This document shows positions 1 through 36,860 of a stretch of 36,860 nt of DNA, in pieces (the first letter of the stretch is position 1; every line of letters starts with the position of its first letter). The DNA is from Spirulina sp. Its GTDB lineage: Bacteria; Cyanobacteriota; Cyanobacteriia; Cyanobacteriales; Spirulinaceae. The translations under genes were made by a program, and so were the position numbers. The notes under the pieces are model-generated. The model saw only the letters and a program-made list of their open reading frames with translations. It searched no databases and was not told where the DNA came from. The DNA lies in assembly GCA_011390265.1 (NCBI GenBank), contig JAABSU010000006.1, positions 1 to 36,860 on the forward strand, in the 5' to 3' direction.

Positions 1-1705
1 AATTATGGCCCAGGGTAATAATTGCTTGGACAATTTCTAAATTTTTAGGGTTATCCCCAATCCGACCAATAAAAGAGCGATCAATTTTTAACGTATCCAT
101 GGGAAAACGGTGTAAATAACTCAAAGAAGAAAAACCCGTGCCAAAATCATCCAAGCTCAGTTTTAATTGTTTAGCCTTCAACTCTTGTAATAACAACATC
201 ACCGATTCCGGTTGATCAATTAAGACGCTTTCAGTGACTTCAAGCTTTAAACAGCCGCAATTTGCTTGCGTATGGTCTAAAATGGACTCAATCTTACCCA
301 AAAAATTGGCTTGAGAAAATTGGCGAACGGAAAAATTCACACTCATGGTTAACGGTTCCGTTGTGATCATTAAATCATGCCATTTTTTGAGTTGGTGGCA
401 AGCGGTGTGAAAGACCCATTCACCAATGGGAATAATTAAGCCCGTTTCCTCCGCAGCAGGGATAAATTCCACCGGAGAGATAAACCCTTTTTTCGGGTGT
501 CGCCAGCGGATTAAGGCTTCAAAACCGGCAATTTTGCCCCGTTTGAGGGCGACAATGGGCTGATAATAGAGTAGAAATTCTTCCTGCTCTAGGGCCCGAC
601 GTAGATCGCTTTCCAACTCTAATAAACTGCGGGCTTGGTCGTGGAGATCGGGGCTAAACACTTCATAACACCCTTTACCCATGGCTTTGGCGCGATACAT
701 CGCGGTATCGGCATCCCGCAACAGATGTTCAGCATCGGTATAGTGGAGGTTGAAGCGGTAGGGAGCGGTGGAGGTATAGAGTTGTTGATTGAGGCGATCG
801 CTATTAAACACCACCCCAATACTGGCATTGATGAAAATTTCATAATTGGCCAGATGAAAGGGTTCCGTAAGGCTGTGGTTTAAGGCTTGGGCCACCGCCA
901 GCCCAGTTTGGGCATCTTCACAGCCATCAATTAAAATCGCAAATTCATCCCCCCCTAAGCGGGCGAGGGTATCCTGGGGCCGGAGGCATTGCTGCAAGCG
1001 TTGGGCAATGGCAATGAGGAGGCGATCGCCCACCGTATGCCCCAGGGAATCATTAATTCGTTTGAAGCGATCGCAATCTAAAAACAGCACCGCAAACCCA
1101 TAATCCGGCTGCTGTTCGCTATGGAGAAGCATTGCTTCAAGGCGATCCATTAAGAGGCTGCGATTGGGCAGTTGGGTGAGGGGATCGTGGAGCGCTAAGT
1201 GAAGTAATTGTGTTTGGGCCCGCTTCCGTTCTTGGATTTCCCGCTCTAAAGCTTGGGTGCGCTCTTTAACCCGTTCTTCGAGTTGATCATTCATCGATTC
1301 TAAAGAACGGCGCAACTGTCGAATCGTCAGTTGATTCTCTACCCGTGCTAACACTTCCTCAAACTGAAAGGGCTTGGTGATGTAATCCACCCCACCCACA
1401 GCAAACGCTTGTACCTTATCAATCACCTCATCCAGCGCACTGATGAAGATAATCGGGACATCTGCCGTCGTGGGATCATCTTTCAGTTGGGCACAAACCT
1501 CATAACCATTCATGCCCGGCATACAAATATCCAACAGAATCAAATCCGGTGGCGCGGCCTTAGCTCCCATTAGCGCCATCCGCCCATTGATCACGCTGCG
1601 GACTTTATACCCCTTCCGGCTCAATGCCGTGGAGAGCAACCGGAGATTTTCTGGCGTATCGTCCACCAGTAAAATATCTGCTTTGCCGGGAACCGTTTGC
1701 CTCAT
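1..1705 (-). CDS. Response regulator with GGDEF and EAL domains (c-di-GMP turnover), 3' end cut by window edge
   Basis: Domain order read from the minus strand: an N-terminal receiver domain (ILLVDD near residue 10, phospho-acceptor region PDLILLDICMPG, lysine in YITKPF), a coiled linker, a GGDEF domain (ARLGGDEFAIL, preceded by an RPQD inhibitory-site motif) and an EAL domain (GFEALIRWRHP). The reading runs off position 1 inside the EAL domain, so the C-terminus is missing. Both catalytic signatures look intact, so the protein could synthesise, degrade or switch between the two for cyclic di-GMP under control of an unseen histidine kinase. The start is the first ATG, directly after an in-frame TAG; no clear Shine-Dalgarno sequence is visible. 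Function is inferred from domains only. Confidence 0.92.
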   Translation of the reverse strand, partial: MRQTVPGKADILLVDDTPENLRLLSTALSRKGYKVRSVINGRMALMGAKAAPPDLILLDICMPGMNGYEVCAQLKDDPTTADVPIIFISALDEVIDKVQAFAVGGVDYITKPFQFEEVLARVENQLTIRQLRRSLESMNDQLEERVKERTQALEREIQERKRAQTQLLHLALHDPLTQLPNRSLLMDRLEAMLLHSEQQPDYGFAVLFLDCDRFKRINDSLGHTVGDRLLIAIAQRLQQCLRPQDTLARLGGDEFAILIDGCEDAQTGLAVAQALNHSLTEPFHLANYEIFINASIGVVFNSDRLNQQLYTSTAPYRFNLHYTDAEHLLRDADTAMYRAKAMGKGCYEVFSPDLHDQARSLLELESDLRRALEQEEFLLYYQPIVALKRGKIAGFEALIRWRHPKKGFISPVEFIPAAEETGLIIPIGEWVFHTACHQLKKWHDLMITTEPLTMSVNFSVRQFSQANFLGKIESILDHTQANCGCLKLEVTESVLIDQPESVMLLLQELKAKQLKLSLDDFGTGFSSLSYLHRFPMDTLKIDRSFIGRIGDNPKNLEIVQAIITLGHN

Positions 1706-1855
1706 CTAGAAATATGCACGGATTGATCCCAAACTGGGTATTTGGAAAGATAGTCGTTGGTCAAGTACCCCAAGCCTTAAGCAGAAGACTCAGTGCCAAG
1801 CACGGCTAATCTAATTCTAGGGGGCAACGCTAATTTATTTCACTGAGAGCGAAAA

Positions 1856-2080
1856 TTAATGGCCACCAGCCCCAGAAGTCCGATCTGGACTGCCATTATC
1901 TTCGGGTTCAAATTCTTTTTGACTGATGGGGGAGAGCGGATGAACTGCTGTTGCGAGGACGGTGACAGTCTCCCCAGAGGGGTCAGGACGGTATTCTGTC
2001 GCGGATGCTGCCCAGGATCCAACGAGGGACTGTAGTCCAATCAATCCAACAACAGTAGTTGTGCGAATGAGAGTAAACAT
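1856..2080 (-). CDS. Small secreted protein, hypothetical (74 aa)
   Basis: A short reading frame in an otherwise empty 600-bp gap. The N-terminus looks like a signal peptide: MFTLIRTT, a hydrophobic core (VVGLIGLQSLVG) and a small-residue cleavage zone (SWAASATEY). The mature part is about 48 residues, acidic and proline-rich, ending PDRTSGAGGH. From memory, several small exported cyanobacterial proteins end in a related Gly/Pro/Ser-rich tail; this was not checked. No catalytic motif is visible and no function is proposed. A same-length frame overlaps on the same strand but lacks the signal peptide. It could be noncoding; the signal peptide is the main argument for it. Confidence 0.5.
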   Translation of the reverse strand: MFTLIRTTTVVGLIGLQSLVGSWAASATEYRPDPSGETVTVLATAVHPLSPISQKEFEPEDNGSPDRTSGAGGH

Positions 2081-2286
2081 GGCTTTAACTCAAATGAGCC
2101 TCGTCGGCGACCGTTACAACTTAAGTATATTCACGGATGTTGGAAATGCAAAGTGCAATTCTTAAGAAATCTTGAAAAAACCGGCTCATGTCTCAAAGAT
2201 TCGCTAAGCACCCAACAACGTTAAACCCTATACAGACCGATGACAGGGACGCTCCGGATCGAGTAGGAGTATTCTAGCGTCTTTAC

Positions 2287-2311
2287 AAAACTTTGCAATG
2301 GGCAAAGTTTT
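2287..2311 (-). terminator. Hairpin just downstream of the CHASE2 cyclase gene
   Basis: Perfect 10-bp inverted repeat (AAAACTTTGC / GCAAAGTTTT) with a 5-nt loop, starting 3 nt past the stop codon of the minus-strand CHASE2-PAS-GGDEF gene. The stem ends in a short T run on the minus strand, so it probably acts as an intrinsic terminator, though the stem is AT-rich. Confidence 0.65.
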
Positions 2312-2314
2312 AGA

Positions 2315-4459
2315 TCAAGCCCGTTGGTGTTGGTTGCGGCCCTGTTGTTTGGCGGCGTACATGGCGTGATCTGCCTTGTTGATTAAAATTTCTTCAGTTT
2401 CGCCATCCTGGGGATAGAGGCTGCTACCAATACTGACGGTGACGATTACCTTGTGATCTTCTAAACAATAGGGTTCACGGAGGGTGGCGATGATTTTTTC
2501 ACTCACCGTATTAATGTCTAGGGGCTGCTTTAGCCCTGGCAAAATTACAGTAAATTCATCGCCCCCTAATCGCGCCACCCGATCGCTATCCCGCAGGCAA
2601 TGGCTGATCCGCTTCGCCACCGCTTGGAGGAGTAAATCCCCTAGGGCATGGCCGAGGGAATCATTAATCCCTTTAAAACCATCCAGATCGAGATACAGCA
2701 ATCCCACCAGTTTTTGCTGCTCTTTAGCCCAGTGGAGAGAGGCTTGGAGGCTTTCAAAAAAGGCTTTGCGGTTGGCGAGGCCGGTGAGGGAGTCGGAATA
2801 GGCAAGGCGATGGAGGCGGTCTTGGGTGGCTTGGAGTTCGCTATTGGAGCGGGTCAGTTCAGCGGTGGTGCGGCGTAGTTCTTCTTCCACCCGTTTGCGC
2901 TCGGTGATGTCGTGGATCACGCCGACGAGGAAGAGGTTGCCGGCGGCATCTTGATGGAGCGATCGCTTTGTCGCACTGAGATAAGTTGTGCCGTCGGTGT
3001 GGGTGTAGGGTTCTTCGATTTCTTGGGGCTGGTGAGATTGAAACACAAGCTGCTCTTGCCGATCAAACTCGGCAGCTTCGCTGGGGGTAAAAATGTCTTG
3101 ATTGGTTTTACCGAGGATTTGCGCTGCGGGATAGCCACTAAATTGGCAAAAGGCCTGATTGAGCACCAGCCAACGGTGTTCGGGATCTTTGACGAAGATC
3201 GGATCGGGGATCGTGTCGATAATCGAGCGAAGAAATTCCGTCGATCGCTTCAGTTCTTCCTCCTGATAGGCCAGATAACTGGTGAGGATCACTGCTGCCC
3301 CCCCCAGGGCCAACACGGGGGGAACCACCGGAATCCACCACCCCAGAATCAGCGCCCCATAGGCCGTCAGAGTGAGCAGGCCCATACAACCGATGAGAAG
3401 GGTGGAATAGCGTAGGGGCGATCGCACCCGCCCCACAATCACCGCCCCCATTCCTGCCCACAGCAAAACCCATACCCCCTCCACCCACGGCCACCAAAAC
3501 CGAGTCAACTGCCGGTTATCTAACCCCGCACTGAGGATCTGGCTGATAAAGTTGGCGTGGAGTTCTACGCCGGAAAATTGGGTGGGGGAGTGGAGCAGTT
3601 CCGCACTGTAGGGGGAAGAAAAGTAATCTTTAACGCTTTCGGCGGTGTAGCCAATCAGGATGATGCGATCGCGCATTTGCTCCGGCGACACCTTGCCCGC
3701 CAAAATCTCCTCCATGGAAACCTTGTCAAACAAGTCATGATCGCGATAGTTAACCAAGACTTGATAGCCTTGGTCATCGGCCCAACTATAGGGGCCAAGG
3801 TTTTGGCTAAAGGGATAAAGAACCTGTTCACCCACCTGAGCAAATTTAGGATTGATCGCCGCTTCCTGGAGCGTGATGCCTTCAACCTTGAGGTAACGCC
3901 TCGCCACTTGGAGGGCAAAACTGGTTTTGCTCTGACCATCAATGTGAGAAAACAGGAGGCTGCGACGAATTACGCCATCGGCATCAGAGACGACATTGTT
4001 AAAGCCAATTTGTTCCGGGGGTGCGCCTTCCGGGGGCGGCACTCCGATGATTTCTTTGTCTTCCAACTGCTCAATCACCACCACATGGGGGAGGTCTTGA
4101 ATCACCTGCCGGAGCTGGGCGGTTCCGGGTTCCCTCGGGCTACTGCGATAGATATCGAGGCCAATCACCCTCGGCTGCGCCTGATCTAGGGTTTGCAACA
4201 GTTGGGCCACCACCTGATCCGTGAGGGGATAGCTCCAAGTTTGGAGATCCTGCTCCGTGACGGTGACGATTAAAATGCGCTCCTCTGGACTTTCTAAGGG
4301 GCGCGATCGCACCAGATAGTCCCAAGCCGTCCATTCCCAAGTTTGCAACAGCCCCAAGCCCCGCGCCGCCAGAATTACCAACGTCACCCCGCCCATGGTG
4401 AGGAGAATACTTTTGTGACGCAGTAACCGCTGAGGCAGCCGACGGAGACGATGGAGCAT
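2315..4459 (-). CDS. CHASE2-PAS-GGDEF membrane diguanylate cyclase (714 aa)
   Basis: Residues about 17-37 form a first membrane segment. A long extracytoplasmic CHASE2 region follows to about residue 315 (DYLVRSRPLESPEERILIV, GLDIYR, IILIGYTAESVKD). A cluster of about three membrane helices spans residues 320-390. A PAS domain starts near residue 400 (IIDTIPDPIFVKDPEHRW) and a GGDEF domain forms the C-terminus, with the motif at residues 632-636. The RDSD sequence five residues before GGDEF is the usual product-inhibition site. The protein should sense an unknown periplasmic signal plus a cytoplasmic cue and make cyclic di-GMP. No EAL domain is present. Together with the upstream REC-GGDEF-EAL gene it gives two c-di-GMP genes within 4.5 kb. 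Confidence 0.93.
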   Translation of the reverse strand: MLHRLRRLPQRLLRHKSILLTMGGVTLVILAARGLGLLQTWEWTAWDYLVRSRPLESPEERILIVTVTEQDLQTWSYPLTDQVVAQLLQTLDQAQPRVIGLDIYRSSPREPGTAQLRQVIQDLPHVVVIEQLEDKEIIGVPPPEGAPPEQIGFNNVVSDADGVIRRSLLFSHIDGQSKTSFALQVARRYLKVEGITLQEAAINPKFAQVGEQVLYPFSQNLGPYSWADDQGYQVLVNYRDHDLFDKVSMEEILAGKVSPEQMRDRIILIGYTAESVKDYFSSPYSAELLHSPTQFSGVELHANFISQILSAGLDNRQLTRFWWPWVEGVWVLLWAGMGAVIVGRVRSPLRYSTLLIGCMGLLTLTAYGALILGWWIPVVPPVLALGGAAVILTSYLAYQEEELKRSTEFLRSIIDTIPDPIFVKDPEHRWLVLNQAFCQFSGYPAAQILGKTNQDIFTPSEAAEFDRQEQLVFQSHQPQEIEEPYTHTDGTTYLSATKRSLHQDAAGNLFLVGVIHDITERKRVEEELRRTTAELTRSNSELQATQDRLHRLAYSDSLTGLANRKAFFESLQASLHWAKEQQKLVGLLYLDLDGFKGINDSLGHALGDLLLQAVAKRISHCLRDSDRVARLGGDEFTVILPGLKQPLDINTVSEKIIATLREPYCLEDHKVIVTVSIGSSLYPQDGETEEILINKADHAMYAAKQQGRNQHQRA

Positions 4460-4526
4460 AGCATCAATCCAGGCAAATCATTGATATTGATGTGAATAAA
4501 GAGACCATGCACCCAAGGCGATCGCA

Positions 4527-5504
4527 CTAGGGAACCCGATATTTAAAGTTTTGCGGCCCCTCATAGCCCGTAGCTGCGGCTAACTCTTCCAAGGAGACCC
4601 GCCCTTTGACGAGTTGCCCGTCAATCTGCCAAGCGGGGTAGGAATCCACCCCCGCCGCATCGCATTTAGCCGGCTCCGGATTGTCAACGGCATCTTCAGC
4701 ACACTCGACAGAGGTGAGTTCTGCCATAGCTTCTTTGCCGAAGAGTAGTTTTTGTTGATGACAGAAGGGACACCAATAGGCCGCATACATTACGGCCCCC
4801 ACATCGGTTAGATGCTTGGCCAGTTCAATTTCCGAGGTCGAGGAGGTGGTGGTAATCTCCCAACCGACCCCGGGTTCTGGGCTTTCCGTAACCGTTGGGA
4901 TTGCCTCCTGGCCGCCAGCGGCAGCGGGGTTATTGAGGGGGGCGTAGATCCCCAACGTGGCAATAATCGTCACCAGGGCGGCAATCACTCCGGTCATGAT
5001 CAACTGCCCCACATCCTCCCAGTCGTGGCCAAAGAGGGTTAAGCCAAAGAGGCTAAAGGAGAAGAGAGCGGAACCGATGCAGTAGTAGCAGGTGGTTTGC
5101 AGTTTGGCCGCCAGGAGATACATCAGGTAACTGCTAAACACCGCCATGGAGGTGGCCCCGACGATCAGAAACAGCCATGTCCAGGTTTCTAGGCTTTTGC
5201 GAAATTTGGCATTTTGATCCCCATTGATGGCGTAGGGAAGGAGGGCGGCTGTGCCCATGGAGAGATAGGCTAAGGCCCCAAATAGGGAGAGGGGCAGGCC
5301 AAAAACGATCGCATAGGGGCTATCGAGGACGCTGCCGCAACCGCTGGCCCCGGCGGCAAAGTCGGCGGCAGAGCAGGCCACTTCGCCGCCGCTGAGTTTG
5401 GTGAAGGTGAGATAGCTGGTGAGGATCAGGCCCACGGTGGCGATCGCCCCGATGATGAACCGTGACCATTTATGAATCCAGGGGGTGGAGCGTTTGCGTG
5501 GCAT
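4527..5504 (-). CDS. VKOR-thioredoxin fusion, thiol-disulfide oxidase (copy 1, 325 aa)
   Basis: An integral membrane vitamin-K-epoxide-reductase domain (residues about 12-190, at least four hydrophobic helices) is fused to a periplasmic or lumenal thioredoxin-like domain. The four VKOR cysteines are visible: loop cysteines C44 and C56, and the quinone-site pair C139-YY-C142. The thioredoxin domain carries C245-PF-C248 and a cis-Pro region (VDSYPAWQIDG). The enzyme should oxidise exported thiols and pass electrons to membrane quinone. In cyanobacteria and plastids (LTO1 type) this supports disulfide formation and photosystem II assembly. It lies 35 bp downstream of a paralogue on the same strand, probably in one operon. 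Confidence 0.93.
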   Translation of the reverse strand: MPRKRSTPWIHKWSRFIIGAIATVGLILTSYLTFTKLSGGEVACSAADFAAGASGCGSVLDSPYAIVFGLPLSLFGALAYLSMGTAALLPYAINGDQNAKFRKSLETWTWLFLIVGATSMAVFSSYLMYLLAAKLQTTCYYCIGSALFSFSLFGLTLFGHDWEDVGQLIMTGVIAALVTIIATLGIYAPLNNPAAAGGQEAIPTVTESPEPGVGWEITTTSSTSEIELAKHLTDVGAVMYAAYWCPFCHQQKLLFGKEAMAELTSVECAEDAVDNPEPAKCDAAGVDSYPAWQIDGQLVKGRVSLEELAAATGYEGPQNFKYRVP

Positions 5505-5511
5505 GGGTAGG

Positions 5512-5540
5512 GGGAAGTTAAGAAGTGGGAAGTGGGAAGT
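5512..5540. repeat. Short tandem heptamer repeat (GGGAAGT type) between the two VKOR genes
   Basis: Three copies of GGGAAGT plus one degenerate unit fill the gap between the paired genes and touch the stop codon of the upstream one. This resembles the short tandemly repeated (STRR) heptamers long known in cyanobacteria. Such tracts vary in copy number by slippage. Confidence 0.65.
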
Positions 5541-6490
5541 TAGTCGAGGCCGGGGCGGAAGTAGCGGAAGTTGGCGGGGCCGGTGTAGCCGGAGAGTTGG
5601 GCGATCGCATCGAGGCTGTAGAGGCCGGTGTGGAGTTCGCCGTTAATTTCCCAGGAGGGGTAGGCTTCGAGGCCGGCGGCTTGGCAGCGGGTGGGCTGGG
5701 CGTTGTCGCCGCCTTTGGCGCATTCGATGTAGTTGATTTTGCTAAAGGCGGCTTGGCCAAACAATAGTTTTTGTTCGCCACAGTGGGGACACCAAAACGC
5801 CCCATACATTTTTGCGCCAATGTTTTGGAGATGTTCCGCGAGGGCGATTTCTGCGGGGCCGGAGCGGGTGGTAACGGGCCAGCCTTTGCCGGGTTCGGGG
5901 CGGCTGTTGAGGGTGGGGATGGTTTGGCGATCGCCCATGGCCAGGGCCGGCTGGCTGGCTTGGCTATAAATTCCCAGGGTAAGCACGAGGGTTAAAACGA
6001 CGACAATCCCCCCCGTGGCAAACAATTGCCCTAGATCGGGCCAGAGATGACCGAAAAGACTTAAGCCTAACAGGGTGAAGGAAAAGAGGGCAGAGGCCAG
6101 GCAGTAGGGGCAAAAGCTATGGAGTTCAAAGGCGAGGATAGCCATGAGATAGCCGCTGAACGTGGCCATGATCAGCGATCCCACCAACAGCACCGGCCAA
6201 GTGAGGGCATCGATCTGACGGCGTTGCCCTGAGATCGCCAAGGGAACGAAGGCAGCAACCGCCATCACCGCATAGGCCCCACCGCCAAAGGCGGAAATGG
6301 GTATCCCCCACAGCCGACCATAAGCACTATTGAGCACATCGTTACAATCGCTACCATTGGCGGTGACGGGACAAATGAGCGTCTGGCCGGTGAGTTCTGC
6401 CCAGGTTAAATAAACCGTGAGGAGCAACCCCAACAGGGCGATCGCCCCCATCAAGGGTCGAGACCAACGATAAAGCCAAGGTTCTGCCAT
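5540..6490 (-). CDS. VKOR-thioredoxin fusion, thiol-disulfide oxidase (copy 2, 316 aa)
   Basis: Same architecture as its downstream neighbour: a VKOR membrane domain with loop cysteines C40 and C49 and active pair C127-PY-C130, then a thioredoxin-like domain with C234-PH-C237. The two proteins align end to end (for example GKGWPVTT / GVGWEITT and AFWCPHC / AYWCPFC) but differ at most positions, so the duplication is old. The CPHC motif is DsbA-like and the partner's CPFC is not. CPHC motifs tend to be more oxidising, so the pair may have divided substrates or redox range; that is inference. Copy 2 is the first gene of the pair. Confidence 0.93.
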   Translation of the reverse strand: MAEPWLYRWSRPLMGAIALLGLLLTVYLTWAELTGQTLICPVTANGSDCNDVLNSAYGRLWGIPISAFGGGAYAVMAVAAFVPLAISGQRRQIDALTWPVLLVGSLIMATFSGYLMAILAFELHSFCPYCLASALFSFTLLGLSLFGHLWPDLGQLFATGGIVVVLTLVLTLGIYSQASQPALAMGDRQTIPTLNSRPEPGKGWPVTTRSGPAEIALAEHLQNIGAKMYGAFWCPHCGEQKLLFGQAAFSKINYIECAKGGDNAQPTRCQAAGLEAYPSWEINGELHTGLYSLDAIAQLSGYTGPANFRYFRPGLD

Positions 6491-6558
6491 CAGATCTGGA
6501 AATCCTGCGGAAAATTTACGATCCCATTATGGGGGATGAAATCCGGCCTTGGGGAGAG

Positions 6559-7404
6559 CTAGGGGGCAATTTTTACCGCTGGAGGGGGGGCGATCGCCCC
6601 GGGCACCAAGCTTTCTCGCACCGCTTCCACAAAGCTCTGAACACGGATCGGATCGATGGGTTCGCTGATTTTGCCGTGGCGTTTGAGGGAACTGGCAACA
6701 ATCACGCCATCGGCGGCCTGCATGAGTGTGCCGATATTGTCCCAATCCGCCCCACTGCCAATCAGTACCGGCGTACCTTTCGCCGCATTCACCGCCAACT
6801 CCAAATCCTCCAAGTTGGGCGGGCTACCGGTGGCCCAGCCGGAGAGGATCACGGCATCCGCCAGCCCCCGCTCAATGGTGTCCTGTACCGCTGTTGTTAA
6901 ATTGGGCGTACCCAAAGGCCGGGCGTGCTTCACCAACACATCGGCAAAAATCGCCACATCCGCCCCCAATTCCCGCCGATAGCGGAGCAGACCATGGGCG
7001 TTGCCTTCGATTAAGCCCTGATCCGTGGCCATCACCCCCGTCAACACATTGACGCGAATAAAGGAACATTGACAGACGGAGGCGATCGCCATCCCACTGC
7101 GGCCATCATTACGCAGCACATTAATCCCCACCGGCAGCATCACCAAATTTTGAATTTGCTGCACTACCAACGTCATCGCACTGACCACCGCCGGATCAAC
7201 GTGATCCTTGGCAAAGGGGGCATCGAAGAAATTTTCAACAATAATGCCATCCACGCCCCCGGCAGCTAACGCCGTGGCCTCCTGCTCTGCCCTGGCAATC
7301 ACGGCCTTTAAATTGCCCTGCCACCGAGGCGAACTGGGCAGCGGCAACAGATGTACAACACCAATAATCGGGTGGGGGGTTGAAAAAATTTGTTTTAAAT
7401 CCAC
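6559..7404 (-). CDS. btpA: BtpA-family protein, photosystem I accumulation factor
   Basis: The sequence from VDLKQIFSTP onward is typical of the BtpA/SgcQ family (TIM-barrel-like; GVVHLLPLPSSPRW, GVDGIIVENFFDAPF, VIASSLKRHG). In Synechocystis BtpA is a peripheral thylakoid protein needed to accumulate photosystem I reaction-centre proteins. I place the start at the GTG at 7404, giving 281 residues, because family similarity begins there. An in-frame ATG at 7500 adds 32 residues that look unlike the family and would shrink the divergent promoter space to rimO. The gap between the 7404 start and rimO is 159 bp. Confidence 0.88.
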   Translation of the reverse strand: MDLKQIFSTPHPIIGVVHLLPLPSSPRWQGNLKAVIARAEQEATALAAGGVDGIIVENFFDAPFAKDHVDPAVVSAMTLVVQQIQNLVMLPVGINVLRNDGRSGMAIASVCQCSFIRVNVLTGVMATDQGLIEGNAHGLLRYRRELGADVAIFADVLVKHARPLGTPNLTTAVQDTIERGLADAVILSGWATGSPPNLEDLELAVNAAKGTPVLIGSGADWDNIGTLMQAADGVIVASSLKRHGKISEPIDPIRVQSFVEAVRESLVPGAIAPPPAVKIAP

Positions 7405-7563
7405 GTCCGTTTTATCACTCGCCGCTAACTGGTCCGGTTCTGCCAATCCCGATAATGGATCGAGCCGGGGGGCGATCGCAAATCTACACACCCTCCCCAA
7501 AATATTCTAAGCTGGCAATGGTACAGTCCACCAAAACCTTTTACCCCGCCTCTACGATCCACC

Positions 7564-8877
7564 ATGGGCCCAAAGCCAACCATCGCCATTTCCCACCTCG
7601 GTTGCGAAAAAAACCGCATCGACTCCGAGCACATGCTCGGCCTCCTCGCCCAATCCGGCTACGGCATTGATGCCAACGAAGAAGCGGCGGATTATGTCAT
7701 TGTCAACACTTGTAGCTTCATTCAGGCGGCCCGGGAAGAGTCGGTGCGCACGCTGGTAGAACTGGCGGAAGCCGATAAAAAAATTGTGATCACCGGCTGC
7801 ATGGCCCAACACTTTCAAACGGAACTTTTAGCAGAATTACCGGAAGCAGTTGCAGTTGTGGGCAGTGCAGACTACTATAAGATAGTTGATGTTATTGAGC
7901 GTGTCGAGCAAGGGGAACGGGTTACGGAGATTTCCGCTGAACCCACCTATATTGCCGACGAAACCACGCCCCGCTACCGGACAACGACTGAAGGAGTCGC
8001 TTATCTGCGGGTTGCCGAAGGGTGTGATTACCGCTGCGCGTTTTGTATTATTCCCCACCTGCGCGGCAACCAGCGATCTCGCTCGATTGAATCGATTGTC
8101 ACTGAGGCGAAGAGCCTCGCGGATCAAGGCGTACAGGAGTTAATCCTTATTTCTCAAATCACCACCAATTATGGTAGCGATCGCTATGGTGTACCCAAGC
8201 TGGCAGAATTACTGCGAGCATTGGGAACCGTTGATGTGCCTTGGATTCGGATGCACTATGCCTACCCCACCGGCCTCACGCCGGAGGTCATAGCCGCCAT
8301 CCAAGAGACCCCTAATGTTCTCCCCTATTTGGATCTGCCCTTGCAGCATTCCCACCCGGATGTGTTGCGGGCGATGCGTCGCCCTTGGCAAGGGCGGATC
8401 AATGATCAAATCATGACCCAAATTAAGAGCGATCTTCCCGATGCGGTGACACGCACGACGTTTATCGTCGGGTTTCCGGGGGAAACAGCAGAACATTTTG
8501 AGCATCTTTGCGAATTTGTCCAGCGGCACGAGTTTGATCATGTGGGGGTGTTTACCTTTTCCCCGGAAGAGGGAACCCCTGCCTATGATCTGCCGGATCA
8601 GATTCCCCAAGCGGTGATGGATGAACGGCGCGATCGCCTCATGGCCCTTCAGCAACCCATTGCCGAAGCCAAAAACCGGGCGGAAATCGGCAAAACTGTG
8701 CCGGTGTTGATTGAGCAGGAACATCCAGGCACGGGGACTTTCCTGGGGCGATCGCCCCGCTTTGCCCCCGAAGTTGATGGGGTCGTGTACGTCACCGGCA
8801 ATGCGCAACTGGGGCAAATCACCCCCGTGGAGATCACCGATGCCGATATTTACGACCTCCACGGGATCGCTCGTTAA
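7564..8877 (+). CDS. rimO: Ribosomal protein S12 methylthiotransferase
   Basis: A 437-residue MiaB/RimO-type radical SAM enzyme that adds a methylthio group to the conserved aspartate of ribosomal protein S12. The N-terminal domain carries the three auxiliary-cluster cysteines (C14, C50 in VNTCSF, C79 in TGCMAQ). The radical SAM motif is C154-DYR-C158-AF-C161. The [13 protein letters not shown] segment and the C-terminal TRAM-like region ([11 protein letters not shown]) fit RimO better than MiaB. The ATG chosen begins directly before the conserved [13 protein letters not shown] start. It is followed 132 bp later by a CrhR-type helicase gene on the same strand, a gene order known as an operon in Synechocystis. 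Confidence 0.94.
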
Positions 8878-9009
8878 CCCTAAACCCGGTTGCGCCGTCG
8901 CAGCCCGCCTGAACCTGAACGAGACTGGCGTTAGGAATTGCTGACCATAACCCATTCCCAAATCAGGTTAAGTTTCTTAAACTAAACGAAAACCAAAGTA
9001 CAAATACTC
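8878..9009 (+). promoter_or_regulatory. rimO-crhR intergenic region, possible processing or leader segment
   Basis: 132 bp without a gene. The second half is A-rich just before the helicase start, with a small AGTTT-CTT-AAACT inverted repeat at 8971-8983. In Synechocystis the transcript between these two genes is processed and the downstream helicase has its own leader. Here only the conserved gene order and the A-rich leader are visible; promoter or cleavage sites are not resolved. Confidence 0.4.
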
Positions 9010-10542
9010 ATGACAATTTCTTTTGCAAGCCTTGGACTGTCAGAGCAATGCGTTGAGCAACTGTCCCAAATCGGGTTTGAAACCCCCACTGACATTCAAG
9101 TGCAAGCCATCCCTCAAATCCTCGCGGGTCGGGATGTGGTCGGTCAGTCTCAAACGGGAACCGGCAAAACTGCCGCCTATTCCCTCCCCGTGCTCGAACA
9201 CATTGATCCTGAACAAGGGACAGTCCAAGCCTTGATTTTGACCCCAACGCGGGAATTGGCCCAACAGGTCACGCAGTCGATCAGCGACTTTGCGGCGAAC
9301 CGACGGATCCAAGTCCTCACCGTTTGCGGGGGTCAATCCATTGAGCGACAAATTCGCAGCCTCAAACGCGGGGCCCAGATTGTTGTCGGTACACCGGGTC
9401 GAGTCATTGACCTTTTGGATCGCAAAGATCTGCAATTGGACACGGTGCAGTGGGTTGTCCTAGACGAAGCCGATGAAATGCTCAGTATGGGCTTCATCGA
9501 CGATGTTATCAAAATCATGCAAAAAACGCCTGAAAACCGCAAAACTGCTTGTTTCTCGGCGACAATGCCCCGCGCCATCCAAGACTTGGTGAAAAAATTC
9601 CTCAAGTCCCCCGCTACGGTGTCGGTGAAGTATGATGACGCAGCACCGCCGCGCATTGAACAACGCCTCTACGCGATTCCCCGCAGTTGGACGAAAATCA
9701 AAGCCCTGCAACCGATCCTGGAAATGGAAGAACCGGAACGGGGGATCATCTTTGTGCGCACGAAGCGAGCCGCGTCGGAAATTACCAGTAAGCTCCAAGG
9801 CAGTGGCCTCACCGTGGATGAATACCACGGCGACCTCAACCAAACCCAACGGGAACGGTTGGTGCAACGGTTCCGCAATGGTCAAGTGCAATTGGTGGTG
9901 GCGACGGATATTGCCGCTCGGGGTTTAGATGTGGAAGACCTCAGCCATGTGATTAACTTCGACCTGCCCGACAGCGCCGAAACCTATATTCACCGCATTG
10001 GCCGCACCGGCCGGGCTGGCAAAACCGGGAAAGCAATCTCCCTGATTCAACCCATGGATCGCCATTTGCTCTACCGCATTGAACGGCGCTTAGGGCAACG
10101 GTTGGAAACTTCCCAAATTCCCACCCGTGCCAGTGTCGAAGCTCGTCGCCTTGAAAAACTGAAAACCCAACTCCAGGAAGCCCTGATGGGTGAACGGATG
10201 GCTTCTTTCCTCTCCACCGTGAAGGAAATGAGTACGGAATATGATCCCCAGGCGATCGCCGCCGCTGCTTTGCAAATGGTCTATGACCAATCTTGCCCGG
10301 CATGGATGAAAACCGATTGGGATGTGCCCAGCGATAGCGATGTGCAAAAACCGGTCAAACGGGGCGGCAACGGTGGTGGTGGCGGTGGTGGCGGTGGCTC
10401 CAAAAGCCGCGGCCGTCGCACCTATGACGATCGCAGTGAACGCCCGGAGCGCAGTGAGCGCCCGGATCGCGGTGAACGCAGCAGTGCCCCCAATAAATCG
10501 GGGAACTGGTCATCACGGAAGCGTTCCCATGCGGCTCAATAA
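9010..10542 (+). CDS. crhR: DEAD-box RNA helicase, CrhR-like (510 aa)
   Basis: All helicase motifs are visible in order: Q-motif region (GFETPTDIQVQAIP), Walker A QTGTGKT (residues 48-54), PTRELA, GTPGR, DEAD (152-155), SAT (183-185), ARGLDVEDLSHVINFD and HRIGRTGRAGKTG. After the two RecA-like domains comes a C-terminal extension: a helical segment, then a tract of about 12 glycines and an Arg/Glu/Ser/Pro-rich tail with repeated RSERPER-like units, probably a disordered RNA-binding tail. CrhR is a redox- and cold-regulated helicase that rearranges RNA at low temperature. The symbol rests on similarity plus the rimO neighbour; a DeaD/CsdA-type label is the alternative. Confidence 0.88.
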   Translation: MTISFASLGLSEQCVEQLSQIGFETPTDIQVQAIPQILAGRDVVGQSQTGTGKTAAYSLPVLEHIDPEQGTVQALILTPTRELAQQVTQSISDFAANRRIQVLTVCGGQSIERQIRSLKRGAQIVVGTPGRVIDLLDRKDLQLDTVQWVVLDEADEMLSMGFIDDVIKIMQKTPENRKTACFSATMPRAIQDLVKKFLKSPATVSVKYDDAAPPRIEQRLYAIPRSWTKIKALQPILEMEEPERGIIFVRTKRAASEITSKLQGSGLTVDEYHGDLNQTQRERLVQRFRNGQVQLVVATDIAARGLDVEDLSHVINFDLPDSAETYIHRIGRTGRAGKTGKAISLIQPMDRHLLYRIERRLGQRLETSQIPTRASVEARRLEKLKTQLQEALMGERMASFLSTVKEMSTEYDPQAIAAAALQMVYDQSCPAWMKTDWDVPSDSDVQKPVKRGGNGGGGGGGGGSKSRGRRTYDDRSERPERSERPDRGERSSAPNKSGNWSSRKRSHAAQ

Positions 10543-10565
10543 CGATCCACAACTCTAGCGAACAT

Positions 10566-10601
10566 AAAAAGATGGGATAATAATAATCCCATCTTTTTTT
10601 T
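10566..10601 (+). terminator. Intrinsic terminator after crhR
   Basis: Stem GATGGGAT / ATCCCATC with a 7-nt loop, extended by flanking A and T runs to 13 bp, then eight Ts (10594-10601). It begins 24 nt after the helicase stop codon and separates it from thrC. Confidence 0.92.
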
Positions 10602-10633
10602 GATGTTGCTTTGCACCTTGAGAGAGGCTCACC

Positions 10634-11743
10634 GTGGTTTTCAGTCCTTCTGCTTCTAATATCACTTTGTCCGCGACCGATCATCGAGGCTGGCCAGGCC
10701 TCATTCATCAATATCGGCAATTTTTGCCGGTCACGGAGGCGACACCGATTGTCACACTCCATGAAGGTAATACGCCCCTCATTCCCGTCCCCACGGTGGC
10801 GGCGGAAATTGGGCGCAAGGTACAGGTTTATGTGAAATATGATGGTTTGAACCCGACGGGCAGTTTTAAGGATCGGGGGATGACGATGGCGATTTCTAAG
10901 GCCAAGGAGGCGGGGGATCATGCCGTCATCTGTGCCAGCACCGGCAACACCTCAGCGGCGGCGGCGGCCTATGCCTGCCGGGGGGGCATGAAGGCCTATG
11001 TGCTGATCCCCGATGGTTATGTGGCGTTGGGGAAACTCGCTCAGGCGCTGCTCTATGGGGCGGAGGTGATTGCGATTAATGGCAATTTCGATGATTGCTT
11101 TGACCTGGTGCGCCAACTGGCGGATCATTACCCCGTGACGCTGGTGAATTCCCTCAACCCCTACCGGCTTCAGGGACAGAAGACGGCGGCCTTTGAAGTG
11201 GTGGATGCCTTGGGGGAGGCTCCCGATTGGCTCTGTATTCCCATGGGGAATGCTGGGAATATTTCCGCCTATTGGATGGGGTTTTGTGAGTATCAGGAGC
11301 AGGGCAAAAGTCAGCGGTTGCCGAAAATGATGGGGTTCCAAGCGGCGGGGTCTGCGCCGTTGGTGATCGGGGAGCGGTGTAAAGATCCCCAAACCGTGGC
11401 GACGGCGATCCGCATTGGCAATCCTGCTAATTGGGAAAAGGCGATCGCCGTCCGGGAAGCTTCCCAAGGGGCCTTTAATGCCGTCACCGATGCCGAAATT
11501 TTGGCGGCCTATCGCCATTTAGCCGGGAAAGAAGGGGTATTTTGCGAACCGGCTAGCGCGGCCTCGGTGGCGGGGTTGTTGAAATTTCAGGATCAGGTTC
11601 CCGATGGGGCGACGGTGGTTTGTGTGTTGACGGGGAATGGGCTAAAAGATCCCGATAGTGCGATCGCCAATAGCGATAACCAAGCCCATACCGGCATTGC
11701 CAACCATTTAGAAACCGTCGCCCGCCTGATGGGCATGGCTTAA
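10634..11743 (+). CDS. thrC: Threonine synthase
   Basis: A 369-residue PLP enzyme converting O-phosphohomoserine to threonine. The PLP lysine lies in [14 protein letters not shown]. The phosphate-binding region ([16 protein letters not shown]) and the C-terminal [11 protein letters not shown] segment are typical. The start is a GTG preceded by a GAGAGG purine tract, because no suitable ATG precedes the conserved N-terminal region. The stop lies 3 nt before the lpxD start, so the two are probably cotranscribed although their pathways are unrelated. The gene follows a strong terminator, so its promoter should lie within about 30 bp or transcription leaks through. Confidence 0.94.
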
Positions 11744-11746
11744 CCG

Positions 11747-12754
11747 ATGGAGATCGCCACCCTTGCCGCCCACCTCGACGGCCAACTCAACCCCCCGGAT
11801 CTAGATTTAGAGATTACGGGGGTGGGTACGATTGAGGAGGCCACACCGGATCAGATTACGTTTCTATCCAATCCCAAATATTTGGCGAAGCTCAAGGATT
11901 GCCAAGCCGGGGCGATTTTAGTTCCCCCGGCCTTCGATGGGCCGGATTTGCAAATCCCCCGCTTAGAGGTGGCCCATCCTTACTATGCCTTTGCGCGGGC
12001 CATTGAACTATTTCACAGTCCCCCCCCACCAAAACCCGGCATTCATCCCACGGCCATCTTGGGGGAAGGGGTACAACTGGGGGAAAATGTGACGATTGGG
12101 GCCTATGTGGTGGTGGGCGATCGCGCCCGCATTGGCGATCGTGTGGTGATCCATCCCCATTGCGCCATCTATGCTGATGCGGTGATTGGGGCCGGCTCCA
12201 TCCTCCACAGCCATGCCGCGATCCGCGAAGGGGTAATTTTGGGGGAACGGGTGATCGTCCAAAATGGGGCGGTGATTGGTGGCGATGGGTTTGGGTTTGT
12301 GCCGATGCCCGATGGTACATTTTATAAAATCCTCCAAGCGGGAACAGTTACCCTTGGCGATGATGTGGAGATTCAAGCCCTCAGTGCCATCGATCGCGCC
12401 ACCATCGGCACGACTAGCATCGGCCCCGGCACGAAGGTAGATAACCTCGTCCAAGTAGCCCACGGCTGCAAAATCGGGGATCACACACTCCTCTGTGGCC
12501 AGGTGGGTTTGGCGGGATCAACGACGGTGGGGAATCATGTCATTTTGGCGGGGCAGGTGGGGGCTGCGGGGCATTTAACCATTGGCGATCGCGTCCAAGT
12601 GGGGGCCAGTTCCGGCATTAACCACTCCATCCCCCCCGATACCCAAATCAGCGGCTACCCCGCCATTGACCATAAGCTTTGGCTCCGGGTCTCTGCCGCC
12701 CTCAAACTGCTCCCCGACCTGATCCAACGGGTGCGCCGCCTGGAAAGACGCTGA
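11747..12754 (+). CDS. lpxD: UDP-3-O-acylglucosamine N-acyltransferase (LpxD), copy 1
   Basis: A 335-residue left-handed beta-helix acyltransferase of lipid A synthesis. The N-terminal uridine-binding domain is present (ITGVGTIEEATPDQITFLSNPKY), followed by many hexapeptide repeats (for example LGENVTIGAYVVVGDRA) from residue 100. The catalytic histidine is H239 in VQVAHGCKIGD, at the same number as in the E. coli enzyme. The C-terminal helix (LKLLPDLIQRVRRLERR) is complete. It is coupled to thrC. It converges on a second lpxD with one base between the two stop codons. Confidence 0.92.
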   Translation: MEIATLAAHLDGQLNPPDLDLEITGVGTIEEATPDQITFLSNPKYLAKLKDCQAGAILVPPAFDGPDLQIPRLEVAHPYYAFARAIELFHSPPPPKPGIHPTAILGEGVQLGENVTIGAYVVVGDRARIGDRVVIHPHCAIYADAVIGAGSILHSHAAIREGVILGERVIVQNGAVIGGDGFGFVPMPDGTFYKILQAGTVTLGDDVEIQALSAIDRATIGTTSIGPGTKVDNLVQVAHGCKIGDHTLLCGQVGLAGSTTVGNHVILAGQVGAAGHLTIGDRVQVGASSGINHSIPPDTQISGYPAIDHKLWLRVSAALKLLPDLIQRVRRLERR

Positions 12755-12755
12755 T

Positions 12756-13808
12756 CTATTCCTTAGACTGCTGCGCTTGCACCTTGCGGAAGACCTGATA
12801 CATTTCCGGCAAACGCTTGTAAATGACGGCAATTTTGCGAAATAGCTCGTGGGGAATGGCCGGGGAACCCGTCACCACCGTACCGGGGGGCACATCGCGG
12901 TGAATTCCGGCTTGGGCAACGGCGATCGCCCCCTCCCCAATTTTCACCTGATTCGACACCCCCACCTGACCCGATAAAATCGCCCAACGCCCCACCTCCA
13001 CCTGACCCGAAAGCCCCGCTTGGGCAATCAACATCGCATGATCCTCAAGAGTACAGTTGTGGGCTATTTGTACTAAATTGTCAATCTTCACGCCATTGCC
13101 CAACCGCGTCACCCCCACCGAGGGGCGATCCACAGTGGAATTGCAGCCAATTTCGACGCGATCGCCCAATTCCACATGGCCCGATTGGTGCATCTTGTAC
13201 CAACCTTGGGGACGACGAGGCACAAAAGCAAACCCCTCTCCCCCCAACACCACGCCACTGTGAATGATGCAATCTTCCCCGATCACCGTGCGCTCTTCAA
13301 TCGTGCAATTGGCATGAATGATCGTCCCCGCCCCGATCTGGCAATGGGGATAAATCACCGTATTGGCAAAAATACAGGCGCGATCGCCCACCGTCACCCC
13401 CCCCTCAAGCACCACATGGGGGCCAATAGCCACCCCAGCCCCCAATTGGGCCGTGGGATCAATCACCGCTGTGGGGTGAATTTGGGGGGCGGGTTGATAG
13501 GGTTGGTAAAATTGGGCGATCGCCATCGCAAACAACAAGCGCGGCTCCGGAGTCGTCACCCAAGCGATCCCCCGCGCTGTAGCCGCCTCCTGGAGGGCGG
13601 GATCCGGCGGCAAAATCAACGCACTCGCCCCCGTCGTCGCAATATAGCGGGCATACTTTGCCCCCTCCACATAGCTCACCGTTCCCGGTTCCGCTTCATA
13701 AACAGCGGCAACGCCAGTCAGAGGCGGGTTACAATTGGGGTCAAGGGCCAGACTGCGCTCTTGGACTAAATTAGCCTCAAAGGCTTCGATCAGTTCACTG
13801 AAATTCAT
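12756..13808 (-). CDS. lpxD: LpxD-like acyltransferase, copy 2
   Basis: Second LpxD paralogue, 350 residues from the chosen ATG at 13808 (MNFSELIEAF). A longer reading from 14009 would overlap the divergent TerD gene by almost 180 bp and adds residues unlike the family, so I reject it. The hexapeptide repeats (QLGAGVAIGPHVVLEGGVTV), catalytic H250 in VQIAHNCTLEDH and the C-terminal helix are all present. The N-terminal domain is more diverged than in copy 1 (LTGVAAVYEAEPGTVSYVEG). Both copies look active; they may differ in acyl chain choice, or copy 2 may acylate another nucleotide sugar. That is inference. Confidence 0.9.
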   Translation of the reverse strand: MNFSELIEAFEANLVQERSLALDPNCNPPLTGVAAVYEAEPGTVSYVEGAKYARYIATTGASALILPPDPALQEAATARGIAWVTTPEPRLLFAMAIAQFYQPYQPAPQIHPTAVIDPTAQLGAGVAIGPHVVLEGGVTVGDRACIFANTVIYPHCQIGAGTIIHANCTIEERTVIGEDCIIHSGVVLGGEGFAFVPRRPQGWYKMHQSGHVELGDRVEIGCNSTVDRPSVGVTRLGNGVKIDNLVQIAHNCTLEDHAMLIAQAGLSGQVEVGRWAILSGQVGVSNQVKIGEGAIAVAQAGIHRDVPPGTVVTGSPAIPHELFRKIAVIYKRLPEMYQVFRKVQAQQSKE

Positions 13809-13832
13809 TGCATAGTTTAGAGACAAATCATA

Positions 13833-14405
13833 ATGGCAGTTTCTCTCCAAAAAGGACAACGGGTTTCCCTTGACAAAGTTGCACCCGGTCTCAAAGCCGC
13901 CTTTATCGGCTTGGGCTGGGATGCCCGCTCCACCGATGGTCAACCCTTTGACCTCGATGCTTCTGTGTTTCTCCTTGGTGCCAACGAAAAACTTCCCTCT
14001 GACCGCCATTTCATTTTTTACAATAACCTAACCAGTCCCGATCCCAACCAATCCGTCAAGCACATGGGGGATAACCTGACCGGGGCGGGTGAAGGAGATG
14101 ATGAGGCGGTGATTCTTGATCTGCGTAAGATCCCCGAAGATATTCATAAATTGGTGTTTACCGTCACAATTTATGAGGCTCCCCAGCGGGGACAAAGTTT
14201 TGGTCAAGTCCATAATGCCTTTGTTCGCTTAGTCAATGTGGAAACGAAGGAGGAAGTTTTGCGCTATGACCTGGGCGAAGATTACTCCACGGAAACCGCC
14301 ATGATCATGGCGGAAATTTACCGTAAAGATGGGGAATGGCGGATGAATGCCGTGGGCCAGGGTTATGCCGGGGGTTTGCAGGCCATGCTGGATCGCTTTA
14401 GCTAA
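13833..14405 (+). CDS. TerD-family protein (stress/tellurium-resistance type, calcium binding)
   Basis: A single 190-residue TerD domain: [20 protein letters not shown] at the start, then [23 protein letters not shown] and the acidic loop [12 protein letters not shown], the typical calcium-binding aspartates. The domain is found in stress and tellurite-resistance operons and in many bacteria without tellurite exposure. No terZABCE neighbours are present, so tellurite resistance is not supported. It is divergent from lpxD copy 2 with only 24 bp between the starts, so the promoters must overlap the coding ends. Confidence 0.92.
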
Positions 14406-14506
14406 TCCCGGGGTGGGGCATGGGGGGTAGAGCCTCCAAAAACCGGGGGTTTTGTTGGCCCCCGTTATAATCCATCTAACCTTTAACCTTATCCCCCGCT
14501 CTCCCC

Positions 14507-16057
14507 ATGCCCAAATGGTTCAATACCGCCGGCCCCTGCAAAAGTGACATCCACTATATGCTCTCCCCAACTGCCCGGCTGCCGGAGGTGATGCAACTGA
14601 TCGCCCAACAGGGCTACTTCATCATCCATGCCCCCCGCCAAATCGGTAAAACCACCGCCATGCTCGCCTTGGCCCAGGAACTCACCGCCAGCGGTGACTA
14701 TACCGCCGTCATGGTGTCTGCTGAGGTGGGGGCTGCTTTCCCTGATGATTTGGGTAAAGCAGAGCGGGCTATTCTTGGAGCATGGCGGCGTTCCTGCCAA
14801 TCGTGGCTACCCTCAGAATTGCAACCTCCCCCATGGCCTGAAGCCAATGACGGCAGCCAAATTGGTGAAGCTTTACGAGTCTGGGCAGAACATTCCCCCC
14901 GTCCTTTGGTGGTGTTTATTGATGAAATTGACGCGCTCCAAGATGATGTTTTAATTGGCGTATTGCGACAACTGCGAGACGGTTATCCCAGCCGCCCCCA
15001 AGGGTTTCCCCAATCTTTAGCGTTAATCGGTTTGCGGGATGTGCGAGATTATAAAGTTGCCTCAGGAAGTCGTGGCCGGTTGGGAACCTCTAGCCCCTTT
15101 AATATCAAGGTGGAATCTTTCACCATGCGGAACTTTACCGCTGACGAGGTAGCAGAACTCTATCAGCAGCACACCGATTTAACCGGACAAATTTTTGAGC
15201 CGGAAGTGTTAATGGGAGCTTTTGAATTGAGTTATGGTCAGCCGTGGCTGGTGAATGCGTTGGCGCGGGAAATGACGCAAAAATTGGTAAAAGATCCCAC
15301 CCAAGCGATTACCGCTGCGGATTTGTTTCAAGCCAAGGAAAACCTGATTGAGCGCAATGATACCCATTTGGATAGTTTGGCAGAGCGGTTGAATGAAGAC
15401 CGCATTCGGGCGATTATTGAGCCGATGTTAGCGGGGCAAGACTTGGGCAATGTGCCCCAGGAGGATTTGCGGTTTATTGTCGATTTGGGGTTATGTCGCA
15501 TTGATCCCCAGGGGGGTTTGGTGATTGCGAATCCCATCTATCGGGAAGTGTTGCCTCGGATGCTGGCCTATGTGCCCCGTGCGGGGTTGCCGTTAATTGC
15601 GCCAACTTGGTTGGATGACCAGGGGCGATTAATTCCCAATGCTTTACTCGAAGCCTTTCTCAAATTCTGGCGGCAGCATGGTCAGCCCTTGCTCAAAAGT
15701 GCGCCTTATCATGAGATTGCCCCCCATTTGGTGTTAATGGCGTTTCTCCATCGGGTGGTGAATGGGGACGGGTTTTTAGAGCGGGAATATGCGATCGCCT
15801 CCCGCCGCATGGATCTCTGTTTGCGTTATCGAGACATCATGATCGGCATTGAATTAAAGGTGTGGCGGGAGGGTCGCCCCGATCCCCTTAAGGAAGGGTT
15901 AGAGCAGATTGATGATTACTTAGCCGGACTGAGTTTAGATTGGGGTTGGCTGATGATTTTCGATCGCCGTCCGGGGTTGCCGGATATTAGCGATCGCACC
16001 AGTACCGAGGAGGCGATCACCGCCAATCTGCGTAAAATTACAGTCATTCGTGGTTAA
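14507..16057 (+). CDS. AAA-type ATPase fused to a PD-(D/E)XK nuclease-like domain (516 aa)
   Basis: The N-terminal ATPase has Walker A HAPRQIGKTT (K48) and Walker B PLVVFIDEIDAL (D139-E140). The C-terminal part has a restriction-endonuclease fold signature: E426, D436 in RRMDLCLR, E449-L-K451 in GIELKVW, and a QxxxY motif at Q467 to Y471. This matches the AAA plus PDDEXK_9-like proteins widespread in bacteria and archaea, whose role is mostly unknown and which may act on DNA. All key residues look intact. No partner gene is coupled; the next gene is an unrelated secreted protein. Its start FNTAGPCKSDIHYML is a conserved family opening. A TATAAT box lies at 14466-14471. Confidence 0.82.
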   Translation: MPKWFNTAGPCKSDIHYMLSPTARLPEVMQLIAQQGYFIIHAPRQIGKTTAMLALAQELTASGDYTAVMVSAEVGAAFPDDLGKAERAILGAWRRSCQSWLPSELQPPPWPEANDGSQIGEALRVWAEHSPRPLVVFIDEIDALQDDVLIGVLRQLRDGYPSRPQGFPQSLALIGLRDVRDYKVASGSRGRLGTSSPFNIKVESFTMRNFTADEVAELYQQHTDLTGQIFEPEVLMGAFELSYGQPWLVNALAREMTQKLVKDPTQAITAADLFQAKENLIERNDTHLDSLAERLNEDRIRAIIEPMLAGQDLGNVPQEDLRFIVDLGLCRIDPQGGLVIANPIYREVLPRMLAYVPRAGLPLIAPTWLDDQGRLIPNALLEAFLKFWRQHGQPLLKSAPYHEIAPHLVLMAFLHRVVNGDGFLEREYAIASRRMDLCLRYRDIMIGIELKVWREGRPDPLKEGLEQIDDYLAGLSLDWGWLMIFDRRPGLPDISDRTSTEEAITANLRKITVIRG

Positions 16058-16105
16058 CGGGGCTATTTCTATTTATAGTTGGGGAGAGATTAAAGCTAGT
16101 TTGCC

Positions 16106-18367
16106 ATGCACCGTTCTTGCTCACTGATCTGGGGGGTTTCTCTGGCGATCCGCGTTAGCCTGCCCATCGCCTTCACCCTTCTCCATCCCCACGCTCAAGC
16201 TCAAACCCTCTCCCCTGAGCCATCCCTAGCCCAAACCGAGCCACCGGCCCCCTCAACGCTGTTGCCTCGCTTCACGGGCCAGTTTGAAACGGGTTTAGGG
16301 GAAGCCTACGGCCATACCCTCTGGGGGATTCAGGGTTTTATCCCCTTTGCCCAAACCCCTGAAATGAATACGTTTTTTGCCGAAGCTCGCTTTTTAGGGT
16401 TTGCTGAGGATCAATGGGGGGGAAATCTCCGGTTGGGTTATCGGGAATATCTGCCCACAGCGGATCTCGTTTGGGGGGGTTATGTGGGTTACGATCTGCG
16501 GCGCACCCGTTTTAAACAAAGCTTTCACCAATTGGGTTTTGGGGGAGATCTGCAAGGTTCCCGATGGGTGGGGCGGTTTAATGGTTATCTGCCGGTGGGC
16601 GATCGCCGCCGTCAGGTTGCCCAAAATCAAGTCGCGACCACCGCGAATCAAACTACAAATTTCCGGTTTACCGGGGAACGTTTGCTCTATGACCTGCTCC
16701 GACAAAAGACGTTAACGACAACGCGCCAATTTCAAACCGCTGTGGCAGGGTGGGATCTGGAGGCGGGTTATCCGTTATGGGCTTGGGAAACGGGCCGTGT
16801 TTATAGTTATTGGGGTGTTTATGGGTTGAATATTCCCCGGAAGGGCCGCTATTTGGGAATGCGGGGGCGGTTGTTGGGGGAGTTTAATCATCGCTGGACA
16901 GCGGGGATCACGGTCTCGACGGATGGCCATTTTGGGACGCAGTTGACGGTGAAATTAGGGGCAATTTTAGGGGGACAATCCCCTAAAACCGATGCACAGC
17001 CAACGGTGTTGGCGCGTTTGGGGCGCGGGGTGGAGCGGCAAGAGGCGATCGCCCTGGATCATCAGCAGGAGGTGACGACAACGGTGATGCGCGATCGCGT
17101 CAATAATCAAATCGCTAGAAATCCCGCCACCGGGGAGTTTTGGCGCTTTCTCCATGTGACGGGGGGAGCCGTGGGGGGAGATGGGACGTTTGAAAATCCC
17201 TTTGGGGAAGTGACCGCCGGGGTGGCGATCGCCCGATCCGCTGGCAATGATGTGATCTATGTGGATGCGGGCACAAATCCGGGGCTGAATGGCTTTCTCA
17301 TTCCCGATCAGGTGCGGGTGCTCTCCACCGGAGTCGTTCAATCCCTCGATATTGCCGATGTGGGTCAGGTGCAATTACCCGGATCAGGCACAGGAACCCT
17401 ACCCCGTTTAGACGGGGCGACGATTACCAATGGTGGGTTTACAGGTCAAGTGGCGATGGGGAACAATAGCCAACTTTCTGGCTTTAACGTGATCACGACT
17501 GGTGTTAATCAGCGCGGTGTTCTCGGCGTAAATGTCAGTAACGCAACCATTGATCGCAATCAAATCACCACCCAAGGCAATGATCAATCCCATGGCATTT
17601 CCCTCCATGGCAACGGTGGCGGAACAGTGAGCAATACGATCATTACCGGCAATCAAATCACCACGACTGGCAGCAATGGTGAAGGGATGTATCTTCATGC
17701 CAATGATGGCATGATCCGCAATACTACGATTACCGGCAATCGCGTTGAAGCGGTGAATTTTAATAGCGATGGCATTTTTCTGCGGGCGGATAATGGTGGC
17801 ACATTCAGCGGGGCGATGGTTGCTAACAATACCGTCACCACCGCTGGCTCTGCGGCCCGTGGTATTTTCGTTTCCACACAAAACAGCACCCTCAATGATG
17901 TGATTGTTTCTGGAAATACCGTCACTACCACCGGCCCTAACAATGGTACCGCTGATTCTGCTGGCGTTTTTGTGCGCAGCAACGCCAATGGGATTTTGCG
18001 GGATGTAACGGTTGTGGGCAATACTGTCTCAACGGCGGGCAATCTGGCAGCGGGAATTTTTGTGTTTAGTAATGGCGGGGGATCGTTAACGAATGTGGGC
18101 ATTACGAACAATCTCATTCAACAGGCGGGACAACATAGCGTTTTTGTTCAAACCAATAATGCCGCCGGTAATGTTTGTATTGCCACGTTTGCGGGGAATC
18201 GCAGCAATAACCCTGGTGTATTCGGTGGGGGCGGGGATGATTTGAATGTGGCCGTTTTTGGGGGATCGACGGTGAATTTTGTCGGCTTTGCGGATGTGGG
18301 GGCAAATAATAGTGGTTTTGGGGCGATCGCCGGCATCCCCACTGATCAGCCCAACAGTTGTCCCTAA
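16106..18367 (+). CDS. Inverse-autotransporter-like barrel with C-terminal parallel beta-helix (753 aa)
   Basis: Signal peptide at residues 1-33 (hydrophobic core and AQAQ cleavage region), a short Pro/Gln linker, then about 240 residues of alternating aromatic and glycine-rich strands (GYREYLPTADLVWGGYVGYD, NLRLGY) typical of an intimin/invasin-type outer-membrane barrel. From about residue 350 the chain becomes a right-handed beta-helix with repeated N-x-I/V-T turns (ITGNQITTTGSN, TVVGNTVSTAG, NNTVTTAG). The likely topology is an outer-membrane barrel that exposes the helix outside. Candidate roles are adhesion or polysaccharide binding; no catalytic residues were recognised. The last segment has two cysteines. 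Confidence 0.75.
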   Translation: MHRSCSLIWGVSLAIRVSLPIAFTLLHPHAQAQTLSPEPSLAQTEPPAPSTLLPRFTGQFETGLGEAYGHTLWGIQGFIPFAQTPEMNTFFAEARFLGFAEDQWGGNLRLGYREYLPTADLVWGGYVGYDLRRTRFKQSFHQLGFGGDLQGSRWVGRFNGYLPVGDRRRQVAQNQVATTANQTTNFRFTGERLLYDLLRQKTLTTTRQFQTAVAGWDLEAGYPLWAWETGRVYSYWGVYGLNIPRKGRYLGMRGRLLGEFNHRWTAGITVSTDGHFGTQLTVKLGAILGGQSPKTDAQPTVLARLGRGVERQEAIALDHQQEVTTTVMRDRVNNQIARNPATGEFWRFLHVTGGAVGGDGTFENPFGEVTAGVAIARSAGNDVIYVDAGTNPGLNGFLIPDQVRVLSTGVVQSLDIADVGQVQLPGSGTGTLPRLDGATITNGGFTGQVAMGNNSQLSGFNVITTGVNQRGVLGVNVSNATIDRNQITTQGNDQSHGISLHGNGGGTVSNTIITGNQITTTGSNGEGMYLHANDGMIRNTTITGNRVEAVNFNSDGIFLRADNGGTFSGAMVANNTVTTAGSAARGIFVSTQNSTLNDVIVSGNTVTTTGPNNGTADSAGVFVRSNANGILRDVTVVGNTVSTAGNLAAGIFVFSNGGGSLTNVGITNNLIQQAGQHSVFVQTNNAAGNVCIATFAGNRSNNPGVFGGGGDDLNVAVFGGSTVNFVGFADVGANNSGFGAIAGIPTDQPNSCP

Positions 18368-18530
18368 ACCAGGGAAGATCACGCCGAAGCTTTCGGGTTG
18401 GTGAATGGGATCGGGCCAAACCTTCACTATTTTTTCACAATCTCTGGTTATGATTGATCTGCTTTCTGGAATTTATAGGCTTTTTGTTCTATAAATTGTT
18501 GGCTGTGATCCTAATGATCTTGAGAACACT

Positions 18531-20738
18531 GTGAAAACAACAGATTTTAAACCCACATCAACTTGGCCGCTCCGTCTCGTTTTGATTGTTCCTTTTGTGT
18601 TGCAAATTTTTGGCGCAGTGGCCTTAGTGGGCTACCTGTCCTATCGCAATGGTCAGCACGCCGTCCAAGACCTCGCAGAAGAACTGATGACCCAAAAGGC
18701 CAATGTTGTCAATAAACATTTAGAGGGGTATCTCACCATTCCCCAATTCCTTAACCGCATCAATGCCGAAGTGATCCGCAGGGGTTTGCTGGATGTGAGC
18801 GATCGCCCCGCCATGATCCAATACTTTTGGAGCCAAATGCAGGCCTATGACCTCACCTACTTAGGCATTGGTTTGACCACAGAGGGGGGGGTTGGCATTG
18901 CCCGCTATGATGGGCAAACGATCACCATTGATGATTGGACAGGAGAAGCCACCGATAACATGTTCACCTATGCCACCGATGGCGAAGGCAACCCCACAGA
19001 ACTCCTCGATCAGTGGACTTGGAACAATAGCCTAGAGTCTTGGTACAACGAACCGATCGCCGCTGGGAAACCGATCTGGGCTAACATCATCATGACCCAA
19101 TTTCCCACCGGCCCCTATGTGGCCGCCTCCGCCAGCCGGCCGGTGTACGACAGTGAGGGGGAACTGCTGGGGATGCTGGCCGCTGATATTCATCTCTTGA
19201 AACTGAGCAATTTTCTCCAAGAATTCTATGTGCAGGATGCGGGAGCGGTGTTCATCGTCGAGCGGGATGGGATGCTGATCGCCAACTCTGGCCTAGCCAC
19301 CCCCTTTGTGGAAGAAGGCGATCGCCTCGAACGATTAGCGGCGATCGCCAGCCCTGATCCGATGATTCGCACCGTTGCCCAAGCCCTCACGGCACAATTC
19401 CCCGATCTCAACACAATCACGGCAACCACCACATTTACGATCCAAAACGGGGGCGATCGCTATTTTGTCAATGCCCAACCTTGGCAGGATGAATATGGTT
19501 TAGATTGGTTAGTCATCGTCGCCATTCCTGAAGCCACCTTCATGGCAGAAATTGAGCGCAACACCCAAATCACCATTCTGCTCTGCTTAATTGCCTTAGG
19601 GGTCGCCACGGGGATCGGTTTACTCACCAGCCATTGGATCGCCCATCCCATTAGCCGCCTCAATGTTGCCAGTCAAGCCATTGCGGGGGGCAATTTTGAC
19701 CAGAGCCTTCCCCCTAGCCCGATTCAGGAGTTACAGGGCCTATCCCAATCCTTTAACACCATGGCCGATCAACTGGAAACTTCCTTTACGGCCCTAAAGC
19801 AAAACCGCGAAGATCTGGAAAAACAGGTAGAGGAGCGCACCGCTAAACTGCAAGCCACACTGGTGGAATTACAACAGAGTCAAAGTCAGGTGATTCAAAG
19901 TGAGAAAATGTCCAGCCTGGGGCAGTTGGTGGCTGGCGTTGCCCATGAAATTAATAATCCCGTCAACTTCATCCATGGCAACCTCGTTCATATCCAGCAA
20001 TACACCGAGGATTTACTCGCCTTTGTCGAACTCCTAACTGAACAGTATCCAGAACCTACGCCAGCATTAGAAGCAGCAGCAGAAGAGTTAGATTTGGAGT
20101 TTTTGCAGGAGGATCTGCCCAAAATGCTCACGTCGATGCGTTTGGGGACAGACCGGATTCGGCAAATTGTGCTATCCCTGCGCAATTTTTCCCGCACCGA
20201 TGAGGCAGAATTTAAAGCGGTTCAACTCCACGATGGCATTGATAGCACGCTGATGATCCTGCAACATCGCCTCAAGGCTAAACCGGAACGCCCCGCGATT
20301 CAGGTGGAAAAAAATTATGGCTCGTTGCCTCTGGTTCCCTGCTATGCGGGGCAACTGAATCAGGTGTTTATGAATATTTTGAGTAATGCCATTGATGCTT
20401 TGGATGAAAAGGGGGCGGGGTTGAGCTATCAGGAAATTGAAGCCGACCCCCACTGGATCATGATTACCACAATGCTCACGGAGGCAGATCCTCAGGGTAA
20501 GCAATGGGTGAAGGTGGCGATCGCCGATAACGGCATCGGCATTCCCCCAGAGATCCAAGTCCGCATCTTTGACCCCTTCTTCACCACCAAACCCATTGGC
20601 AAAGGCACCGGCATGGGGATGTCGATTAGCTATCAAGTGATCACCGAAAAGCACGGGGGAACACTAACCTGCGATTCCAGCCCCAACAAAGGGACAACCT
20701 TTGTCCTCACCCTTCCCTTCATCAAGGATAAATCATAA
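18531..20738 (+). CDS. dCache-HAMP sensor histidine kinase (735 aa)
   Basis: Starts at GTG (18531). A membrane helix (residues 14-36) is followed by a double-Cache-type extracellular sensor (residues about 40-340; ADIHLLKLSNFL, VFIVERDGMLIANS), a second helix (346-367), HAMP (368-420) and a coiled coil (QNREDLEKQVEERTAKLQ). The phospho-acceptor helix follows with H472 in SSLGQLVAGVAHEINNPVNF. The ATPase domain shows NQVFMNILSNAIDAL (N box), IADNGIGIPP (G1), DPFFTTKPIGKGTGMGMS (F and G2 boxes). It should sense a small extracellular ligand. No response regulator is adjacent, so its target is unknown. Confidence 0.92.
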   Translation: MKTTDFKPTSTWPLRLVLIVPFVLQIFGAVALVGYLSYRNGQHAVQDLAEELMTQKANVVNKHLEGYLTIPQFLNRINAEVIRRGLLDVSDRPAMIQYFWSQMQAYDLTYLGIGLTTEGGVGIARYDGQTITIDDWTGEATDNMFTYATDGEGNPTELLDQWTWNNSLESWYNEPIAAGKPIWANIIMTQFPTGPYVAASASRPVYDSEGELLGMLAADIHLLKLSNFLQEFYVQDAGAVFIVERDGMLIANSGLATPFVEEGDRLERLAAIASPDPMIRTVAQALTAQFPDLNTITATTTFTIQNGGDRYFVNAQPWQDEYGLDWLVIVAIPEATFMAEIERNTQITILLCLIALGVATGIGLLTSHWIAHPISRLNVASQAIAGGNFDQSLPPSPIQELQGLSQSFNTMADQLETSFTALKQNREDLEKQVEERTAKLQATLVELQQSQSQVIQSEKMSSLGQLVAGVAHEINNPVNFIHGNLVHIQQYTEDLLAFVELLTEQYPEPTPALEAAAEELDLEFLQEDLPKMLTSMRLGTDRIRQIVLSLRNFSRTDEAEFKAVQLHDGIDSTLMILQHRLKAKPERPAIQVEKNYGSLPLVPCYAGQLNQVFMNILSNAIDALDEKGAGLSYQEIEADPHWIMITTMLTEADPQGKQWVKVAIADNGIGIPPEIQVRIFDPFFTTKPIGKGTGMGMSISYQVITEKHGGTLTCDSSPNKGTTFVLTLPFIKDKS

Positions 20739-20739
20739 C

Positions 20740-20819
20740 AACTCCCGCCCAGGACACGGGCTAACCTCACGGCATCGGCATCTTCCATTATGTCAACTTC
20801 GCAAAGGGCTTCACCAATT
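20740..20819 (-). pseudogene. Decayed second copy of the recR 3' end
   Basis: This stretch between two converging genes matches the 3' end of intact recR (25681-25798) in the same orientation. By eye, 32 of 39 bases agree over the part encoding the last RecR residues and 27 of 30 over the block ending at 20819. A gap of about 30 bases separates the two blocks and about 9 more are missing near the end. The gaps put the blocks in different frames, and the recR stop is lost. An open frame crosses it on the minus strand from an ATG overlapping the end of the ABC transporter gene, but only its second half keeps a RecR-like reading (DADAVRLARVL against [11 protein letters not shown]). Confidence 0.7.
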
Positions 20820-20855
20820 TTAAAAGTTTCATCCTGCTTCAGAGATGTCCCCAGC

Positions 20856-22655
20856 TTAAATTTCATAGCTAGAGGATTGGAGCGTAAACATTTGGGCATA
20901 GAGGCCATCCTGGGCCATTAACTCCTGATGGCTGCCCATTTCACGAATTTTGCCCCCCTCTAATACCACAATTCGATCCGCCATTCGCACCGTGGAAAAG
21001 CGATGGCTGACTAAAAAGGTGATTTTTCCGGCGGCCAGTTGGCGGAATCGTTGGAACAGATCATATTCGGCGATCGCATCTAAGGCCGCCGTCGGTTCAT
21101 CTAAAATCAAAATTTGGGCATCACTCATAAAAGCACGGGCTAAACCCACTTTTTGCCACTGCCCCCCCGACAATTCCCGCCCCCCCGGAAAAATCTTGCC
21201 CAGTATCGTATGATAGCCCTGATCAAACTGGCTAATCATCTCATCAGCCCCCGCATCAATGCCCGCTTGGCGGATCAGTTTGAGATTGTGATGCGCTTGA
21301 ATATTGCCAAAACCGATATTATCAGCAACGCTTAAATGATAGCGAGCAAAATCTTGAAAAATAATCCCGACATTTTGCCGGAGTTCATTTAAATTCAACT
21401 GTTGTAGCGGAATATCATCAATCGTAATTTCTCCAGCACTGACATCATAAAAGCGCGTTAAAAGCTTAAGAAGCGTTGTTTTTCCTGCGCCATTTATTCC
21501 CACTAAAGCAATACTTTCTCCTGGCTTAACCACTAAGTTTAAATCCTTTAAGCTCGTTTTTTTTGCCCCTGGATAGCTGAAGCTGACCCCTTTAAATTCT
21601 AAGCCTTTTTGGATAGAGCTTGGAAAGGGGAGAGGATTTTCAGGGTTTTTAACATAGGGTTCTAAGGCTAAAAAATCAAAAAATTGGCTCACATAAAGAT
21701 TAACTTCATACAAACTGGCAATATCCTCTAACATTCCCTGCATTGCCCCCTGAGCTTGGCGAAATGCCCCTGCATACATTGTCAGTGAACCAATGGTAAT
21801 TTGGCTCATTAGGGTTTCCATCACAATCCAACTATAGGTTAGATAAAATCCCACTTTTGAAAGTAAATTTGATCCTGTTTTTGCCCAAGCCTGTTGAGAA
21901 GAAATCTCTTCTGCTTCACGATTAAACCTGAGCCTGACATTATACCATTGGCTTAAGAGGTGATCTGTTAAATTAAAGAGCCGAATTTCTTTCGCAAAAT
22001 CTTGATGGGTTAAAATTCGTTGTAAATAATCGGCAAACCGACCGCTTTGGGTTTGTCTACGAAGCACTTTAAAGCGTTTTCCTGAAAATTTTACCCCAAT
22101 CAAAAAAGCAGGAATAGATGTGAGCAATAACAGTAACGTTGCCAGGGAGCTAAAGCTAATCATTACACCCAGAAGCGTGAGCAACTTAATGCTTTGTCCT
22201 AAAAAGCTGGTGAAACTCGCCAGCGCCCGCACGGGGTAGGTGCTCCCACTTTGCTGGGCACGACTCAGTAGGTCGTAGAATTTGGGAATTTCATAGTGGG
22301 CTAAATCTAAGCGGGTAGCTTGGCGGAGGAGGATATTACTGGCATAGAGGGTGAAGCGATCGCTCAACAATTGCCCCCCATAGGTGGAGAGTTCTTTTAA
22401 AATATCGGTGAGCAGCGTTAAGGTGAAAGTAGCCACCACCAACATAAACACGCCCGACCACAGGCTAGAAGGTTGACCAATGGTGGCTAAAATGCGGTCA
22501 ATGGTTAGTTTTCCCACATACAACTGGAGGGCAGGCAGTACTGATGCGCTAAAAGTTGTCAACAAGGAAATGAGTAGCCACTTCGGACTTGCCGACCAAA
22601 CCAAACGAAGGAGTCGGGGCGTGGTGGAAAGTACTGCAAAAAAGCGTAATTTCAC
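20856..22655 (-). CDS. ABC exporter, fused membrane and ATPase domains (599 aa)
   Basis: Half-transporter: six-helix membrane domain (about residues 15-320) and an ATPase domain with Walker A GINGAGKTT, Q-loop FQDFARYHL, signature LSGGQ, Walker B ILILDEPTAALDA and H-loop LVSHRF. It should dimerise and export a lipid-linked, peptide or polysaccharide substrate. It lies downstream of two sulfotransferase genes on the same strand, with a 283-bp gap holding repeats and a weak TATAAT-like box, so it may have its own promoter. The neighbours suggest export of a sulfated product, but the substrate cannot be read from the sequence. Codon and base use look more AT-rich than in the flanking genes. Confidence 0.88.
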   Translation of the reverse strand: MKLRFFAVLSTTPRLLRLVWSASPKWLLISLLTTFSASVLPALQLYVGKLTIDRILATIGQPSSLWSGVFMLVVATFTLTLLTDILKELSTYGGQLLSDRFTLYASNILLRQATRLDLAHYEIPKFYDLLSRAQQSGSTYPVRALASFTSFLGQSIKLLTLLGVMISFSSLATLLLLLTSIPAFLIGVKFSGKRFKVLRRQTQSGRFADYLQRILTHQDFAKEIRLFNLTDHLLSQWYNVRLRFNREAEEISSQQAWAKTGSNLLSKVGFYLTYSWIVMETLMSQITIGSLTMYAGAFRQAQGAMQGMLEDIASLYEVNLYVSQFFDFLALEPYVKNPENPLPFPSSIQKGLEFKGVSFSYPGAKKTSLKDLNLVVKPGESIALVGINGAGKTTLLKLLTRFYDVSAGEITIDDIPLQQLNLNELRQNVGIIFQDFARYHLSVADNIGFGNIQAHHNLKLIRQAGIDAGADEMISQFDQGYHTILGKIFPGGRELSGGQWQKVGLARAFMSDAQILILDEPTAALDAIAEYDLFQRFRQLAAGKITFLVSHRFSTVRMADRIVVLEGGKIREMGSHQELMAQDGLYAQMFTLQSSSYEI

Positions 22656-22741
22656 TTTTGTTCCTCAAGGGGGATGAATTAATAATCGATCTTTAGTATT
22701 TAAGGTGAATAGTTTAATGGATGCAATATTATAAAGCCTTG

Positions 22742-22771
22742 GCGTAGGGGCAAAAATTTTCGCCCCTACGC
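22742..22771. repeat. Inverted repeat with GTAGGGGC arms
   Basis: Perfect 10-bp arms GCGTAGGGGC / GCCCCTACGC around an A/T loop. The GTAGGGGC core recurs in a larger hairpin at 34520-34575, so it is a dispersed repeat of this genome. It could fold as RNA between the ABC gene and its upstream neighbour. Confidence 0.7.
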
Positions 22772-22797
22772 AAATTCAATATTTAAGTTAACCCATA

Positions 22798-22811
22798 ATA
22801 CCCTAGGGTAT
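22798..22811. promoter_or_regulatory. Perfect 14-bp palindrome, possible operator
   Basis: ATACCCTAGGGTAT is fully palindromic and lies about 145 bp upstream of the ABC exporter start. Its position fits an operator, but no protein can be assigned. Confidence 0.3.
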
Positions 22812-22830
22812 GTTCTGAATAGGGTACAAA

Positions 22831-22861
22831 GATCCCCCTAAATCCCCCTTTAAAAGGGGGA
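22831..22861. repeat. Dispersed cyanobacterial repeat with CCCCC/GGGGG hairpin
   Basis: The segment from GATCCCCCTAAATCCCCCTT through AAAGGGGGA resembles a repeat seen between genes in many cyanobacteria. The second half folds as a hairpin (22843-22861). It lies downstream of the glycosyltransferase-sulfotransferase gene and could end its transcript. Confidence 0.6.
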
Positions 22862-22938
22862 TGTTTGAGTTCTCATCAGTTGTGCAACTGTGCTAGTTGC
22901 TAGTTTCTCAAGACCCTGATTAATGGTCAATGCTTATA

Positions 22939-24408
22939 CTATACAAACATTGCTTCATCAATGACTTGGGCTTCCGCATTGAGCAGAGACTTCAAGAGCG
23001 ATTGTTTTTTGATATAGGGAAACGGTTGATCCAACTGTTCTAACCCTAAGAATGGACAGAGTTTATCCCAACCTTCTCCCGCCCCAATATTGAGGACTAA
23101 CAGGGATTCAGGTCGATCTGCAAAATAATCCAACGTGTTTTTATAATGCAGATCATACACATAGGACATCCGCTCACGGTTGAACTCATAGCAGCCATAG
23201 ACTGCACTTCTTAAGAAACGCCGAATCTGAAAATGGAGTTCCTTTTCAATGTGCTTGTTTTCATCAAAGGCAGGACGATTAAACCAGTGTTTTTGCAGCG
23301 ATGTGAGCCAGCTTTCCTTATCCCGCACTGTTAAAATAAATTTACTGCCGGGAAAAAGTTGATCCAGTTGGGGATAAAAAGCAGAAACGGTAATGTCGGT
23401 AATGCCATCAAAATGATCCAACAGTGAAAACTGATAATGACCTTCGCTTAACTCCCGTAACGTGGTTTCATCTTCAGGGTAATGAATAACCTTGAAGCCC
23501 AAGATATGTAAGGCACTGGTGAGGCTTTTTGTTCCGGTGCGGCTCAATCCCAAGCCAAAGATTTTATGGGGGGAACTGGCTTCTGCCGGTGGTTCAAGAG
23601 TCCCTCCTCCCACCTGTACCAGTTGCCATGACCAGATTTTTTTCGTCTGCTGGTCAATTTCGGCTGGGGTACATTCTGGTTGCGGGGGGAAATCTAACTG
23701 GGAGATGGCACGTTCGGCAATTTCTGGAAGATGGACAATATAATCGTCAATTTCAGCGGGGGTTGAATGTTGGGGAACGGCTGCGCGGGTTTGGGCGATC
23801 GCCAACTTGGCAATTTGGAAATCGACATCCTCAATGTGTCGATCCCAATACTGCTCCGCCGCATCTAATTCCCGACGATTTTCTTCCGTGCGGCTCCGCA
23901 GTTCCCGCAGCGCCATCTTGGCATAAACATGATCATAACGTTGAAAATAATCATGCAAAATCCGGAACGTTTTAAAATGCTTATTGGCTTTCATTCGAGA
24001 AAGGGCAATAGAGCGAAGCCGCGATTCCGGGCGAAGAACGTATTTTTCATCGTTTTCCGGGGGTTTAACCTTCTGCATCAACCGCACCACATCCGTGCGT
24101 GTAATATGAACGCCTTGGTGAATATGACCTCGAAACTTATCTAAAACGTAACAATCCACATAGGGAAAATCATTGCGTTGCAGGAAAGACTGCATATTTT
24201 CCATCATCAAACAGTCTGCATCCATGAACACGACAAAATCGCAATCATAGTCAATCTCTAGCATCTTCTGCACAGCCGCTGAAAAGGGGCGCACATTTTC
24301 AATAAGATGCACTTGATTGGGTTGAATTTGTTTGATCGCTAAGTCCAGGGCAATATCACTGGTGCGCTCGCCAATTGTCCGAAAAACGAGGTCAATTTTT
24401 TTGTTCAT
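22939..24408 (-). CDS. Glycosyltransferase-like / sulfotransferase fusion (489 aa)
   Basis: The first about 160 residues resemble a GT-A glycosyltransferase core, with a DxD metal/nucleotide-sugar motif at D63-A-D65 (FVVFMDADCLMM). A helical linker follows (residues 160-275). The C-terminal about 210 residues resemble a Sulfotransfer_4-type domain: PAPS 5'-phosphosulfate loop GLSRTGTKSLTSAL (residues 287 on) and 3'-phosphate segment ILTVRDKESW. One polypeptide could add a sugar and sulfate the product, or one domain could be non-catalytic. It ends 283 bp upstream of an ABC exporter and follows a second sulfotransferase by 9 bp, suggesting a sulfated glycan or glycolipid pathway. The fusion is not one I recognise. 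Confidence 0.72.
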   Translation of the reverse strand: MNKKIDLVFRTIGERTSDIALDLAIKQIQPNQVHLIENVRPFSAAVQKMLEIDYDCDFVVFMDADCLMMENMQSFLQRNDFPYVDCYVLDKFRGHIHQGVHITRTDVVRLMQKVKPPENDEKYVLRPESRLRSIALSRMKANKHFKTFRILHDYFQRYDHVYAKMALRELRSRTEENRRELDAAEQYWDRHIEDVDFQIAKLAIAQTRAAVPQHSTPAEIDDYIVHLPEIAERAISQLDFPPQPECTPAEIDQQTKKIWSWQLVQVGGGTLEPPAEASSPHKIFGLGLSRTGTKSLTSALHILGFKVIHYPEDETTLRELSEGHYQFSLLDHFDGITDITVSAFYPQLDQLFPGSKFILTVRDKESWLTSLQKHWFNRPAFDENKHIEKELHFQIRRFLRSAVYGCYEFNRERMSYVYDLHYKNTLDYFADRPESLLVLNIGAGEGWDKLCPFLGLEQLDQPFPYIKKQSLLKSLLNAEAQVIDEAMFV

Positions 24409-24417
24409 GTTGTTTAC

Positions 24418-25287
24418 TCAAGAGTTCCACTCAAAAGATTGATTGATTTCACCAGCCAAGCGTGCAAACGTTTCTTTTTGCTCCTCAGATAGTTCAGTTT
24501 GCCAACGTAGATCTAAGACAATTTCAGAGTTGTGGCTTTGGTAATATTGGCGATTGTGGGGAGACATGCGACCCAAAAACCGATCCTCAGCATTGGCTTG
24601 GCTTTGGGCAACCAAATACTGGGTTCCATTATTCCCCCCCAATACATGATACTCGGAGTTACCAAAGTTGGGCATTGTCGGTTCATCGGCGATCTCTAAA
24701 AAATCACACAAACGCCTTAACACTTCATTGGTATTTACCGCTAAATCTTCGTAGTGAAGAATCATTTTGGATCCGGTAAATTCATCAAACAAAGTTTGAG
24801 CTTTGTGGATATTTTCTAGCCAATTTTGGATGATCTCTGTGAAATCTCTTTCTGGGTACTTCCGGCGATAGGAATTCACGACACCGCGACCATCACGTTG
24901 GAGGAACACTAAGTGAGGTTGGGCGGTTGTTGACTTTAGGGCATTCCATTGGTTGCGAATCCAATGAACCCCGGAAGTAGAATCAATCATCAAGGTTTTT
25001 GCTTGATGCTGCTTTTCCCAGATGCGTTGAGCCAGTTGCTCATAAAGATCCTGCTCTGGGTTGAGGGCAAGTTCTCCCCAGATGGGACAGTCAGTACCAC
25101 AAAACTTGCAAAAACGTTTGTGAGGGGGAGCATTTTCTTTGTGAATATATTGGCTTTTATTCCCTTCTCCACAAAAAAAACTCGTGGAGTGATTGCCCAA
25201 TAATAGTCCTAATAAGGTTGAGCCAGAGTGACCCGTGCCCGCAATAAAACAAACTTTCCGATTAATTCTTTCTTCTGGGTGCTTCAA
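24418..25287 (-). CDS. Sulfotransferase (PAPS-dependent type, 289 aa)
   Basis: N-terminal P-loop-like PAPS motif AGTGHSGSTLLG (residues 16-27) and downstream 3'-phosphate-binding segment LQRDGRGVVNSY, in the classic order of sulfotransferases. Four cysteines cluster early (C60 to C68: FCKFCGTDC) and might form a small metal site or a disulfide; this is not a standard feature. The gene runs directly into the fusion gene with a 9-bp gap. The region upstream is AT-rich and holds a palindrome at 25321-25335. The acceptor cannot be read from the sequence. Confidence 0.85.
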   Translation of the reverse strand: MKHPEERINRKVCFIAGTGHSGSTLLGLLLGNHSTSFFCGEGNKSQYIHKENAPPHKRFCKFCGTDCPIWGELALNPEQDLYEQLAQRIWEKQHQAKTLMIDSTSGVHWIRNQWNALKSTTAQPHLVFLQRDGRGVVNSYRRKYPERDFTEIIQNWLENIHKAQTLFDEFTGSKMILHYEDLAVNTNEVLRRLCDFLEIADEPTMPNFGNSEYHVLGGNNGTQYLVAQSQANAEDRFLGRMSPHNRQYYQSHNSEIVLDLRWQTELSEEQKETFARLAGEINQSFEWNS

Positions 25288-25320
25288 TGGGGTTTATGGG
25301 GTTTGATTCAAGGATTGATT

Positions 25321-25335
25321 GTCTTAGCGTAAGAC
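25321..25335. promoter_or_regulatory. GTCTTA-GCG-TAAGAC palindrome upstream of the sulfotransferase gene
   Basis: A perfect 6-bp inverted repeat with a 3-nt centre, 34 bp upstream of the sulfotransferase start codon. Suitable for an operator; a TATAAT-like box on the minus strand lies at 25378-25383. Both assignments are weak. Confidence 0.3.
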
Positions 25336-25591
25336 TGTAGCACCTACATCCATTCTATGTGATCAGTGTAAATGCTGATTATAATCTGGGTAAAGAAAAA
25401 AACTTGACGAATGAAATTGACTAAAGTATGATGATAAACCCATTTGAATATTTTGGATATAAAGCTCAAGGTTTACCCTTAGAGGGGGTTCAATATTTTC
25501 CCTAGATACTGGCTTAGTCGGTGGATTCCTCAGTTTTGCTGACCCCGTTTTGATCTCAACCCTGTTTTGCTGCCATCTCAAGCCACTTAAT

Positions 25592-25656
25592 GCTTGTTTG
25601 CACCTGGAGGATGCCCGCCAAACCCTGCCGGCGGTGATCCTTCAGGGCAAACAAGC
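25592..25656. repeat. Large hairpin (about 26 base pairs) just downstream of recR
   Basis: Perfect 10-bp outer stem (GCTTGTTTGC / GCAAACAAGC), a 10-bp inner stem with one wobble pair (25603-25612 with 25637-25646), then a further GC stem (25614-25619 with 25630-25636, two single-base bulges) and a loop of about 10 nt. It begins 18 nt past the recR stop on the minus strand and has no T tract. It could be a processing structure, a factor-dependent terminator or a mobile palindrome. Confidence 0.75.
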
Positions 25657-25673
25657 TATTGGAAACACCGATC

Positions 25674-26252
25674 CTAAAGTAACTCCCGCCGTCCCTCCAG
25701 GGCACGGGCTAAAGTCACTTCATCAGCATATTCCAAATCCCCCCCCATCGGTAGCCCGAAGGCAATTTGTGTCACCTTGGCAAAGGGCTTCACCAATTGA
25801 CTAATGTAGAGCGTCGTCGTTTCCCCTTCAATGCTGGGGCTGATAGCGAGGATGATTTCCGTTGTTTCTGGCTGACTGGCGCGACGGATTAGGGGTTGAA
25901 TGCTCAATTGGTCGGGGCCAATCCCCTCCATCGGGGAAATGACCCCCCCTAAAACGTGGTAGCGCCCTCGGTACTCACGGGTTTTTTCGAGAGCGATCAC
26001 ATCGCGGGAATCTGCTACCACACAGATTGTGTGCTGATCTCGATTGCGATCGCGGCAGATCGTACACACTGGATCCGCCGATAAATGAAAACAAGTTTGG
26101 CAGACCCCCACCTGTTGCCGCGCATTGACAATGGCTTCCGCCAGGGCTTGGGCTTCATCAGCGGGCCGTTTCAGAATATGGAGGGCAAGGCGTTGGGCCG
26201 TTTTCGGGCCAACACTGGGTAATTTTTGCAGTTGCTCAATCAGACGAGCCAA
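25674..26252 (-). CDS. recR: Recombination mediator RecR
   Basis: A 192-residue RecR: helix-hairpin-helix ([20 protein letters not shown]), a four-cysteine zinc motif (CQTC...CTIC), a Toprim domain ([35 protein letters not shown]) and the conserved C-terminal segment ending [12 protein letters not shown]. It acts in RecF-pathway gap repair. The ATG follows a short A/T-rich leader. Its 3' end is duplicated in decayed form about 5 kb away, and a large hairpin follows its stop codon. The C-terminus shown here is complete and typical, so the gene is functional as read. Confidence 0.95.
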
Positions 26253-26340
26253 GGGTGGGGTGTAAATAACAATTCTCCTCTCAAAATGGCAGGGGGCTGC
26301 TGGGACGATTGATCATTGATCAGCCCCAGAACAAAGCATA

Positions 26341-26366
26341 TCCCTCTCCAGGACTCTGGAAAGGGA
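26341..26366 (-). terminator. Hairpin downstream of the cyAbrB gene
   Basis: Eleven-base arms (26341-26351 / 26356-26366) around a GACT loop with one mismatch, 28 bp beyond the regulator's stop codon and before recR. There is no T run, so it is at best a weak or factor-dependent terminator. Confidence 0.45.
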
Positions 26367-26393
26367 CGGGCTAAACGCTCAGATCAAAACGGT

Positions 26394-26783
26394 TTACTCG
26401 TCGTCGTCAGAACCATTCAAGGGCTTGAGGTGAATGTGCTTTCGCCCTAAGGTGATTTCAAATTCATCCCCTGGATTGAGACCCATCTTTCTGGTATAGG
26501 CTGAACCAATCAGCAAATTGCCGTTGGACTGAACGGTGATGCGATAGCTTGCTGAACGGCCACCGCGACCATTGCCACTGCCGGAACCATCTAAAACAAT
26601 TCCTTCCGCTGAAATCAGGGCTTTGAGGAATTTCATCATATTCACCCGCTCGATGCCGTTCTTGGTTAGGGTGTAATAACCACAGGCTTTCGCCTTTTCA
26701 TCTTTACTCAGGCTACCGAGTTCTTTGACTTTGTTGACGAGTTCTTCGCCCGTCAGGGGGGTTGGAGTGGGATTTTTAGGCAT
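26394..26783 (-). CDS. cyAbrB-type transcriptional regulator (129 aa)
   Basis: The C-terminal half is the cyanobacterial AbrB-like DNA-binding fold (SASYRITVQSNGNLLIGSAY, KMGLNPGDEFEITLGRKHIH). The N-terminal half (PLTGEELVNKVKELGSLSKD, CGYYTLTKNGIERVNMMKFL) is the cyanobacteria-specific region. The paralogue type resembles cyAbrB2, a global regulator of carbon, nitrogen and fermentation genes in Synechocystis, from memory of length and the NMMKFLKALI segment. A Ser/Gly-rich hinge with an acidic C-terminal tail is visible. It has a long leader with a strong hairpin and several palindromes, which suggests layered control. Confidence 0.88.
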   Translation of the reverse strand: MPKNPTPTPLTGEELVNKVKELGSLSKDEKAKACGYYTLTKNGIERVNMMKFLKALISAEGIVLDGSGSGNGRGGRSASYRITVQSNGNLLIGSAYTRKMGLNPGDEFEITLGRKHIHLKPLNGSDDDE

Positions 26784-26814
26784 TAATAACTTGGGATAAT
26801 TCAGTGATAACGCT

Positions 26815-26858
26815 GGGGATCGTTGCTGATGTTGTCTGGGCCATCAACAACGATACCC
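26815..26858. promoter_or_regulatory. Hairpin in the leader of the cyAbrB gene
   Basis: About 15 base pairs: GGGG-ATCGTTG-TGAT against ATCA-CAACGAT-CCCC, with one mismatch and one bulge. It lies 32 bp upstream of the regulator's ATG, so it may be in the 5' leader. Two small palindromes follow upstream (ATGCTG...CAGCAT near 26868 and TGGACTGTGATCCA near 26894). Confidence 0.5.
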
Positions 26859-26934
26859 CACTAACAATGCTGCAATGACAGCATGACAATCATGGACTGT
26901 GATCCATCCATCAAACTACAATCTATCATAGTTG

Positions 26935-27080
26935 TTGACACTCCCCGACCTAAAGGCACGGGGATTCTCAGTTCGTTGGGAGTCCATTGACCTTACCCTC
27001 CTTGAGCTTCTTGACCGTGTGTCCCACGGCTGCAAGTCCTCTGTTCTTCACCACTTGAGCAGCAGCTACATCTCGATTCG
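26935..27080 (-). ncRNA. Predicted omega-RNA scaffold at the tnpB 3' end
   Basis: In this family the guide RNA covers the end of tnpB and the right end of the element, and its guide is the sequence just outside. Here the guide would start CAACTATGATAG on the minus strand (plus-strand 26915-26934). The scaffold zone, including the CCCCG hairpin, is well conserved in the remnant at 33266-33410. Length is a guess; no transcript evidence exists. Confidence 0.5.
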
Positions 27081-28155
27081 TTGTGTAGCCACATTCCGGG
27101 CATTTATGAACTCGGACTGATAGATCTTTTTTGACAACGGCCGAGCATTGAGGACATTCTTGGCTCGTGCCTGCTGCCTCAACCTTCGCAAAATAGACAC
27201 CACGTTTCCAGCACACCCATTCCTGGATAGAAAGGTAGCTCCCCCACGCTGCATCTAGGCAGTGTTTACCGAGCATCCCCCTCGCTAACCCTTTCAGATT
27301 TAGCTTCTCCACAAACACCATCCCCGCTTGTTCACAAAGATGATGAGCTAGCTTAAACTGAAAATCCTTCCGGGCATTAGCTAACTTTTCGTGGTGTCGA
27401 GCAATCTTCTTCTGGAGCTTGAGCCATCGACTCGACCCCTTTTTTCTCCGCTTGAGTTGACGTTGCAGCGATTTCAGCTTGCGTTGTCCTTTCACAAAAA
27501 ATCGGGGGTTGGCGATCAACTCACCGGCAGAAGTTGCTAGATAGCTTTCAATGCCCACATCTACCCCTAGCGGTTCCCCATGGGGCTGCACTTCTGGCAC
27601 ATCGACATCGGACTGAAATACAATCAGCGCGTAGTAACCTGAAGCCCGCTTGACCACACGGATCTGCTTGGCCTCAAATCCTTCGGGGACGGGTCGAGAC
27701 AGTCGCATCTTGACCAAACCAATCTTAGGCAGGTTGACGCGATTTCTTTCCACCACTCCTTTATTAAGTTGAGGAAAAACGAATGACCGCATTCGCTTTT
27801 TGAACCGTGGGAAGCCATGGCCCCGTTCCCACATCGCCACAAATGCTGCATCCAGGGTTCTCAATGTCTGTTGCAAGACATGGGTATGAGGACGTTTCAG
27901 TTCAGGAATGACCTTTTTGGCTACTGCTAGTGATTTGCACTGACTGGCAAAGGTGGGGGCTTTCACATCGGCAGGGATAATGTATTCCCGGTCGATGGAA
28001 CAAGCATTGACGGGGGACTTACGAGAACGTGCCCAATCCTTACGCTCGGCTAAAGCATAGTTATAGACTTTCCGGCAGATGGCCAGCCAGTCTTCGATAA
28101 CCGCTTCCTGCTCAAGCGTGGGTTGTAGCTTGTACTCGTAGGTGATGTTTAGCAT
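26968..28155 (-). CDS. tnpB: TnpB RNA-guided nuclease (395 aa)
   Basis: The RuvC residues are all present: D199 in GVDVGIE, E283 in VFVEKLN and D362 in NRDVAAAQ. The zinc-finger cysteines C334, C337, C352 and C355 are in place. The N-terminal helix-turn-helix start (MLNITYEYKLQPTLEQEAVI) and the arginine/lysine-rich helix (KLKSLQRQLKRRKKGSSRW) are typical. There is no frameshift, so the protein is probably active as an RNA-guided DNA endonuclease that keeps copies of the element in the genome. It has a single internal ATG start near the left end. Confidence 0.93.
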   Translation of the reverse strand: MLNITYEYKLQPTLEQEAVIEDWLAICRKVYNYALAERKDWARSRKSPVNACSIDREYIIPADVKAPTFASQCKSLAVAKKVIPELKRPHTHVLQQTLRTLDAAFVAMWERGHGFPRFKKRMRSFVFPQLNKGVVERNRVNLPKIGLVKMRLSRPVPEGFEAKQIRVVKRASGYYALIVFQSDVDVPEVQPHGEPLGVDVGIESYLATSAGELIANPRFFVKGQRKLKSLQRQLKRRKKGSSRWLKLQKKIARHHEKLANARKDFQFKLAHHLCEQAGMVFVEKLNLKGLARGMLGKHCLDAAWGSYLSIQEWVCWKRGVYFAKVEAAGTSQECPQCSAVVKKDLSVRVHKCPECGYTTNRDVAAAQVVKNRGLAAVGHTVKKLKEGKVNGLPTN

Positions 28156-28263
28156 GGGACTAGAGTAGCATTGGGAGCAGGCTATGAGCTAAGAGTAAAG
28201 CCGCCCTGGATGGTGACTGAGCTTGCCGAAGTCAGGGCGGGGCTTGTATCCCATAAGTTTTGG

Positions 28264-28331
28264 TCAATCCCAGTTCAATCCTTGCATAAAAAGACAGTGA
28301 ATATCATCTCAATCCGTCCTGAAGGGATTGA
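28264..28331 (+). promoter_or_regulatory. Repeated TCAATCC boxes before the Rrf2 gene
   Basis: TCAATCC occurs at 28264, 28275 and 28309, and its complement GGATTGA at 28325, so the last two form an inverted repeat. They sit within 105 bp of the regulator's ATG. Self-regulation by the Rrf2 protein is possible; the first box overlaps the flank of the IS element. Confidence 0.35.
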
Positions 28332-28365
28332 TCCGCTTTCGCGGCTATTGGCAATATTTGATCAA

Positions 28366-28809
28366 ATGAAACTGACAACTCGCGCCCATTACAGCGTCAA
28401 GGCCTTGCTTGATTTGAGCTTGCAGCCAAGCCGGAAGCCGGCTTCCGTGATGGCGATCGCCCAACGCCAAGATATCCCCGCCCCTTATTTGGAAAAATTA
28501 TTGATTGAATTACGACGAGCTGGTTTAGTCTATTCGATTCGGGGGCCGCAAGGGGGTTATTGTTTGGCCCATCCTCCGGCGCAGATTTCCCTGGGGCAAA
28601 TTTTGGCCGCCGTTGGGGAAACGATCAACCCCCTGCCCCACCATCAACCCAACCGTGACCAAGCCACGGATTGGGTGACCTACTGGCTTTGGCAACGCCT
28701 GGATGATCAACTCACCCAGGCGCTGAATCGGATGACATTGGCGGAGCTTTACTACGATGCCCGTAGCCAAGCGGCTAGCCAAAATAATGATGATCAATTT
28801 GTTGTTTAG
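28366..28809 (+). CDS. Rrf2-family transcriptional regulator (147 aa)
   Basis: Winged-helix regulator opening MKLTTRAHYSVKALLDLSLQ with the recognition region QDIPAPYLEKLLIELRRAGL and wing SIRGPQGGYCLA. Only one cysteine lies in the region where IscR has three, so an IscR-type iron-sulfur cluster is not supported. It resembles the cyanobacterial Slr0846-type regulator. A longer frame from 28171 reads into the IS left end and was rejected. Its stop codon overlaps that of the convergent pirin gene by four bases. Confidence 0.88.
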   Translation: MKLTTRAHYSVKALLDLSLQPSRKPASVMAIAQRQDIPAPYLEKLLIELRRAGLVYSIRGPQGGYCLAHPPAQISLGQILAAVGETINPLPHHQPNRDQATDWVTYWLWQRLDDQLTQALNRMTLAELYYDARSQAASQNNDDQFVV

Positions 28810-29507
28810 GGGAGGTCGAAGAGCAGTACCTCCGTGTCAGTAATCGCCGTTAGGTTGAGGTCTGTCGTTTCACCGATGGCTATCCCATCCCCCGCATTTA
28901 AGCGTAGATCATTGAGTAACAGTTCTCCCCGTGCCACTTGGAGCCAGCCATAGCGGGCGGGATCAAGTTGGGGGGCGATCGCCTCTCCTGCTAAAATTCT
29001 GCCGGCATAAAGGTTGATATCCTGTTGTACGGGAATCGTACCATGGCGACCATCTCCGGTGACGACGAGATGTAATTGCCCCGGTTGTTCAGCAATGGGA
29101 AAGGTTTTTTGGGCATAGCGGGGGGCGATGCCAGTTTTATTCGGGACAATCCAAATCTGTAAGAGATGGGTGGATTCTTGATCGGAAGGGTTATATTCGC
29201 TGTGTTTAATCCCTGTCCCCGCGCTCATCTGTTGCACTTCCCCAGGGCGAATCACTGAGCCGGTGCCAAGGCTGTCTTTGTGCTCTAATGCGCCACTGAG
29301 CACATAGGTAATGATCTCCATATCTTGATGGCCATGGGTGGGAAAACCCCCTAAGGGTGCGATGCGGTCTTCATTGATCACCCGTAAGCTACGGAATCCC
29401 ATCTGCTCAGGATCATAATACCCCGCGAAGGAAAAACTATGATAGGAATCCAGCCAACCATGGTTAGCATGGCCGCGATCGCCACTTTTCCGAACTTGCA
29501 ACATCAT
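28806..29507 (-). CDS. Pirin-family protein (233 aa)
   Basis: Bicupin with the metal-binding set HGHQDMEIITYVLSGALEH in the N-terminal barrel and HSEYNPS further on. Pirins are iron-binding proteins; some are quercetin dioxygenases, others bind regulators. The N-terminal region (RGHANHGWLDSYHSFSF) is typical. Function here is open. It is convergent with the Rrf2 gene and divergent from an ABC permease with a 100-bp gap that must hold both promoters. Confidence 0.9.
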   Translation of the reverse strand: MMLQVRKSGDRGHANHGWLDSYHSFSFAGYYDPEQMGFRSLRVINEDRIAPLGGFPTHGHQDMEIITYVLSGALEHKDSLGTGSVIRPGEVQQMSAGTGIKHSEYNPSDQESTHLLQIWIVPNKTGIAPRYAQKTFPIAEQPGQLHLVVTGDGRHGTIPVQQDINLYAGRILAGEAIAPQLDPARYGWLQVARGELLLNDLRLNAGDGIAIGETTDLNLTAITDTEVLLFDLP

Positions 29508-29607
29508 TATTTATCTCCAAAAACGAATAAGGGGTGCAATCTCAATCCTGCCTGAATTTGGATCTGCTGGTACAGTATTGAGGGAAAAGCCTTGACTCGA
29601 AGCCCCT

Positions 29608-30825
29608 ATGGAACTCCGTGAAAATATTTCGATGGCCGTGCGGACGTTGCTCAATTATCGGTTGCGGACGGCGTTAACGATGCTGGGGATTGTGATTGGC
29701 AATGCCTCGGTGATTACGATGGTGGGCATTGGCCAGGGGGCGCAACGGTTGGCAGAAGATGAGTTTGCCACATTGGGACCCAATACATTATTTGTCGTGC
29801 CGGGGTCACAACGGGAGCGACGCACGACGTTTGAATTGCCCCAAACCTTGGTATTGGCGGATGCGGAGGCGATCGCCTCCCAAGTGCCAGCGGTGGATCT
29901 TGTCGCCCCCCAACTGGTGGCCCAGCGGGTGATTACGCGGTTGGGGCGCAATGTCAATCATCAAGTGATTGGCACCACGCCGGAATTTCTCGCCGTGCGC
30001 AGTTTTGCCATTGATCAAGGGCGATTTTTAACCACCGAGGATCTCAGTCGCAATGCTCGTATTGCTGTGTTAGGAAGCGAAACCGCAGAACGGCTGTTTG
30101 GGTTTGAAGCTCCCTTGGGGCAGCGGGTACGGGTGGGGAATGTCAGCTTTGAGGTGGTGGGGGTGATGGCGGCCAAGGGTTCGGCCTTTGGGGAGAACCA
30201 GGATGAGGCGGTGTATCTTCCCCTCACCACGATGGCCAATCAGGTGACAGGGAACACCTCCCCCTACGGCACACAGGTGACGTTTATTTCGATCCGGGCC
30301 CGAGATGAACGGAGTGTCAATGCCGCCCAGTTTCAGATTGAAAATTTGCTGCGGATCCGCCACAAAATTACCGGCGATGATGATTTTGGGGTGCAGACGC
30401 AGCAGGATATTTTGGGAATTGTGACGCGGGTGACGGGGGGGTTGACGCTGATGCTGGTGGCGATCGCCGCCATTTCCCTCCTCGTGGGCGGCATTGGTGT
30501 GATGAATATTATGCTCGTGTCGGTGACGGAGCGCACCCAAGAAATCGGCCTCCGCAAGGCCCTGGGGGCAAAGGCGAATCAAATCCTGACGCAATTTTTA
30601 ATTGAGGCGGTGATTGTTTCGGCCATTGGGGGGCTGTTGGGGACGGTGATCGGGGCGGGAGGGGTGACGTTATTGGCAATGACAACGCCGTTGAAATCCA
30701 CAGTTTCCCCGGTGGCGGTGGTGATTGCGGTGACGGTATCGGGGGGAATTGGCCTGTTTTTTGGCGTGATCCCAGCACGGCGGGCGGCGCAATTGGATCC
30801 GATTGTGGCGTTGCGGAGTTTGTAA
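29608..30825 (+). CDS. MacB-like ABC transporter permease (405 aa)
   Basis: An N-terminal membrane helix (LRTALTMLGIVIGNASVITM) is followed by a large extracytoplasmic MacB-type domain (residues about 45-275). A C-terminal FtsX-type block of three helices follows (LTLMLVAIAAISLLVGGIGV, IVSAIGGLLGTVIGAG, VVIAVTVSGGIGLFFGVIPA). The motif ERTQEIGLRKALGAK is the coupling region that contacts an ATPase. No ATPase or membrane-fusion gene is adjacent, so its partners must be elsewhere. Export of a lipid, peptide or siderophore is possible but not readable from the sequence. Confidence 0.9.
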   Translation: MELRENISMAVRTLLNYRLRTALTMLGIVIGNASVITMVGIGQGAQRLAEDEFATLGPNTLFVVPGSQRERRTTFELPQTLVLADAEAIASQVPAVDLVAPQLVAQRVITRLGRNVNHQVIGTTPEFLAVRSFAIDQGRFLTTEDLSRNARIAVLGSETAERLFGFEAPLGQRVRVGNVSFEVVGVMAAKGSAFGENQDEAVYLPLTTMANQVTGNTSPYGTQVTFISIRARDERSVNAAQFQIENLLRIRHKITGDDDFGVQTQQDILGIVTRVTGGLTLMLVAIAAISLLVGGIGVMNIMLVSVTERTQEIGLRKALGAKANQILTQFLIEAVIVSAIGGLLGTVIGAGGVTLLAMTTPLKSTVSPVAVVIAVTVSGGIGLFFGVIPARRAAQLDPIVALRSL

Positions 30826-30910
30826 TCCGTGGGGGGAGAGAAGGGACTAAAGAAACGGTAAGATTGTTTAAGTCTTGTTGCACATCCATCATTTAAGGAT
30901 TAATCCATTC

Positions 30911-33106
30911 ATGTCTGTAGCTACCGCCATCCCCGCCTTTTGTGAGGGCATTCAATATTTCGCCCCAACCCTAGAAGGGTTCGAGACCCACGGCACCACA
31001 GCGGCGATCGCTGCGGGTGAAAGGGCGATCGCCTCCCCCAGCGACCCCAACGCCGTCTATCAAACCCTCCTGGCGGCGGATGCCCTACGCTACCTAACGC
31101 TCCAAATTACCGCCAGCAAAGAATCGGGCCACCCTGGCGGTTTCGCCAGTATTGCCGACGGCATCGCCGCCCTGATGATGTTGGGGTATAAAAACATCAC
31201 GACAGAAGTGGGCCACCATGCCCCCGGTTTTTATAGCAATGTTTTCCTCGATCAATCCCTAGAAGCGATGGGGATTAGCACCGTGCAGGAAATGCGCGAT
31301 CGCTACCGAGAAACCCACGGCCTCCTCGGCCACCTTTCGGGACAAATTCCCGGCCTGCTCAATCCCGCCGGCCCCTTGGGTCAAGGGCAACATTTCGCCA
31401 TGGCCGGCGCAAAGCTCAACCCCGGCGTACTCTTCCCCGTCACCATCGGCGACGGCGGCCTCGGGGAACCCTACATCATGAGCAGCTTTGCCCACTTCAA
31501 CACCGCCTATCCCCAAACCACCAACTTTCTCCCGATCCTAGTGTGGAACGGCTACAGCCAAGAACACCACAGCATGGTTTCGACGAAAACCAACGCTCAA
31601 ATGATTGCCTATTGGGAGGGGAATGGTTTTGAGAATGTGATTCTCGTCGATGCCAAGGATTATGATGATCAGGGCCAATCGGGGGCCTATGTCGATAGCA
31701 CCGCCTTTTCATTCCCCGCCCGCCTCCGTTTCACCCAAGCGATTTTAGAAGCGACGGACAAAGCCGCTAAAGCAGCCCTCGGCGGTCAACTCACCGTCTT
31801 AATCGTCAAACAACTCAAAGGCGCAGGGGTACATAAACGGGGGGCCAAATCCCACAACCTCTATCCGGGGGATTCCGTCGAAAAAGACTACATTATCGCC
31901 GCCCTCCAAGCCCGCGCCCTCACCCCTGAAGCTTGGGAATTGGTACGCACCAACTACGTCCGCGCCAACGGTGGCCCCGCCGCGCAAACTGCCGTGACGG
32001 AAACCACCCGGCCCCTGGCGGATTTAGGCACATTAATGATTCAAGAATTCCCTGTGGGGGATAAACAGGTTTCTACAACCGCTATGGGGTCGATGGTGGT
32101 ACAGGTGGGCCATGCTGATCCCGATTTTGTTGTTACCAATGCCGATGGTAACGCCGCATCGGGGATTAATAACATCAACGTTGGCCTGAAAATTGTCCAC
32201 CCCACCCCCGACGCGGATTATTTCCAACAACCCCAGGGCCAAGTTTATGAACCCTTGAGCGAGGATGCCTGTGCGGGTTTGGCAGCAGCTCAGGCTTTAT
32301 TTGGGGGGCGATCGCTCTGGTGTTCCTATGAATCCTTTGCCATCAACGGCCTGCCCATTTGGCAAACCGTCACCCAAGCGATGGCGGAACTGCGCCGCCT
32401 TGCTCCCGCTACGGTTTGCCTGTTCACCGCTGGTGCTCTAGAGCAGGGGCGCAACGGTTGGACGCACCAACGGCCGGAAGTGGAAAACTATTTTGCCGCG
32501 ATGATGCGCAATGGCAACGTTTTCCCCCTCTTCCCCTGCGATGCCAACAGTACCCAAGCCTGTTATGACTGGGCTTTGGGGCAGAAAAATAAAGGGATTA
32601 CAATCACCGTGTCAAAATCCCCCTTGCCGGTGCGATCGACCCTCGCCCAAACCCGCACCGGGTTAGACCAGGGGGCTTTTGTGCTGCAAACTACCCCCGG
32701 CGATCAAACCGTGGTGTTTGCCGTCTTGGGAGATATGACGTTAATCCCTGTCCTAGCGGCGGCGGAACAACTGGCAGCAGAAGGGATCGGCTCTAAAATC
32801 GTCAGCGTGATTAGCCCCCGTCGCCTCTATCGGGCTTCCGATGTGGCGTGGGAGCTTTGCAGTGAGGCGGATCAGGGGTTCCTCAGTGATGAGGCCTTTG
32901 ATGATCTCTTTGGTGGCGATGTGGTGTTGGCGATTACCGGCGGCTCTGGGGCGATGTTGGAGCCGGTGCTATTGCGGGCCAAGGCTCCCCGGGATCTGTT
33001 TGCCTGGAAACGGGGGGAAACGACGGCCAGCGCGGCGGCGGTGATGGCGTTAAATGGCTTAACCGCTGAGGCTTTTGTGGCGCGGGCTAAGGCGTTGCTG
33101 GGTTAA
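30911..33106 (+). CDS. Thiamine-diphosphate enzyme, phosphoketolase/transketolase-like (731 aa)
   Basis: Contains the thiamine-diphosphate motif region (VTIGDGGLGEPYIMSSFAHF to NGY), the early histidine-glycine pair (SKESGHPGGFASIADG) and transketolase-like middle and C-terminal domains. It does not read like the standard Xfp phosphoketolase. From memory it matches the cyanobacterial family of Synechocystis Sll0529, proposed as a second phosphoketolase, though others annotate it as transketolase-like. It would split sugar phosphates to acetyl-phosphate or move two-carbon units. The ATG at 30911 was preferred over one at 30875, which adds 12 unrelated residues. Confidence 0.78.
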   Translation: MSVATAIPAFCEGIQYFAPTLEGFETHGTTAAIAAGERAIASPSDPNAVYQTLLAADALRYLTLQITASKESGHPGGFASIADGIAALMMLGYKNITTEVGHHAPGFYSNVFLDQSLEAMGISTVQEMRDRYRETHGLLGHLSGQIPGLLNPAGPLGQGQHFAMAGAKLNPGVLFPVTIGDGGLGEPYIMSSFAHFNTAYPQTTNFLPILVWNGYSQEHHSMVSTKTNAQMIAYWEGNGFENVILVDAKDYDDQGQSGAYVDSTAFSFPARLRFTQAILEATDKAAKAALGGQLTVLIVKQLKGAGVHKRGAKSHNLYPGDSVEKDYIIAALQARALTPEAWELVRTNYVRANGGPAAQTAVTETTRPLADLGTLMIQEFPVGDKQVSTTAMGSMVVQVGHADPDFVVTNADGNAASGINNINVGLKIVHPTPDADYFQQPQGQVYEPLSEDACAGLAAAQALFGGRSLWCSYESFAINGLPIWQTVTQAMAELRRLAPATVCLFTAGALEQGRNGWTHQRPEVENYFAAMMRNGNVFPLFPCDANSTQACYDWALGQKNKGITITVSKSPLPVRSTLAQTRTGLDQGAFVLQTTPGDQTVVFAVLGDMTLIPVLAAAEQLAAEGIGSKIVSVISPRRLYRASDVAWELCSEADQGFLSDEAFDDLFGGDVVLAITGGSGAMLEPVLLRAKAPRDLFAWKRGETTASAAAVMALNGLTAEAFVARAKALLG

Positions 33107-33124
33107 GTCGATTTGCTAGCGTGT

Positions 33125-33149
33125 CGTGACTTGGCTCTGCCAGGTCACG
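33125..33149. terminator. Hairpin after the phosphoketolase-like gene
   Basis: Eleven-bp stem CGTGACTTGGC / GCCAGGTCACG with one G-T pair and a TCT loop, 18 bp past the stop codon. No T run follows, so termination is only one possibility; it may be a dispersed palindrome. Confidence 0.5.
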
Positions 33150-33213
33150 CCTCCCAGAGAGCTTCTGCGGGTGCAATGCTTGCGCCTTGAATTTGTGGGT
33201 CTGGGGGCGATCG

Positions 33214-33732
33214 CTAATTTCGCATCAACGCAATGAAACCAGCCTGTACAAAGTGCTGATCGCTGTTGACACTCCCCGGCCTAAAGGCGCGGGGATTCTC
33301 AGTTCATCGGGAGTCTAATGACTTTACCCTCCCTGAGCTTCTTCACCGTGTGCCCCACGGTTGTTAACTTTTGCTGCTCCACTACCGAGACAGAAGCTAC
33401 ATCCCCATTGCTTTCCCTATGACTCTGTTGACGTTGCAGCAATTTCAGCTTGCGTTGCCCTGAGCACAGAAAATTGAGGAATGCAACTTATACTCTTGGA
33501 AGACATCCGAGTTCTCCACAAATTTAGCACAGTGGCAAGCTATCGGCGAAGAAAAAGCCGCCCTGGATGGCGACTGAGCTTGCCGAAGTCAGGACGGGGA
33601 TTGCATCCCAAAATTTTGGTCAGTGCTATGCGTAGGTTTTGCTGTTCCATCACGACAAATGAAATGCAGTCGGTGAGTCCCCACGTTTTGTCTGGACGGG
33701 TTTGATAGAGTGCTAGGGCATTTTGGAGCAGT
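33214..33732 (-). pseudogene. VapC-like PIN toxin fragment, interrupted by a tnpB-type element
   Basis: On the minus strand from about 33730 the frame reads NALALYQTR, PDKTWGLTDCISF, VVMEQQNLRIALT, the C-terminal part of a PIN-domain toxin. At 33618 it meets the element; after the element ends, at 33265, it continues in frame as SDQHFVQAGFIALMRN and a TAG stop (33214-33216). The PIN residues in TDC and the DQHF-QAGF ending are typical. The first two thirds (start and early acidic residues) are missing. The upstream antitoxin-like frame runs straight into this fragment, so a deletion fused the two genes before or after the insertion. Confidence 0.82.
33266..33618 (-). mobile_element. Internally deleted tnpB-type element (353 bp) inside vapC
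   Basis: Both ends match the complete element at 26935-28262: the right-end zone 33266 to about 33410 (CCCCG/CGGGG hairpin included) and the left end 33545-33618 (GCCGCCCTGGATGG, GACTGAGCTTGCCGAAGTCA). A short internal piece also matches (TTGACGTTGCAGCAATTTCA near 33430). The rest of tnpB is gone, so no protein is made. The left flank on its strand is CTGAC, similar to the TTGAC of the complete copy. Bounds are fixed by restoring the toxin frame. Confidence 0.85.
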
Positions 33733-33913
33733 GTTGGGCAGACCAGTCGGCGGGCGCTTCAAGGGTTCCGGTGAGTGTCTCTAGGGTATCCCAGGCGTTG
33801 CTGGGTGGGGTTTGATGTTGTTGGCGCAGGGTTTGGATAAATTGGAGAACTTGTGGGTGTAGATCGTCGGGAAGTGTGTCAAGTTCTTGCAAAATTTGGT
33901 TGCGTGTGGTCAT
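33713..33913 (-). pseudogene. Antitoxin-like protein with truncated C-terminus (DUF2281-like)
   Basis: Reads MTTRNQILQELDTLPDDLHP, then VLQFIQTLRQQ, then NAWDTLETLTGTLEAPADWS. This resembles small cyanobacterial DUF2281-type antitoxins that pair with PIN toxins. From memory such proteins continue after the ADWS-x-x-H segment with a YLYG-type tail. Here the last residues (CSKMP) come from a different frame of the toxin gene, which agrees with a deletion joining the two. The N-terminal three quarters look intact, so a truncated protein could still be made. The family name is tentative. Confidence 0.65.
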
Positions 33914-33992
33914 GGGGTAGGTTCTGGGTTTTTTTCTAGTTTAGCGGTGGGTTGATTGTTATTGAGTTGGGGTGGGCGCAATGTTTGCGCTG

Positions 33993-34082
33993 TGAATTTG
34001 TGGGTCTGGATGGAATCGCTCCCCTTTCGGTAACATTCTGCACATCTCTCGTTGGCTAGACTGGCGATATTTACACAGGGGT
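33993..34082. repeat. Direct repeat A flanking xisI
   Basis: Nearly identical to 34576-34671: both contain TGAATTTGTGGGT, GGATGGAATCGCT, TTTCGGTAACATTCTGCACA, TTGGCTAGACTGGCGATATT. Copy A lacks a short GGTAAATT stretch. The last part of A encodes the end of xisI. A 17-base piece of the same repeat also occurs at 33189-33204, next to the vapC remnant. Confidence 0.88.
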
Positions 34083-34394
34083 GATCGCCGCTTTTGGTGG
34101 CGTTTCTGAGCGCAGATCGGGATGACGAAAGGCAGCAACCAAGATTGATTCTGGAATACCTTGTTCGATTAATTCATCAATGATGTTTTCGGTGCCGTTC
34201 CATTCAATGTGAATCTCATGATCAATAATGCGTAGATGGAAGAAGATTCCGTACTGTCTTTGATAACCTTGCCATCCAAGATTCATTAACAGATAATTAT
34301 CGGTTTTTTGATCACAAATTGTGATGGTATCTTTTGTTTCATATCTTGCCAATACAGCGCAAATATGTTGCCGATATTGTTCTAGTCGATCCAT
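34071..34394 (-). CDS. xisI: XisI-family protein (107 aa)
   Basis: Matches the XisI family (MDRLEQYRQHICAVLARYE, NYLLMNLGWQGYQRQYG, HIEWNGTENIIDELIEQGIP). XisI was described as a controlling factor for excision of the fdxN element in Anabaena, but is now known as a common, multi-copy cyanobacterial protein. A clear AAGGAG sequence lies 8 nt before the ATG. The usual partner xisH is absent. The C-terminus (ETPPKAAITPV) differs from the usual family ending and is encoded inside direct repeat A, so the original end may have been replaced. Confidence 0.86.
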   Translation of the reverse strand: MDRLEQYRQHICAVLARYETKDTITICDQKTDNYLLMNLGWQGYQRQYGIFFHLRIIDHEIHIEWNGTENIIDELIEQGIPESILVAAFRHPDLRSETPPKAAITPV

Positions 34395-34519
34395 TTTTCA
34401 ATCTCCTTAGATGTAGGATTAAAAGTCATGAGATGAATATTTAATATTGCCATGTTGGTTAAGGTAGCACAGCCATTGAGTCGTTACCATGAATTTATGG
34501 TGTGTTGCTGGGTTGGGGT

Positions 34520-34575
34520 GGGCGCAAGCGTTGCGCCCCTACGATTTTGGGTGTAGGGGCGCAACGCTTGCGCCC
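34520..34575. repeat. Perfect 23-bp inverted repeat, 10-nt loop
   Basis: Arms at 34520-34542 and 34553-34575 are exact reverse complements, opening GGGCGCAAGCG and containing the GTAGGGGC core also found at 22742-22771. It lies between xisI and the TPR gene, directly next to direct repeat B. The perfect match implies recent origin or active maintenance. From 34395 to 34679 no gene is visible. Confidence 0.85.
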
Positions 34576-34671
34576 TGAATTTGTGGGTGTGGATGGAATC
34601 GCTACACTTTCGGTAACATTCTGCACATCTCTCGGTAAATTTGGCTAGACTGGCGATATTTACGCAGGGGT
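34576..34671. repeat. Direct repeat B, just upstream of the TPR gene
   Basis: Partner of 33993-34082. It ends 9 bp before the start codon of the TPR gene, so it carries the gene's leader and probably its promoter. No convincing -35/-10 pair was found within it. Confidence 0.88.
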
Positions 34672-34679
34672 ATGTGGTG

Positions 34680-36860
34680 ATGCGGGGTTTAAGCGGTCTT
34701 CTCGGTGCGTTGCTTTGGTCGGGTTTGGTGGTGGGGGAGGGGGTTGGCGCTCTGGAGGGGAGGGCTGCGGTTCGATTCTTGGCGGAATCTCAGCGACTCT
34801 CTACACAGCCCCAGATGTCAGACTTGCCCCAGGAATGGCTTGTCGTGCAAAACTCACCACAGCGAGAACCTTCGGTTTTTGAAGGAGAGTTGAGCGAAGA
34901 GAGTCAAATTTTCGACTCTGATGGCACTTATTTTAATATTCATACTTTTACGGGTCAGGCAGGCGAAAACATCAAAATTGATTTAGTTAGTGATCAGTTT
35001 AATGCTTTTTTGTTGTTGCTTGATTCTGATGGCAATACGATTGCGAAAAATGATGATGGCGGCGAGAATAAAAATGCCAGAATTGTAATTACTTTACCTG
35101 TGGATGGTGAGTATTTCATTTTGGCAAATTCTTATCAATCAGGAGAAGTTGGCCGTTATCGCATTACCTTACAAAGTGCCACGGCAAATAATGATGAAGT
35201 TGCTGTACGAGCAGAACAACTTTTTCAAGAAGGCCAAACTTTCAGGAGAGATGGATCACTAGAATCCTTGCAAGCTGCAATTGAAAAGTGGGAAGCGGCG
35301 GTTCATCTCTATCAACAGGTGGGCGATCGCGGTGGCGAAGCTAACACCCTCCATGAGATCGGCAGTATCTACGATGACTTAGGCGAAAAGAGTCGGGCGC
35401 TGGAGTATTACAACCAAGCCTTGCTTATCAGACGGGAGGTGGGCGATCGCGGCGGCGAAGCTGCTACCCTGAATAATATCGGTATGACCTATTCTGACTT
35501 AGGAGAAAAGAGCCGGGCACTGGAGTTTTTCAACCAGGCCTTGCCCCTTCTTCGGGCGGTGGGCGATCGCGGTGGCGAAGCTGCCACCCTGAATAATATT
35601 GGTCTGGTCTACAACGCGTTAGGAGAAAAGAGCCGGGCACTGGAGTTTTTCAACCAAGCCTTGCCCCCGTGGCAGGCGGTGGGCGATCGCGGCGGTGAAG
35701 CCTTGACCCTCACTAATATCGGTGCAGTTTACGATTCGTTAGGAGAGAAGAGCCGGGCGCTGGAGTATTACAACCAAGCCTTGCCCCTTCTTCGGGCGGT
35801 GGGCGATCGCAGCGGCGAAGCAGTGACCCTCACTAATATCGGTGCAGTTTACGATTCGTTAGGAGAAACGAGCCGGGCGCTGGAGTTTTTAAACCAGGCC
35901 TTGCCCCTTTTTCGGGCGGTGGGCAATCGCGGCGGTGAAGCCTCGACACTCAATAATATCGGTTTGGTCTACTCTAACTTAGGAGAGAAGAGCCGGGCGC
36001 TGGAGTATTACAACCAAGCTTTGCCCCTTGCACGGGCGGTTGGCGATCGCGGCGGTGAAGCCTCGGCACTCAATAATATTGGTGGAGTCTACTCTTCGTT
36101 AGGAGAAAAGAGCCGAGCGCTGGAGTATTACAACCAAGCCTTGCCCCTCTGGCAGGCAATAGGTGATCGCAGCGGCGAAGCCTTGACCTTCAATAATATT
36201 GGCAGGGTCTACGATGATTTAGGAGAAAAGAGCCAGGCGCTGGAGTATTTGAACCAAACCTTGCCCCTGTATCGGGCGGTGGGCAATCGCAGCGGCGAAG
36301 CCATGGCTCTCAATAGTATCGGTGCGGTCTATTCTGACTTAGGAGAAAAGAGCCGGGCGCTGGAGTATTACAACCAAGCCTTGCCCCTCAGACGGGCGGT
36401 GGGCGATCTCAGCGGGGAAGGCACGACCCTCAATAATATCGGTTATGTCTACTTAGCACTAGGAGAACATCGTCAGGCGCTGGAGTATTTGAACCAAGCC
36501 TTGCCCCTCAGACGGGCGGTGGGCGATCTCAGTGGCGAAGCTCAGACCCTCACTAATATCGGTGCGGTCTACAATGCGTTAGGAGAAAAGAGCCGGGCGC
36601 TGGAGTTTTTCAATCAAGCCTTGCCCCTTGATCGGGCGGTGGGCGATCGCGGCGGCGAAGGCGTGACCCTCAATAATATCGGTGCGGTCTACGATGCGTT
36701 AGGAGAAAAGAGCCGGGCGCTGGAGTATTTCAATCAAGCCTTACCCCTTTATCAGGCGGTGGGCGATATCTCTGGTGAAGCGACAACACTGCGGAATGTG
36801 GCAGATACCCAACGCGAGCAAGGAGAACTCACAGCAGCACTCGCCAACATCCAAGCCTCT
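34680..36860 (+). CDS. Secreted PPC-TPR protein, probably TPR-CHAT; 3' end cut by window edge
   Basis: Open for 727 codons to the window edge. A signal-like N-terminus (residues 1-24) is followed by a PPC-type beta-sandwich (about residues 70-165: GTYFNIHTFTGQAGENIKID, FNAFLLLLDSDGNTIAKNDD, GEYFILANS). A helical linker follows, then at least 13 tetratricopeptide units of exactly 40 residues (consensus LGEKSRALEYYNQALPL). The last residues (ADTQREQGELTAALANIQAS) resemble the run-up to a CHAT protease domain in cyanobacterial TPR-CHAT proteins; CHAT itself is outside the window. ATG at 34680 was chosen over two in-frame GTGs directly before it. Confidence 0.85.
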   Translation, partial: MRGLSGLLGALLWSGLVVGEGVGALEGRAAVRFLAESQRLSTQPQMSDLPQEWLVVQNSPQREPSVFEGELSEESQIFDSDGTYFNIHTFTGQAGENIKIDLVSDQFNAFLLLLDSDGNTIAKNDDGGENKNARIVITLPVDGEYFILANSYQSGEVGRYRITLQSATANNDEVAVRAEQLFQEGQTFRRDGSLESLQAAIEKWEAAVHLYQQVGDRGGEANTLHEIGSIYDDLGEKSRALEYYNQALLIRREVGDRGGEAATLNNIGMTYSDLGEKSRALEFFNQALPLLRAVGDRGGEAATLNNIGLVYNALGEKSRALEFFNQALPPWQAVGDRGGEALTLTNIGAVYDSLGEKSRALEYYNQALPLLRAVGDRSGEAVTLTNIGAVYDSLGETSRALEFLNQALPLFRAVGNRGGEASTLNNIGLVYSNLGEKSRALEYYNQALPLARAVGDRGGEASALNNIGGVYSSLGEKSRALEYYNQALPLWQAIGDRSGEALTFNNIGRVYDDLGEKSQALEYLNQTLPLYRAVGNRSGEAMALNSIGAVYSDLGEKSRALEYYNQALPLRRAVGDLSGEGTTLNNIGYVYLALGEHRQALEYLNQALPLRRAVGDLSGEAQTLTNIGAVYNALGEKSRALEFFNQALPLDRAVGDRGGEGVTLNNIGAVYDALGEKSRALEYFNQALPLYQAVGDISGEATTLRNVADTQREQGELTAALANIQAS
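35321..36800 (+). repeat. Thirteen tandem 120-bp coding repeats (TPR units)
   Basis: Each unit is exactly 120 bp, beginning at GGGCGATCGC-type sequence (35321, 35441, 35561 and so on). Units share long DNA stretches such as TTAGGAGAAAAGAGCCGGGC. Seven units keep the HIP1 octamer GCGATCGC; in the others it has one change (for example CAATCGC or CGATCTC). The last unit (from 36761) is diverged. The DNA identity points to recent tandem duplication or gene conversion. Confidence 0.92.

Follow-up and report, generated by a model that had tools for sequence, protein, structure and literature searches.

To our knowledge, only a small number of prokaryotic enzymes for the synthesis of sulfated glycans have been described. 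A cyanobacterial pathway that has been worked out is that of synechan, encoded by the xss cluster of Synechocystis 6803 (PMC8205485). The locus described here, carried on a 36,860-nucleotide stretch of DNA (the window) from a Spirulina-like cyanobacterium, has in common with xss the presence of two sulfotransferases from distinct subfamilies and a predicted glycosyltransferase function. However, the xss cluster is large and holds eight separate glycosyltransferases along with Wzx/Wzy/PCP components, its exporter type differs from that found here and no fused glycosyltransferase–sulfotransferase is described for it (PMC8205485). Such a fusion, the protein F, is the central feature of the present locus. 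The whole C-terminal domain of F, with its catalytic loops kept, corresponds to PF17784 chains of known structure [the Schistosoma oxamniquine-resistance sulfotransferase (PDB code 4mua), a bacterial enzyme (9kf1) and SgdX2 (8y9p)], but these are single sulfotransferase domains, whereas that of F is fused behind a module resembling a GT-A glycosyltransferase. The open-access literature searched describes neither such a fusion nor the pairing of F with the adjoining sulfotransferase S in archaea, in keeping with the earlier note on this DNA, which had known of no described cluster with this layout. The parts come from known families; what appears to be new is their fusion, together with its conserved pairing with S and its presence in Asgard archaea.

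Table 1. Positions of the genes, protein regions and hairpin of the module in the window.
Feature	Positions	Strand	Remarks
F, full ORF	22939-24408	-	489 aa; ATG at 24408, stop at 22939
F, N-terminal module (residues 1-165), probable GT-A core	23914..24408	-	DAD 63-65, RGxIHxGVHI 93-102, RPES 126-129, HD 152-153
F, middle helical connector (residues 166-278), variable	23575..23913	-	Identity drop between clades; predicted helices
F, C-terminal PF17784 (Sulfotransfer_4) PAPS sulfotransferase	22939..23574	-	PF17784 profile; intact loops
S, separate PF13469 (Sulfotransfer_3) sulfotransferase	24418-25287	-	289 aa; TTG start at 25287, stop at 24418
A, MsbA-like ABC exporter half-transporter	20856-22655	-	599 aa; PF00005, E 2.7e-32
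Hairpin in the F–A gap	22742..22771	.	gcgtaggggcaaaaattttcgcccctacgc; read in the sequence and in the predicted fold

The reading of F as a 489-residue fusion of a sugar-transfer-like and a sulfotransferase domain, made in the earlier note together with its coordinates and strand, was confirmed by the ORF and by the position of the PF17784 match, and the second sulfotransferase of a different type and the neighbouring exporter proved to be S and A. S and F lie on the same strand, 9 bp apart; the homologue of S in Spirulina subsalsa begins with ATG at the place of the TTG in the window. A lies 283 bp downstream of F, with the hairpin between them. The predicted fold of this gap (279 nt folded), which includes the hairpin, beats those of shuffled sequences (z of -4.4); a repeat search of the window did not list the hairpin. 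The S–F transcript may be separated from A by this element. Near the module (26394-28155), a gene for a TnpB-like OrfB protein (395 aa) stands beside one for an AbrB-like regulator.

A single copy of F is present in the host genome, which is 83% complete; the nearest named relative of the host is S. subsalsa FACHB-351, in which F is 90% identical. Full-length relatives of F, 50–90% identical, are found in more than 20 loci, and comparison of the window copy with near relatives gives dN/dS values of 0.04–0.14, so F is not a chance ORF. Except in three broken or truncated copies (G133, G001 and G218), every cyanobacterial F consists of the N-terminal module followed by the sulfotransferase. A search with an N-terminal profile found F in 25 of 389 cyanobacterial genomes of the host's order and in few genomes of a wider sample of the phylum.

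The N-terminal module is probably a weak but consistent relative of the GT2/GT-A glycosyltransferases, a fold assignment that rests on motifs and profiles. The window protein alone matches PF00535 (Glycos_transf_2) at residues 15–75 with an E value of 0.07 and 13.5–14.7 bits, below the Pfam cut-off of 23.3, and 11 of 22 members of the F family match this profile at E ≤ 0.1 (best 1.9e-5). Across the 22 sequences the DxD metal/donor motif (D63-A-D65) is invariant, a G-loop-like RGxIHxGVHI stretch is present and Gly99 and His152, 53 residues apart, are invariant; in the GT-A prototype the corresponding Gly-to-His spacing is 51 (Taujale et al., PMC7185993). The motifs follow the order of the GT-A core in the same study: DxD, Gly, Glu and C-terminal His. 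The module differs from PF00535 and the GT-A fold in its very short core and at the xED position, where P-E-S/T replaces E-D, the Asp giving way to Ser or Thr; some inverting and retaining GT-A families are also listed without this Asp (PMC7185993). The motifs are largely retained in a distant relative that lacks a sulfotransferase (L155), with which F shares the invariant RPES and HD-x-x-Q of residues ~115–165. In better-diverged pairs this core is the most constrained part of F, with dN/dS of 0.04–0.06. Taken from the sequence, the module is quite probably a glycosyltransferase.

Comparisons of structure and of profiles were less informative. AlphaFold models of F (four sequences) and of residues 1–240 (three sequences) had pLDDT values of 43 and 49, the alignments being too shallow to inform, and the strand–helix order of the low-confidence model is compatible with GT-A. 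Foldseek matches of the first model to tRNA synthetases were at chance level and were set aside. In hhalign comparisons with GT2 proteins of the host genome the module came into register at the DxD motif with a probability of only 9–14%, which is not significant; controls were near zero. A search for solved relatives of the module gave none even at an E value of 10.

Two further occurrences of the module were seen. The distant relative in L155 (1489-3492; genome G596) is fused to a class I/II aminotransferase, with a methyltransferase-like ORF upstream, and shows the GT-like module in a different architecture. A seemingly decayed, frame-broken remnant (L205, 7858-8252; 51% identity over 43 residues) lies on plasmid p1 of Streptomyces sp. 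BHT-5-2, and because of this remnant the module may once have been present in actinomycetes.

The long helical linker noted earlier holds in part: residues ~166–278 are a variable connector, and residues ~115–165, with their invariant motifs, belong to the glycosyltransferase-like module. The connector is 27–32% identical between clades, against 60–71% for the N-terminal core, and helices are predicted for residues 161–240 with pLDDT values of 68–88. The sulfotransferase domains are clearer. PF17784 covers residues 282–469 of F (E 2.3e-38, 132.6 bits against a cut-off of 22.8), with an intact 5' P-loop (LSRTGTKSL) and 3'-phosphate loop (VRDKESWLTS) in the window; by sequence the domain matches solved Schistosoma and bacterial sulfotransferases, and its nearest named solved relatives include SgdX2 and CurM. 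S matches PF13469 (E 1.5e-11, 45.4 bits against a cut-off of 27), also with intact loops (HSGSTLLG and RDGRGVVNS). PAPS can be made in the host and in four archaea that carry the pair, since an APS kinase, the PAPS-forming enzyme, scores above its cut-off in the host genome and in all four of the archaeal genomes. Extra sulfotransferase genes, of a distinct PF17784 branch, lie near F at L052 (7923-9278), L053 (9317-9895) and L059 (11524-12387), together with a PF00685 gene in L052, and some modules have three or four sulfotransferases.

The ORFs of about 30 loci were clustered for a comparison of gene order. S, F and the exporter occur together in ten of them (the window, L014, L046, L047, L048, L053, L054, L056, L064 and L066); this recurrence in varied chromosomal settings agrees with the small shared pathway suggested in the earlier note. 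F and an ABC exporter occur without S in seven loci (L058–L063 and L065) and also in L015, where the 5' side is cut; S and F occur without an exporter in L049–L052 and in archaea; and F stands without either in L055. Most F-bearing cyanobacterial genomes have S next to F or close to it, and orthologues of S adjoin F in both cyanobacteria and archaea; G183 and G325 have an intact F and no S orthologue. The association of the three genes is not general synteny, because the other neighbours vary between lineages. The minimal unit is F and S, as neither the archaea nor five of the cyanobacterial loci have the exporter.

An ABC exporter adjoins F in 18 cyanobacterial loci, drawn from two subfamilies that are 24–29% identical to each other; identity within them is 72–92% for the Spirulina type and 59–98% for the second. 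The exporter in the window is 75–89% identical to its counterparts in other Spirulina-type loci. Replacement of the exporter by an unrelated subfamily, with its position beside F kept, provides good evidence that export matters to the module. Both types are single-chain TM+NBD proteins and have MsbA/HepA-type exporters among their best-scoring families, but all of their scores fall below the curated cut-offs and two unrelated subfamilies serve F. The best models for A are TIGR02204 and TIGR02203, and for the second type MsbA-like lipid exporters; against TIGR02203 (MsbA) A scores 276 bits and the second type 485–528 bits, compared with a cut-off of 602. A PAP2 phosphatase follows the exporter in five loci from three genera (L060, L061, L062, L063 and L065).

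An unexpected occurrence of F and S was on a contig of a Lokiarchaeota MAG (L016). Among 195 genomes drawn around this MAG four carry F, and in all four S adjoins it in convergent orientation, with the 3' ends facing. The flanking genes include SHMT (two genomes), phosphoglycerate kinase, a class I tRNA synthetase and a GCD14-type tRNA methyltransferase (one). A misbinned cyanobacterial contig was considered and is unlikely, because three further genomes hold the pair, one of the contigs is 312 kb long and the flanks carry SHMT and GCD14-type genes; the probable archaeal origin is read from this flank content rather than from trees. Among viral contigs only the sulfotransferase domain of F has relatives, with none for the N-terminal domain or S; at least 117 stretches of IMG/VR contigs (L074–L153) carry PF17784-type relatives, the best 41–44% identical to the F domain, and part of these contigs may belong to host genomes. 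No match came from GenBank phage records, and plasmids gave only relatives of the sulfotransferase domain and the decayed Streptomyces fragment.

F and S very likely make a sulfated sugar compound. A fuller proposal, which we hold somewhat more readily than not, is that they glycosylate and sulfate one acceptor and that cyanobacteria export the product through the MsbA-like exporter. The N-terminal domain of F would transfer a sugar from a nucleotide-sugar to the acceptor, with a metal held by the DAD motif and probably by His152; the C-terminal domain would then transfer sulfate from PAPS to the glycosylated product, and S would add a second sulfate, at another position or on another intermediate. 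In cyanobacteria the product would cross the inner membrane through the neighbouring exporter. The acceptor would most likely be a lipid or a lipid-linked sugar, giving a sulfated glycolipid: such a product is favoured over a free polysaccharide because the exporters score best against MsbA-like models, though below cut-off, a PAP2 phosphatase stands beside some of them and polymerization genes of the xss type are missing among the annotated neighbours. Counting against this proposal are the 283-bp gap with its hairpin between F and A, the archaea and the five cyanobacterial loci in which F has no exporter beside it, and the fit of MsbA-like models to exporters of peptides and drugs as well. 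It is conceivable, if rather doubtful, that the product, a sulfated glycoconjugate new to science, is a sulfated surface glycolipid common to cyanobacteria and Asgard archaea through gene exchange of the pair. The two-gene set, with sugar and sulfate transfer fused, is a compact starting point in the search for a new sulfated molecule, possibly including a sulfated surface molecule in Asgard archaea, the archaeal relatives of eukaryotes.

The absence of polymerization genes also bears on the suggestion that F and S are accessory enzymes decorating an extracellular polysaccharide or capsule, such as synechan or spirulan. Cyanobacteria do make sulfated exopolysaccharides, the two sulfotransferases of distinct subfamilies in xss offer a parallel and other cyanobacterial sulfotransferases are found in partial Wzx/Wzy- and ABC-type clusters (PMC8205485). 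The annotated neighbours of F, however, include no Wzx flippase, Wzy polymerase, polysaccharide co-polymerase or run of glycosyltransferases, the archaeal pairs likewise lack such genes and the exporters are single-chain MsbA-like half-transporters rather than of the ABC-2 capsule type, which makes this explanation rather unlikely. Sulfotransferases are common tailoring enzymes, and a small, scattered module with an exporter, whose nearest solved relatives include SgdX2 and CurM, might instead tailor a small-molecule or peptide natural product that is sulfated, glycosylated and then exported by the ABC transporter; this is distinctly unlikely, as no scaffold-building gene (NRPS, PKS or terpene synthase) was recognized among the annotated neighbours and Asgard archaea carry the same core pair.

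Losses within F bear on the respective roles of its domains. Eight F sequences have Cys, Gly, Gln or Asn in place of the Arg of the P-loop SRTGT, a residue that by its position we take to be the counterpart of the Lys that is catalytic in the PKSGT loop of classical sulfotransferases, and the tree requires two changes. One lineage is a clade of six members (support 98/94), and a search of their genomes for S orthologues at an E value of 1e-15 gave none; as a single event in one clade, this joint loss of the Arg and S is suggestive only. The other consists of L064 and L066, which keep S and carry directly downstream a separate PF17784 gene with an intact SRTGTKSL, 61% identical to the domain in the window. 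L056, the sister of these two, shares the extra gene, and the loop in its own F is altered with the Arg retained. From the separate gene in all three and the degenerate loop of F in L064 and L066, the sulfotransferase domain appears to have been copied out in this line and then lost inside F. By a simple counting method applied to few pairs, dN/dS in the Arg-loss lineages is ~0.04–0.06 for the glycosyltransferase core and 0.12–0.20 for the sulfotransferase, compared with 0.04 for the latter between the window and S. subsalsa.

That the N-terminal region is an inactive glycosyltransferase-derived domain that binds an existing acceptor and presents it to the sulfotransferase is very improbable: it would accord with the lack of a Pfam match over the cut-off in the window protein, of a solved relative and of the xED Asp, but the metal and His motifs do not vary among 22 sequences and are retained where the sulfotransferase is degenerate, which is not expected of a domain merely serving the latter. 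Because the glycosyltransferase core is conserved while the sulfotransferase degenerates, with S lost alongside in one clade, we read sugar transfer as the constant step and sulfation as optional, S and the sulfotransferase domain of F probably belonging to one sulfation programme. Lineages whose sulfotransferase is degenerate offer a ready comparison of a sulfated with an unsulfated product.

A natural disruption of the sulfotransferase end of F is found in a closed genome (G011; L047, 9494-14322), where an IS200/IS605-type TnpB element, itself broken into two ORFs, interrupts the gene near residue 428. This element is related to the TnpB gene at positions 26968-28155 of the window.
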